Source of the DNA: Bacteroidales bacterium
Lineage (GTDB): Bacteria > Bacteroidota > Bacteroidia > Bacteroidales > Muribaculaceae
DNA: 64,000 bases
Direction of reading: 5' to 3'
NCBI GenBank assembly: GCA_014800735.1
Contig: JAAVFP010000012.1
Location: 43,692-107,691, forward strand
Of the stretch, positions 1 through 64,000 are shown piece after piece (the stretch's first letter is position 1; every line of letters begins with the position of its first letter). The position numbers were made by a program, and so were the translations under genes. Below the pieces are notes generated by a model, which was not told where the DNA came from, made no database searches, and worked only from the letters and a program-made list of their open reading frames with translations.

Positions 1-516
1 ACCGCCGGAGGTCGGCCGCTCGTTGCTGAAAGCTTCCCTATAATTAACCGCGGGCCCGAGGATGCCATCATGAGCGCTACGCCGTGGTTTCTCACTCCGT
101 TGTTCGTGTGCTGGCTGGCCTTCGCACTTGTTTTGTGGGTAGTAATCCGCGATTTGAACCACCGCAGGATCACCCGGTGGGTGGATGCCGCGTACTTCGC
201 CCTAATGGGCGTGGCGGGGTGCCTGCTCACATTCCTCATCTTCATCTCCGTGCACGAGGCCACCTCGCCCAATTGGCTTTACGCCTGGCTCAATCCCCTG
301 TGTCTGGTGGTTCCGGCTCTGATATGGATAAAATCGGCAAAAAATGTGCTTTTTTGCTACCAAATTATTAACTTTGCACTTCTGATTTTGTTATGTGTTG
401 GATGGGCATATCTCCCTCAGTCCGCCAACCCTGCATTTCTCCCGCTGATTTTAGCGGATTTACTCCTTTCAGGCCGTTATATATACCTACAAATTGACCA
501 AACGCATAAAAAATAG
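1..516 (+). CDS. C-terminal part of a membrane protein, possibly DUF4105/Lnb-like; 5' end lies outside the window
   Basis: The frame of the 70..516 ORF stays open back to base 1 (AGGRPLVAESFPIINRGPEDAIMSATPWF...). Several TM segments. Family assignment is tentative. Confidence 0.6.
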   Translation, partial: TAGGRPLVAESFPIINRGPEDAIMSATPWFLTPLFVCWLAFALVLWVVIRDLNHRRITRWVDAAYFALMGVAGCLLTFLIFISVHEATSPNWLYAWLNPLCLVVPALIWIKSAKNVLFCYQIINFALLILLCVGWAYLPQSANPAFLPLILADLLLSGRYIYLQIDQTHKK

Positions 517-2125
517 GATAAGCGCTTCGATGCCGGGCATCGTATTTGCCCTGATGACCTCGCTGGCTGCGGTGAGCATGAATGCCGCCGATGCCCGCCA
601 GGCCCGTCTGCTTGTGAGCATTGTTGTGGACGGCCTCGACAATGACTACCTCGATTTGCTGCGCGAGCATTTCGGCGACGGAGGCTTCCGCCGTCTGGAG
701 CGCGAAGGTGCCGTGATTGTCAATGCCGATTTCGGCACGAGCATGGATGCCACCGCGGCTACGGCAATGATTATGAGCGGTGCGGCTCCCTCGCTTTCGG
801 GCGTGGCTGCCGACACGCGCTACGACCGTAACCGACTGCGCGAAACTCCCGTCTACACCGACCCCGACGTGCTGGGCAACTTCACGTCGGACACCTACTC
901 CCCGGCAGCGCTCCGTGTTACGACAGTGTCGGACGAGGCCAGGATTGCATCCGGAGGCACCAACGTGGTCTACGCCGTAGCACCCAAAGCAGGCCAGGCA
1001 ATAGGCTTGGGCGGACATACCGCCAACGCCGTGCTGTGGCTCGACAACAAGACAGGCAACTGGGCATCAAGCACTTTCTACCAGGACATGCCTGTGGGCA
1101 TAGCCACGCGCAACCGCACCTCGCCCCTGCAGGCGCGGCTCGACACCATGACCTGGACCCCCTCCATGGCCCCGGCCGACTACCCCGCCCTGCCTGACCA
1201 CCTGACGCGCTATCCCTTCCGCTACGTGTTCCCGCGCGGCAACTCGGCGCGCCTCGACATGTTCACGGCGTCGCCCATGATAAACCGCGAGGTCACTACT
1301 GTGGCCCTGGACCTGCTGCAGAGCATGCACGTGGGCCAGCACGACGGTGTGACCGACGTTCTCAACCTGGCCTATACCCTCCAGCCCTACAACTACGGCA
1401 AGAACCCCGATAGCCGCCCGGAGCTGATGGACGCCTACGTGAAGCTGGACCGCAACCTGGAGCAACTGTTCAAGGCCATAGACAGCAGCATAGGCACCGG
1501 CAACACGGTGATATACCTTGCCGCCACTCCTCCATCGGGCCGCAGCCGCCGCGACGATGAGCGCTGGGCAGTGCCCTACGGCGAATTTTCAACCCGCAAG
1601 GCCGCCTCGCTCCTGAACATGTACCTGATGGCCGTGTACGGCAACGGCGACTACGTGAGTGCCATCCACAACGGCCACATATTCCTGAATCAGCAGCTGA
1701 TACAGGAAAAGGGCCTTGACGCGCATACCGTGCGCAACGAGGCTGCCGGCTTTCTGGCGAAAATGACAGGCGTGGACCGCGTCCACACCATCGACGATAT
1801 TGTGGCCGGCCATGCCGGCGAACGTGCCGAGGCTCTCCGGCGCAACACCACAGCCGCCACCGCCGGCGACCTTCTGCTGGAAGTGGCCCCGGGCTTCGAG
1901 ATTGTTGACGACTACAACCTCGCGGTGACCGACGGCAGCACTCACCTGGTGGAGCGCGCGGCCGCCACTACTGCTCCGGCCTTTATTCTCGCGCCGGACA
2001 TTGCCCCTCAGACCATAGGCACTCCCGTGGACGTGCGAGCTCTCGCTCCCACGGTGGCACGCATTCTGCGCATCCGTTCGCCCAACGGCGCTTCGGTGGC
2101 TCCCCTCACTCTGGAGCGCAGATAA
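494..2125 (+). CDS. PafA-like alkaline phosphatase / type I phosphodiesterase superfamily protein, probably degenerate
   Basis: 543 aa, signal peptide, N-terminal SIVVDGLDNDYL. TTG start at 494 or ATG at 530. Confidence 0.75.
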   Translation: MTKRIKNRISASMPGIVFALMTSLAAVSMNAADARQARLLVSIVVDGLDNDYLDLLREHFGDGGFRRLEREGAVIVNADFGTSMDATAATAMIMSGAAPSLSGVAADTRYDRNRLRETPVYTDPDVLGNFTSDTYSPAALRVTTVSDEARIASGGTNVVYAVAPKAGQAIGLGGHTANAVLWLDNKTGNWASSTFYQDMPVGIATRNRTSPLQARLDTMTWTPSMAPADYPALPDHLTRYPFRYVFPRGNSARLDMFTASPMINREVTTVALDLLQSMHVGQHDGVTDVLNLAYTLQPYNYGKNPDSRPELMDAYVKLDRNLEQLFKAIDSSIGTGNTVIYLAATPPSGRSRRDDERWAVPYGEFSTRKAASLLNMYLMAVYGNGDYVSAIHNGHIFLNQQLIQEKGLDAHTVRNEAAGFLAKMTGVDRVHTIDDIVAGHAGERAEALRRNTTAATAGDLLLEVAPGFEIVDDYNLAVTDGSTHLVERAAATTAPAFILAPDIAPQTIGTPVDVRALAPTVARILRIRSPNGASVAPLTLERR

Positions 2126-2204
2126 TTTTTGCTTCTCGGTCCGATTCCCTCACTTTTTTCGTGATGATTCGTACTTCTATTATGTAGAAGCACAGGATTT
2201 TTCG

Positions 2205-2212
2205 TACCTTTG
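2205..2212 (+). promoter_or_regulatory. Bacteroidetes -7 box upstream of secA
   Basis: TACCTTTG matches TAnnTTTG, about 39 bp before the ATG. Confidence 0.6.
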
Positions 2213-2250
2213 CGTGCACATTAAATATTGAAATAAGAAAAAATACATAT

Positions 2251-5200
2251 ATGTCATTTACATCAATACTGAAGAAACTCTTCGGCGACAAATCCACCCG
2301 CGACCTCAAGGCTATCGCGCCCATCCTGCAGAAATGCAAGGAACAGATTCCCGTTGCCGAGCAAAAGAGCATCGACGAGCTCCGCGCCGCTATTGACAGC
2401 GTCCGCGCCGACATCGCCGCCGCCGTAGCTGCCGACGAGGCCGCTATTGCCGAAATCCGCACAAATGTCGAGGACCTCCCCTTCGACGAGCGCCAACCCC
2501 TGTGGGACAAGATTGATGCCCACGAAAAGAGCATCCTCGACATTCTGGAGGACAAACTCAACGAACACCTCCCCGTGGTGTTCGCCACCCTGCGCGAAAC
2601 TGCCAAGCGCTTCGCCAACGCCGAGAACGGCGAACTCACCGTGACAGCAACCGACTTCGACCGCGACCTTGCCGGTCAGGGCCGCGAATTTGTGCGCATC
2701 GAGGGCGACAAAGCCATCTGGCAGAACCACTGGATGGCCGGAGGCAACGAAGTGACCTGGGATATGGCTCACTACGACGTCCAGCTCATCGGTGGTATCG
2801 TGCTCCATCAGGGCAAAATCGCCGAAATGGCTACCGGTGAAGGTAAAACCCTTGTGGCCACCTTGCCGGTGTTCCTCCGCTCCCTTTCCAAGAAGGGCGT
2901 GCACGTGGTGACCGTGAACGACTACCTCTCCAAGCGCGACTCCGAGTGGATGGGCCCGCTCTACATGTTCCACGGCGCTTCCGTGGACTGCATCGACAAG
3001 CACGACCCCAACACCCCCGAGCGTCGCCGCGCTTATATGTGCGACATCACCTACGGCACCAACAACGAATTCGGCTTCGACTACCTGCGCGACAACATGG
3101 CCATGACCCCCGATGACCTTGTGCAGCGCAAGCACTATTACGCCATCGTCGACGAGGTCGACTCGGTGCTCATCGATGATGCCCGTACGCCTCTCATCAT
3201 CTCCGGCCCCATTCCCCGCGGCGAGGAGCAACTCTTCGACCAGTTCAAGGACAATGTTGAGCGCGTGGTGCGTGCCCAGCAGCGCCTGGTCACCGGTATC
3301 CTGGCCGAGGCCAAGACCAAGCTTGCCAGCGACGACAAGGACGTGAAAAAGGAAGGCGCCCTGTTATTGTTCCGCGCCTACAAGGGTCTGCCCAAGAACT
3401 CCGCCCTCATCCGCTTCCTGAGCCAGGAAGGCATGAAGAACACCCTGCTCGAAACTGAAGCCCACTACCTGCAGGACAACCAGCGCGAAATGCCCGAGGT
3501 GGTTGATCCGCTCTACTTCGTTATCGACGAAAAGAACCGCTCCGTGGAGCTCACCGACAAGGGCCTGGACGAGCTCACCGGCCACATCGAGGACCCCGAA
3601 TTCTTCGTGCTTCCGGACATCGCCGCCCAGCTTTCCGAAACCGAGCATATCGCCGATCCCGCCCAACGCCAGGAGCGCAAAGACGAACTGATGGCCAACT
3701 ATGCCATCAAATCCGAGCGAGTACACACCGTGAACCAGCTACTGAAGGCCTACACCCTGTTCATGCGCGACATCGAGTACGTCGTGGATGACAACAAGGT
3801 GAAAATCGTCGACGAGCAGACCGGCCGTATCATGGAAGGCCGCCGCTACTCCGACGGTCTGCACCAGGCTATCGAGGCCAAGGAAGGCGTAAAGGTTGAG
3901 GCCGCCACGCAGACCTTCGCCACCATCACTCTGCAGAACTACTTCCGCATGTACCACAAGCTGGCCGGTATGACCGGTACTGCCGAAACCGAGGCAGGCG
4001 AGCTCTGGGACATCTACAAGCTCGATGTGGTCACCATCCCCACCAACCGCCCCATTGCGCGCCGCGACCTCAACGACCGCGTGTATCGCACCAAAAAGGA
4101 GAAATACAAGGCTGTAATCGCCGAAATCGTCAAGCTTGTCAACGAAGGCCGTCCTGTGCTTGTGGGCACAACCTCGGTTGAAATCTCCGAGCTGCTGAGC
4201 AAAATGCTCACCATGCAGAAAATACCCCACAACGTGCTCAACGCCAAGCTGCACCAGCGCGAAGCTGAAATCGTGGCCCTTGCTGGCCGCAAAGGCACCG
4301 TGACCATCGCCACCAACATGGCAGGCCGTGGTACGGACATCAAGCTCACCCCCGAAGTGAAGGAAGCCGGCGGTCTGGCAATCATCGGCACCGAACGCCA
4401 CGAAAGCCGCCGTGTGGACCGCCAGCTGCGCGGTCGTGCCGGCCGTCAGGGCGACCCCGGTTCGTCAGTGTTCTTCGTGTCGTTCGAGGACCAGCTGATG
4501 CGCCTGTTCGCCACCGACTCCGTTGTGAAGATGCTTGACCGCCTCGGCCTGCAGGAGGACGAGATGATTGAGCACAAGATTGTGAACAACGCCATCGAAA
4601 AAGCTCAGAAGCGTGTGGAGGAGAACAACTTCGGCATCCGCAAGCGCCTGCTTGAGTTCGACGACGTGATGAACAAGCAGCGAACCTACATCTACGAGCG
4701 CCGCCGCCATGCAGTGCTGGGCGAACGTATCGGTGTTGATATCATCAACATGCTCTACGACACGGTTGAGAACATCGTCCTCACCTACGAGCAGCCTGCC
4801 GACTACGCCGACATGTGCAACGAAATCTTCCGCGTGCTCGCCATCGAGGCACCCTTCACCCAGGAGGAATATGCCAACATGAGCCGCGAGGAGCGTGTGG
4901 AAAAGCTCCACGCTGCCGCCGTCGAAGCTCTGGACCGCAAGAGTGACCGTATCCGCGAGGTAGCCATGCCCGTAATCACCCAGATGGCCGAGAACACCGA
5001 CTACAACGGCCTCATCCTGGTGCCCATCACCGATGGCAAGCGCATCTTCAACCTGCGCGTTGACCTCCGCACATGCGTGGCCACCGAGTGCCGCTCCATC
5101 ATCAAAGAATGGCACAAGGCGCTGATGCTCGTCACCATCGACGAACTCTGGAAAGAACACCTGCGCGAGCTGGACCAGCTGCGCCAGAGCGTGCAGAACG

Positions 5201-5643
5201 CCGCCTACGAACAGAAGGACCCGCTGGTAATCTACAAGGTTGAATCCTTCCACCTGTTCGAGAACATGCTCAGCAACCTCAACGCAAAGGCCGTCAGCGC
5301 CCTTATGCGCGGCCAGATCTTCGTGCGCCAGGCACCGCAGGCTCCTAATCCCGCGCCCCAGGCACCCCAAGACGCCCACGATGGCGAGCCTGGACCCGAG
5401 CAGCCCCGCCGTCCGCAGCCCGAGCTCCACGAAACTCAGGCCGAGCTCCCCAAGCGCCAGCAGTACCGCGAAAGCAAAGCCGAACTCCCCGGTCAGGCCG
5501 AGCAACGTGCCGCAGCAGGTGCTCCCCAAGGCGAGCGCGAAAAGGCCATGCCGGCCCGATCGCAGAAGGTGGTGGGCCGCAACGACCTCTGCCCCTGCGG
5601 CAGCGGCAAGAAGTTCAAGAACTGCCACGGCAAGGGAATGTAA
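2251..5643 (+). CDS. secA: Preprotein translocase ATPase SecA
   Basis: 1130 aa, [13 protein letters not shown]-type motifs, C-terminal SEC-C zinc motif [14 protein letters not shown]. Confidence 0.98.
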
Positions 5644-5663
5644 TCCCACCCCGCACCAAGCAC

Positions 5664-5694
5664 AAAACCGGACGCCCAGCGCCCGGTTTTTTTT
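5664..5694 (+). terminator. Intrinsic terminator after secA
   Basis: ACCGGACGCCCAGCGCCCGGT hairpin followed by T8. Confidence 0.8.
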
Positions 5695-5710
5695 GTGAAT
5701 TAGTGGAAGG

Positions 5711-5804
5711 AGTTTGAGTGAGTTTAGGGTCAGTAGGGTCATTAGGGTCCTTAGGGTCCTTAATGACCTTAATGACCCTAAAGACCTTAAACACCCTAAT
5801 TGCC
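5711..5804. repeat. Degenerate 9-bp-period tandem array (TAGGGTCNN units passing into TAANGACCN units)
   Basis: About 10 consecutive 9-mers: gtcagtagg gtcattagg gtccttagg gtccttaat gaccttaat gaccctaaa gaccttaaa caccctaat. Confidence 0.85.
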
Positions 5805-5811
5805 AAAAAAA

Positions 5812-5840
5812 AGCCGGGCGCAGATGGGTGCGCCCGGCTT
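5812..5840 (-). terminator. Intrinsic terminator for the 5865..6797 gene
   Basis: Minus strand AGCCGGGCGCACCCATCTGCGCCCGGCT followed by a T-run. Confidence 0.85.
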
Positions 5841-5864
5841 GTGCTATTCAGCGAGTTGGAATTA

Positions 5865-6797
5865 TTACTTCACAGCCTGGAATGTCCAGTGTGTGGACGA
5901 GGATGCCCAGTTGGGGTCGCAGAGCACTGCGCCGTCGCCCGGGCCGATGATAATCATGTGCTCATCATCGAGCATCGCCAGATCAAAAGTCTCAAGACCG
6001 GCCGCCAGATACCACGAGTACTGGGTGGCATCCACCTGGTGAGGCAGCAGCACGCCGCTGATTTTGATGGTACCAACCCAGCCCAGGGCTGCCTTGGCGG
6101 GAGTGGTGAACATTTCAACTGCAAAGCTGCCGGTAGCCTCGTGGCCGTCCGAGTAATGAACGGTTACGTTTGCACCGCCGTCAAGGTCGAACTTAACCCA
6201 CTCGTCCATACTCATCATCTGGCCGGTCCAGGCGTCTTCCTGGCCGATGCCGAAGCATTCCCAGTTAGGGCCGGTAGCCGACCAGCCGTAGCCGCCGCCA
6301 CCGAAGGGGCCCCACGAGCCGTCGATATACTGATAGTTGCCGTTTTCGTAGTCGTAGCCTACCCACCACTGCCACTTCTTGCCTTCGGCGCTGCCGTTGG
6401 CCAGAGTGTAGAATTCCTGCGAGAGCTCGTAGGTGATGTCGTCCACGTGCACGGGCACGTCCACATCAACGAATTTGCTGCCGGCAAAAACCTTGGCCGA
6501 GAACATGAGGTCGCCGGTGAAAGGTACCACCACGTCCACATAGTTTTCAGTGCCGCAGTTCAGGAAGGTTTTGCCCACCATGTAGTCCAGCTGGCAGGCG
6601 TAGCCGGTGTTGTTGAACACACGCACCTTGTTACCGTCGGCCTGGAACGAGAATTTGGGCGTGAACTCACCGGCAAGAGTTTCAACATCGGTCAGTGCGT
6701 TCTCGAACTCCTTGTCGCCCACCGAGGTGTGGAGGCACGAGGTGAAGCTCATCGAAGCAGCGGCCAGTGCTATGCTGAGAATATGTTTGGTTTTCAT
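5865..6797 (-). CDS. Secreted lipoprotein of a SusC/D locus, probably surface glycan binding
   Basis: Lipobox MKTKHILSIALAAASMSFTSC; directly downstream of susD. Confidence 0.65.
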   Translation of the reverse strand: MKTKHILSIALAAASMSFTSCLHTSVGDKEFENALTDVETLAGEFTPKFSFQADGNKVRVFNNTGYACQLDYMVGKTFLNCGTENYVDVVVPFTGDLMFSAKVFAGSKFVDVDVPVHVDDITYELSQEFYTLANGSAEGKKWQWWVGYDYENGNYQYIDGSWGPFGGGGYGWSATGPNWECFGIGQEDAWTGQMMSMDEWVKFDLDGGANVTVHYSDGHEATGSFAVEMFTTPAKAALGWVGTIKISGVLLPHQVDATQYSWYLAAGLETFDLAMLDDEHMIIIGPGDGAVLCDPNWASSSTHWTFQAVK

Positions 6798-6817
6798 TGC
6801 TTGGTTCGGATTTAGAA

Positions 6818-8644
6818 TTAATACTGACCGCTGAAGTTACCTTCGTTGGACGCCCAGCCGGCGTTCTGGGTGAGCACGCCGTTGGATTTGATGATTTCCT
6901 GGTCGGGAATGGGAAGCCAACCCTTGGTTTCAGGACGGTAGCGCACGTTGACGATGCGGAGCTCGCCGTCGCAGTAAGCGGGCACGTTGGTGCGGTGTGC
7001 ATCCAGCAGGTCGAGCTTGCCCCAGCGCTTGAGGTCGAAGAAGCGCAGGCCTTCGAAAGCCAGCTCGTGGCGACGCTCGGCAATGAGGTTGTCAAGGCTG
7101 TAGCCCACGGGGTCGAGGTTCACACGGGCGCGCACCTTGTTCATGCCGTCGGCGGTGCCGGTGAGCTCGGAGTGCATCAGCAGCACGTCGGCGAAGCGAA
7201 TCCAGATATCATCCATGAAGATGCAGGACATAAAGTCGTTGTCGGTCTTGGTGAGGATGTCGGGCACGCAGTACCACCACAGGGGCACACCGTCGGTAAT
7301 GGAGTTCTGGTAGTCGCGGTTGCCGCCTTCGTACTTGCTCACGTCCGTGTGCACGTTGATGGCGATGTACTTCTTGTTGAACATGTGGGTGTCCTCCACC
7401 TGGTGGAAACCATTGTCGTGGTACACGAGGTGGCTGCCGTCGGGCAGTACCTCGGAGGGGTCGTCCACGTTGAGAATGGAAGCACGCTTGCGGATATCAT
7501 TGTCATCCCAGGTGTTCCAGATGTCGGGGGTGATTGTACCACCGCCCCAGCCCTGGCCGAAGGGATATGTGCCGCCCCAGAAGTCGTCATTTTCCTCGGC
7601 GTTGGGGTTATAGGCAGCGCTCTGATAGCGGATGCCGAAGAAAAGAGCGGTCAGGTTGCGGCCGTACATCTGCTGGCCGTAGGCATGCTTGCCCACGAAC
7701 ACAAACTCGGGGTTCTCGCGGAAGCCCTGGGTCTGGCCTTCCCAGCCCTGCCAGCCGGTGTTGTCGCCCAGCCAGCTCCAGCCCTGCTCTTTGTTGAGCC
7801 AGTAGTCGCCGGCGGCGGAGTAGGGCCACAGTTCGCCGAAGTTATCGGCAAGGCGGTGACCCGAGTTGTTGATGCAGTCTTCGAGATATTTGATGACGTC
7901 GGCCTTGGTCACAGTGCCCTCATCGTTGGGCAGAGTGATGGTGTCCTTGCCGTAGTAGCCACTGTAGAACAGGTACACACGGGCCAGCAGAGCCTCGGCG
8001 GCCCACTTGGTGGCGTGGCCGTCGGTGCCCACGCCGTTCATGCCTTCGTGCTTGGTGTTGGGCAGCAGGTTCATGGCTTTCAGAAGGTCGGAAGCAATCT
8101 GGCCATAAGCCTCGTCGGGTTCGCTCTGGGGCAGGTTGGCGGGCTCGGCGGTCAGGGGCATGGGCACGCGCTCAAAGAACTTCACGAGGTCAAAGAAGTA
8201 GAACGCGCGCATGAAGTAGCCCTGGCCCAGGATGTTGTTGCGTGCTTCCTCCTGGCCGGTCCAATCAATGCCGGCTTCGGAGTCAAAGAGGAAGTTGCAA
8301 CGGTAGATACCCTGGTACATACGGCTCCAGAAGCCCTGGTACTGGTTGTCGTTGTCCTTCGAGAACGAAGCCACAGCCTGGCAGGGAGGATCGTCCTTGC
8401 CGGCGGCGCCGAAGCGCTCGTCGCTCATCAGCTCAGCCACGAACAGGGGGTTGTTGTAGGGAGTATCCGAGTCGCCCATCATCGGACGATAGATGCCGGT
8501 GACGATTTCGTAGGCATCGCTCACGGTCTTGGGGAAGTTGCTGGAGTCCTTGGACGTGAGGTTGTCGGTGTCCAGGAAGCTGTCGGAACAGCCGGTCAGC
8601 ATCAGCGCTGCGGTGAGTCCGCACAATATTTTTTTAATATCCAT
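6818..8644 (-). CDS. SusD/RagB family nutrient-binding lipoprotein
   Basis: Lipobox ...LMLTGCSDSFLDTDNL; C-terminal RRHELAFEGLRFFDLKRWGKL typical of SusD. Confidence 0.95.
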   Translation of the reverse strand: MDIKKILCGLTAALMLTGCSDSFLDTDNLTSKDSSNFPKTVSDAYEIVTGIYRPMMGDSDTPYNNPLFVAELMSDERFGAAGKDDPPCQAVASFSKDNDNQYQGFWSRMYQGIYRCNFLFDSEAGIDWTGQEEARNNILGQGYFMRAFYFFDLVKFFERVPMPLTAEPANLPQSEPDEAYGQIASDLLKAMNLLPNTKHEGMNGVGTDGHATKWAAEALLARVYLFYSGYYGKDTITLPNDEGTVTKADVIKYLEDCINNSGHRLADNFGELWPYSAAGDYWLNKEQGWSWLGDNTGWQGWEGQTQGFRENPEFVFVGKHAYGQQMYGRNLTALFFGIRYQSAAYNPNAEENDDFWGGTYPFGQGWGGGTITPDIWNTWDDNDIRKRASILNVDDPSEVLPDGSHLVYHDNGFHQVEDTHMFNKKYIAINVHTDVSKYEGGNRDYQNSITDGVPLWWYCVPDILTKTDNDFMSCIFMDDIWIRFADVLLMHSELTGTADGMNKVRARVNLDPVGYSLDNLIAERRHELAFEGLRFFDLKRWGKLDLLDAHRTNVPAYCDGELRIVNVRYRPETKGWLPIPDQEIIKSNGVLTQNAGWASNEGNFSGQY

Positions 8645-8668
8645 GATATTGTCCTTCAGTGAGAGAAA

Positions 8669-11600
8669 TTAGTATTTAAGATTTACACCAATAAGGAAGG
8701 TGCGGCTCGAGGGATAGAAGCCCTGGTCGATACCCTGTGCCCAGGCGGTGCCACCCCAGTTGCCGTCGCCGCCAACTTCGGGGTCAAGACCTTTGTACTT
8801 GGTGATGGTGAACAGATTGTTGGCGCTCACGTAGAAGCGGCACTGGCTCAGCGGCATCTTGGGGAAGATGCTCTTGAAATCGTAGCCGAGGGTCAGGTTC
8901 TGCATGCGGAAGAAATCGGCGTTGTCCACGTAGATATCCGACACGTACGACCAGTTGATGTGAGCGGCGTCGCCCGGACGGGGATAGCGGTTGCTGGTGC
9001 CTTCGCCCTTCCACACGCTGTTGGCCAGATCGAACGTCCAGTTGTCGTAGGGCGATGCCTGATGGTCGCGGTAGGAGTTGGCCACCTGCTGGCCGAAGGC
9101 GCCGTAGAAGTTGGCACCCAGGTCGAAGCCCTTGTAGAAGAACTGGAGGTTAAGGCCAAGGGTTACATCCGGATGGGGGTCGCCAATCATGGTCTTATCG
9201 GCATCCGAAATCACACCGTCGCCGTTGGTGTCCACAAAGATAAGGTCGCCGGGCTTTGCGTCGGGCATAATCTTGTTGCCGTTGGCATCCTTGTAGGCGT
9301 CAATCTCGCCCTGGTTCTGGAATACGCCGGCAGTCTTGTAGCCGTAGAAGAAGCCGATGGGCATACCTTCCTCGATGCGCGAGATAAAGCCGGTGTTCTG
9401 CTGCAGTGCGTCGCCGCCGCCGTTGATCACACCGCCGTCGCTGGCAAGGCGGGTCACCTTATTCTTATTATATGCCACGTTGAAGCCGATGCTGTAGTTG
9501 AAGTCGCTGGCCATGTCGTTCCAGCGCAGGGCAAGTTCAACACCCTGGTTCACCACGTCGCCGCCGTTAATGGCAGGCGCACCGGTGCCGTAGGACGAAA
9601 GGATAGGAGCGGTCACAAGCCAGTCCTTGGTGGTTTTGCGATACCAGTCCAGGTTCACACCGAAGCGGTTGGTCAGGAACATGGCGTCCACACCGATGTC
9701 CCACTGGTCGGAACGCTCCCAGGTGAGGTCGGTATTGGCCATCTTGGTGGGATAGGAGCCGATAATCTTGCCCCAGATGTCGTCGCCGAAGAAGTAGTCG
9801 GCAGCACCCACACCCACGGTGGCAAGATACTGGAAGTTGGCAATGTTGCAGTTACCGTTCTGGCCCCAGCTTGCGCGCAGCTTCAACTGGTTGAGCCACG
9901 AGCGGGAGCTTTCCATGAATGTTTCTTCGTTGATATTCCAACCGGCCGAGAACGAGGGGAACACACCCCAGCGGTGGCCCTTGGCGAAGTTGGAGGAACC
10001 GTCGGCACGCACGGTGGCCGATGCCATATACTTGCTGTCGAGGTCCCAGGACAGACGGCCGAAGTAGGAGTTGAGAGCGCCCTTGCTCGAGGGGCTGCCC
10101 CAGATGCTCCAGGTGCCGTCGGTGCTCAGGTCGGTACCGTTGGTGATGTAGGCGTGCAGCCAGTCGCCGAAGGTGTTTTTCTGGCGGCTTGCACCCACGC
10201 TTTCGCCGTAGCCCCACTTTTCAGCCGACATACCGGCGAGAGCCACGATGTTGTTGCGGTCAACCTTGAACGAATACTGGATGGTGTTTTCCCACGACCA
10301 TGCGAAGTCGTTGCCGGAGCTCTGGCTGATGTTATCGTTGGGGTTGGAGCCGAAGGTTCCGTCATCGTAGGGTTCGGAGTAGCTGCGCGAGGTCCAACCG
10401 CTGTAGCCGAAACCGAAGTTTGTGCGGAGCACAAGGTTCTTGATGGGCTCCAGCTGCAGGTAGAAGTTACCGCGGGCGCTGTAGCTCTTGTTGTCGTCGT
10501 TGCCCACGCCGCCACGGGTGGCCATGCGCAGGGGGTTCTGCTGTGTGGGCGAGAAGGAAGCACCGGGCACCCAGTTGCCGTCGTTGTCCCAGCACGAGAA
10601 GATAGGCGCAGCCTTGAACAGCTGGCGCATCTGGTTGCTCCATGCACCGCCGGCAGCCATAGCGCCAAGGCCGTTGGTGTTGGTGTAGTTCAGCAACAGG
10701 TTTTCACCGATAACCAGCAGGTTGCGGTCCTCAAGCTGAATCACGTTGTAGTCCGAGTTGATACGGGCGGTGTAGCGGCGGAATTTCGAGTCAACCCAAT
10801 CGCGCAGCATCACACCTTCCTGTTCGGTGTAACCCAGGCCGATGGCATAGGTGCCCATCTTGCTGCCGCCGTTCACACCGAAGTTGTAGTTCTGCTGGGG
10901 TGCGTCCTTGCCGATAACCAGGTCGAACCAGTCGGTGCCTTCCCAGCCGTTCTCAAGCTTCTCGAGGTCCTCGGCGCGCATCAGCGAGTTCCAGTCGTAG
11001 GGCGAGTTGCCGTTGAGAATACGGGTCAGGTCCATCATGTACATGTACTGCTCAGCGTTGAGCACCTGCGGACGCTTGGCCACGTTCTGCCAGCCCACAT
11101 AAGCGTCAAAGCTGATGTTGGTCTTACCCTCGGAGCCGTGCTTGGTGGTAACAAGGATTACACCATTGGCCGCGCGCGCACCATAAATAGCGGTGGAAGC
11201 GGCGTCCTTGAGCACGTCAAGGCTCTCGATGTCGTTAGGGTTGAGGGCCTTCAGGTTGTCCATGCCGCCCACCAGACCGTCGATTACGACGATAGGGTTG
11301 GTATCGCCGTTCGTTCCGACGCCGCGGATGTTCACCTTGTAGGAAGCGTTCGGGCGACCTTCGGTGGCGGTGATGTTCACACCAGGAGTCTGACCCTGGA
11401 GGGCACCGATGGCGTTGGCGGTGTTGCGCGAGGCAATCTCGTCGCCCTTCACCTGAACGGTGGCACCGGTAATCAGTTTTTTCTTCTGAACACCGTAGCC
11501 GATTGCCACAACCTCGTCGAGCATCGTGGAGCTCTCCTGGAGGGTGATTTTGATGTTGTTGTCGCCGGATTTCACAGTATAGTGCTGTGTTTCATAGCCG

Positions 11601-11827
11601 ACATACGAAATAGTAAGCACGGCGCCGGCGTTCACTTTAATCTGGAACTTACCGTCAAGGTCGGTGGCCGCGCCAACACGCTGGGCACCTTCGCCCGACG
11701 TTACCGACGCGCCCACCAGGGGTTCGCCGGTAGTATCGACCACCTCGCCGTTTAATGAAATTTGCTGTGCCGACATTGTCACCATGCAAAGCAAGGCCAC
11801 AAGAAGCATTGTAATTCTAAATTTCAT
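8669..11827 (-). CDS. SusC/RagA TonB-dependent outer membrane transporter
   Basis: Carboxypeptidase-like N-terminal domain, plug ...[48 protein letters not shown]. Start moved to MKFRITMLL at 11827. Confidence 0.96.
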   Translation of the reverse strand: [1052 protein letters not shown]

Positions 11828-11906
11828 GAAATTAGTTTTGGTTAATGATAATGATTGGTTAAGCTGCCGTCCCACTTCGCATTTGAAAAAGGGGAACAAG
11901 CACCCG

Positions 11907-11914
11907 CAAAGTTA
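11907..11914 (-). promoter_or_regulatory. -7 box for the susC operon
   Basis: Minus strand TAACTTTG matches TAnnTTTG. Confidence 0.65.
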
Positions 11915-11933
11915 CCACAAAGCAAAATCACCG

Positions 11934-11971
11934 GGGTTTAAAAACCGTCAATTAGGGTTTAAAAATCGTCA
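11934..11971 (-). promoter_or_regulatory. Tandem 17-bp direct repeat upstream of the susC promoter
   Basis: GGGTTTAAAAACCGTCA (11934-11950) and GGGTTTAAAAATCGTCA (11955-11971): 16/17 identical, 21-bp period. Confidence 0.75.
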
Positions 11972-12125
11972 TCATCGTGATTGGATGTTAGAAACTCCTC
12001 GAAAATCAAAACTGATTACCAGTAATTTACCCCAGAAACATGTTGTTTAACATAGATTTCGATTTTGTTGCGAAATTTCAAGAAGTACTCCCGCACACAC
12101 CGCAACAATATCCACCCCGAAAAAA

Positions 12126-12170
12126 CCTATATACCCTAAATAGCTTAAGGAGCTTAAAAGTCTTCACGCC
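12126..12170. repeat. Degenerate 9-bp-period array, 5 units
   Basis: CCTATATAC CCTAAATAG CTTAAGGAG CTTAAAAGT CTTCACGCC. Confidence 0.6.
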
Positions 12171-12355
12171 CCACCCCTAAGCATTATCACAATTCAAAAA
12201 TTCAGCACGATTTCAGTACTTTTTAGCAAGCTGCTGCTGTCCTAACAGGGCGATGACCTAAACGGATAGTTTCATAATGCTTAAAAACTATGTTGTAGAG
12301 CATACAAACAAGCAGCCCGCTTCAAAATTTTCATCCAAAAAAATTCACAAAACAT

Positions 12356-12386
12356 TTGGTGTTTTAACAAATGTGCCGTAACTTTG
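12356..12386 (+). promoter_or_regulatory. Promoter of the 12470..13774 gene
   Basis: TTG (12356-12358), 20-bp spacer, TAACTTTG (12379-12386). Confidence 0.8.
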
Positions 12387-12469
12387 CGGCGATATATATT
12401 TTTTGAAAGCCCTCGCTCCTCAATAAGTATCCGCGAAACTAAACAATTAATCAATAAATTCTATTCCGA

Positions 12470-13774
12470 ATGAAAAAATTTTACGCTCTTGCACTGGCAG
12501 CCTTCGCGCTGACCGCATCGGCTGAAGGCATTCAGGGTGGCTTTAACCTCAACCCCATCAAGGTCATGCCTTCTAAAATCGTTCGCCACGAAGTTCCCGT
12601 GCGCGCGGCTTCAACAGTTAAGCCTACTGCAGCTCCCACTATCGCAGAAGTTGAAGGCGTATACGTATGGGAAGGCTACGAATACCTTCTCAGCGAGGAG
12701 ACTAAGAAAGAAATTGGTGAGTTCTCCGCTCCTCTCAAGATTTCCGTTATCGATGGCAACAACTTAGCTCTTACCTTCGACTACGGTACATACGAAGGTA
12801 CATTCGACCCTGCAACCGGCAACATATCAATGGAAACCGGCCAGATTTCTCAGATGCTCTGGGATGGCGAGCTCATTGACATTCAGCTGGACCACATCAT
12901 ATTAAGCGACGATGGCTTCTATTATGCCCAAACTCCTCTCGTCCTTGACTACATCAACGGCGAATTCGAAACCGGCATTGACGACGCCATAATGATTACT
13001 GTTGTGGAAGATGGTGAGATTGCTGGTTTTCTCCACATCGCAGGTGAGAACTACTTCCACAAATTTACTGAAGAAATCCCCGAAGGCTGGACCGCAATGG
13101 GCACCTTCGAGTATCAGGACAGCTGGGTATTCGACGCTTATGCTGTTGACCCGGCCGAATACAAATACTACGTTACCGTTGTTAAGAGCGACGAAGACGA
13201 AAGCGTTATTCGCATCCTCAACCCCTACACCAGCGCTGTTTCTATGGTTGCAAGCCTTGGCCTTAATAGCAACACCAAGCCTGGCGGAGTCATTGAGCTT
13301 AACATCGGCAATCCTAACTTCATTTGGCTGACCGGTGGTCTTAACTCGGGTTATACAAATGAACGCGCAAAACTCGAAGATATGACTTGCTGGAATCTCG
13401 AAGGTTATCTTAAGTATAGGAATCCTGAAGCCACCGACGAAGCTCTGATAGAAACTTTCGAGTCCAACGAAATGGAGGTTTCTGACATGGTCGATGACAT
13501 CATCACCATCCGCAACTGTGTCTTCGGTCATAAGGGGGACGAGTATGCTTACGCATCTTGGCAGACTAGCCAAGGAGAAAGCACAATGACCGATGCCATC
13601 CTCTGGCTCGGCGAGTCCACCTCGGGCATCAACAACGTAGTTGCTGACAACGAAAACAACATCAACGCTCCCGTGGTTTACTACAACCTCCAGGGTGTAC
13701 AGGTTGCTAACCCCCAGGGCGGCATCTTCATCCGCAAGCAGGGCAACCAGACCTCCAAGGTCATCCTCAAATAA
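12470..13774 (+). CDS. Secreted protein of unknown function with C-terminal sorting-like tail
   Basis: Signal peptide MKKFYALALAAFALTASA; ends VVYYNLQGVQVANPQGGIFIRKQGNQTSKVILK. Confidence 0.8.
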   Translation: MKKFYALALAAFALTASAEGIQGGFNLNPIKVMPSKIVRHEVPVRAASTVKPTAAPTIAEVEGVYVWEGYEYLLSEETKKEIGEFSAPLKISVIDGNNLALTFDYGTYEGTFDPATGNISMETGQISQMLWDGELIDIQLDHIILSDDGFYYAQTPLVLDYINGEFETGIDDAIMITVVEDGEIAGFLHIAGENYFHKFTEEIPEGWTAMGTFEYQDSWVFDAYAVDPAEYKYYVTVVKSDEDESVIRILNPYTSAVSMVASLGLNSNTKPGGVIELNIGNPNFIWLTGGLNSGYTNERAKLEDMTCWNLEGYLKYRNPEATDEALIETFESNEMEVSDMVDDIITIRNCVFGHKGDEYAYASWQTSQGESTMTDAILWLGESTSGINNVVADNENNINAPVVYYNLQGVQVANPQGGIFIRKQGNQTSKVILK

Positions 13775-13802
13775 TAAGCTTTAGCTTAACTTCACCATAA
13801 GC

Positions 13803-13840
13803 CTCAGGGCGAGCCGCTAACCGCGCCTCGCCCTGAGTTT
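13803..13840 (+). terminator. Intrinsic terminator
   Basis: 11-bp stem CTCAGGGCGAG ... CTCGCCCTGAG then TTTGTTGT. Confidence 0.75.
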
Positions 13841-13894
13841 GTTGTATTGTATACCATTGTTGCGGTGACTTCATGTAGGCCGCTTTTGGGGGGC

Positions 13895-13925
13895 TTGTGC
13901 ATCCGGATTTTTTTGCTTATCTTTG
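13895..13925 (+). promoter_or_regulatory. Promoter of the S41 peptidase gene
   Basis: TTG (13895-13897), 20-bp spacer, TATCTTTG (13918-13925). Confidence 0.8.
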
Positions 13926-13945
13926 TCGTTGCAATTTACTGAATT

Positions 13946-15592
13946 ATGAAGAAAATCATCCTCATCCTCGCGATAATCCTGCCTATGATGGCCGCGGCAC
14001 GCTCGCAGAACGCCGAGTTCGCCCGCAAACTCCAGACTTTCAACGCCATAGTCAAGGAGCTCAACACCAACTACGTTGATACGCTCCAGGCCACCGTGCT
14101 GATGGACAACACCATCGACGCGCTCCTGAGCCAGATTGACCCCTACACCGAGTATTTCCCCGCCGACAACCAGGAGGAACTCCAGTCGCTCACCGAAGGC
14201 AAATACGCCGGCATCGGCGCAACCATCTTGAAGCGCGACAAGAACGTGATTATCACCGACCCGCGCTGGGACACTCCCTCGCGCAACGCCGGGCTGCGGG
14301 CCGGCGATGTGATTCTGCGCATCAACGGCGAACCGGTGACCGAGGATATGGATGTGTCCGAAGTCAGCCGCCGTTTGCGTGGCAACGCCGGAACCGACAT
14401 TGAAATCGACGTACGCCGCCCCTACACTGAGGATTCGCTCCTCACTTTCCGCTTCGTCCGCGCCGACATCAAGGTGGACCCTCTGCCCTACTACTCCGTG
14501 GATTCCACCGGCGTGGGCTATATTGCCCTGACCACGTTCAACGAAAGCACCGCACGCCAGGTGCGCTCGGCCGTGAGCGAGATGCTGGCCACACCAGGCC
14601 TGAAAGGCATTGTGATTGACCTGCGCGGCAACGGCGGCGGCCTGCTGGAGAGCGCCGTGCAACTCGTCGGCAACTTCGTGCCACGCGGAACCGAAGTGCT
14701 CCGCACCCAGGGCCGCAGCGCACGCGAGCAGCGAATCTACAAAACCACGGCAGCCCCGCTGAGCACCGACGTACCGCTGGTAATCCTCACCAACGGTGGC
14801 ACAGCTTCGTCGTCGGAAATCGTGGCCGGGTCGCTCCAGGATATGGACCGCGCCGTCATCATCGGTTCCCGCAGCTTCGGAAAGGGACTGGTGCAAACCG
14901 CACGCCCTCTGCCCTTCGGCGACCTCGTGAAAATCACCACCGCCAAATACTACATTCCCTCCGGCCGACTGATTCAGGCGCTTGACTACTCGCGCCGCAA
15001 CGAGGACGGTAGCCCACAACGCATGCCCGACAGCCTGACAAATAAATTCCTCACCCGCGCCGGGCGTACCGTGCGCGACGGCGGTGGAATCGCCCCCGAT
15101 ATCGAAGTGAGCCAGACGGAAACCAACCGCCTGATGTACAACATCGTATCCGGCCTGTGGTCTTTTGACTACACCAACCGTTATGTCGCCACCAATCCCG
15201 CACCGACCGACCCGACCGCTCCGCTGGTCACCGACAGTATTTTCGCCGATTTCAAGGCATTTATTGACCCCGCCCGCTTCCAGTACGACAAGCAGTGCGA
15301 AATCGGCATTGACTATCTGCGCGACGCCGCCAAAAAGGAAGGCTACATGACCGACTCTGTGGCCGCTGCCATCAATGCCCTTGAGGCCCTGCTGAAGCAC
15401 GACCTCAACCACGACCTGGACCTGAACCGCGACAAGATTGTGGACGAGCTCGAAAGCGAAATTGCCGCCCGCTACTTCCGCGAGGACGTGCTGGCCGGCC
15501 GCGAACTGCCCGACGACGAGGTGTACCAGACCGCACGCTCCGTGATTCTCGACCCCGACCGCTACCGCACCCTGCTTTCGGCACCAAAATAA
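13946..15592 (+). CDS. S41 family C-terminal processing peptidase with PDZ domain
   Basis: VIDLRGNGGGLLESAVQL, TNGGTASSSEIVAGSLQD, SFGKGLVQT. Confidence 0.95.
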   Translation: MKKIILILAIILPMMAAARSQNAEFARKLQTFNAIVKELNTNYVDTLQATVLMDNTIDALLSQIDPYTEYFPADNQEELQSLTEGKYAGIGATILKRDKNVIITDPRWDTPSRNAGLRAGDVILRINGEPVTEDMDVSEVSRRLRGNAGTDIEIDVRRPYTEDSLLTFRFVRADIKVDPLPYYSVDSTGVGYIALTTFNESTARQVRSAVSEMLATPGLKGIVIDLRGNGGGLLESAVQLVGNFVPRGTEVLRTQGRSAREQRIYKTTAAPLSTDVPLVILTNGGTASSSEIVAGSLQDMDRAVIIGSRSFGKGLVQTARPLPFGDLVKITTAKYYIPSGRLIQALDYSRRNEDGSPQRMPDSLTNKFLTRAGRTVRDGGGIAPDIEVSQTETNRLMYNIVSGLWSFDYTNRYVATNPAPTDPTAPLVTDSIFADFKAFIDPARFQYDKQCEIGIDYLRDAAKKEGYMTDSVAAAINALEALLKHDLNHDLDLNRDKIVDELESEIAARYFREDVLAGRELPDDEVYQTARSVILDPDRYRTLLSAPK

Positions 15593-15600
15593 GCTAAGTT

Positions 15601-18600
15601 ATGGACATCCAGAATATCAGAAAGTTGCTGCTGAGCGACTCGCGTAAACGTGCGCTGCGCTCTCTGGCATCCAAGCCCACTGGCCTCATCACGGGCGTGG
15701 CCGGTTCGTCGGCCGCGGTGATGATTTCGGCCTTCGCAGGCAAGGCTGCCACTCCCCCGGTGCTTGTGGTGGGCGACAGCCTCGATGATGCCGGTTACCT
15801 GTACTTTGACCTCTGCCGCCTGATGGGCGAACAGGCCGTGGCCATGCTCCCGTCGGGCTATAAGCGCGACATAAAGTACGGTCAGGTGGACCCGCCCAAC
15901 CAGATTCTGCGCACCGAAACACTCAAGCGAATCAAGGATGCCGACCCTGCGCTGCGCTTTGTGGTCACCTACCCCGAAGCTATGGCCGAAACAGTGGCCT
16001 CGCGCGAGCGCATTGGCGACAGCACCCTGCACCTTTCCATCGCCACAACTGCCGACATGGCCACCACCGAGCGCTGGCTCAAGGACAAGGGCTTCAAGGA
16101 AGTGGACTACGTGTTCGAACCCGGACAGTATGCCATCCGCGGCTCCATCTTCGACATCTACGGTTACTCGGCCGAACTGCCTGTGCGTCTGGACTTTTTC
16201 GGCGACGAGATCGACTCAATCCGCATTTTCAACGTCGAAACCCAGCTTTCTGAGGAAAAAGTGCAGGAAATCGACATAACTTCCAATGTCGGCAAGGGCG
16301 GACAGCTCCAGTCGCTCCTCGACTTCGTGGACCCTGCCACGCTCATAGCTTTGCGCAACGAGCAATTCACCCTGGACCGCATCGCCGAAATTGCCCGCAC
16401 AGGCATATCGGCCTTCACACTCCTGGCCGAGGAGGGCGATGCCGATGCCGTAAACCTTATCGTGGACCCGGTCCGCTTCAGCACGCAGCTGGGCAGCTTC
16501 CGCCGTGTGGGTTTCACCGCCGCTAAACCCGACGACGCTCCCGCAGCGGCCGCCGTTATGCGCTTCGACTGCTCTCCTCAGGGCATCTACCATAAGAATT
16601 TCGACCTTATCGCCGACTCCTTCACCCGCTTTCTCGCCGAAGGCTACCGCCTGTTCATCCTATCGGACAACGAAAAGCAATTCGACCGCCTGCGCAGCAT
16701 CTTTGCCGACCGCGGTGACAAAATTGACTTTGAAGGCGTTGAAGGCACGCTCCACGAGGGCTTCGTGGACCACGACACCAAGGTATGCGTATTCACCGAC
16801 CACCAGATTTTCGACCGTTTCCACAAATACACCCTCAAGAGCGACCGCGCACGCTCAGGAAAGCTCGCCCTGTCGCTCAAGGAGCTGGGGCAGATTGAGG
16901 TGGGCGACTACATTGTGCACATTGACCACGGTGTGGGCAAGTTCGCCGGCCTGCTCCGCACCAATATGAACGGCAAGATGCAGGAAGTCATAAAGCTGGT
17001 GTACCAGAACAACGACATCCTCTTCGTGAGCATCCACTCGCTCCACAAGCTTGCCAAATACCGCGGCAAGGAGGGCGTACCGCCTAAGATAAACCGCATC
17101 GGCTCAGGTGCGTGGCAAAAGGTGAAGGACAAAACCAAGAGCAAGCTCAAGGACATTGCCCGCGACCTTATCAAACTCTACGCCGCCCGACGCGACGAAA
17201 AGGGCTTTGCCTTCGCCCCGGACAGCTACCTGCAGCACGAACTCGAGGCCTCGTTCATCTACGAGGACACCCCGGACCAGCTTATAGCCACCCAGGCCGT
17301 GAAGGCCGATATGGAAAGCGAACGCCCCATGGACCGCCTGATTTGCGGCGACGTGGGCTTCGGCAAAACCGAAATTGCCATCCGCGCCGCCTTCAAAGCT
17401 GCTACGGACGGCAAGCAGGTTGCCGTGCTTGTGCCCACCACTGTGCTTGCCTATCAGCACTACCACACTTTCAAGGACCGCCTGAGCGACTTCCCGGTGC
17501 GAGTCGACTATCTGTCGCGTGCACGCTCGGCCAAGGACACCAAGCAGATTCTCGAGGACCTGGCCGCAGGGAAAATCGACATTATCATCGGCACCCATAA
17601 GCTCATCAGCAAGTCAGTGAAATTCAAGGACCTGGGCCTGCTGATTATCGACGAGGAACAGAAATTCGGCGTAGCCGTCAAGGAAAAACTACGCCAGATG
17701 CGCGTCAACATCGACACCCTCACCATGAGTGCCACGCCCATCCCGCGCACGCTCCAGTTCTCGCTCATGGGCGCGCGCGACCTGTCCACCATCGCCACTC
17801 CCCCGCCCAACCGCTACCCCATCATCACGTCGGTCGACTCGATGTCGGACGACGTCGTGGCCGAAGCCATCAACTTCGAGCTTGCCCGTGGAGGCCAGCT
17901 GTTCATCATCAACCCGCGCATCGAAGGCCTATACGACCTCGAAGCCATGGTGAAACGCCTGGTGCCCGACGCCCGCACCATTGTGGCACACGGCCAGATG
18001 CCTCCCGAGAAGCTTGAGAAAGCCATCAATGACTTCGCCGCCCACGACTACGACATCCTCCTGGCCACAACCATCGTGGAGAGCGGCATCGATATGCCCA
18101 ACGTGAACACCATCATCATCAACAACGCCCAGAACTTCGGCCTGAGCGAACTGCACCAGTTGCGCGGCCGTGTGGGCCGCAGCTCGCGCAAGGCATTCTG
18201 TTATCTGATGGTGCCCCCGACGCAACCCCTGTCGCCCGACGCACGCCGCCGCCTGCAGGCCATCGAGTCGTTCTCCGACCTCGGCTCGGGCATACACATC
18301 GCCATGCAGGACCTCGACATCCGCGGTGCCGGCAACCTGCTGGGTGCTGAGCAGAGCGGTTTTATTGCCGACCTGGGCTATGAAACTTACCAGAAAGTGC
18401 TGCGCGAGGCCGTGGTGGAACTCCGCACCGAGGAGTTCCCCGAGCTGGCCGGTGCCGACGGTCAGGGCAAGCCTGCCGAGGAGGACTTCGTGGCCGACTG
18501 CGTTATTGAGTCCGACCTCGAGCTGCTGCTTCCATTCCACTACGTGCCTCAGGAAAGCGAGCGCATATCCCTCTACCAGGAGCTGGACAGCATCGAGCGC

Positions 18601-18954
18601 GAGGATCAGCTCGTGGCCTTCGAGGAACGTCTGGTGGACCGCTTCGGCCGTGTGCCGGACGTCACCAAGGAGCTGCTCCAGGTGCCGCGCCTGCGCCGCC
18701 GCGCCCGCAAGCTCGGTATCGAAAAAATTGTGCTCAAGCAAGGCCGCATGTACGCCTTCTTTGTGGCCGACTCCAACAAGGCCTACTATCAGTCGCCAAT
18801 GTTCGGCCGCATGGTGAACTACCTGCAACAGCACCCGCACACCACCCATATCAATCAGCGCAACGACCGCCGCAATTTTTCATTCGACTCCGTTCCCACC
18901 GTCAGCTCGGCCCTCGCCATCCTCGACGAAATCCTGAGCCTCAATCCGGTTTAA
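15601..18954 (+). CDS. mfd: Transcription-repair coupling factor Mfd
   Basis: 1117 aa; CGDVGFGKTEIAIRAAF, DEEQKFGV, LSATPIPRTL-type motif, IVESGIDMPNVNTIIINNAQNFGLSELHQLRGRVGRS. Confidence 0.98.
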   Translation: MDIQNIRKLLLSDSRKRALRSLASKPTGLITGVAGSSAAVMISAFAGKAATPPVLVVGDSLDDAGYLYFDLCRLMGEQAVAMLPSGYKRDIKYGQVDPPNQILRTETLKRIKDADPALRFVVTYPEAMAETVASRERIGDSTLHLSIATTADMATTERWLKDKGFKEVDYVFEPGQYAIRGSIFDIYGYSAELPVRLDFFGDEIDSIRIFNVETQLSEEKVQEIDITSNVGKGGQLQSLLDFVDPATLIALRNEQFTLDRIAEIARTGISAFTLLAEEGDADAVNLIVDPVRFSTQLGSFRRVGFTAAKPDDAPAAAAVMRFDCSPQGIYHKNFDLIADSFTRFLAEGYRLFILSDNEKQFDRLRSIFADRGDKIDFEGVEGTLHEGFVDHDTKVCVFTDHQIFDRFHKYTLKSDRARSGKLALSLKELGQIEVGDYIVHIDHGVGKFAGLLRTNMNGKMQEVIKLVYQNNDILFVSIHSLHKLAKYRGKEGVPPKINRIGSGAWQKVKDKTKSKLKDIARDLIKLYAARRDEKGFAFAPDSYLQHELEASFIYEDTPDQLIATQAVKADMESERPMDRLICGDVGFGKTEIAIRAAFKAATDGKQVAVLVPTTVLAYQHYHTFKDRLSDFPVRVDYLSRARSAKDTKQILEDLAAGKIDIIIGTHKLISKSVKFKDLGLLIIDEEQKFGVAVKEKLRQMRVNIDTLTMSATPIPRTLQFSLMGARDLSTIATPPPNRYPIITSVDSMSDDVVAEAINFELARGGQLFIINPRIEGLYDLEAMVKRLVPDARTIVAHGQMPPEKLEKAINDFAAHDYDILLATTIVESGIDMPNVNTIIINNAQNFGLSELHQLRGRVGRSSRKAFCYLMVPPTQPLSPDARRRLQAIESFSDLGSGIHIAMQDLDIRGAGNLLGAEQSGFIADLGYETYQKVLREAVVELRTEEFPELAGADGQGKPAEEDFVADCVIESDLELLLPFHYVPQESERISLYQELDSIEREDQLVAFEERLVDRFGRVPDVTKELLQVPRLRRRARKLGIEKIVLKQGRMYAFFVADSNKAYYQSPMFGRMVNYLQQHPHTTHINQRNDRRNFSFDSVPTVSSALAILDEILSLNPV

Positions 18955-19756
18955 CACGGCGGATGGCCGAAAACAGACGCGCCAGAACGAACGCTCCCAC
19001 CATCAGTAGCACTATCAGCGCTGAGCAGGGAACGTCGATAACCGTGGACAGGAACAGTCCGCCCACGCTGCAAAGCATGGAAATGACTACCGACGTGAGC
19101 ATGACCGGCGCGAACCGGCGGCAGAACACCTCTGCCGTAATCATCGGCAGCGACATCATGGACATCAGCAGCATGATGCCAACCAGGCGGATGGTGAGCA
19201 CTATGGCCACGGCAACAAAAACGGTCATGGCATAGGTGATGAAGCGCACCGGCAGTCCGGCCACTGCGGCAAAGTCACGGTCGAACGCCACGGCCACTAT
19301 CTGGCGGTAGCGCCAGGCAAAAAAGGCAAGAAGCACCACCGTGAATACCGCGAAGGTCCACAGGTCGGCGCTGCTCACAGTCAGGATATTGCCGAACAGA
19401 AAAGCATTGAGTTCAGGCACATAGCCCGGAGTCATGAACACAAACAGCACGCCGAGGGCCATTCCCAGGGCCCACACCACGGCAATGGCCGAATCCTCGC
19501 GCAGGCTGAACCGGCGCGACAGCCACTCCACGCCCACCGACGATCCCACGGCAAACACCGCCGCCATAGCCACCGGGCTCACGCCCAGAAAATAGCCCAG
19601 GCCCAGGCCGCCGAAGCACGCATGGGTGATGCCGCCGGAGATGGACACCAGTCGGCGCGATATAATATAGGTGCCGATAACGGCCGCGCAGACCGCTATG
19701 AGCAGCACTCCCGCAAGGGCGCGCACAAAAAAATCGTATTCAAGATATTGCAGCAT
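18941..19756 (-). CDS. Metal ABC transporter permease (ZnuB/MntB-like)
   Basis: Multiple TMs, SGGITHACFGGLGLGYFLG. Likely start MLQYLEYDFF at 19756. Confidence 0.88.
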   Translation of the reverse strand: MLQYLEYDFFVRALAGVLLIAVCAAVIGTYIISRRLVSISGGITHACFGGLGLGYFLGVSPVAMAAVFAVGSSVGVEWLSRRFSLREDSAIAVVWALGMALGVLFVFMTPGYVPELNAFLFGNILTVSSADLWTFAVFTVVLLAFFAWRYRQIVAVAFDRDFAAVAGLPVRFITYAMTVFVAVAIVLTIRLVGIMLLMSMMSLPMITAEVFCRRFAPVMLTSVVISMLCSVGGLFLSTVIDVPCSALIVLLMVGAFVLARLFSAIRRVKPD

Positions 19757-20195
19757 GGCCTCGGGCTGTACGGTTCTGCCTTTCTTCGGCAACTATCATT
19801 ATGAGTTCGTCGCGCACGTCGGCCGGAAGGGCCACATTGCGCAGTTGCAGGCTCCGGGCCCATCCGGCAATATCATCGGGCTGCATGCTCAGCAATATGT
19901 CGCGGAACTCCTCGCTTTCCTCGGCCGTATAGGCATCCGCCGCACGGCCTGCAAAGCGGTCCAGCTCCTCGTCATCGTAGTATTCGATTTCACGTGCAGC
20001 GGCAGCTAGCAGCGAGTCGCGCTCGCAGGTCATGTGCAATCCGCAGCACTCCTCCTGCTGCTCCGCAGGTTCCTCGGGGGCAGGCGCATCGTCCTTGTGC
20101 CGGCGCAGGTACATGCGGTGCTCGGCATAAAGCACCACGCCCACCAGCACGATGACACACAACAATATCAGCCAAAGGGGTATTCCTGCCGTCAT
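19740..20195 (-). CDS. Conserved single-TM protein of unknown function
   Basis: N-terminal TM then acidic region; overlaps aroA and the permease gene. Confidence 0.7.
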   Translation of the reverse strand: MTAGIPLWLILLCVIVLVGVVLYAEHRMYLRRHKDDAPAPEEPAEQQEECCGLHMTCERDSLLAAAAREIEYYDDEELDRFAGRAADAYTAEESEEFRDILLSMQPDDIAGWARSLQLRNVALPADVRDELIMIVAEERQNRTARGHAAIS

Positions 20196-21469
20196 TCCAC
20201 TTCGTGTATGGGCTCCGAGGGGTCGGCCAGGGTGAAGCCGGCCTGGCGCAGTGCATCCCAGAACCCGGGGTAGGACTTATTCACAACTTCAACATCGCGC
20301 ACCACAATGCCGGGCACGAATATAGCCACCGGCGCAAGAGCCATGGCCATACGGTGGTCGCCATAGGTGTCGAACTCAGGCAACTCGCGCACGGGGCGGC
20401 GCGAACCGTCCCACTTCAGCACCGTGCCGTAGCCCTCGATTTCGAGCTGTGCGCCCAACTTGCCCAGCTCAGTCACAAGGGCTTCCAGGCGGTCGGACTC
20501 CTTGTGGTGCAGCGCACCCACACCGGTCAGCTCAAAGCGGATACCGGCCAGGCAGGCCGTGACGGCAAGTGCCGGAACAGCATCGGGCATATCGCTCATG
20601 TCGGCGTCCAGATGGCTGTAGAGGTCAGGAGTGGACGATAGCTCGGCACCCTCATCGGTAAACTCAGTAAGCACGCCCAGGCGTTCGAACAGGGGCGCAC
20701 TATGGCGGTCGCCCTGCAGCGAGTCATCGCGCAGGCCCGGCAGCGTGACCCATCCGGCCGAAAGGGCTGCGATTTCGTACCAGAACGCCGCGGCGCTCCA
20801 GTCAGGCTCCAGGGCATCGTCGGCCGGGCGGGTGTATTGTCCGGGGCCTACGGCCACAGTGTCGCGGTCCACGTCCGTTTCCACCCCGCGGCGGCTCATC
20901 ATGGCAGCCGTCATCTGGATGTAGGGCAGGCTCTGCACGTTGCCGCGCAGTTTCAGTGTGAGGGGGGCGGCCATCAGCGGAGCCACCATCATGAGTGCCG
21001 AAATGTACTGCGAGCTCACGGCGGCATCCACCTCAAGCTCGCCGCCACGCAGCTTGCGGCCGCGGATGTGCAGCGGCGGGAAGCCCTCGCGGCCCGTATA
21101 TTCCACCTCGGCACCCAGTGCGCACAGTGCCTCCACCAGCGGCCCTATGGGGCGCTGCTGCATACGCTCCGTGCCGGTGAGCACACAATCGGTACCCACG
21201 GTGGCGGCACACAGCGCGCACAGAAAGCGCATGGCCGTACCGGCAGGCCCAACATCCACGGTAGTGCCGTCGGTCGGAAGACCGTCGGCCAGGATGGTGC
21301 GCAGCGTGCGGGTGTCGTCGCACACGTCGGCGGCGTCGGCCAGGCCCTCGTCGGCCCGGCGTCCGCCCACATGGTTCATAATCATGGCGCGCGTCAGCAG
21401 GCTTTTGCTTGCGGGAAGCGCCACGGTGGTTTCCAGAATTTCTTCCGGCGGGAATATACGGTAGTCCAT
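20192..21469 (-). CDS. aroA: 3-phosphoshikimate 1-carboxyvinyltransferase
   Basis: GPAGTAMRFLCAL, DGSRRPVRELPEFDTYGDHRMAMALAP. Confidence 0.93.
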   Translation of the reverse strand: MDYRIFPPEEILETTVALPASKSLLTRAMIMNHVGGRRADEGLADAADVCDDTRTLRTILADGLPTDGTTVDVGPAGTAMRFLCALCAATVGTDCVLTGTERMQQRPIGPLVEALCALGAEVEYTGREGFPPLHIRGRKLRGGELEVDAAVSSQYISALMMVAPLMAAPLTLKLRGNVQSLPYIQMTAAMMSRRGVETDVDRDTVAVGPGQYTRPADDALEPDWSAAAFWYEIAALSAGWVTLPGLRDDSLQGDRHSAPLFERLGVLTEFTDEGAELSSTPDLYSHLDADMSDMPDAVPALAVTACLAGIRFELTGVGALHHKESDRLEALVTELGKLGAQLEIEGYGTVLKWDGSRRPVRELPEFDTYGDHRMAMALAPVAIFVPGIVVRDVEVVNKSYPGFWDALRQAGFTLADPSEPIHEVE

Positions 21470-21479
21470 CTGTTCAGTG

Positions 21480-22679
21480 TCAGTTAAGTGCTACATCGGC
21501 GCATTTGCCGGCCACGGCCATGCGCAGGCTTTCAAGAGCGGCAGCCAGCACACAGCGGGGCGTGCCGATGTTGAGGCGGGCGAAGCCTTCGCCCTGGGTG
21601 CCGAACACCGCACCATCGTTGAGTGCAAGGTGGGCCTTGTCCAGCAGCAGGTTCATCACCTCGCGGTGGCACAGGTTCAGGCCTCGGAAGTCAAGCCACA
21701 GAAGGAACGACGCCTCCGGGCGCACCACCTTCAGGCCCGGGATGTGGCGGCCTACGTAGTCGATTACAAATTCAATGTTGTCGCGCACATAGTCCAGCAT
21801 CTCGTCCAGCCACTGCTCGCCGTTGTTGTAGGCAGCCTCGGCACCGATGGTGGAAATCATCACCGGCGAGCTGAACTCGTTCACCATCATCCACTTGTAG
21901 TATGGTTCGCGCAGCTCCGGATTCTTGATTACCATCCACGAGCTCACCAGGCCGGGGATGTTGAAGGTTTTGGACGGTGCTCCCAGCATGATGCCTACGG
22001 CACGGGCATCGTCGCTCACCTCCAGGAAGGGGATGTGGCGGCGTCCCTCAAGCATCAGGTCGCCATGAATTTCATCGCTCACCACCACCATGCCTGCCTC
22101 GCGGCATATTTTGGCCAGTTCGGCCAGGGTGTCGGCATCCCACTGGATGCCTATGGGGTTGTGGGGGTTGCACAGCACAAGCATCTTGGGCTTTTCTTCG
22201 GCCACCACACGGCGCAGCCCGTCCAGGTCCATGCGGTACGTCTCGCCGTCGAACACGAGCGGGTTTTCCACCACACGGCGGTCATTGCCCTCCACCACCG
22301 AGCGGAAGGGCGGATAGATAGGCGGCTGAATCACAATGCCGTCGCCCGGGCGGGTGAAGTAGTTCACCGCATAGCCTATACCTTTGACCACGCCGGGTAC
22401 AAAGGCCAGCTCCTCGCGGCAGATGCCGAAGTGATGGCGGCGGCGCTGCCAGTCGATGATGGACTGCCAGTAGCTGTCCGCCACCTCGGCATAGCCCAGC
22501 ACGGGGTGCTGCAGGCGGCGGTTCAGTGCGGCCGTGATTTCAGGACACACGGCAAAGTCAAGGTCGGCAATCCACAGCGGAGTCAGATCATGACGGCCGA
22601 ACACACGGTCCAGACCGTCGAATTTGATACAGGCCGTGCCGTGACGGTCGATTATACAGTCGAAATTGTATTTTTTCAT
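21480..22679 (-). CDS. MalY/PatB-type PLP-dependent aminotransferase / C-S lyase
   Basis: MLVLCNPHNPIGIQW, SDEIHGDLML, GAPSKTFNIPGLVSSW. Confidence 0.92.
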   Translation of the reverse strand: MKKYNFDCIIDRHGTACIKFDGLDRVFGRHDLTPLWIADLDFAVCPEITAALNRRLQHPVLGYAEVADSYWQSIIDWQRRRHHFGICREELAFVPGVVKGIGYAVNYFTRPGDGIVIQPPIYPPFRSVVEGNDRRVVENPLVFDGETYRMDLDGLRRVVAEEKPKMLVLCNPHNPIGIQWDADTLAELAKICREAGMVVVSDEIHGDLMLEGRRHIPFLEVSDDARAVGIMLGAPSKTFNIPGLVSSWMVIKNPELREPYYKWMMVNEFSSPVMISTIGAEAAYNNGEQWLDEMLDYVRDNIEFVIDYVGRHIPGLKVVRPEASFLLWLDFRGLNLCHREVMNLLLDKAHLALNDGAVFGTQGEGFARLNIGTPRCVLAAALESLRMAVAGKCADVALN

Positions 22680-22700
22680 GGCTGAGAGAGTTAGCGAAAT

Positions 22701-24059
22701 TCAGATACCGTAGCCGGTGTAGGTTGACGGGGTGATGGTGTGGAGCTCGGCACGAACTTCCTCGCTGATACCCTGAAGGCCGTCGATGAAGTTGGAGATA
22801 GCGGCCTCGTCAACCACCGAATTGGTGCGGGTAAGTGCCTTAAGGGCTTCGTAGGGTTTCGGATAGCCCTCGCGGCGAAGGATGGTCTGGATAGCCTCGG
22901 CCACCACACTCCAGCAGTCGGCCAGGTCGGCATCGATGCTCTCGCGGTGCAGGATGAGCTTGCCGAGGCCCTTGAGGGTTGACTCGATGGCAATCAGGCC
23001 GTGGGCAAGAGGCATGCCGATATTGCGGATGACGGTGGAGTCCGTCAGGTCGCGCTGCAGGCGCGACACGGGCAGTTTGCCGGCCATATGTGCCAGCAGG
23101 GCATCGGCAATACCGAGGTTGCCCTCGGAGTTCTCGAAGTCGATGGGGTTCACCTTGTGGGGCATAGCCGAGGAACCAACCTCTCCGGCCTTGATTTTCT
23201 GCTTGAAGTAGTTGGCCGAAATGTAGGACCAGAAGTCGCGGTCAAGGTCCAGGATGATAGTGTTGAGGCGGCGCAGGGCGTCGAAGCAGGCAGCCAGGTT
23301 ATCGTAGTTTGAAATCTGGGTGGTGTACTCCTCGCGCTCGATGCCCAGGTTCTCGGCCAGGAATTTGCGGCCGAAGGCACGCCAGTCGATAGTGGGGAAG
23401 GCAATGCGGTGGGCGTTGAAGTTGCCGGTTGCACCGCCGAACTTGCCGCTGTGCTTCACAGCCTTGAGGCTATCGAGCTGCACACGCAGGCGGTAGGCGA
23501 ACACCTCGACCTCCTTGCCCAGGATTGTGGGCGACGCGGGCTGACCGTGGGTTTTGGCAAGCATGGGCACGTCAGCATACTCGCGTGCCAGTTCCTCCAG
23601 GCGTACAATCAGGCGCTCGTAGGCCGGAATCATCACGTCCTTGAGGGCATCGGCAAGCATCATGGGGAAGGAGGTGTTGTTGATGTCCTGCGAAGTCAGG
23701 CCGAAGTGGATAAACTCCTTGCGGTCGGCCAGACCGAGGGCGTCGAACTGCTCCTTCAGGTAGTACTCAACGGCCTTCACGTCGTGGTTGGTGATGCTCT
23801 CTATGTCCTTCACCTTCTGAGCCTCCGCGGGGGTGAACACCTCGGGGCTGTAGATGCGGCGCAGGGCCGCGGTCTGGTCGGCGGTGAGGGCGGGCAGCTG
23901 TGCCAGGCCCACTGCGCTGAGGGCTATGAAGTATTCGATTTCAACCTTCACACGATAGCGGATTACGGCGTATTCCGAGAAATAGTCGGCCAGAGGAGCG
24001 GTTTTGCCGCGGTAACGGCCGTCGACGGGTGAGATAGCTGTAAGAGTGCTGAGTTCCAT
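22701..24059 (-). CDS. purB: Adenylosuccinate lyase
   Basis: GSSAMPHKVNPIDFENSEGNLG signature; TSQDINNTSFPMM. Confidence 0.96.
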   Translation of the reverse strand: MELSTLTAISPVDGRYRGKTAPLADYFSEYAVIRYRVKVEIEYFIALSAVGLAQLPALTADQTAALRRIYSPEVFTPAEAQKVKDIESITNHDVKAVEYYLKEQFDALGLADRKEFIHFGLTSQDINNTSFPMMLADALKDVMIPAYERLIVRLEELAREYADVPMLAKTHGQPASPTILGKEVEVFAYRLRVQLDSLKAVKHSGKFGGATGNFNAHRIAFPTIDWRAFGRKFLAENLGIEREEYTTQISNYDNLAACFDALRRLNTIILDLDRDFWSYISANYFKQKIKAGEVGSSAMPHKVNPIDFENSEGNLGIADALLAHMAGKLPVSRLQRDLTDSTVIRNIGMPLAHGLIAIESTLKGLGKLILHRESIDADLADCWSVVAEAIQTILRREGYPKPYEALKALTRTNSVVDEAAISNFIDGLQGISEEVRAELHTITPSTYTGYGI

Positions 24060-24063
24060 TGAG

Positions 24064-24999
24064 TTATATGCGGGGTTTAAAAGTTTCTATATGTCGTTGT
24101 TTCTTTTCTTCAAAAATTTCGGAGATGGCGAAAAAGATACCGCTTTCCTCCACGTCGCCGAATTCATCGTTGATGGCCGTGCCGAACATACGCATCGTGG
24201 GCGACAGGCCCATGTAGGCGTGCACCAGCGGCGGGATGGCATTGCCGCGGCTGCTCACCTCGCGGGTCAGAATCCTGAGGTCCTCCTTGAAGCTGCCGCC
24301 GCAGAACAGGGCATCCAGCTCCGCGGGGTCGGCCTCGGTTTTCAGGGCCTGGATGGGGCGCACCAGGCAGTCCGGATCCGGGAAGTATTTGTGCAGGAAG
24401 TGCAGAATCATGTCGCGGCACACTGCCGTGTAGCTCGGATACATGGTCACCTTGCCGAACAAATAGCGGATTTCGGGATTGACCACCGTGAGCGAGCCCA
24501 GACCGTCCCACAGATTATCGAGCGTAAAGAGGGCTTTGGCACCGGCGCGCGAGCTCTGGTACTCTGTCCGCACCCACGAGCGGCCAAGCTCAAGCGTGTA
24601 GGGCAGATAGTCGCGCAGGAATTCCTCGGAGAAATCAAACATGTGGCTCGTGGCGATGCGCGGGCGCCCGTTTTCGTCCATCCTGATGTCGCGTCCGCAG
24701 ATAAAGCGGTAGCCGCCCAGGATGAGTTTGCTCTCGGGGTCCCACACAATCAGCTGACTGCACGGCACCTCCATGGTGTCGAATTCGTCGATGTCGCAGT
24801 CCTTGCCCGTGCCGCCGCCGGCGGTGCGGAAGGCTATCTCGCGCAGGCGCCCTATCTCGCGCATCACATTGGGTGCGTTGTGGGCCGTCACCACATAGAC
24901 CTCGTTGCCGGCCTTGTTGGTGGTGCGCAGAAAGCGCTCGGGCGTCAGTTCAGCCTCGATAAGCTCTGTTGGTACCGGGTCGATTATTCTTTGGTTCAT
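24064..24999 (-). CDS. GNAT-like N-acyltransferase (OlsB/GlsB-like)
   Basis: 311 aa with LGGYRFICGRD and LELGRSWVRTEYQ; paired with an acyltransferase gene by a 4-nt overlap. Confidence 0.75.
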   Translation of the reverse strand: MNQRIIDPVPTELIEAELTPERFLRTTNKAGNEVYVVTAHNAPNVMREIGRLREIAFRTAGGGTGKDCDIDEFDTMEVPCSQLIVWDPESKLILGGYRFICGRDIRMDENGRPRIATSHMFDFSEEFLRDYLPYTLELGRSWVRTEYQSSRAGAKALFTLDNLWDGLGSLTVVNPEIRYLFGKVTMYPSYTAVCRDMILHFLHKYFPDPDCLVRPIQALKTEADPAELDALFCGGSFKEDLRILTREVSSRGNAIPPLVHAYMGLSPTMRMFGTAINDEFGDVEESGIFFAISEIFEEKKQRHIETFKPRI

Positions 25000-25832
25000 C
25001 TGGCAGTATTTAGGTCATAGACGATATTGCGGATTTTCAAAGCTGTGGCTGCGGAGTCGGTCTTAGCGCCCAGGTCCTCGGGCATCAGGGGAGCGCCGCA
25101 GCGGAGAGTGAAAACCCGGCCTCGTGCGCGAAAAACCTCGCGGGGCAGCAATATCATCTCCACATTGAATTTTATTCCTGATTTTTTTCTCAGATTGGCT
25201 AATTTGTAGAACGAGCGCGAGTTGGTACCGTCAAAGTACACCGGCACTATCGGGCGTCCGCTCTCGATTGCCTTGTTCACGAACATTTTGCGCCACTCAA
25301 GGTCGGCGATACGGCCGTCGGTCCCGAGGCGCGACACCAGTCCGGCCGGATAAATCACCACAGGGTCGGGCCCTGCCAGGGCCTCATCGAGCGCCGTCAT
25401 GGCGCTGCGGCTCTGGGCACCGTGCTTGTTCACAGGCACAAAGCACTCGCGCAGCGGCTCGATGGCCATGAGAAGGTCGTTGACCACAAAGTGGACGTTG
25501 CGGCCGCCGTAGTGCTCCGACAGCCATGCAATCATGCTGATGCCGTCCAGGCCGCCCAGCGGGTGGTTGCTCACAATCATGCACCGCGGCGAGGCGGGCA
25601 AATGCTCCGCACCCTCCACACGCAGGCTCACATCCAGGTCGCGCAGCACGCCGCGGCAGAATTCAGCCCCCCGCGCAGGATAGTTCCCGGCAAGCAGAGC
25701 GTTCATTTCCCGCTGGCATATCAGTTTCTCAAGCCCGGTCTTTACAAAGCCCGGAATAAAGCGTGCACGCTTGCCAAGGCGCTCGCTGAGCACCTTGCGC
25801 ACATTCAGTTCTATCGGTCCGGATTCTGACAT
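24996..25832 (-). CDS. PlsC-family 1-acylglycerol-3-phosphate-type O-acyltransferase (GlsA-like)
   Basis: SNHPLGGLDGISMI (HxxxxD-like) and VIYPAGLVSR. Confidence 0.78.
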   Translation of the reverse strand: MSESGPIELNVRKVLSERLGKRARFIPGFVKTGLEKLICQREMNALLAGNYPARGAEFCRGVLRDLDVSLRVEGAEHLPASPRCMIVSNHPLGGLDGISMIAWLSEHYGGRNVHFVVNDLLMAIEPLRECFVPVNKHGAQSRSAMTALDEALAGPDPVVIYPAGLVSRLGTDGRIADLEWRKMFVNKAIESGRPIVPVYFDGTNSRSFYKLANLRKKSGIKFNVEMILLPREVFRARGRVFTLRCGAPLMPEDLGAKTDSAATALKIRNIVYDLNTAR

Positions 25833-25899
25833 ATTCGGTTTGAGAATGCAAATTTACCACTTTTGCCTCTATTTTTGGCCATCTTAGCGTATCTTTTTG

Positions 25900-25907
25900 T
25901 ATTTTTG
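25900..25907 (+). promoter_or_regulatory. -7 box directly before the SDR-like gene
   Basis: TATTTTTG matches TAnnTTTG and ends 5 nt before GTG (25912). Confidence 0.55.
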
Positions 25908-25911
25908 CAGC

Positions 25912-26637
25912 GTGAAAAAGGGTATAATTATAATTGACAGGGGCTTCGGATTCATCCGGCCCTATGTGCAGGCCGCTCTCGAGGCCGGCACGCTGGTGCA
26001 CACGGTGTTTCCCGATGCGGATGCTCCGGATGTGGCCGTAATGCTCTCGACCACGGACGTCTACGCTCCGGGAAAACCGACTGTCCTGGCCGGCGAGAAC
26101 TCGGCGGTTGACCCGGCACACCCCCGGGTGAAGGCCGAGCAGGATTTTTTGGCCGAGTGCGGATGCCGCGGCATCCGCGGTGTGGTTCTGCGCTGCGCTC
26201 CGGTGGTGGGCACGGGCATGGAAGGCTTTGTGCGCAATCTGGCATCCGACATCTGGCGCGGTATCTTTTTTCACTTCCCCGGCAATGATACGCGCATGAG
26301 CGTGGTGCACGCCACCGATGTGGCTGCCGCCATACGGAAGATTGCAGAGGGAGCCGACGTGGCCCATGGCACAGTCCTCAACCTCACCGACGGCGCCAAC
26401 CCCACTCTCCACGACCTTGCCGAGGCCCTGGCTTTCCGCATGAACGAAAAGCGTATATCCACCCTGAGCACACGCCCCCAGCAGATGATTGGCCGGTGGA
26501 TCTACGGACCCAAATACCGCGCGTGGACCACGGAGCGTACGTTCGACGGCTCGGCCGCATGCCGTATTCTCGGCCTCACTCCCACCCCGGTGTGCGACTA
26601 TCTGCGCACGCACACCTACGACGAAACGAGCCTATGA
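25912..26637 (+). CDS. Degenerate NAD-dependent epimerase / extended SDR-like protein
   Basis: GFGFIRPYVQAALEAG and STTDVYAPGKP...E...HPRVKAE resemble an extended SDR with key residues missing. Start GTG at 25912 preferred over TTG at 25897. Confidence 0.7.
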   Translation: MKKGIIIIDRGFGFIRPYVQAALEAGTLVHTVFPDADAPDVAVMLSTTDVYAPGKPTVLAGENSAVDPAHPRVKAEQDFLAECGCRGIRGVVLRCAPVVGTGMEGFVRNLASDIWRGIFFHFPGNDTRMSVVHATDVAAAIRKIAEGADVAHGTVLNLTDGANPTLHDLAEALAFRMNEKRISTLSTRPQQMIGRWIYGPKYRAWTTERTFDGSAACRILGLTPTPVCDYLRTHTYDETSL

Positions 26638-27491
26638 ACTTTGCCGACAAGCTTTTCGCCACCCTTAAAAGCATTGCAAAAATTGCGCTTGGCTCGCGCC
26701 CCGTGGCCGGTGGCAAGGGCGATAAGGGCACTATAGTGATTATGGGCAACGGTCCTTCGCTGGCCGACACTATCCGCACCGACCGACGACTGCTGGAGGT
26801 CTACCCTACTTTGGCTGTCAACTTCGCGGCAATAGCACCGGAGTTCACTGAGCTGCGCCCGGAATATTACGTGCTGGCCGACCCGCACTTTTTCCGCGAC
26901 AGCGCCGAGGGCAACCTGGGGCGCCTGCGCAGCTGCCTGGCTGCAGTGAACTGGCCCATGACCCTGTTTGTGCCCCGGGCCATGCGTGCCCGCGCCGGCC
27001 GCCTATACGCCAACCCCAACATCACCCTGAGGCTGTTCAACTTCGTGGGTGCCGAGGGATTCGGATGGTTCGAAAAAGCGGTCTATTCGGCACGCCTGGC
27101 CATGCCGCGACCGCGCAACGTGCTGGTGCCATCCATAATGGTGGCTATCGCCGAGGGCTTCTCGAAAATCATCATCGTGGGGGCCGACCACTCCTGGATG
27201 AAAACCATCTGGGTGACGACCGAGAACGAAGTGGTTTCCGTGCAACCTCACTTCTACAACGACAGCAAAGCCGAGGAAAACCGCATCCGCCACGACTACC
27301 GAAACATAAAGTTGCATCAGGTGGTGGAAAGTTTTGCAATTGCTTTCAAAAGCTATCACAGCATAGCGAACTTTGCAGCGAGTAAAGGCGTTTGTATCCT
27401 AAACGCTACTCCGGACAGTTTTATCGACGCGTTTGAGCGTCGGTCTGCCCAAAAACTACTCGCTGATTATGAAAACTCTATTTTACATTAG
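26634..27491 (+). CDS. DUF115-like / 6-hydroxymethylpterin- or glycosyltransferase-associated protein of uncertain function
   Basis: GTIVIMGNGPSLADTIRTDRRLLEVYPTLAVNFAA...YYVLADPHFF; ATGA overlap with the preceding gene. Confidence 0.7.
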   Translation: MNFADKLFATLKSIAKIALGSRPVAGGKGDKGTIVIMGNGPSLADTIRTDRRLLEVYPTLAVNFAAIAPEFTELRPEYYVLADPHFFRDSAEGNLGRLRSCLAAVNWPMTLFVPRAMRARAGRLYANPNITLRLFNFVGAEGFGWFEKAVYSARLAMPRPRNVLVPSIMVAIAEGFSKIIIVGADHSWMKTIWVTTENEVVSVQPHFYNDSKAEENRIRHDYRNIKLHQVVESFAIAFKSYHSIANFAASKGVCILNATPDSFIDAFERRSAQKLLADYENSILH

Positions 27492-27651
27492 TCTCGTCGC
27501 ACTGCTGGCATCGCTGCTGCTGGCACTGTTTTCACTATTCGACATCGTGAACCTATCCACCAACGCAAGCCAGTTTCTGGGAGCCATCACGGTGACATCG
27601 CTCTACAGTTTCGTTCACTTCTACATCCGCCGCTTCAAGCGAACGTACTGA
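27469..27651 (+). CDS. Small membrane protein, about 60 aa
   Basis: MKTLFYISLVALLASLLLALFSLFDIVNL..., two hydrophobic segments; overlaps the 3' end of the upstream gene. Confidence 0.55.
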   Translation: MKTLFYISLVALLASLLLALFSLFDIVNLSTNASQFLGAITVTSLYSFVHFYIRRFKRTY

Positions 27652-27802
27652 CCTCAAAATTACTGGACCGCTGACACTTATGCGGTCCGGTTAACATACC
27701 GTTTGACCGGTGCAAAACCAAAAATGACAAATTTTCGACATTATCTGTTGAATTTTAAACTATAATCTCGGTTTTACTTACTAATTTTGCACCACAGTTA
27801 TA

Positions 27803-27853
27803 ATGGTTAGTAAAAGTATTAGATTCTACAAGATTTCTAAGAGATTGAATTAG
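27803..27853 (+). CDS. Candidate 16-aa basic micropeptide MVSKSIRFYKISKRLN
   Basis: ATG at 27803, TAG at 27851-27853, within the candidate short transcript. Confidence 0.35.
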   Translation: MVSKSIRFYKISKRLN

Positions 27854-27905
27854 GCTTATCTCGACTCATGCGTTCATAAAGGAGACGGGATAAAACTAAA
27901 AAAAC

Positions 27906-27933
27906 AAGGGCATCCTCGCGAGAAGATGCCCTT
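27906..27933. terminator. Bidirectional intrinsic terminator
   Basis: AAGGGCATC-CTCGCGAGAA-GATGCCCTT; T-rich in both directions; also serves the Crp/Fnr gene. Confidence 0.85.
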
Positions 27934-27963
27934 TGTTATTTCAGAGCCGGTTCGAACGGCACT

Positions 27964-28650
27964 TTATTCACTGTTCTTTTGCAGCAGCGCCAGCATGCGG
28001 CTGCGGTCGGCAACGCGGATTTGCGAGGGCTCGTAGTCAATCAGACCCGCCTCCTTCATCTGCCGCATATTGGCCTCGAAAGTACTGCGCTGCACACCGA
28101 AGATGCTGCTCAGGTCGCGCGCCTTGCAGGTGAGACAGATGTCGGTGCCCCCGGCCTGTGTCAGGGCGATTATCCAGAACGCTATGCGCTCCGACAGCTC
28201 GCCGCTGGTAAGCGACAGGATGCCGTCAACAGCCTTCTGCGCGTTCACCGAAAGTGTGTTGAGGTAATTGAACGCGAACACCGGGTCGGCGCCGAGGATT
28301 TTGATATAGTCAGCCTTCGATATCTTGAGGATGCCTGTGGTTTCAAGCGCAACCACATCGCAGGGGTAGTCGGTGATTTTCCCGAACAGGAAATCAGGCG
28401 CTATCACGGCCGGCGCGGCAAGAGTCTGGCTCACCGAAAAACGGCCGTTGATATTGGTGACAGTGTAGCGCACACTGCCCGAAATGACGAATGCAAGATG
28501 ATCGCACCGCTCACCGGCGCGGATAATAGTTTCTCCTTCCGGATATTTAAGGAAATGAAATTTGGCTGAACCGACAATCTCGGCCAATTTACTATGAGAC
28601 ACCCCCTGGAACAACGGGAGCTCCATCAGCAATTCAAACATACTTGCCAT
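27964..28650 (-). CDS. Crp/Fnr family transcriptional regulator
   Basis: cNMP-binding-like N-terminus and C-terminal HTH (DLSSIFGVQRSTFEANMRQMKEAGLI). Confidence 0.9.
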   Translation of the reverse strand: MASMFELLMELPLFQGVSHSKLAEIVGSAKFHFLKYPEGETIIRAGERCDHLAFVISGSVRYTVTNINGRFSVSQTLAAPAVIAPDFLFGKITDYPCDVVALETTGILKISKADYIKILGADPVFAFNYLNTLSVNAQKAVDGILSLTSGELSERIAFWIIALTQAGGTDICLTCKARDLSSIFGVQRSTFEANMRQMKEAGLIDYEPSQIRVADRSRMLALLQKNSE

Positions 28651-28715
28651 AGCTCGTTCTTTAACTTTATGCGCCTGCGCGCTACTTACTATAACAATCT
28701 AAATGCCGGAATCGT

Positions 28716-29639
28716 TCACGCGCCTGCAGCCTCTCGGCGCATTTTCATGTAAAGCTGGCCTGAGTTGATGATATTCTGCCACAGGATGTAGGCCGCCGGG
28801 CCCACGGACGAGATGGAGTCGAAGTAGGTGAGGCAAATCCAGATGGCGAGCACTGTGTTCTTCTGCCCCAGACCCTGCCCGCCGGACACAGGGTCGCCGT
28901 TGCGCCGCCCCACTGCGCGGCCCAGTGCAAACTGCCCTATGCACACCAGCAGCGCAAGCACTGCCATCATCACCATTTCGGGTATGGTGCTCGGCGGCTC
29001 GGCAAGCACAAAGCTCACTGCCCGACCCACAACAACCAGCAGCGACACGGCCCAGAGGTAGAACGATACTGCCTGTACCCCGGCGATTGCACGGTGGATT
29101 TTCGGCGCAGTGAAGTAAAGCAGGAATGCCACCAGCAGCGGCAGCACAATCAGCGGACCCACGGCAAGGGCGATATCCATAAAGCGGGCAAAGAAATCAA
29201 AGTCATCAGCATCGCCTCCGCCAACCCACAGGAACAGTACCGGGGCCACCAGCGCCACGGCAAGATTGCTCACGATGGAGTACGTCGCCACCTTGGGGAT
29301 GCTTCCGCCAAGCATGCCCGTGACCACCGGTGCGGCAGTGGCCGTGGGGCAAAGCACGCAAATCATCACAGCTTGCGCCAACGGCAAATCAAGCGGCCTG
29401 AGAACGCAGAAAATTGCCACCGAACCTATCAGCTGCACGGCCAGAAGTTCCCAAATCATCTTGCTGACGCGGAACTCCGTGGGCTTCACACGGCAGAATG
29501 TAATCATAAGCATGGTGAAAATCAGATACGGCACAACCCACTGAATCATGCTTATCTGATTGTGGAACAAGATGCCCGACACTATCGCAATGGGCAGCAT
29601 CCACGGCTTGAGCCGCTGGCGGAAAGAACTACTTGGCAT
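28716..29639 (-). CDS. Bile acid:sodium symporter-family transporter
   Basis: Hydrophobic throughout; CPTATAAPVVTGMLGG. Start MPSSSFRQ at 29639 preferred because a TAATTTTG box covers 29661-29668. Confidence 0.8.
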   Translation of the reverse strand: MPSSSFRQRLKPWMLPIAIVSGILFHNQISMIQWVVPYLIFTMLMITFCRVKPTEFRVSKMIWELLAVQLIGSVAIFCVLRPLDLPLAQAVMICVLCPTATAAPVVTGMLGGSIPKVATYSIVSNLAVALVAPVLFLWVGGGDADDFDFFARFMDIALAVGPLIVLPLLVAFLLYFTAPKIHRAIAGVQAVSFYLWAVSLLVVVGRAVSFVLAEPPSTIPEMVMMAVLALLVCIGQFALGRAVGRRNGDPVSGGQGLGQKNTVLAIWICLTYFDSISSVGPAAYILWQNIINSGQLYMKMRREAAGA

Positions 29640-29660
29640 ATACGTATTGGAAATTTCGCA

Positions 29661-29668
29661 CAAAATTA
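29661..29668 (-). promoter_or_regulatory. -7 box for the symporter gene
   Basis: Minus strand TAATTTTG. Confidence 0.5.
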
Positions 29669-29686
29669 CAAAATCTCCGGGAAAAC

Positions 29687-30259
29687 TCAGAATTTATCCA
29701 CCGCCTTCCACATGTCGGAATATGACTCACCCAAGTGCCCGAAAGTTGTGGCACGCTTATAGGCGACTGTCATGTTGTCCCCTTGAATAAGCCACTGGAA
29801 CCATTTGTCACGTTTAAGATACTGTTCTTTTTTATCAAAATCCGTCAGATATTTTCTCAATAACTCTATCACTTTGGCCGATGTGCCGAAAAAACGGTTC
29901 GTGTTTTCAAAATGGAGCAACAGCCAGTATTCTATCGAGGGCATGCTACTGGCAATGACAACTTTCGGATGACTGTCGTACTTCCGGTGAATTTCATCCA
30001 TACGCCGTTTCTCCGTTTCGTTCCATTGACTGACATCCTCATCAAACACACAGATAACAGTCGCGCCCGAGTTCAACCCATCGGTGATACGGGTCTGGAT
30101 TGTCTGCATTGATTCGTCACCGAACAGACTCGGTTTGAGAACATAACCGTATCCCATGAACTTCTTAAGATGCTTCAAGTACCAATACTCGGTGATACCT
30201 GCACCCACAATTATCGTGCGCGGTTGTCGGGTGTCCTTAGTGTTGACTTTGCGTGCCAT
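29687..30259 (-). CDS. RloB-like protein (TOPRIM-like nuclease candidate)
   Basis: IIVGAGITEYWYLKHLK (motif Glu), VICVFDEDVSQWN (DxD-like), SMPSIEYWLLLHFENT typical of RloB. Confidence 0.85.
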   Translation of the reverse strand: MARKVNTKDTRQPRTIIVGAGITEYWYLKHLKKFMGYGYVLKPSLFGDESMQTIQTRITDGLNSGATVICVFDEDVSQWNETEKRRMDEIHRKYDSHPKVVIASSMPSIEYWLLLHFENTNRFFGTSAKVIELLRKYLTDFDKKEQYLKRDKWFQWLIQGDNMTVAYKRATTFGHLGESYSDMWKAVDKF

Positions 30260-30262
30260 ATC

Positions 30263-31462
30263 TCAGCCAATAATTTCAGGCAGCGCTCCAAACATTCCGT
30301 TGCGGTAAGCTCTGTCAAGATGGGTGATTTTATTCAAGCCTTTGAACTCGACAAGCGAGTAGAGATGTGTCACACCCGCTTTATCTTTCTCCGTGAACCA
30401 TATGTTATCTTTTCGGATAAGGTCGTCAACGGTCTTGAGCAAGCCGTCGTAGTGCGTGGTTACAAGCAATTGACTGGCTGAAGATTCGAGCAGAAATTGC
30501 TTGAGGATATATTCCATAAGGTCTGGATGGAGAGAGGCGTCCATTTCATCAATCATCAGGAAGGATTCACCGCGGGTAAGCTCGAACACAGCTGCCTCAA
30601 CACCAAGCACACGGCGCGTGCCGTCGCTTTGGTGTGCAAGATTCATTTCGTACATTTCGCGCCCGCGATTATTTTCCACCGTATGTTCAAAACTTATTTT
30701 TTTCACTCCTTGACTATCAGAGCTATCGTTCAGGCCCGTAATATTAAAGTCCGCAGTTCTGAGGAAATCAAGCATATAAGCCCGGAAGTTCTCATCTTCT
30801 CTCAGAATTCGGCTCGCAAAGCCCGTCATGTTCGTATCAGGATAGATTGTCGGCATGAAGCCGCTGTTGATCCACTTGCGGATTTGGTCCAAATGCTCGA
30901 ACTTCATATTCACACGACCACGAGCCGCGAATACCGACATATTAGGAAGGCAGTTAAGCGAAAGCATTTTCAGTGCTTCCGCATCAATCTTCTGCACGGC
31001 GGAGTTAATCCGTATGACAGAAGCCTCCCCATCCATACTTCGCTCAAAAACCATGATCGGCTGCACTGTCTTGTAGTAGGATAGTTTTTCGAAAGCCACC
31101 CTACTGCCGGTGAGGATAAGCTGGTACCAATACCGCACCCCGTCAATCCAAATCTTTAGACTGAATTCCGACGGCTCCGCAGGAGTATCCCGGTCAAGGA
31201 GGAACGGCTCAACGCCTGTCGGCACATCCATATTAGCAGGGTTGGCGGTCCAGAATTTATAAAGCCACTCAAGAGCATAGATCAGATTACTTTTACCGCT
31301 GGCATTGGCTCCAAACACCACTGCGAGGCGCAACAAGCGGGAGCCGTTCGGCATCGTAACTACATGGCTGCTCTCGATACTCGTGTCGTTCGTGGCTTCG
31401 AACGATAATGTTGTTTCATCCTTGAAGGATAAAACATTCTTGAACGAAATCTCCTCTATCAT
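30263..31462 (-). CDS. RloA-like AAA/ABC-type ATPase
   Basis: Walker A VVFGANASGKSN, signature-like HQSDGTRR, Walker B FLMIDEMDASLHPDL. Start MIEEISFKN at 31462. Confidence 0.9.
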   Translation of the reverse strand: MIEEISFKNVLSFKDETTLSFEATNDTSIESSHVVTMPNGSRLLRLAVVFGANASGKSNLIYALEWLYKFWTANPANMDVPTGVEPFLLDRDTPAEPSEFSLKIWIDGVRYWYQLILTGSRVAFEKLSYYKTVQPIMVFERSMDGEASVIRINSAVQKIDAEALKMLSLNCLPNMSVFAARGRVNMKFEHLDQIRKWINSGFMPTIYPDTNMTGFASRILREDENFRAYMLDFLRTADFNITGLNDSSDSQGVKKISFEHTVENNRGREMYEMNLAHQSDGTRRVLGVEAAVFELTRGESFLMIDEMDASLHPDLMEYILKQFLLESSASQLLVTTHYDGLLKTVDDLIRKDNIWFTEKDKAGVTHLYSLVEFKGLNKITHLDRAYRNGMFGALPEIIG

Positions 31463-31468
31463 ATTTAA

Positions 31469-31542
31469 CAATTCTATTTCTGCAAAATTAGCAAAAACTT
31501 CCAAAATACAAAATAGAATTGCTGCATATATCAATTCTATTT
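31469..31542 (-). promoter_or_regulatory. RloAB promoter region with three operator-like 11-bp repeats
   Basis: CAATTCTATTT at 31469-31479 and 31532-31542, AAATAGAATTG at 31511-31521; minus strand -7 TAATTTTG at 31483-31490. Confidence 0.75.
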
Positions 31543-31549
31543 AAAAAAA

Positions 31550-31580
31550 TTCAGGCCCGGTGGAGTACACCGAGCCTGAA
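31550..31580 (-). terminator. Intrinsic terminator for the 31601..32740 gene
   Basis: Minus strand TTCAGGCTCGG...CCGGGCCTGAA followed by TTTTTTT. Confidence 0.85.
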
Positions 31581-31600
31581 CTATGGTCAAAGTCTTGCTT

Positions 31601-32740
31601 TTACTGGTCCACGGGGCCGTTGTAGGCGGCGGTTACGGTGTGGGGAGTAGTGGCGTTGTCCTTGAGCGTAATCTTCATGTTGATTTTGCTCAGCTTGGTG
31701 CAGTCCTCAAGTACTTCCACGGTGCCGCTCACAAGCGGGTTGATGACGGTGCCGTAGTCGGTGTTGTACCAGCAGCCATAATGAATCTTGCCGTAGGTAC
31801 CCTGCACGGTGAAGGGATATACAAGCAGTGTGTTGTTAGCGGCGAAGTTCTCTGCAGTGCGGGCTTTGAGCTCGTAGGTGCCGGCGGGGATGATGACCGA
31901 GGTGTTCTCGGTGCTGTTCACAGCGAAGCCAACCTGCAGGTACTGGTCGTAGTCGTCGTTGGTGTAGCAGTCGAACTGGTAGTAGGTGAAGTCGGGTTCG
32001 TCAACGAACATCTTGCCATAGTCGCTCACAAGAACGTAGTTGATGCTGAGTGTCTGGTCGGCGGTCAGCGAGGATTCCGGCAGAGGGAATTCTTCGGCGG
32101 GATCCTTCTCGGAGCTTACGTTGTCAATGCTTATATAGCCCACGTAGGAGAACTCGAAGTCCTCGCCGTTTTCAAGTTCGAGAGTACCGGCCACGGTGTA
32201 ATTGTTGCCCTCACATTCGATGGTGAAAGTGCCGCCGTCCACCAGCACCAGGCTTTCCTTGTTGGTCATGTCGCGCGTTACGATAAACGTTCCTCCCACG
32301 CCCATCTGCTGGTCGGGACCCTGCTCAATGATGCCGGGGTGGAACTTGAAAGGCTCCAGCGTTTCGCCGTCGCCGATGGTGTAGGTACCGGCTTCGAACT
32401 TGAGGTCATGGTAGTCCGCGGCATTGCTCATGAACTGAAGATAGAGGAAAGTGTTGGGCACACCTTCGTCCCAGATTTCACGCTCGGTGAGCTCAATCTG
32501 GAAATTGGCCACGCCATCGGTAGTGCCGAAATATGTGCCGGCAGCGCCAAGCATGTTACCGCTCTGCACGGGCTCGGTGGGGTCGGTCACACCTTCGGGG
32601 AGTTTGAAAGTTGCGTAGTCCACTTCCTCGGTGCTGTATTTTGCCACTACCTTATCGCCTTTCACCAGGTAGATGGTTTCCTCGGCTGCCGCAGCAATGA
32701 CGCTCAGGGCGCAGGCGGCTGCTATGATATGCTTTTTCAT
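31601..32740 (-). CDS. Secreted protein of unknown function
   Basis: Signal peptide MKKHIIAAACALSVIAAAAEE. Confidence 0.7.
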   Translation of the reverse strand: MKKHIIAAACALSVIAAAAEETIYLVKGDKVVAKYSTEEVDYATFKLPEGVTDPTEPVQSGNMLGAAGTYFGTTDGVANFQIELTEREIWDEGVPNTFLYLQFMSNAADYHDLKFEAGTYTIGDGETLEPFKFHPGIIEQGPDQQMGVGGTFIVTRDMTNKESLVLVDGGTFTIECEGNNYTVAGTLELENGEDFEFSYVGYISIDNVSSEKDPAEEFPLPESSLTADQTLSINYVLVSDYGKMFVDEPDFTYYQFDCYTNDDYDQYLQVGFAVNSTENTSVIIPAGTYELKARTAENFAANNTLLVYPFTVQGTYGKIHYGCWYNTDYGTVINPLVSGTVEVLEDCTKLSKINMKITLKDNATTPHTVTAAYNGPVDQ

Positions 32741-32749
32741 TGGATATTC

Positions 32750-33250
32750 TTACTGTTTGATGATTTTTACTGTGAAATTGCCCACGGCCACTATGCACAC
32801 TCCTGCGGGTGCGTTGCCGAGGTCGAGAGTGAGAGTGCCGTCGGAGCAGCGGCCCGATGCAGCGAGCTGACCGCCGATGGTGTAGACACGCACTTCGGTG
32901 CCCGGTTGTGCGCCGGCGATGTTGAGTGTGCTGCTTACTGTTTTAGGCCACACTGCTATGTTGCCTTCGCTGGTGATGAAGCTGATGCCGGACAGCGGGC
33001 TGCCGAGCATGATGCGGTCAACATCGGCATAGGCAAACTCCTGGCTCTGCCCCGAGGTGCCGACCACTTCAACATCGGAGCTACCGAAGTTGATGCGGTC
33101 CACCTGTGCAAGCTCAATCTCGTAGCTCGTGCCATCGGCCTTGACCACAATCACCCCGACACCCTCGGCAGCCTGCGCAGCGAGTACCCCGCTTGCCAGG
33201 GCAAGTGCTGCAAGAGCTGCCTTTGCGTAAGAAATGAATTGGATTTTCAT
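32750..33250 (-). CDS. Secreted protein with T9SS-type C-terminal sorting domain
   Basis: Ends TEVRVYTIGGQLAASGRCSDGTLTLDLGNAPAGVCIVAVGNFTVKIIKQ. Start MKIQFISYAKAA at 33250. Confidence 0.75.
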   Translation of the reverse strand: MKIQFISYAKAALAALALASGVLAAQAAEGVGVIVVKADGTSYEIELAQVDRINFGSSDVEVVGTSGQSQEFAYADVDRIMLGSPLSGISFITSEGNIAVWPKTVSSTLNIAGAQPGTEVRVYTIGGQLAASGRCSDGTLTLDLGNAPAGVCIVAVGNFTVKIIKQ

Positions 33251-33274
33251 GACTGGTGTTTTTGATTTATGCCA

Positions 33275-33282
33275 CAAAGATA
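33275..33282 (-). promoter_or_regulatory. -7 box for the T9SS-domain protein gene
   Basis: Minus strand TATCTTTG. Confidence 0.65.
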
Positions 33283-33419
33283 CACATTTGTTTTGAATTG
33301 ACAATAAAACAAGACAGGGCCACTTCTCACGAAGTCGCCCTGCTGCGTTTTAAAAACTTAAAACAATTACATAACTAACATAAAACACATTTATCGTATC
33401 GACTATTACAGACTGAAAA

Positions 33420-33546
33420 CGTCGCCCGAAGTCCGGGCGGCGATTCAGTTCTTTATAATGTTCGAAAATTGTTCATTAAGTACTAACAATCTATACTAAC
33501 CCTAAAAACTGAATAAATACTATGTGCTTTTCTGATTACAAAATTA
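33420..33546 (-). ncRNA. Candidate small RNA between mutL and the T9SS-domain gene
   Basis: Minus strand -7 TAATTTTG (33539-33546), about 90 nt without a long ORF, then CGCCGCCCGGACTTCGGGCGACG + TTTT terminator (33420-33442). Confidence 0.5.
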
Positions 33547-33681
33547 CAACCGCCGGACGCGTTTTGCAAGCGTCTAAAAATCCAATATAAAATAATCTAA
33601 ACATTACTTCTCTGATTTACAGAGGAATAATGCTTAGATTGATATGGCAAAATCTAAACCCTTACAAAGGCTTGCAAGGCA

Positions 33682-35592
<1,911 letters not shown>

Positions 35593-35595
35593 CGC

Positions 35596-36138
35596 TTACT
35601 GAATGGGGTTGAGGGCACCGGTGACGGAATCCATGATGTAGCCGGCCACGCGCACGTCGTGAGGCATCAGGGGGTGATTGCGCACCAGGTCCACTGTCTC
35701 GGCTATAGCGTCGGCTGTATCGTTGAAGCCGTGTAGCCACTCGTTGAGGTTTATTCCGCAGTGACGCATGAGCGAGATGTGCTCGTCGTCGATGCCGCGC
35801 TCGCGCATGAGGTGTAGCATTTCCTCGGCATCCATGCCTTGGACGCCGCATCCGGTGTGGCCGATGATCATCACCTCGTTCACCCCCAGCTCGTAGACTG
35901 CCACAAGCAGGGAGCGCATGGTGGAGTCAAAGGGGTTGGTGATGGTGGCGCCGGCATTCTTGATCATCTTAACATCGCCGTTGCGGATACCGAGGGCTGC
36001 GGGCAGCAGCTCCACCAGGCGGGTGTCCATGCAGGTGACGATGGCTATGCGTTTATCCGGGAACTTGGAGGTCTGATAGCGTTCGTAAGCTTTGCTCTCA
36101 ACGAACTCACGGTTGTGACGGAGGATTTCGTCAATCAT
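35596..36138 (-). CDS. Beta-class carbonic anhydrase
   Basis: Zinc ligand motifs CMDTR and GHTGCG. Confidence 0.9.
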   Translation of the reverse strand: MIDEILRHNREFVESKAYERYQTSKFPDKRIAIVTCMDTRLVELLPAALGIRNGDVKMIKNAGATITNPFDSTMRSLLVAVYELGVNEVMIIGHTGCGVQGMDAEEMLHLMRERGIDDEHISLMRHCGINLNEWLHGFNDTADAIAETVDLVRNHPLMPHDVRVAGYIMDSVTGALNPIQ

Positions 36139-36167
36139 AACAGTGGGGGGATTTTAAGAAGAAAAAA

Positions 36168-36194
36168 CTCGTTCCGGGGAGTGCCCGGAACGAG
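36168..36194 (-). terminator. Terminator of the ribosomal protein cluster
   Basis: CTCGTTCCGGG-GAGTG-CCCGGAACGAG 11-bp perfect stem; T-run on minus strand after it. Confidence 0.9.
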
Positions 36195-36232
36195 TCGGAT
36201 ATGACGACGGGTCAGTGACCGTCAGTGCTGAT

Positions 36233-36730
36233 TTATTTTTCCTCGGCTGCGGGCAGTTCGGGAGCTTCAGCTTCAGCAGCAGCCACGGGGTTCTCAACAG
36301 CGGGAGCTGCTTTGCGGCGAGAGCGGCGGGTTGCTTTAGCCTTGGCCTGAGCGTTCTCCTTCAGCATAGCCTCGTTGTAGTCAACGAGCTCGATGAAGCA
36401 GGTCTTGGCGTTGTCGCCCAGACGGTTGCCGGTTTTGAGGATACGGGTGTAGCCGCCGGGACGGTTGGCAATCTTCTCAGCGATTTCCTGGAAGAGGATT
36501 TTCACGGCCTCTTTGTTCTGGAGGTAGGAGAAGACCAGACGGCGATTGGCCATAGTATCTTCCTTAGCGCGGTTGATGAGGGGCTCGGCATAGATGCGGA
36601 GAGCCTTGGCCTTGGCCAGAGTGGTGTTGATGCGCTTGTGGAAGATGAGCGATATGGTCATATTAGCCAGCAGGGCGTCGCGGTGAGCCTTGGTGCGGCT
36701 AAGGTGATTGAATTTTTTATTGTGTCGCAT
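36233..36730 (-). CDS. rplQ: 50S ribosomal protein L17
   Basis: [24 protein letters not shown]. Confidence 0.97.
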
Positions 36731-36738
36731 CGTGTGGA

Positions 36739-37731
36739 TTATTCTTTATCGAGTTTGTACTTAGAGATGTCCATACCGAACGATAAGTTCAGGCTGTTGA
36801 GGAGGCTTTCGAGCTCGACGAGCGATTTCTTGCCGAAGTTGCGGAACTTGAGGAGGTCGGTCTTGTTGTAGACCACGAGTTCTGCGAGGGTTTCGACATC
36901 GGCGCTCTTGAGGCAGTTGAGAGCACGAACGGAAAGCTGCATATCCACCAGCTTGGATTTGAGGAGCTGGCGCATGTGGAGAACTTCCTCGTCGAACTCT
37001 TCGCCCGGATCGGGTTCGGAGGTTTCGAGGGTGATCTTCTCGTCGGAGAACATCATGAAGTGCTGGATGAGAATCTTGGCAGCTTCCTTGACTGCGTCCT
37101 TGGGAAGAATCGAACCGTTGGTGAGAATCTCGATGGTGAGCTTGTCGTAGTCGGTTTTCTGGTCCACGCGGTAGTTTTCCACCGTGTACTTCACGTTCTT
37201 GATGGGGGTGTAGATGGAGTCGATGGCGATAGTGTTGATATCGTCCTGAGGAGTTACGTTTTCCTCAGCGGGGACCCAGCCACGGCCCTTGTTGATGGTG
37301 AGAACGATGGTGAAGCTTGCGTCGGGATCCAGATGACAGATCACCAGGTCGGGGTTCATTACCTCGAAGCCGGTAAGGCTCTTGGCGATATCGCCGGCGG
37401 TGAACACTTCTTTACCTGAAACGTTGATGGTCACGCGCTCAAAATCGGTATCTTCTACCTTCTGCTTGAGGTCAACCTGCTTGAGGTTGAGGATGATGTT
37501 TGTGACATCCTCCTTCACGCCGGGAACGGCATCAAATTCGTTCTTAACGCCGTCGATTTTAATCGACGAAATCGCGAAGCCCTCGAGCGAAGACAGAAGT
37601 ACGCGACGAAGTGCGTTGCCCACGGTGATGCCATAGCCCGGTTCCAGAGGTTTGAACTCGAATTTTCCGTAGAAGTTGGTGGATTCAACCATTACAACTT
37701 CTTCAGGTTTTTGGAATGCTAAAATAGCCAT
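36739..37731 (-). CDS. rpoA: RNA polymerase alpha subunit
   Basis: [20 protein letters not shown]; alpha-[22 protein letters not shown]. Confidence 0.98.
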
Positions 37732-37753
37732 GGATCTGTGTGTAGGTTAAAGA

Positions 37754-38362
37754 TTAAGCTTTGGAGTAGAGCTCGACGATGAGCTGCTCCTTGATGTTCT
37801 CGGGGATGTCGGCGCGGGCAGGAACGTGGAGGAACTTGCCGCTCTTGGTGGCTTCGTCCCATTCGATCCAGGGATATTTGCTGTGGTTGAAGCCTGCGAG
37901 GGCATCAGCGATTACTTCGAGGGATTTGCTGCGTTCGCGAACACCTACTACGTCGCCGGGCTTAACGGCGTACGATGCGATGTTTACCACCTGACCGTTG
38001 ACGGTGATGTGGCGGTGGAGCACCAGCTGACGGGCAGCTGCGCGGGTGGGGGCGATACCCAGACGGTATACGATGTTGTCCAGACGGCCTTCAAGAAGCT
38101 GCAGGAGGATTTCACCGGTGATACCCTTCATGCGGGAAGCCTGGTTGAAGAGGTTGCGGAACTGACGTTCGAGCAGACCATAGGTGTATTTAGCCTTCTG
38201 CTTTTCGCGGAGCTGTACGCCGTACTCGGAGGTTTTGCGGCGCTTGTTCTGGCCGTGCTGGCCCGGGGGGAAGTTGCGACGGGCGAGTACTTTGTCTTCG
38301 CCGAAGATGGGTTCGCCGAATTTGCGGGCTATTTTGGTCTTAGGACCTGTGTATCTTGCCAT
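37754..38362 (-). CDS. rpsD: 30S ribosomal protein S4
   Basis: [22 protein letters not shown]4 domain. Confidence 0.98.
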
Positions 38363-38662
38363 TGTGTTTAAAATCAGTTTGAACGGATGCTTAGGGCTCG
38401 GGGGCTGTGCCCGGTGTCTGCCTCAATCGCCTGCCGGCGCAGCCGCGACCATAGAGAGGTGATGAAAAATATGGTCTATTCGCCTGGCTGGTGATTGACT
38501 TGCGGCAGGTGGGCTGCCTGTGAACCCCGCGGTTCCGGCATTGGCTTGCCGGTCGGTGTGCGTCCGATTTTGTTGTTAGAAGTGTTGTTGAGTTTCTAAG
38601 TCTAAAAGTGAAAGTAGAGTTTGCCGAGAGTATTCGGAAAGAACTTTTCGGGCATGACTGAT

Positions 38663-39052
38663 TTAAACTCTTCTTCTTTTGGGAGGACGGCAACCGTTGT
38701 GGGGCAGCGGAGTGACGTCGATGATTTCGGTGACAGCGATGCCGGCGCCGTGGATGGTGCGGACTGCGCTCTCGCGGCCGTTGCCCGGACCTTTGAGGTA
38801 GGCTTTCACTTTGCGGAGACCGAGGTCGTAAGCTACCTTGGCGCAATCCTGAGCTGCCATCTGAGCAGCGTAGGGAGTGTTCTTTTTAGAACCGCGGAAG
38901 CCCATCTTACCTGCAGAGGACCAGGAGATAACCTGACCTTCGCTGTTGGCAAGGCAGACGATGATATTGTTGAAGGAAGAATGAACGTGAAGCTGGCCTT
39001 CTGCGCCAACTTTGACGTTGCGTTTCTTAGCTGCGACTGTTTTTTTTGCCAT
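38663..39052 (-). CDS. rpsK: 30S ribosomal protein S11
   Basis: Ends [18 protein letters not shown]. Confidence 0.98.
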
Positions 39053-39061
39053 TGTTGTCTA

Positions 39062-39442
39062 TTATTTAGTAGCTTTCTTCTTGTTAGCAACGGTTTTCTT
39101 GCGTCCCTTGCGGGTGCGGGCGTTGTTCTTGGTGCTCTGGCCGCGAACGGGAAGGCCGTTGCGGTGACGGATGCCGCGATAGCAGCCGATGTCCATCAGA
39201 CGTTTGATGTTGAGCTGGATTTCGGAACGGAGGTCACCTTCTACTTTGTAGTCGGAACCGATAACCTCACGTACTTTAGCGGCCTGTTCGTCGGTCCAAT
39301 CCTGTACTTTGGTGTCGACGTCAATACCGGCTTTGTTGAGGATTGCCTTCGCAGCGCTACGGCCGATGCCGAAGATGTAGGTCAAGGCGATTTCACCTCT
39401 TTTGTTCTGGGGGAGGTCAACTCCCACGATACGTACTGCCAT
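39062..39442 (-). CDS. rpsM: 30S ribosomal protein S13
   Basis: [27 protein letters not shown]. Confidence 0.98.
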
Positions 39443-39448
39443 AAACTA

Positions 39449-39565
39449 TTATCCTTGACGTTGTTTGTTTTTGGGGTTCTTTTTGTTGATGACGTAGAGA
39501 CGTCCTTTGCGGCGAACGATCTTGTCGTCCGGAGTGCGCTTTTTGATTGATGCTCTTACTTTCAT
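39449..39565 (-). CDS. rpmJ: 50S ribosomal protein L36 (not in supplied ORF track)
   Basis: My translation: [41 protein letters not shown] stop at 39449-39451. Confidence 0.95.
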
Positions 39566-39585
39566 ATCTTTTAGCTTTGTGTCGA

Positions 39586-39804
39586 TTATTTGTAGCGGAA
39601 AGCAATGCGTCCTTTGGAAAGGTCGTACGGCGACATCTCTACTCGCACTTTATCGCCGGGAAGAATCTTGATGTAGTGCATACGCATCTTGCCGGAGATG
39701 TGGGCGGTGATTTCGTGGCCGTTTTCGAGTTCGACGCGGAACATAGCGTTCGACAGCGCCTCGACGATGGTCCCGTCCTGTTCGATTGCTGATTGTTTTG
39801 CCAT
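39586..39804 (-). CDS. infA: Translation initiation factor IF-1
   Basis: [41 protein letters not shown]. Confidence 0.98.
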
Positions 39805-39815
39805 AGAGGGGGAGA

Positions 39816-40598
39816 TTAAATAAATTTATCTGTTATTGCTTCGTGGATATAATCGAATGTCGTGAGGATTTCGACGCGGTCGTTGACCATTGCCAGGGTG
39901 TGCTCGTAGTGGGCCGAGGGTTTGCGGTCGCGGGTGAGACACTCCCAGCCGTCGGGACTGATGACGATGTTGCGGCTACCCATGTTGATCATGGGCTCGA
40001 TGCAGAAGCACATGCCGTTCTGCAGGCGGGGGCCGATGCCGCGGCGTCCGTAGTTGGGCACCTCGGGGTCCTCGTGCATCTTACGGCCGATGCCGTGCCC
40101 GCACATTTCGCGCACCACCGAGTAGTTGCGGTGCTCGCAGTAAGTCTGGATTGCGTTGGCTATGTCGCCGATACGCGCTCCGGGCTTGCAGGCATCGATA
40201 CCTACGTAGAGAGCCTCGCGGGTGGTCTGGCACAGGCGTTTCTTCTCGGGGCTGATGGTGCCGACAGCGAAGGTGTAGGCCGAGTCGCCGTTGTAGCCGT
40301 CGAGCTCAACGACGGTGTCCACGCCGATGATGTCGCCGTCCATCAGCACACGGTCGGAGGGAAAACCGTGCACAACAGTTTCGTTGACTTCGATGCAAAG
40401 GGTTGCAGGGAAGCCGCCATATCCCAGGCAAGCAGGCTTGCCACCATTGTCCAGGATGAACTCCCGGGCAATGGTGTCAAGTTTGCGTGTCGTAACTCCG
40501 GGTTCAATCCAACGGGCAACCTCGCCCAGTGTCTGCGACACGAGGCGTGCGGCTGCGCGCATCTTTTCGATTTCTTCCGGTGTTTTGAGATAAATCAT
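39816..40598 (-). CDS. map: Type I methionyl aminopeptidase
   Basis: [40 protein letters not shown]. Confidence 0.97.
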
Positions 40599-40626
40599 TT
40601 AAGCTTTTTAAATGGGTTTACAGTTA

Positions 40627-41976
40627 TCAGTAGGCCTGACCGGTGGTACGACCTTTGATTTTGCCTTCCTTCATCAGACCGTCGTAGTGGTGCATCATCA
40701 GGTGCGACTCAACCTGCTGGAGGGTGTCAAGCACAACTCCGACAAGAATCAGCAGCGATGTGCCGCCGAAGAACTGGGCGAAGTTCTGGCTGATACCGAA
40801 GAAGCGGGCGAAAGCCGGCATGATGGCCACAATTCCGAGGAATATGGAGCCGGGAAGGGTGATGCGCGACATTACGGCATCGAGGTACTCTACGGTTTTC
40901 TTGCCGGGTTTTACGCCGGGGATGAAACCCTGGTTGCGCTTCAGGTCCTCGGCCATCTGGGTGGGACGCACGGTGATGGCGGTGTAGAAGTAGGTGAACG
41001 CTACGATGAGGACGAAGAACACGAAGTTGTACCAGAAGCTGTTGATGTCGGTGAAGGCGTGGAAGAAGCCACTCTCGCCCGAGCGGAAGCCGCTGAGCGC
41101 CATCGGGATGAACATGATGGCCTGGGCGAAGATGATGGGCATAACGCCGGCGGCGTTGACCTTCAGGGGGATGTACTGGCGGGCGCCTCCGTACTGGCGG
41201 TTGCCGACGATACGCTTGGCGTACTGCACGGGCACTTTGCGGGTGCCCTGAACCAGCAGCACAGCGCCGACGGTAACGGCGAACAGGAGCACGAGCTCAA
41301 CGATGAACATCACAAGACCGCCCTGGCTGCCCGATGCACCCGGCAGACGGCTTACGAATTCGTAGTAGAGAGCTCCCGGGAGACGGGCAATGATACCTAC
41401 AAGGATGATGAAGGAGATACCATTGCCGATGCCACGGTCGGTGATGCGCTCGCCAAGCCACATGATGAACATGGAGCCGGCGGCGAGGATGATGGTCAGA
41501 TATACCACGGTCCAGAAGCCCAGGGTCAGGGCGGAACCGTTGTGAGCACCGTTCACCTGAATCTGAAGGTTGATCAGATAAGAAGGAGCCTGCAGGAACA
41601 GGATCAGAACGGTGAGATAACGGGTGTACTGGTTGAGTTTCTGACGACCGCTTTCGCCCTCACGCTGCATCTTCTGGAAAGAGGGCAGAATCATGCCGCA
41701 CAGCTGAATCACGATGGATGCTGTGATGTAGGGCATGATACCGAGAGCGAAGATGGATGCCTGGGAGAAGGCACCACCGGAGAACATGTCGAGAAGCTGC
41801 ATCAGACCGCTCTTGTTGGTGAAGCTGGCAAGAGCGTCGATGGCCTCCGGCGAGATGCCGGGCAGCACAACATAGCAACCCACGCGGTAGATGAATACCA
41901 GCAGAAGGGTCACCAGGATGCGCTTGCGCAGCTCCTCGATAGTCCAGATGTTTTTGAGGGTGTCGATAAATCTCAT
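40627..41976 (-). CDS. secY: Preprotein translocase subunit SecY
   Basis: 10-TM-like protein in canonical spc position; GERITDRGIGNGISFII. Confidence 0.98.
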   Translation of the reverse strand: MRFIDTLKNIWTIEELRKRILVTLLLVFIYRVGCYVVLPGISPEAIDALASFTNKSGLMQLLDMFSGGAFSQASIFALGIMPYITASIVIQLCGMILPSFQKMQREGESGRQKLNQYTRYLTVLILFLQAPSYLINLQIQVNGAHNGSALTLGFWTVVYLTIILAAGSMFIMWLGERITDRGIGNGISFIILVGIIARLPGALYYEFVSRLPGASGSQGGLVMFIVELVLLFAVTVGAVLLVQGTRKVPVQYAKRIVGNRQYGGARQYIPLKVNAAGVMPIIFAQAIMFIPMALSGFRSGESGFFHAFTDINSFWYNFVFFVLIVAFTYFYTAITVRPTQMAEDLKRNQGFIPGVKPGKKTVEYLDAVMSRITLPGSIFLGIVAIMPAFARFFGISQNFAQFFGGTSLLILVGVVLDTLQQVESHLMMHHYDGLMKEGKIKGRTTGQAY

Positions 41977-41978
41977 AG

Positions 41979-42425
41979 TCAGATGGTTTGTGCAGTACCA
42001 CCTGCAGCTTCGATAGCTGCTTTGGCTGCTGCGGAGAAGGCGTTGGCTTCAACGGTGAGGGCTTTGTCGATGGAACCGCTTGCCAGAATCTTGACAAGCT
42101 GGCCGCGACGCAGGTAGCCTGCTGCACGGAGTTCCTCGATGCCTACCTTCTGAAGCTGACGTGCCTCTGCGAGGGCCGACAGGAGATTCAGATTGATTGC
42201 CTTGTATTCAACGCGATTGATATTCTTGAAGCCGTATTTGGGGAGGCGACGCTGGAGAGGCATCTGACCACCTTCGAAACCAATCTTACGGCTGTAGCCG
42301 GAGCGCGACTTAGCACCCTTGTGACCGCGGGTAGATGTGCCGCCCTTGCCGGAGCCGGGACCACGGCCGATACGAGTCTTGCCTTTTACCGAACCCGGTG
42401 CGGGCTGGAGATTAGATAAGTCCAT
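41979..42425 (-). CDS. rplO: 50S ribosomal protein L15
   Basis: MDLSNLQPAPGSVKGKTRIGRGPGSGKGGTSTRGHKGAKSRSGY. Confidence 0.98.
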   Translation of the reverse strand: MDLSNLQPAPGSVKGKTRIGRGPGSGKGGTSTRGHKGAKSRSGYSRKIGFEGGQMPLQRRLPKYGFKNINRVEYKAINLNLLSALAEARQLQKVGIEELRAAGYLRRGQLVKILASGSIDKALTVEANAFSAAAKAAIEAAGGTAQTI

Positions 42426-42439
42426 TTCGTATTTATGTT

Positions 42440-42619
42440 TTATGCGTTAGTCACTTCAACGAGGTGACGCACTTTGTTTACCATTCCCATCACACTGGGG
42501 GTGTCTTCTTTCACCACGGTGTGATACATTTTCTTGAGGCCGAGAGCGTCGAGAGTACGCTTCTGAACTGCGGGGCAGTTGATTCGGCTCTTAATCTGAG
42601 TGATTTTAATCTGTGCCAT
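42440..42619 (-). CDS. rpmD: 50S ribosomal protein L30
   Basis: MAQIKITQIKSRINCPAVQKRTLDALGLKKM. Confidence 0.96.
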   Translation of the reverse strand: MAQIKITQIKSRINCPAVQKRTLDALGLKKMYHTVVKEDTPSVMGMVNKVRHLVEVTNA

Positions 42620-42649
42620 TTTCAAATGTGCTTGAAAAGTTGAACCGAA

Positions 42650-43168
42650 TTAGCCTTTGAACACTTTTTCAACCGAAATGCCGCGGTTCTGAGCCACGAT
42701 GGCGGGCGAGCGCATTTCGTCGAGAGCGGCGATGGTTGCCTTCACGAGGTTGTGGGGGTTGGACGAGCCCTTGGACTTAGCCAGCACGTCGGTGATACCT
42801 ACACTCTCGAGCACGGCACGCATAGCACCACCGGCTTTCACACCGGTACCGTGGCTTGCGGGCTTGAGGATGATGCGGCTGCCGCCGAATTTAGCCACCT
42901 GCTCGTGGGGGATGGTGCCTTTGTGAACGGGCACGCGGATGAGGTTCTTCTTGGCAGCTTCAACGCCCTTGGCGATAGCGGCCTGAACTTCGTTGGCTTT
43001 GCCGAGGCCCCAGCCTACTACGCCGTCTTCATTTCCGACAACGACGATGGCTGCGAAGGTGAAAGTACGGCCACCCTTGGTTACCTTGGTAACGCGGTTG
43101 ATAGCCACCAGGCGGTCCTTGAGTTCGAGGTCGCCGGTTGATTTTACACGATTGTTTCTTTTAGCCAT
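42650..43168 (-). CDS. rpsE: 30S ribosomal protein S5
   Basis: [30 protein letters not shown]. Confidence 0.98.
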
Positions 43169-43173
43169 ATTTA

Positions 43174-43518
43174 TCAGAATTTGAGGCCGGCGCTGCGGGC
43201 AGCATCAGCAAGGGATTTAACACGACCGTGGAAGAGGTAGCCGTTGCGGTCGAAAACTACTTCGGTGATACCGGCTTCGAGAGCCTTGGCGGCAACAGCT
43301 GCGCCAACCTTGGCTGCGATTTCGCATTTGGTTGCCTTTTCGTCCATACCTTTGGAGGAAGCTGCAACGAGAGTACGGCCTTCGGCGTCGTCGATGAGCT
43401 GAACGTAGATCTGCTTGTTGCTGCGGAAGACGGTCATGCGGGGACGCTCAGCGGTGCCGGAGATTTTACCGCGGATGCGGGTTTTGATTTTATTACGTCT
43501 TTGGATCTTGGTGATCAT
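43174..43518 (-). CDS. rplR: 50S ribosomal protein L18
   Basis: [26 protein letters not shown]. Confidence 0.98.
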
Positions 43519-43538
43519 AATAGTATCAGCGTTTAATG

Positions 43539-44099
43539 TTATTTGGCACCGGCCTTCTTACCGGACTTGCGGCGGATAACCTCGCCGACAAACTTGATAC
43601 CCTTGCCCTTGTAAGGTTCGGGCTTGCGGAGCGAACGAATCTTTGCGCACACCTGGCCCAGGAGCTGCTTATCGGCGCTTTCGAGGATGATGAGCGGGTT
43701 TTTGTTACGTTCGGTCTTAGCTTCAACAGCCACTTCGGGCGGAAGCTTGATATAGATAGCGTGGGAGAAGCCGAGGGAGAGCTCGAGGACCTGGCCGGTG
43801 GAAGTGGCGCGGTAACCTACACCCACGAGTTCCATTTCTTTTTTGTAACGGTTGTGAACGCCTTCCACCATGTTGTGGATCAGAGCGCGGAACAGACCGT
43901 GCTGTGCGCGGTGTTCGCGGTCGTCGCTGGGGCGGGTCACGATTACGTGGTTGCCTTCAACAGCTACGGTGAGATCGGGGTGGAATTCCTGGCGGAGTTC
44001 GCCATATTTGCCTTTGACGGTCACGACGTGGTTCTTGTCATCAACCGTTACGGTTACTCCAGCGGGGATTTCGATGGGAGCTTTACCAATTCTTGACAT
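43539..44099 (-). CDS. rplF: 50S ribosomal protein L6
   Basis: [30 protein letters not shown]. Confidence 0.98.
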
Positions 44100-44126
44100 A
44101 GTTCTATGTTTGTTTTTAACGGTTGA

Positions 44127-44525
44127 TTAGTAAACGTAGCAGAGGACCTCGCCGCCGATTTTGAGGTCGGCAGCCTTTTTGTTGGTCATCACGCCTTGCG
44201 AAGTGGAAAGGATAGCGATGCCGAGGCCGTTGAGCACGCGGGGCATATCCTTGTAGCCGGTGTACTGGCGGAGGCCGGGACGGGAAACTCGCTTGAGACC
44301 CTTGATGGCGTTGACGCGGTCAACCGGATCGTATTTGAGGGCGATTTTGATTGTACCCTGATTGTTGTCACCTTCTACGAACTTGTAGTTGAGGATGTAA
44401 CCCTGTTCGAAGAGGATTTTGGTGATTTCTTTCTTCAAGTTCGAGGCGGGAACTTCAACCACGCGGTGGTTGGCTTTGACCGCGTTCCTCAATCTTGTAA
44501 GATAATCTGCGATAGGATCAGTCAT
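44127..44525 (-). CDS. rpsH: 30S ribosomal protein S8
   Basis: MTDPIADYLTRLRNAVKANHRVVEVPAS. Confidence 0.98.
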   Translation of the reverse strand: MTDPIADYLTRLRNAVKANHRVVEVPASNLKKEITKILFEQGYILNYKFVEGDNNQGTIKIALKYDPVDRVNAIKGLKRVSRPGLRQYTGYKDMPRVLNGLGIAILSTSQGVMTNKKAADLKIGGEVLCYVY

Positions 44526-44663
44526 TTGTTTGATGTTGTTTAAATTGATTGGGCCGAATTGCCCAACAATATTTAATACTCTCTTTTGCCGACTCGCCGA
44601 ATATCGCCCGTGGGGCGATTGCGGCGCTGCCGGAATAGAAGGGAGTCAAGCCGGGGAGAGTGA

Positions 44664-44981
44664 TTACCAGCTTGCCTTTTTAACACCGGGGATAAGACCT
44701 GCGGAAGCCATCTCGCGGAACTGAATACGCGACAGGCCGAACTGGCGCATGTATCCTTTGGGACGACCGGTGATGGTGCAGCGGTTGTGCTTGCGGATGT
44801 AGCTTGAGTTCTTGGGCAGTTTCTGAAGCTCCTGGGCAGCCTCGTAGGCAGCCTGGCGCTTTTCGTCGTCATCCTCGTAAGCGGCGTTGATGATTTTCTT
44901 GAGGGCAGCGCGGCGCTCGGCGTACTTTTCAACCAGGCGTGCACGCTTCACCTCGCGAGCTTTCATTGATTCTTTTGCCAT
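44664..44981 (-). CDS. rpsN: 30S ribosomal protein S14
   Basis: [41 protein letters not shown]. Confidence 0.97.
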
Positions 44982-44990
44982 AGGGGAGAA

Positions 44991-45539
44991 TTATTTTTTA
45001 GCGTTTTTGAAGGGGAGACCGAATTGCTTGAGCAGTGCGTAGCCTTCCTCGTCGGTGTTGGCTGAGGTTACGAAGGTGATGTTCATACCCATCAGCTTGT
45101 TGATGTTGTCGATGTTGATTTCGGGGAAGATGATCTGCTCGGTGATGCCGAGGGTGTAGTTGCCACGGCCGTCGAGCTTGCCTTCGATGCCCTTGAAGTC
45201 GCGGATACGGGGCAGAGCCACACGAATCAGACGCTCCAGGAATTCGTACATTTTCTCGCGACGGAGGGTTACACGAACGCCAACGGGCATTTTCTTACGG
45301 AGTTTGAAGTTCGAGATGTCCTTCTTGGAAAGGGTAGCCACAGCTTTCTGGCCGGTGATGGCGGTGAGCTCGTTGATGGCGGTCTCGATGAGTTTCTTGT
45401 CCTGGGTGGCAGCACCGATACCCTGGTTGATGACGATTTTTTCCAGGCGGGGCACCTGCATTACGGTCGAGTAGTTGAACTCTTTCTCGAGCGCGGGAAC
45501 GATGCGTTCCTTATAGTCTTTTTGCAGAGTAGTGCTCAT
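44991..45539 (-). CDS. rplE: 50S ribosomal protein L5
   Basis: [36 protein letters not shown]. Confidence 0.98.
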
Positions 45540-45853
45540 TTGATTTCCTGATTGGATTTTTTAGCGATGCGGACTGCTCGGCCGTCGACGCGCTTGATGC
45601 TGATGCGGGTGGGTTTGCCGCTCTTGGGGTCGATGAGGCTGAGGTTGGAGATGTTGATGGGCGCTTCCTTCTTGATGAGGCCACCCTGGGGGTGCTGTGC
45701 GCTGGGCTTGGTAGCCTTGGTCACGATATTAACGCCTTCGACGATGGCACGGTACTTCTGGCGGTCTACGGAGAGCACGCGTCCGGTCTTGCCTTTGTCG
45801 TCGCCCGAGAGGACGTAGACGTTGTCACCCTTCTTGATGTGGATCTTGATCAT
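45536..45853 (-). CDS. rplX: 50S ribosomal protein L24
   Basis: [22 protein letters not shown]. Confidence 0.97.
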
Positions 45854-45889
45854 TGCTTTATTGATTTGCTATTTCCGTTGGGTGGTAGA

Positions 45890-46255
45890 TTAGAGAACCT
45901 CGGGAGCGAGGGAAACGATTTTCATGTTCTTGGCGCGGAGCTCGCGGGCTACGGGGCCGAAGATACGGGTGCCGCGGAGGTCGCCGTCGTTCTTGAGCAG
46001 AACGCAGGCGTTGTCGTCGAAACGGATGTAGGAACCGTCGGGACGGCGAACTTCCTTCTTGGTGCGAACCACCATTGCGCGGGAAACAGTGCCCTTCTTG
46101 ACGTCGGAGCCGGGGATAGCGCTCTTGACGGTAACGACGATGATGTCGCCCACAGAGGCATAGCGACGTCCGGTGCCGCCGAGGACGTGGATGCAGAGGC
46201 ATTCCTTTGCGCCGCTGTTGTCGGCTACGGTAAGGCGTGATTCTGTCTGTATCAT
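45890..46255 (-). CDS. rplN: 50S ribosomal protein L14
   Basis: [27 protein letters not shown]. Confidence 0.98.
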
Positions 46256-46257
46256 TG

Positions 46258-46518
46258 TTACTTAACTTTTTCGATGATTTCTACTAATCTCCAGCGTTTG
46301 GTTTTGCTGAGGGGGCGGGTTTCCATCAGACGTACGGTATCGCCGACGGAGCATTCGTTGTTCTCGTCGTGTGCGTGGTACTTTTTGGTCTTGTTGACGA
46401 ACTTACCGTAGATGGGGTGTTTCTCCTTCCATTTAACGGCTACGGTGATGGTCTTGTCGCCCTTGTTGCTGGTTACCACGCCGATGCGCTCTTTGCGCAG
46501 GTTACGTTTTTCTTCCAT
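46258..46518 (-). CDS. rpsQ: 30S ribosomal protein S17
   Basis: [33 protein letters not shown]. Confidence 0.98.
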
Positions 46519-46532
46519 GTTTGCTGGCTGTA

Positions 46533-46727
46533 TTATTTGTTGAGTTCGCGGCGACGGAGCTCGGTCTTGACGCGAGCAATCATACGGCGGTCGGCGGTGA
46601 TCTTTGCGGTATTGTCCAGAGGAGTTACTGCGTGGTTGATCTTGGCCTGAAGGTATTCCTTCTCCATCTGCTGGAGACGGTCCTTCAGGTCAGCTGTGGC
46701 CATTTCGCGGATTTCTTCTTTCTTCAT
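46533..46727 (-). CDS. rpmC: 50S ribosomal protein L29
   Basis: [34 protein letters not shown]. Confidence 0.96.
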
Positions 46728-46734
46728 AGCTTAA

Positions 46735-47166
46735 TTACACGTTTTGAGTGGGGTCGTAGTCACGACGAACGATGAATTTGGTGACCACGGGAAGCTTCTG
46801 AGCTGCGAGGCGCAGTGCTTCCTTGGCGATGTCGTAGCTTACGCCTTCAACCTCCAGGATGATGCGGCCGGGAGTAACGGGAGCTACGAAGCCTTCGGGC
46901 GAACCTTTACCTTTACCCATGCGGACTTCGGCAGGCTTCTTGGTGATGGGTTTGTCCGGGAAGATACGGATCCAGATCTGACCCTGACGCTGCATATAAC
47001 GTGTCACCGCGATACGGGCGGCCTCTATCTGACGGCCGGTAATCCACTTGGACTCGAGCGTCTTGATGCCGAACGAGCCGAAGGCAAGCTGGTTGCCACG
47101 CTGGGCATTACCTTTCATGCGGCCTTTTTGGGCGCGGCGGAATTTTGTTTTCTTAGGCTGTAACAT
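46735..47166 (-). CDS. rplP: 50S ribosomal protein L16
   Basis: [33 protein letters not shown]. Confidence 0.98.
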
Positions 47167-47192
47167 TGTTCAATCTAATGTTTGCAGGTGGA

Positions 47193-47930
47193 TTAACGGT
47201 TGTTTTTGGGAGCACGGAAACCACCGCGGCGCTCGCGGCCCTTGCCACCGGCGGGACGACCGCCTTCTTTCTGATTGTTGGTAAACTGGGGAGCGAGGTC
47301 GCGCTTGCCGTAAACTTCGCCACGGCAAATCCAAACCTTCACGCCGATTACACCAACTTTGGTGTGAGCTTCAACGAGAGCGTAGTCGATATCGGCACGG
47401 AGGGTGTGCAGCGGAGTGCGACCTTCCTTGAACATCTCGCTGCGGGCCATTTCGGCACCGTTGAGACGGCCGGATACCTGAATCTTCACGCCTTCGGCGC
47501 CTGCACGCATGGTGGAGGCAACGGCCATTTTGACAGCACGGCGGTAAGCCACCTTGCCTTCAATCTGGCGGGCGATGTTCGAAGCCACGATAGCGGCATC
47601 GAGCTCGGGACGTTTCACTTCGTAGATGTTGATCTGAACGTCCTTGTCGGTGATTTTCTTAAGCTCTTCCTTGAGTTTTTCCACTTCCTGGCCACCCTTG
47701 CCGATAATCAGGCCGGGACGGCTGGTGCAGACGGTGATGGTGATGAGCTTGAGCGTACGCTCGATAACGATACGCGAGACACTGCATTTTGCCAGACGTA
47801 CGTTGAGATATTCGCGGAGGCGGTAGTCTTCGAGGATGTTGGCGGGGAATTTGCCCTTCTCTGACCAGTTCGAGTCCCAGCCACGAATTACGCCCAGGCG
47901 GTTGCTGATAGGATTAACTTTCTGTCCCAT
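47193..47930 (-). CDS. rpsC: 30S ribosomal protein S3
   Basis: [42 protein letters not shown] domain. Confidence 0.98.
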
Positions 47931-48343
47931 TATTTAGCCTCGGTATTATTGTTAGCGATAGTGTCAACAACGACGGTCACGTGGTTAGCACGCTTGCGGA
48001 TGCGGTAGCCGCGGCCCTGGGGGGCGGTGCGGAGGCGCTTCAGCATGGGAGCGCAGTTGACGAAGATGGTGCTGATGTAGAGCTCGCCGCTTTCGGCTTT
48101 GCGCTCGTTCTTCTGTTCCCAGTTTGCTACGGCGGAGCGCACGAGTTTCTCGAGGCGTGCAGCAGCTTCTTTATTGGAGAATTTGAGGATGCCGAGGGCG
48201 CGGAACACTTCCTGACCGCGAACCATGTCGGCTACCAGACGCATTTTGCGGGGGGAGGTGGGGATGTTCAGAAGTTTGGCGAAAGCCACGTTCTTCTGCT
48301 CCTCCTTGCGACGGTTGGCTGATAATCTTTTTCTTTCACCCAT
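47930..48343 (-). CDS. rplV: 50S ribosomal protein L22
   Basis: [38 protein letters not shown]. Confidence 0.98.
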
Positions 48344-48389
48344 TTTATTTTGTCGTCTTAATGTTTGATGATTAGTTTATCAGGTCCGA

Positions 48390-48659
48390 TTATTTTTTCT
48401 TGTTGCCACCGTGGCCGCGGAAGTTGCGCGTAGGAGCGAACTCGCCGAGTTTGTGACCTACCATGTTCTCGGTTACGTAGACGGGGATGAACTTGTTACC
48501 GTTGTGAACGGCAAAAGTGTGGCCTACGAACTCGGGAGCAATCATAGACGCGCGGCTCCAGGTCTTGATGACGTTTTTCTTGCCGGAAGCGTCCATGGCA
48601 GCAACCTTCTTCTCAAGCTTTACGCTGATAAAAGGACCTTTTTTAAGTGAACGGCTCAT
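48390..48659 (-). CDS. rpsS: 30S ribosomal protein S19
   Basis: [28 protein letters not shown]. Confidence 0.98.
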
Positions 48660-48677
48660 ATATGCTTATTTATCAAA

Positions 48678-49508
48678 TTATTTCTTCTTTCTTCTCTCGA
48701 TGATGTACTTCGACGAGTGCTTCTTGGGCGAGCGTGTCTTCAGGCCCTTGCTGTAGAGGCCCTTGCGGCTGCGGGGATGACCACCGGAAGCGCGGCCTTC
48801 ACCACCACCCATGGGGTGATCGACAGGGTTCATAACAACACCGCGGTTGCGGGGACGACGGCCGAGCCAACGGCTGCGACCTGCCTTGCCGCTGCGCTCC
48901 AGGGAGTGCTCGCTGTTGCCAACGGTACCGATGGTAGCTTTGCACTCGGCGAGAACTTTGCGGGTTTCACCGGAAGGTAATTTGATGATAGCATAGTTTC
49001 CCTCGCGGGATACGAGCTGGGCGAAAGTGCCGGCCGAACGAGCCATGAAAGCGCCCTGGCCGGGACGGAGTTCGATGCAGTGGATAACTGTACCTACAGG
49101 AATTTTGCTCAGGGGAAGGGCGTTGCCTACTTCGGGAGCAGCTTCGGGGCCGCTAAGCAGGGTGGTGCCTACTTCGAGGCCGTTGGGGGCGATGATGTAG
49201 GTCTTAACGCCGTCAACGTAGTAGAGAAGAGCGATGCGGGCCGAACGGTTGGGATCGTACTCGATCGACTTTACTACTGCGGGGATGCCGTCGCGATTTC
49301 TCTTGAAGTCGATGATGCGGTATTTGCGCTTGTGACCACCGCCAAGGTAGCGAGCGGTGAGATGGCCTTCGTTGTTGCGACCGCCGGAGGCGCGCTTGCC
49401 GACTGTAAGAGATTTTTCCGGTGTTGTAGCAGTGATCGTACCTTTGAAGACACCGATAACCTTGTGACGTTGCCCGGGGGTAGTGGGCTTGAATTTTCTT
49501 ACTGCCAT
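48678..49508 (-). CDS. rplB: 50S ribosomal protein L2
   Basis: [26 protein letters not shown]. Confidence 0.99.
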
Positions 49509-49516
49509 TTTTATTA

Positions 49517-49807
49517 TTAGATATTGCTGAAGAATTCGATGGTCTGGCCTTCGGCAACGGTTACGTACGCTTTCTTCCAGCGTGCGGTTTTGCCGCGGAG
49601 CAGGCCGCTTTTGGTCCAGCGCGACTTGTTCTTGCCGCGCATGATTGCCGTGTTAACCGAGTCAACCTTCACACCGTAGATCTCCTCAACGAGCGATTTG
49701 ATCTGGTATTTGTTTGCATCGGGGGACACGCGGAACGTGTAGCAATTGCGCTTTTCGGAAAGCTTGGTTGCGCGTTCGGTGATGATGGGCTTGATAGATA
49801 TTTCCAT
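49517..49807 (-). CDS. rplW: 50S ribosomal protein L23
   Basis: [44 protein letters not shown]. Confidence 0.97.
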
Positions 49808-49831
49808 TGTTGTTCCTCCGTTGGGTTGATC

Positions 49832-50452
49832 TTAGAGTTTGTTAATGACTTCAACGCTCTCTTCGGTGAGGACGAGGGCGTTGTTGTTGAGCACGGCGTA
49901 CGTGTTGATGTCCGATGCAGACATCAGTTTTGCATCGGGCACGTTTCGCATCGACAAATATACGTTATTATTTCGGTTTGCCAAAACGACGAGCACTTTT
50001 TTGCCTTCAACTTTAAGATTTTTAGCAAAATTTACGTATTCTTTGGTTTTGGGAGCCTCGAAATTGATATTGTCGACAACGATGATTTCGCCGGCCTGTG
50101 CCTTGAGGCTGAGAGCCGAACGACGTGCGAGATCCTTGAGCTTCTTGTTGAGCTTGAAGCGGTAGTCGCGGGGACGGGGACCGAACACACGGCCACCACC
50201 CACGAGAACGGGCGAGTTGATGTCACCGATACGGCTGCCGCCGCCACCCTTCTGCTTGTGGAGCTTGCGGGTAGAACCGCTCACTTCGGAGCGTTCCTTG
50301 GATTTGTGAGTGCCCTGACGGTGGTTGGCGAGGTACTGCTTAACGTCGAGATAAAGGGCGTGCTCACTGGGTACGATTGCGAAAACCTCGTCGTTGAGGA
50401 TTACCTTACGGCCGGTTTCCTGACCTTGCTGGTTGTATACTGCGAGTTCCAT
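49832..50452 (-). CDS. rplD: 50S ribosomal protein L4
   Basis: [35 protein letters not shown]. Confidence 0.97.
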
Positions 50453-50454
50453 GT

Positions 50455-51072
50455 TTATTTCTCAATTAAGACGATTGAACCTTTGCTACCGGGGATGGAG
50501 CCTTTAATCATGATAAGGTTGTGTTCGGGGATAACCTTTACTACCTGGAGGTTCTGCACGGTCACACGCTCGTTGCCCATCTGGCCTGCCATGCGCATGC
50601 CTTTGAACACCTTAGCGGGATAGGAGCAGGCACCTACCGAACCGGGGGCGCGGAGGCGGTTGTGCTGGCCGTGAGTGCTCTGGCCGACGCCGCCGAAGCC
50701 GTGACGCTTCACAACGCCCTGGTAGCCTTTACCCTTGCTGGTGCCGACAACATCCACGAAGTCGGCCTCGGTGAAGAGGTCGCATGCGATGGTGTCGCCC
50801 AGTGCGTACTGGTTACCAAATCCTTTGAACTCGGCCAAGTGGCGCTTGGGAGTAACACCGGCTTTGCTGAAGTGGCCCTGTTCGGGCTTGGTAGTGTGCT
50901 TCTCCTTCTTTTCCTCGAAACCGAGCTGGAGAGCTTCGTAACCATCCACATCAGCTGTCTTAACCTGAGTCACAACACAAGGACCTACTTCGATAACAGT
51001 GCACGGAATGTTGCGTCCGTCGGCACTGAAAACGGATGTCATTCCGATTTTCTTTCCAATTAATCCTGGCAT
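50455..51072 (-). CDS. rplC: 50S ribosomal protein L3
   Basis: [32 protein letters not shown]. Confidence 0.98.
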
Positions 51073-51128
51073 TTCTCTGTTAATTTGATTAGTTGATTAT
51101 ATTTGGGGTATTTCTGAGAGTGCGGTTA

Positions 51129-51434
51129 TCAGCACTTGATTTCTACTTCAACACCGCTGGGGAGCTCGAGTTTCATCAGAGCGTCCACGATTTTGGGAGT
51201 GGCGTTGTAGATGTCAATCAGGCGCTTGTAGCTGCTGAGCTGGAACTGCTCGCGGCTCTTCTTGTTCACGAAGGTCGAGCGGTTCACGGTGAAGATGCGC
51301 TTGTGGGTGGGCAGGGGGATAGGACCGCTGATCACCGCGCCAATCGATTTCACGGTCTTGACGATCTTCTCGGCGGATTTGTCCACCAGATTGTGGTCGT
51401 AAGATTTGAGTTTGATACGAATGATGGGGTTCAT
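51129..51434 (-). CDS. rpsJ: 30S ribosomal protein S10
   Basis: [39 protein letters not shown]. Confidence 0.98.
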
Positions 51435-51455
51435 ATGCTGAATTGATGTTTTTAA

Positions 51456-53582
51456 TTATTTGAGAAGATCTACACGACCCTGGCACTCAGCCAGTACGTC
51501 CTTGGCGATAGAGTTGGACACTTCTGCATAGTGCGAGAAGGTCATGGTGGAGGTAGCGCGACCGGAAGTGATGGTACGCAGGGCGGTTACATAACCGAAC
51601 ATTTCGGCAAGAGGTGCCTTGGCCTTAACGACGCGGGCGCCGCTGCGGCTGCTTTCCATACCTTCTACCTGACCGCGACGCTTGTTGAGGTCGGAGATTA
51701 CATCACCCATCGATTCCTCGGGGGTAACTACTTCAATCTTCATGATGGGCTCCAGGAGCACGGGGCCGGCCTGTTCGCAGGCTTTCTTGAATGCCTGGAT
51801 AGCGCAGAGCTCGAACGAAAGCTGGTCGGAGTCAACCGGGTGGAACGAACCGTCGATAACGGTAACCTTGAGCTGCTCAACGGGGAAGCCGGCGAGAACA
51901 CCGTTCTTCATAGCGGTGGTGAAGCCCTTCTGGATGGAGGGGATGAATTCCTTGGGAATGTTACCGCCCTTCACTTCGTCAACGAACTGGAGGTTGCCTT
52001 CGAAGCCTTCGTCAACGGGTTCAACGCGAACGATGATGTCGGCGAACTTACCACGACCACCGGTCTGCTTCTTGAACACCTCGCGGAGCTGGCAGGAACG
52101 GGTGATAGCTTCTTTGTAGGTAACCTGGGGACGACCCTGGTTGCACTCAACCTTGAATTCGCGGCGGAGACGGTCGATGATGATATCGAGGTGAAGCTCA
52201 CCCATACCGGAGATAACGGTCTGGCCGGTTTCTTCGTTGGTTTCCACACGGAAGGTGGGGTCCTCCTCAGCAAGCTTCTGGAGGCCTACGCCAAGCTTGT
52301 CGAGGTCCTTCTGAGTCTTGGGCTCTACGGCGATACCGATAACGGGATCGGGGAATTCCATTGCTTCCAGCACGATGGGAGCATCCTCAGCGCAGAGGGT
52401 GTCGCCGGTGCGGATATCCTTGAAGCCTACACCGGCACCGATATCACCGCAACCGATAGCTTCCATGGGGTTCTGCTTGTTGGAGTGCATCTGGAACAGA
52501 CGCGAAACACGCTCTTTCTTGCCCGAACGGCTGTTGAGAACGTAGGAACCGGCAACTACATCACCGGAGTAAACGCGGAAGAAGGTCAGACGGCCTACAT
52601 AGGGGTCGGTGGCAATCTTGAACGCCAGAGCGCACATAGGAGCGTCGCTCGAGGGCTCGCGGGTGATGATTTCGTCGGGGTTGTCAACGGAGTGACCTTC
52701 AACTGCGCCGGAGTCAACGGGGCTGGGCAGGTAGGCGCACACGGCGTCGAGCAGGCACTGAACGCCCTTGTTCTTGAACGAAGAACCGCAGATCATGGGA
52801 ACTACGTCCATAGCGAGGGTTGCCTTGCGGAGTGCATTCTTGATTTCCTCAACGGTGATGGTGGAGGGATCGTCGAAGTACTTGGTCATCAGATCATCAT
52901 CGTACTCAGCGATTTTTTCCAGCATCTTGTCGCGCCACTGCTCGGCTTCGTCCTGCAGATTGGCGGGAATATCCTCAACGGAGTAGTCGGCACCCATGGT
53001 TTCATCATGCCAGAAGATAGCCTTCATGGTGATGAGGTCAACCACGCCCTTGAATGTTTCTTCAGCACCGATAGGAATCTGAATGGGGCAGGGATTTGCA
53101 CCGAGCACATCCTGAAGCTGGCGTACTACTTCGAAGAAGTTTGCACCCGAGCGGTCCATCTTGTTGACGTAACCGATACGGGGTACGTTGTACTTATCAG
53201 CCTGGCGCCAAACGGTTTCGGACTGGGGTTCTACACCACCAACGGCACAGAAAGTTGCCACGGCACCGTCGAGCACACGGAGCGAACGTTCAACCTCAAC
53301 GGTGAAGTCAACGTGTCCCGGAGTGTCAATAAGGTTGATTTTGAATTTGTCGTTGTTGTACTTCCAGAAGGTGGTGGTAGCGGCCGAGGTGATAGTGATA
53401 CCACGCTCCTGCTCCTGCTCCATCCAGTCCATGGTAGCGGCACCGTCGTGAACCTCACCAATCTTGTGTGTCAGACCGGTGTAGAAGAGGATGCGCTCGG
53501 AAGTGGTGGTCTTACCGGCATCGATGTGAGCCATAATGCCGATATTACGCGTATATTTAAGCTGTTCGTCAGATTTAGCCAT
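51456..53582 (-). CDS. fusA: Elongation factor G
   Basis: [47 protein letters not shown]. Confidence 0.99.
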
Positions 53583-53624
53583 TGTATTTATGCTGTTGCT
53601 CTTAAAAATTCAACGAAAAATCGA

Positions 53625-54101
53625 TTAGAAACGGAAGTGAGCGAAAGCACGGTTAGCTTCGGCCATCTTGTGCATATCCTCTTTACGCTTGAAAGCGCCG
53701 CCCTGGTTGTTGAATGCGTCAACGATTTCAGCTGCGAGCTTGTCGGCCATGGTCTTGCCGCCGCGTTTGCGGGCATATGCAATAAGATTTTTCATTGAAA
53801 TGGACTCCTTGCGGTCAGCGCGGATTTCGGTAGGCACCTGGAAGGTTGCGCCACCCACACGGCGGCTCTTAACCTCAACCTGGGGAGTTACGTTTTCGAG
53901 TGCTTTTTTCCAGATTTCGAGTGCGTTGAGCTCCTCGTTGGGAAGTTTGGACTTCACAGTCTCGAGTGCGCTGTAGAAGATGGTGAATGCAGTGTTTTTC
54001 TTACCATCGTACATGAGATGGTTGACAAATTTAGTCACGCGCACGTCATCGAAAACGGGATCAGGGAGAACCTGACGTTTCTTAGGCTTGGATTTTCTCA
54101 T
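53625..54101 (-). CDS. rpsG: 30S ribosomal protein S7
   Basis: [30 protein letters not shown]. Start placed at 54101. Confidence 0.97.
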
Positions 54102-54287
54102 TTTAGAGTTCCGGTAGTTGTGTTTTTGATTGCTTGGTTGCTTGCTTCGTTTTCTCTTCAGCGACATCCTCCGATGCTTCGCTTACTCAACCTAAAGATA
54201 GCTGCAAGAATACAAAAACGAGTTAAATGAATTGATTTAATCTCGCGGTGCGTTTAGAAAACTTCACCCGCTTTTCTCGAAAGCGAA

Positions 54288-54677
54288 TTACTTCTTGGCT
54301 GCACCAGCCTTGGGACGCTTGGCACCGTATTTGGAGCGGCGCTGAGTGCGATCCTTCACGCCTGCGGTATCGAGAGTACCGCGAACGATGTGGTAACGTA
54401 CACCGGGGAGGTCCTTTACACGACCACCGCGTACAAGCACAATCGAGTGCTCCTGCAGGTTGTGACCTTCACCGGGGATGTAAGAGTTCACTTCTTTACC
54501 GTTGGTGAGGCGCACACGTGCTACCTTACGCATTGCCGAGTTAGGTTTTTTAGGAGTGGTGGTGTACACACGCACGCACACGCCGCGACGCTGGGGGCAC
54601 GAGTCAAGAGCGGGGCTCTTGCTTTTATCCTCCATGGCCACGCGACCTTTACGTACTAATTGCTGAATAGTAGGCAT
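54288..54677 (-). CDS. rpsL: 30S ribosomal protein S12
   Basis: [63 protein letters not shown]. Confidence 0.98.
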
Positions 54678-54870
54678 CTTAGTTTGTTTGGATAATTACT
54701 TTTTAGATATTTTATACTTTCGTTGTTCTCGTTTTTGATGTCGAACAGCATTTTCAGGCCTCAAAGCGTGCTTTTCCACCCTCAATGCCATGTACCCACA
54801 AAATCGCACATTGCCATGATACCCAAAGGATTAGCAACGATGCGACGAATAAGTACACTGTTCAACACTG

Positions 54871-54901
54871 CAAAGGTAGCAATTATTTCGCTAATTACCA
54901 A
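54871..54901 (-). promoter_or_regulatory. Promoter of the rpsL-fusA-ribosomal cluster
   Basis: Minus strand TTG (54901-54899), 20-bp spacer, TACCTTTG (54878-54871); about 190-nt leader before rpsL. Confidence 0.8.
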
Positions 54902-55061
54902 ACATTTCTGCGAATAATTTTCAGCCCGTAAGCGAACCAATCGCAACGATGAGCCTCACCAGTCCAATTATCCGGATTACCTACCAGTTGCATAAACTTT
55001 CCGCACGCATGATGTGTTTGATTGTCATTATAGTAACCCTCACACTCCCCCACTCCATAAT

Positions 55062-58000
55062 ATGAAGAAACAGATTTTAGACGGCTGCACGGCCGCGGCA
55101 CACGTGGCCTTCGCTCTCAGCGATGTGGCTACGGTATATCCCATCACACCCATCGCCGCCATGGGCGACACTGCAATGAAGTGGGGGCTCGAAGGCCGCC
55201 GCAACCTCATGGGCCAGGCTCTGGAAGTGCGCGAAATGGAGAGCGAACTTGGCGCTGCCGGTGCCGTCCACGGAGCGGCTGCCGCAGGCGCACTCGCCAC
55301 AACATTTACTGCATCACAGGGCCTTATGCTGATGATTCCGAATATGTATAAGATTGCAGGCGAGCTCCTTCCGGTGGTATTCCACGTTGGTTGCCGTTCG
55401 CTTGCCACGCATGCTCTATCCATCTTCGGCGACCATCAGGACGTGATGGCCTGCCGCGCCACCGGCTTCACAATGCTCGCCTCGGCTTCGGTGCAGGAAA
55501 CCATGGACCTCGGCGCCGTGGCCCATCTCGCCGCCATCGAGGGCTCGCTGCCGGTGCTTCACTTCTTCGACGGATGGCGCACGTCGTCGGAGCTGGACAC
55601 TATCGACGTTATCGACTACGAGTCGCTCCGTCCGCTCGTGGATTGGGACAAGGTGACTTCCTTCCGCCACCGCTCCATGAACCCCGAGCACCCCGACCTT
55701 CGCGGCTCGGCCCAGAACCCCGACGTTTATTTCCAGAACCGCGAAGCGGCCAATAAATACTACGACGCCTTCCCCGGCATCGTACAGCAGGCTATGGATA
55801 AAATCGCCTCGGTCACCGGTCGCCAGTATCATCTGGTTGACTACAGCGGCGCTCCGGATGCCGACCGTGTGATTGTGCTCCTCGGCTCGGCCGCCGATGT
55901 GGCCTCCGAAACCGCGCAATACCTCAACTCCGAGAAAGGCTACAAGGTGGGCGTAATTACCGTGCGCCTCTACCGCCCCTTCCCCACGGAGCAATTCTTG
56001 GCAGCCCTGCCCGCAAGCGTGCGCACCGTGGCCGTGCTTGACCGCACCAAGGAGCCCGGCGCGCAGCACGAGCCACTGTGCCAGGATGTTATGACGGCGC
56101 TCTACAACTCGCCGCGCGCCAAGGACGTGCGTGTAATTGGCGGTCGCTACGGCCTGTCGAGCAAGGCGTTCAACCCCTCGATGGTCAAGGCCGTCTACGA
56201 CGAAATGGCCAAACCGGAACCCAAGAATCCCTTCACCGTGGGCATCAACGACGACGTCACCCACTTGTCGCTCGGCGTCGCAGAAACGGTCGAGACCAAG
56301 GTTGCCCACTCCACCTACCAGACCATATTCTACGGCATCGGCAACGACGGCACCGTCGGAGGCACCAAGATGCTTGCCTCGGTGCTCGGCAACACTCCCG
56401 GCATCTACGCCCAGGCCTATTTCGACTATTCGGCCAAGAAATCCGGAGGCTACACCATCTCGCAGCTGCGCATCGGCCACGCTCCCGTCACCTCGGCCTA
56501 CGAAATCAGCGACGCCGACTATGTGGCATGCCACAAGACGTCCTACGTCAACCGCTTCGACATGGTCGCCAAGGCTCGGCCCGGCGGCGTGTTCGTGCTC
56601 AACTCGCCCTGGACCCCGGCACAGCTCGCCACCAAGCTACCCCTGGCCATGCGCAGGGCAATTTCGGAAAAGAAACTTACATTTTACAACATCGATGCCG
56701 ACGCCATCGCATCGCAGTGCGGCCTTGGCCCGCGCATCAACACGGTGATGGACACCGTGTGGCTGTCGCTGAGCAACATCGTGCCCTTCGACGATGCTCT
56801 GGCCGAGTTCAAGAACGCCATCGCCGCAACCTATCGCCACGAGGTGGGCACGGTGGTGGAGCGCAACCTCAAGGCCATCGACATGGCCCTGGGCGACCTA
56901 AAGAAAATCGACTACGACACCATCCCCGGCTGGACGGACCAACCCGAGCAGGTGCGCACACGCCCCGTCAGCTATCCCAACGCTGCCGTGGAACAGTTCA
57001 TCAAGAACGTGCACACGCCCTGCATCCAGGGCCGCGGCGACTCCATCCCTGTGTCGGCCCTCGCGCCGGACGGCGTGATGCCCATGGGCACTACTGCCTA
57101 CGAGCATCGCCGCATAGCCACCCGCGTGCCCGTGTGGGATGCCTCCAAGTGCGTTGAGTGCACCGAGTGCTCCCTGGTGTGCCCCCACGCAGCAATCCGT
57201 CCCTTCGTGCTCTCGCCCGACGAAGCCGCCAAGGCTCCTGAAGGCTTCGCTATGAAGCCGGCCTATGGCATGCCCGAGGGCTACAAATTCCACATCCAGA
57301 ACTTCCCCGAGGACTGCCTCGGGTGCTCCTCATGCTCCATCATCTGCCCCGGCCACGCCCTCACCATGACTCCCATCAACGATGTCGTGGACCGCGAGGT
57401 GCCAATGGCCGAATGGGCTCAGGCCAACGTAACGGCCAAGACCGGCATCCTGCCCCGCCCCACCGTCAAGGGTTCGCAGATGCACACACCAGGCCTGCAG
57501 TTCTCCGGCGCCTGCGCCGGTTGCGGCGAGACTCCCTACGTCAAGCTCCTCACCCAGCTCTTCGGCGAGCGCCTGATTATCGCCAACGCCACCGGATGCA
57601 GTTCCATCTGGGGCGCTAACTTCCCATCCAACGCCTACTGCACCACCGACGGCAGCCGAGGCCCGGCATGGGGCAACTCGCTCTTCGAGGATAATGGCGA
57701 GTATGGCTACGGCATGCTCGTTTCGGTCGAGCATCAGCGCAGCCGCGTGGCCAGTCAGGTCAAGGCGCTCATCGACTCGCCCGCTACCCTACCCTACGTC
57801 AAGGAAGCCCTCGAAGCATGGTACACCAGCAAGGACGACCCCGAACTGTCGCAGCTCACGGGCCGCGCCTTGGCCGACATCCTGGCCGGAGTAAAGGACC
57901 AGTCGCCGGCCTACGCCTCGCTCCTGGAGGCCGCTGACCAGTTCGGCAAGAAAACCGTGTGGGCCATCGGTGGCGACGGCTGGGCCTACGACATTGGCTT

Positions 58001-58676
58001 CGCCGGCCTCGACCACGTCCTGGCCTCTGGCGAACCCATCAAGGTGCTCGTCATGGACACCGAGTGCTACTCCAACACCGGCGGACAGATGTCCAAGGCC
58101 ACACCGCGCAGCGCTGTGGCCAAATACGCCCCTGACGGCAAACGCGTGGCCAAAAAAGAACTCGGCCGAATGATGATGACCTACGGCAACGTCTACGTGG
58201 CCTCCATAGCCCTCGGCGCAAACTATCAGCAGGCCATCGACGCCCTGACCGAAGCCGAGCGCTACCCCGGCCCCGCTATAGTCATTGCCTACTGCCCCTG
58301 CCTGATGCACGGCATCCAGCCCGGTCTCGGTCATTCCATCGTTGAGCAGCGCCGCGCCGTGGAGTCCGGCTACTGGCCCCTCTACCGCTTCCGCCCCGAC
58401 GAATACGCCCGCGGCGAATCCGGTCTGACCATCGACAGCGTCACCCCCGGCCCCGACAACAGCGGCTCCAACGGCAGCGACCAGCTCACTGCATCACCCC
58501 GCTATCCCAACCCCGAACCCGTGCGCACAGTGCAGGAATACGTGATGAACGAGGACCGCTACGCCGACCTCAACCTCGCCGACCCCACCGAAGCCGGCAT
58601 CCTGCGCCCCGAACTCCAGAAGGACTGCAACCAAGCCACCTCCGCCCTCACCTACCGGGCCAAAAAGCCGCAGTAA
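55062..58676 (+). CDS. nifJ: Pyruvate:ferredoxin (flavodoxin) oxidoreductase
   Basis: YPITPIAAMGD; 4Fe-4S motifs CVECTECSLVCPHAA and CLGCSSCSIICPGHA; TPP domain GGDGWAYDIGFAGLDHVLA. Start MKKQILDG. Confidence 0.97.
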   Translation: MKKQILDGCTAAAHVAFALSDVATVYPITPIAAMGDTAMKWGLEGRRNLMGQALEVREMESELGAAGAVHGAAAAGALATTFTASQGLMLMIPNMYKIAGELLPVVFHVGCRSLATHALSIFGDHQDVMACRATGFTMLASASVQETMDLGAVAHLAAIEGSLPVLHFFDGWRTSSELDTIDVIDYESLRPLVDWDKVTSFRHRSMNPEHPDLRGSAQNPDVYFQNREAANKYYDAFPGIVQQAMDKIASVTGRQYHLVDYSGAPDADRVIVLLGSAADVASETAQYLNSEKGYKVGVITVRLYRPFPTEQFLAALPASVRTVAVLDRTKEPGAQHEPLCQDVMTALYNSPRAKDVRVIGGRYGLSSKAFNPSMVKAVYDEMAKPEPKNPFTVGINDDVTHLSLGVAETVETKVAHSTYQTIFYGIGNDGTVGGTKMLASVLGNTPGIYAQAYFDYSAKKSGGYTISQLRIGHAPVTSAYEISDADYVACHKTSYVNRFDMVAKARPGGVFVLNSPWTPAQLATKLPLAMRRAISEKKLTFYNIDADAIASQCGLGPRINTVMDTVWLSLSNIVPFDDALAEFKNAIAATYRHEVGTVVERNLKAIDMALGDLKKIDYDTIPGWTDQPEQVRTRPVSYPNAAVEQFIKNVHTPCIQGRGDSIPVSALAPDGVMPMGTTAYEHRRIATRVPVWDASKCVECTECSLVCPHAAIRPFVLSPDEAAKAPEGFAMKPAYGMPEGYKFHIQNFPEDCLGCSSCSIICPGHALTMTPINDVVDREVPMAEWAQANVTAKTGILPRPTVKGSQMHTPGLQFSGACAGCGETPYVKLLTQLFGERLIIANATGCSSIWGANFPSNAYCTTDGSRGPAWGNSLFEDNGEYGYGMLVSVEHQRSRVASQVKALIDSPATLPYVKEALEAWYTSKDDPELSQLTGRALADILAGVKDQSPAYASLLEAADQFGKKTVWAIGGDGWAYDIGFAGLDHVLASGEPIKVLVMDTECYSNTGGQMSKATPRSAVAKYAPDGKRVAKKELGRMMMTYGNVYVASIALGANYQQAIDALTEAERYPGPAIVIAYCPCLMHGIQPGLGHSIVEQRRAVESGYWPLYRFRPDEYARGESGLTIDSVTPGPDNSGSNGSDQLTASPRYPNPEPVRTVQEYVMNEDRYADLNLADPTEAGILRPELQKDCNQATSALTYRAKKPQ

Positions 58677-58680
58677 AACT

Positions 58681-58722
58681 CAATAAGGCCAATTAGACTA
58701 ATTGGACCTATTGGACCAACAA
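58681..58722. repeat. Degenerate 9-bp-period array
   Basis: CAATAAGGC CAATTAGAC TAATTGGAC CTATTGGAC CAAC. Confidence 0.75.
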
Positions 58723-58729
58723 AAACAAT

Positions 58730-58758
58730 CCGGGCCCGACCGTTTTGGTCGGGCCCGG
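58730..58758 (-). terminator. Intrinsic terminator for the GH20 gene
   Basis: CCGGGCCCGACC-GTTTT-GGTCGGGCCCGG 12-bp perfect stem, minus strand T-rich tail. Confidence 0.9.
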
Positions 58759-58780
58759 TGCGTATGGTGTCTGGGTGGGA

Positions 58781-61033
58781 TTATTCAGCTATTTTCTCGA
58801 TGGTCACCAGCGAGGGGTGGCCGTTCACCCACAGGCGGGCGCGCACTTCGGTGGGAGCGGCATTGTAGGCGGTGATGTCGAGCACGGAGTCAACGGGCAG
58901 TGCAAGCGAGTTTTCGTCGGGGTTGGAGCCGTCGAAGGTCACACGCACGGTGCTTTCGCGGTAGGGCGAGTTGACCTGCACGAATTTGCCGTCGGTCACC
59001 TTGATTCCGGGCTGACGCACGTGGTAGGCATAGCCGTCGGCATCCCACTTGGGCATTTCCTCGGAGATTACGGTCTGGAAAGCAGGGATGCTGTAGGTGG
59101 GGGTGCCGTTCCAGGCGCGTTCGGCCAGGCCGAGCATCTTGGGCAGCAGGTTCATTTCGAGGGTTGCGGGCTCGCGGAGTGTTTCGGCGAAGAGCTGACC
59201 CTGGAGGCCGACCACGGGCACGCCGGGAGCCATCTCGGCGGGATAGCCTCCGAGCGAGGTGAATTCATCCACGCAACCGCCCCACGACAGGCCGCGCTCG
59301 GCAGGGTGGTAGTTGTAGGTCATATCCAGGTAGAAGCGCTCCACATTGCTGAGAATCACGGGGAAACCGGCCTCGGCAACCTGCACAGGGATCAGGGGCT
59401 GACCGGGGCGCACGTTGGTGGCCCAGCAGTTCACGGAATAGGTGTCCGGGGCAAGCTCGGCGTTATATTCCTCGCTATGGCCCTTGCCCACTTCCTGCCA
59501 GCCGGAGAGCTTGATGCCCTTCTGCTTGAAGATGTCGTGAACCTTGCGGTTGAAATAGGCGTGAACCTGGTCCTGATGGGTGAAGCCTTCGCGCTCCATG
59601 AGGTCCTTCACGGCCTGACTACCGCTCCAGCCGCCACGGGGCACTTCGTCGCCACCGATGTGGATTGCCTTCAGGGGCACACCGGCACGCTTGTGCATGT
59701 CGATGATTTCATCGGCCACAATGTCCATCACCTTGTAGGGGCCGGGGAGGGCCGGGTTCATGATGTTGTCGTGGTAGTCCTGAGCCGAGGTGTAGACCGA
59801 TGTATCGTTGGGTTCGCGCAGCAGCCAGCTGTCATCGCCGGTGCGCTTGGCGCGGTGGTTCATGGCAATAACGGCGGCACGGGCGTGGCCGGGCGATTCA
59901 ACTTCGGGGATAACGGCGATGTTGAGGCTGTCGGCGTGCTTCAGGATGGCGATGTAGTCGTCCTGGGTCAGGAAGCCGTTCTGCTTGCCGCCGTAGGTGC
60001 GGGGCAGGAAGGGGTCGTCGCCGCTGGCGGTGGTGTAGCCACGGTGCGCACCGATTTCGGTGAGCTCAGGCAGACCATTGATTTCCAGGCGCCAGGCCTC
60101 GTCGTCGATCAGGTGGAAGTGGAGGGTGTTGAAGTTATAGATGGCCATGAGGTCCAGGATACGGTGGATTTCGCCCGGCTCCTGGTAGTTGCGGGCGATG
60201 TCAATCATCACGCCGCGGTAGCCGTAGTCGGGGTAGTCCACAATCACGGCATCGGGCATCAGGCGCGTTTCGGTGCCGAAGTTGTGGGCCAGACGGCGGC
60301 GGATTTGCTCCCACAGTTTCTGGTCGGCTTCCACCACCATCTTGCCTTCGCCCACGGTGATACGGTAGGCTTCGGGGTTCTCGCTTACGCCTTCGGGCAG
60401 AGTTTTGAATTCGATGTCGGCCAGGTTGACGTCCGACACACCACCGCCCATGGTGACGCTCTTGAACGAGGGAATCACCTGATATACACCGGCGGTGTCG
60501 GTAGAATAGATGCCTTCGTTGATAGCGAAGATATCGGCACCCGAGGGCATGCGCGATTTGCCGTTGAAGCCATAGCTGTCGGGGTTGTCAAGGATGTCCT
60601 TGCGGTTGATGTCGATGTCAATGATGCGGCCGTCGGTCATCACCAGGTGCACGCCGTCGGGCTGGTAAGCCATCTGGCGGTAGTGGCCGGGCGACATAAG
60701 CTGGAAGGTGATGGTATCGTTGCCGGTGGCCTGGGCAAACTTGGGCGAACCGATGGCCCAGTAGCCGGGGAAGAGCTCGATGAGCGTGTCGGCGGGGTCA
60801 ACGAAGTGGCTGTGGGCGCCCAGCTGGTTGTAGGCCACGCGCTGCACACCGCGCAGGTCGCCGACAAGGGTGAAGGTCTGGCACGACATGGGCTTGACCG
60901 AGTCAACCATCACGTTGACCGTTTCCCAGTTGAGCACGGCCGGAGCGGCAGTCTCGTCGGCATGCGCGGTGGTGCATGCCACTACGCCTGCGCCGAGAGC
61001 GGCCGGGGCAAGAATTGCAAGTAATTTTTTCAT
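58781..61033 (-). CDS. GH20 beta-N-acetylhexosaminidase lipoprotein
   Basis: AIHIGGDEVPRGGW catalytic D-E; GVMIDIARNYQEPGEIHRILDLMAIYNFNTLHFHLIDDEAWRLEI; lipobox GVVAC. Confidence 0.95.
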   Translation of the reverse strand: MKKLLAILAPAALGAGVVACTTAHADETAAPAVLNWETVNVMVDSVKPMSCQTFTLVGDLRGVQRVAYNQLGAHSHFVDPADTLIELFPGYWAIGSPKFAQATGNDTITFQLMSPGHYRQMAYQPDGVHLVMTDGRIIDIDINRKDILDNPDSYGFNGKSRMPSGADIFAINEGIYSTDTAGVYQVIPSFKSVTMGGGVSDVNLADIEFKTLPEGVSENPEAYRITVGEGKMVVEADQKLWEQIRRRLAHNFGTETRLMPDAVIVDYPDYGYRGVMIDIARNYQEPGEIHRILDLMAIYNFNTLHFHLIDDEAWRLEINGLPELTEIGAHRGYTTASGDDPFLPRTYGGKQNGFLTQDDYIAILKHADSLNIAVIPEVESPGHARAAVIAMNHRAKRTGDDSWLLREPNDTSVYTSAQDYHDNIMNPALPGPYKVMDIVADEIIDMHKRAGVPLKAIHIGGDEVPRGGWSGSQAVKDLMEREGFTHQDQVHAYFNRKVHDIFKQKGIKLSGWQEVGKGHSEEYNAELAPDTYSVNCWATNVRPGQPLIPVQVAEAGFPVILSNVERFYLDMTYNYHPAERGLSWGGCVDEFTSLGGYPAEMAPGVPVVGLQGQLFAETLREPATLEMNLLPKMLGLAERAWNGTPTYSIPAFQTVISEEMPKWDADGYAYHVRQPGIKVTDGKFVQVNSPYRESTVRVTFDGSNPDENSLALPVDSVLDITAYNAAPTEVRARLWVNGHPSLVTIEKIAE

Positions 61034-61072
61034 TTAGATATTTAGGGATTAGATAGTCAGTGAATTATAGGC

Positions 61073-62197
61073 TTAGAAGTATTTTGCTACTGCCGCCGGC
61101 AGCTCGGAGGGGTTCACCACGCGGGCGGCGATGTCGCCCTGGCGGTTGATTACGTAGGTCATGGGCACAGCGCCGACGTTGTAGCTGTAGAGCACCGCAT
61201 TGCCGTCCGTGGGCGAGTTCCACACCGTGATCCACGGCAGGTTGGCAGCGGCCTGCTTCCACATCACCTCGTCGTCGTCGAACGCTATCTGGTAGATTTC
61301 AAGGCCCTTGCTGTTGTAGAGCTCGTAGAGGTCATTGAGGATTGCGTTATAGTCGGGCGACGACGGCAGGCTGTAGCCGGTGAAGCTGAGCAGTATCACC
61401 TTGCCCTCCTTGGCCAACTCGGCCAGCGAGTGCAGCTTGCCCTTTGCGTCGTAGCGGCTGATGTCAATCAGGCCTGAGGCATCCAGTTCAACCACCTTTT
61501 CCTCGGTAGGCTCGGGGAGCTTGCCCAGCATCTGGCGGCCGATGAAATATGCCTGGCGCAGGGCCTTGCCGCGAGGATCCTCGGGACGATAGTTGGCATA
61601 TACCTGAGCGGCAGCGCCGTACACACGGTTGCCGAAAGCCTCGGCAGGGTTGAAGATGGGCGTGCCACCCACGGATTTGCCCACGGCGTAGTAGGCAACC
61701 AGGCCCGTGGTGTCGGAGGTAATCAGGCTTGCCAGCTCACGCACAAGGTCGCTGTTGGAGGCATTCGCGCCGGCACCGATTTTAACGGCGGCGTCGGAAT
61801 ACACACGCACAATGCTGTCCACACGCATCACATCGGCGGCCATCGGGTTGCCGCTCACGGTGTAGGTGGAACCGAAGCTGTCGTAGGCGGCCTTAACTTT
61901 GATATTATCCACCGAGTCGGCCGGGAAGTAGATGCTACCCTGGCCGGGGAGAGTCAGGCGCATGATGTCGGCGTAGTGCAGAGGCTCCTCGGCGTCGTAG
62001 CCGAACTTGCCGTTCTTGGCCACTTCGAGCGAGTCAATCAGGTACCAGCGGCCGTTGTTGAAGCCTTCCAGGGCAACCTTCGTATCGGCGGGAGCACCGG
62101 CAATCTCGCCCTGCACGCTCCAGCCTTTGCTTGAACCGCACGAGGCCATAGCAGCCAGCATGGCCAGGCTGAGGCTATAAAGTGTTATCTTTTTCAT
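61073..62197 (-). CDS. Thioredoxin-fold (TlpA/DUF4369-like) lipoprotein
   Basis: Lipobox LAAMASC; DUF4369-like N-terminus and C-terminal thioredoxin-like domain. Start MKKITLYS at 62197. Confidence 0.8.
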   Translation of the reverse strand: MKKITLYSLSLAMLAAMASCGSSKGWSVQGEIAGAPADTKVALEGFNNGRWYLIDSLEVAKNGKFGYDAEEPLHYADIMRLTLPGQGSIYFPADSVDNIKVKAAYDSFGSTYTVSGNPMAADVMRVDSIVRVYSDAAVKIGAGANASNSDLVRELASLITSDTTGLVAYYAVGKSVGGTPIFNPAEAFGNRVYGAAAQVYANYRPEDPRGKALRQAYFIGRQMLGKLPEPTEEKVVELDASGLIDISRYDAKGKLHSLAELAKEGKVILLSFTGYSLPSSPDYNAILNDLYELYNSKGLEIYQIAFDDDEVMWKQAAANLPWITVWNSPTDGNAVLYSYNVGAVPMTYVINRQGDIAARVVNPSELPAAVAKYF

Positions 62198-62204
62198 CTT
62201 AAGA

Positions 62205-62600
62205 TTACTTGAAGTTAGAAGCGATTTTTGCTGCAATCTCGGCCATGCGTTCGGGCGCAAGGGCCAGTTTCTCCTTGCGGAAATCCAGGTCGCCCTCGGT
62301 TTTGATGGGCACAATGTGGATGTGGGCGTGGGGAACCTCAAGGCCGATTACCGCGGTGGCTATGCGGCGGCAGTCCACCGATGCTTCAACGGCGGCGGCC
62401 ACGCGTTTGGCAAAGAGCTGAAGCGCGGCATATTCTTCGTCGGGGAGGTTGAAAATATAGTCCACCTCGTGCTTGGGCACCACCAGGGTGTGGCCTTCGG
62501 ACAGCGGGTTGATGTCGAGGAAAGCGTAGTGAGCCTCGTCCTCGGCAACCTTATAGCTCGGAATTTCGCCGGCTATGATGCGGGAAAAGATTGATGGCAT
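62205..62600 (-). CDS. HIT family hydrolase
   Basis: MPSIFSRIIAGEIPSYKVAEDE; VPHAHIHIVPI. Confidence 0.95.
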   Translation of the reverse strand: MPSIFSRIIAGEIPSYKVAEDEAHYAFLDINPLSEGHTLVVPKHEVDYIFNLPDEEYAALQLFAKRVAAAVEASVDCRRIATAVIGLEVPHAHIHIVPIKTEGDLDFRKEKLALAPERMAEIAAKIASNFK

Positions 62601-62674
62601 AGAAATTCGGTTTCATGGTGCGGGCGCCCGGCTTCAGGCCGGGCGCCACACCTATATATTATATATGTGTGAAC

Positions 62675-63145
62675 TCAGATTGAAATTTCCAGAATTTCGA
62701 AGCGCACCTTGCCGGCGGGAATGGTGATTTCAACCACGTCGCCAACCTTGTGGCCCATCAGGCCGCGGGCAATGGGGGTGGACATGGCGATTTTTTTGGC
62801 TTTCATGTCGGCCTCGGAGTCGGCCACGATGGTGTACTCGGCCTCAACGCCGCGGTCCACATTGCGGATGCGAACGCGGTTGAGCATATGCACCTCGTCG
62901 GTGCCAATCTGGGTTTCGTCGATAATGCGGGCATTGGCCACGAGGTCCTTCAGCTGGGCGATTTTCATTTCGAGCATGCCCTGAGCCTCCTTGGCGGCGT
63001 CGTACTCGGCGTTCTCCGAAAGGTCGCCCTTGTCGCGGGCCTCGGCGATTGCGCGGCTGATTTCAGGACGTTTCACGGTTTCGAGGTAGGCTATTTCCTC
63101 CATTTTGCGGTCATAGCCATCTTTGGTCATATAGGTGATTGCCAT
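62675..63145 (-). CDS. greA: Transcription elongation factor GreA
   Basis: AEARDKGDLSENAEYDAAKEAQGMLEMKIAQL. Confidence 0.97.
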   Translation of the reverse strand: MAITYMTKDGYDRKMEEIAYLETVKRPEISRAIAEARDKGDLSENAEYDAAKEAQGMLEMKIAQLKDLVANARIIDETQIGTDEVHMLNRVRIRNVDRGVEAEYTIVADSEADMKAKKIAMSTPIARGLMGHKVGDVVEITIPAGKVRFEILEISI

Positions 63146-63192
63146 AGTCTGTGATTATTTGGGGAGATTAATTTTTAGAATAAAAAAAGAAA

Positions 63193-63223
63193 GAATCCCA
63201 CTCGATTTAACCGAGGGAGTTCC
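63193..63223 (-). terminator. Terminator-like hairpin in the greA leader
   Basis: Minus strand GGAACTCCCTCG-gttaaat-CGAGTGGGATTC (imperfect stem) followed by TTTCTTTTTTTATT. Confidence 0.6.
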
Positions 63224-63255
63224 TTGCAATTAATTACTGAATATTTTGTACGGCA

Positions 63256-63263
63256 CAAAGTTA
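63256..63263 (-). promoter_or_regulatory. -7 box of greA
   Basis: Minus strand TAACTTTG. Confidence 0.6.
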
Positions 63264-63334
63264 TGTACTTTTCCGCGCTTTCGGCGAATAAAGACTATTA
63301 ATATTAGTTAAATATCAATGTGGAGATTTTTCAC

Positions 63335-63342
63335 TACCTTTG
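63335..63342 (+). promoter_or_regulatory. -7 box of recQ
   Basis: TACCTTTG, 22 bp before the ATG. Confidence 0.6.
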
Positions 63343-63364
63343 TACTTGCAATTCAACCCCAATC

Positions 63365-64000
63365 ATGACGACGCTCCCCTCCACTCCCCTGCGCTCACGC
63401 GCCCTGGCCCTGCTGGCCAAGTTCTACGGCTACCGCTCCTTCCGCCCCGGCCAGTTCGAGATTATCGAAGCCGTGTGTGCCGGGCGCGATGCCGTGGTGC
63501 TCATGCCCACCGGCGGAGGCAAGTCCATCTGCTTTCAGTTGCCGGCCCTGCTGGCCGAGAGCGGCGTGGCAATCGTGGTGTCGCCACTGATTGCTCTGAT
63601 GCAGGACCAGACCCAGGCCCTTATTGCCAACGGCATCCCCGCCGCGGCAATCCACTCGCACCAGTCCGAGGAGGAGAACCGCCGCATCCTCGATGCAGCC
63701 TTCGCCGGCAAAATCCGTCTGCTCTACACCTCGCCCGAGCGCCTCAACCTGGAGCTGGACCGCTGGGCGCGACTGCGCATAAGTCTCTTTGCCATCGACG
63801 AGGCTCACTGCATATCGCAGTGGGGCCACGACTTCCGCCCCGACTACACCGCCCTGGGCCAGATCAAGGAGCGCTTCCCCGGCACGCCGGTGATAGCTCT
63901 AACCGCCACGGCCGACCGCCTCACGCGCGACGACATCGCCTCGCAGCTCAATCTCCGCAACCCCTACTGCCATCTGGGCTCATTCGACCGCCCCAACATC
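63365..64000 (+). CDS. recQ: ATP-dependent DNA helicase RecQ, truncated by the window end (not in supplied ORF track)
   Basis: My translation: FYGYRSFRPGQFEIIEAVCAGRDAVVLMPTGGGKSICFQLPALL...LFAIDEAHCISQWGHDFRPDY; no stop before 64000. Confidence 0.96.
   Translation, partial: MTTLPSTPLRSRALALLAKFYGYRSFRPGQFEIIEAVCAGRDAVVLMPTGGGKSICFQLPALLAESGVAIVVSPLIALMQDQTQALIANGIPAAAIHSHQSEEENRRILDAAFAGKIRLLYTSPERLNLELDRWARLRISLFAIDEAHCISQWGHDFRPDYTALGQIKERFPGTPVIALTATADRLTRDDIASQLNLRNPYCHLGSFDRPNI

Follow-up and report, generated by a model that had tools for sequence, protein, structure and literature searches.

A two-gene pair on the minus strand of the window (the whole stretch of 64,000 nucleotides that was analysed) is, as judged by its profile matches, a new member of the known AbiL system, and its effector appears to represent a previously undescribed active-site variant, in which the canonical TOPRIM glutamate of motif 1 is replaced by alanine (Ala20) and an acid, Glu49, is found in the loop after beta-2. 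We consider, with a probability of about 0.55, that the pair is a horizontally acquired AbiL-type abortive-infection module, carried by a member of the Muribaculaceae, with an active nuclease, one metal ligand of which has been relocated to Glu49. Herewith we infer a defence function for the pair, nuclease activity for its effector and a metal-ligand role for Glu49.

The open reading frame of the ATPase, starting with ATG, is followed by that of the RloB-like protein (Table 1), and the spacer between the stop of the former and the start of the latter comprises three nucleotides, GAT (TGA-GAT-ATG), in line with the sequence-only reading of this DNA. The start of the ATPase was picked by the promoter and by alignment with relatives (L081-L083), and is most likely ATG 31462 rather than TTG 31534, since a perfect Bacteroidota promoter (31512-31483) falls within the longer reading frame. 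The previously proposed beginning of the module near 31534-31542 belongs to this inflated ORF and had to be corrected. The promoter pattern TTTG-N18-TAnnTTTG occurs five times in the window, compared to 0.53 occurrences expected. This promoter and a terminator at 31582-31548 agree with the earlier statement that the neighbours are separate and have signals of their own. Both ATPase motifs pointed out from the letters, GANASGKSN and DEMDASLHPD, were recovered as Walker A and Walker B/D-loop; an ABC signature (QSDGTRR) and an H-switch (TTHY), which had gone unmentioned, are present as well.

Table 1 Features of the AbiL-type locus and candidate functional residues of its two proteins (positions in the window)
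Feature	Position	Strand	Basis
Intrinsic terminator of the upstream unrelated gene (31601-32740)	31548..31582	-	15-pair stem, 5-nt loop, T-run
Bacteroidota-type promoter of the operon, TTTG-N18-TAATTTTG	31483..31512	-	Exact match, 20 nt upstream of ATG 31462
AbiLi/RloA-like ABC (OLD-type) ATPase, predicted sensor/lock, 399 aa	30263..31462	-	PADLOC AbiLi 2.4e-70, AAA_21 3.3e-28, AAA_15 3e-10
Walker A GANASGKSN, residues 51-59	31286..31312	-	Intact, also in relatives of both RloB types
ABC signature QSDGTRR, residues 278-284	30611..30631	-	Sequence motif
Walker B/D-loop FLMIDEMDASLHPD, residues 301-314	30521..30562	-	Contains IDEMDASLHPD
H-switch VTTHY, residues 334-338	30449..30463	-	Sequence motif
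AbiLii/RloB-like TOPRIM protein, predicted nuclease effector, 'GAG' subfamily, 190 aa	29687..30259	-	PF13707 1.8e-16, AbiLii 1.4e-16
Ala20 (GCA), canonical TOPRIM motif-1 Glu position	30200..30202	-	Ala in all 43 GAG-set sequences, Glu in all 48 nearest GEG relatives
Glu24, +4 acid of motif 1 (= BpOLD E404)	30188..30190	-	Pattern EGxTE and PMC6755086
Glu49, proposed replacement metal ligand	30113..30115	-	Acid in 49/49 without position-20 acid, in 2/113 with it
DxD, Asp73 and Asp75 (FDED)	30035..30043	-	162/162
SxE, Ser108 and Glu110 (= TsOLD S478/E480, BpOLD T506/E508)	29930..29938	-	E110 162/162; PMC7049728, PMC6755086
Lys143, candidate catalytic Lys (BpOLD K562; equivalence by sequence pattern)	29831..29833	-	159/162

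AbiL is a bicistronic abortive-infection system of Lactococcus. That the pair is RloA/RloB-like, as proposed earlier, was confirmed by HMM searches: the ATPase matched AAA_21 and AAA_15 of Pfam and, best among PADLOC profiles, AbiLi (PDLC02335, 235 bits), AriA being far weaker (9.4e-28); the second protein matched RloB (PF13707, 61.3 bits with a gathering cut-off of 31.5) and, as its best PADLOC profile, AbiLii (PDLC02337), the best stretch covering only positions 24-84 of the 170 of this profile. NCBIfam gave a name for neither protein. The suggested link to PARIS did not hold, and this identity was rejected, as the RloB protein had no match to AriB or DUF4435 (PF14491) at E-values up to 1; by these matches the locus is an AbiL-type pair, not PARIS. 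A DUF4435 (AriB-like) domain does occur in the family, within one ORF of about 530 aa that is found in 70 of 79 family genomes, usually in one copy (e.g., G000:C4:2481-3092 and L230-L259); this ORF is a near-core gene, not a patchy defence gene.

The gene order, with an ABC-ATPase followed by RloB/TOPRIM, is that of AbiL from Lactococcus lactis (AbiLi and AbiLii; RloA/RloB), and it was also seen at the related loci viewed. The NetFlax study describes AbiL as an ATPase with an OLD_TOPRIM toxic effector and relates it to RloB by HHpred (PMC10440598). Unlike RloBs of the GEG/CEG type, the effector in the window lacks the motif-1 glutamate and has GxE/GxD after beta-2, a type confined to Bacteroidales in the samples searched. 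PARIS (AriA and AriB) likewise consists of a split OLD-type ATPase and a TOPRIM effector and is a plausible mechanistic model for the pair, with the ATPase sequestering the nuclease until a trigger arrives (PMC12409363), but AriB requires what is probably the glutamate which the window protein lacks. The OLD nucleases (BpOLD, TsOLD, P2 OLD and Gabija GajA) share with this RloB the pattern EGxxE/D, DxD and SxE (TxE) and keep coming up among structure matches of RloB models. In contrast to them, the TOPRIM of the window is a separate polypeptide, its motif-1 glutamate has given way to alanine, and the pair has no helicase or reverse transcriptase partner.

By textbook criteria, TOPRIM enzymes are marked by a glutamate directly after beta-1, and 'dead' controls in work on OLD and PARIS are obtained by mutating this residue. 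RloB relatives of the window protein read IIGEGxTExxYF, with this glutamate conserved; the OLD proteins compared at motif 1 read FIEGDTER and MVEGDAEN. GAGITEYW of the window protein had been taken for the Glu motif, but the position of the family's canonical glutamate (the E of GEG) is occupied by Ala20, and the glutamate in ITE is the +4 acid, not the TOPRIM signature. The earlier view of the protein as TOPRIM-compatible stands in its outline, the +4 acid, DxD and SxE all being present, but not with regard to the signature glutamate.

Alanine is found at position 20 in 43 of 101 aligned relatives; a private mutation or an assembly error was rejected, as the residue is common to these 43 sequences from many assemblies. 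By their labels, almost all assemblies with the GAG type are Bacteroidales or Bacteroidota; a few titles of MAGs name other phyla and were taken for mislabels. Among the loci examined in the phylum samples, no GAG-type protein was found outside Bacteroidales. Glu24 is invariant in both types except for one unreadable residue (X) and one G. Values of omega between GAG relatives ranged from 0.04 to 0.31, pairs of the window RloB with its closest relatives being excluded for saturated dS, which points to purifying selection; pseudogene decay was rejected on these values and on the intact reading frames. A third, small group of RloBs (L008, L076, L077 and L192) has the glutamate of motif 1 replaced by glycine (SGGxxTE). 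An acid equivalent to position 49 is again present in this group (YFGDES in L192).

In BpOLD, metal A is bound by E400, D455 and D457 and metal B by E404, T506 and E508, with K562 assisting (PMC6755086); the catalytic residues of TsOLD are E377, D381, D431, D433, S478 and E480 (PMC7049728). Aligned by pattern, these OLD ligands would correspond to A20, E24, D73, D75, S108, E110 and perhaps K143 of the window protein. With the exception of position 20, these predicted catalytic residues show little or no variation in the GAG type; the acid-20 type keeps them too, apart from S108, which varies; Asp73 and Asp75 of FDED, described earlier as DxD-like, are retained by every RloB that could be scored. 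The AF2 model of the protein (pLDDT 90.6, pTM 0.86) has the expected beta-alpha order, with beta-1 at residues 15-19 and a helix starting from 51, and therefore places A20 directly after beta-1 and E49 directly before the helix that follows beta-2. Foldseek searches of the PDB with GAG and GEG models returned no significant match (best E-value 0.02); the top ten include the OLD-family Toprims 6njx, 6njv, 6p74 and 8j4t, with a best E-value of 0.03 among them. A profile sequence search of the PDB gave no meaningful match, and hhalign gave none against small OLD and DUF4435 alignments, which were full-length and too shallow. In the literature searched we found neither a solved structure nor a described mechanism for RloB/AbiLii.

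The GAG type has a single new conserved acid, at position 49, which is glutamate or, in one Paludibacteraceae branch, aspartate. It is situated two residues after Gly47, which is present in all 43 sequences of the GAG set. Toprims possess an invariant glycine after beta-2 (PMC6755086), and Gly47 would fit this residue. In the first set of 101 sequences, an acid at 49 was found in all 47 without an acid at position 20 and in none of the 54 with it. The broader set comprised 165 distinct RloBs realigned to the profile, 162 of them scorable: 49 had the acid at 49 only, 111 at 20 only, two at both positions and none at neither, the two double cases being distant sequences of uncertain alignment. 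Clustering at 60% identity left 15, 55, one and zero, respectively. Among 17,205 column pairs, 20-49 ranked third by APC-corrected mutual information. In roughly half of the GEG sequences, the residue that directly precedes position 49 in this loop, position 48, is acidic.

How often this exchange took place is less clear from the tree, whose backbone has little resolution; all three groups lacking the position-20 acid could form one clade, and a common origin of their sequences was compatible with the AU test (p 0.42). The association may therefore stem from one or two events, and the changes at 20 and 49 may have been inherited together from a shared ancestor rather than arisen by repeated compensation. 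An independent-pairs test had no power, with one pair only on supported branches.

It is unlikely, in our view, that the GAG subfamily has given up TOPRIM catalysis and serves as a partner that binds nucleic acid or has a regulatory role, leaving the ATPase as the effector. Its change from glutamate to alanine is of the type that inactivates AriB, where E26A is described as a Toprim mutant (PMC12409363) and E26 is probably equivalent to position 20 of the window RloB; the equivalent substitution in P2 OLD, E398A, abolished killing in vivo (PMC7049728), and the Toprim of E. coli YbjD/OldB is dispensable (PMC13261556). However, E24, the DxD, E110 and K143 have remained invariant or nearly so across a deeply diverged subfamily, and a new invariant acid is found at 49; in a protein without catalysis, the DxD should have been lost too.

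We also doubt that the protein is an ordinary AbiL effector for which the +4 glutamate and the DxD suffice, with the motif-1 glutamate dispensable and E49 a non-catalytic marker of the lineage. BpOLD tolerates E400A alone in vitro (PMC6755086), so that compensation for the lost glutamate may not be needed, and a single origin of the changes would suit this explanation. Nevertheless, other markers of the lineage drift (W26 is kept in 38 and W79 in 40 of 43), whereas the acid at 49, E or D, is found in every member, and none of the sequences scored is devoid of both acids. Rather than a pseudo-nuclease or a dispensable glutamate, we prefer an active nuclease whose ligand has been relocated, because of the low omega values and the effects of the P2 OLD and AriB substitutions, despite the behaviour of BpOLD.

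The pair is horizontally acquired, and the earlier proposal of a discrete acquired unit was borne out by its patchy distribution and by its absence from a conserved junction in relatives; neither outcome named beforehand as speaking against the proposal, a lack of RloB/TOPRIM similarity or strict presence at this locus in all relatives, was observed. The gene order MutL-SBF-CRP is conserved in relatives of the genus, where the SBF transporter gene (28716-29663) is present in 48 of the 49 genomes sampled, and the pair is absent between MutL and SBF in all four relatives that have a contig spanning both flanks. Three of them (G018, G020 and G029) have one other gene in this gap and the fourth (G030) has none, MutL being adjacent to SBF. 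The junction (L218, L220, L221 and L223) is variable in content: three relatives have an ORF of about 515 aa there, one has nothing, and the window (29664-33681) has AbiL and two lipoprotein-like genes.

When the RloB protein was used as the query, 22 of 146 genomes proved to contain relatives; within the genus, the GAG type was seen in the window genome and in none of the other members searched. Close relatives (L081-L083; 65-69% identity for RloB, 72-75% for the ATPase) lie in different genomic surroundings. Across the 15 loci viewed, the unit always consists of the same two genes, and its neighbourhoods are unrelated; a third operon gene replacing the nuclease was rejected, as no recurring neighbour was seen there. 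The two genes were rightly described as AT-richer than their neighbours (GC of 0.48 and 0.46 versus 0.567 for the window; GC3 of 0.56 versus about 0.69-0.80 in neighbouring genes), but this dip is not unique: further 1-kb segments below 0.50 GC are found near 11.5-13.5, 27, 33 and 53.5-54.5 kb, and AT-richness by itself is therefore no proof of acquisition.

Carriage by phages was rejected, as no RloB match was found among 50,697 phage records; plasmid-borne relatives were distant ones only. The sole viral contig found with an RloB relative (L161, IMGVR_UViG_3300031992_003450) gave a weak and partial match. The GAG and GEG types of AbiL coexist in one MAG (CANPMT010000003.1, L082, and CANPMT010000013.1, L143) and may therefore differ in triggers or targets. 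GEG-type AbiL proteins of five loci (L003, L099, L109, L117 and L127) are about 96-97% identical across differently named genomes, which suggests recent transfer. At another locus (L159:4590-8027), a GAG-type AbiL adjoins apparent type I restriction-modification genes; the original rlo genes are likewise located beside such genes.

It is highly improbable that the two proteins are an ATPase/TOPRIM pair of the OLD type with a host function, like that of archaeal Cran1: some OLD-family ATPases serve the cell cycle (PMC12796447), but the patchy presence of the pair, with the GAG type in only one of the genus members searched, the acquisition at a core junction and the homology to AbiL speak against it.

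For an AbiL-type module with a relocated ligand, analogies to PARIS and further OLD systems suggest the following course of action. The ABC-ATPase would keep the TOPRIM protein inactive and sense a phage product; upon infection, it would release or activate the TOPRIM protein, which would stop the infection by two-metal-ion cleavage of nucleic acid, either tRNA or DNA. The Bacteroidales subfamily would have given up the glutamate at the end of beta-1 (Ala20), with Glu49 after beta-2 providing the missing metal ligand and the remaining catalytic set (E24, D73, D75, S108/E110 and K143) retained. An anti-phage function of the pair is a prediction from homology. At odds that we would put slightly short of even, the metal-binding acid that stands at the end of beta-1 in standard TOPRIMs has been moved into the loop behind beta-2, and this relocation became fixed and was retained by selection in a lineage of phage-defence nucleases, possibly altering the substrate or evading phage inhibitors of the standard site.

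No description of the GAG active-site variant was found in the literature searched, which consisted mostly of papers open without subscription. A conserved lineage of AbiL effectors lacks the motif-1 glutamate, keeps the other catalytic residues and has an acid at 49; motif-based calls of 'inactive' TOPRIM domains in defence genes can therefore be wrong. In this module of a gut bacterium, a neighbouring acid seems to have taken over the job of a lost catalytic one. The GAG lineage amounts to a natural experiment on the metal ligands required by a two-metal TOPRIM nuclease, and is a practical entry point for the study of AbiL.
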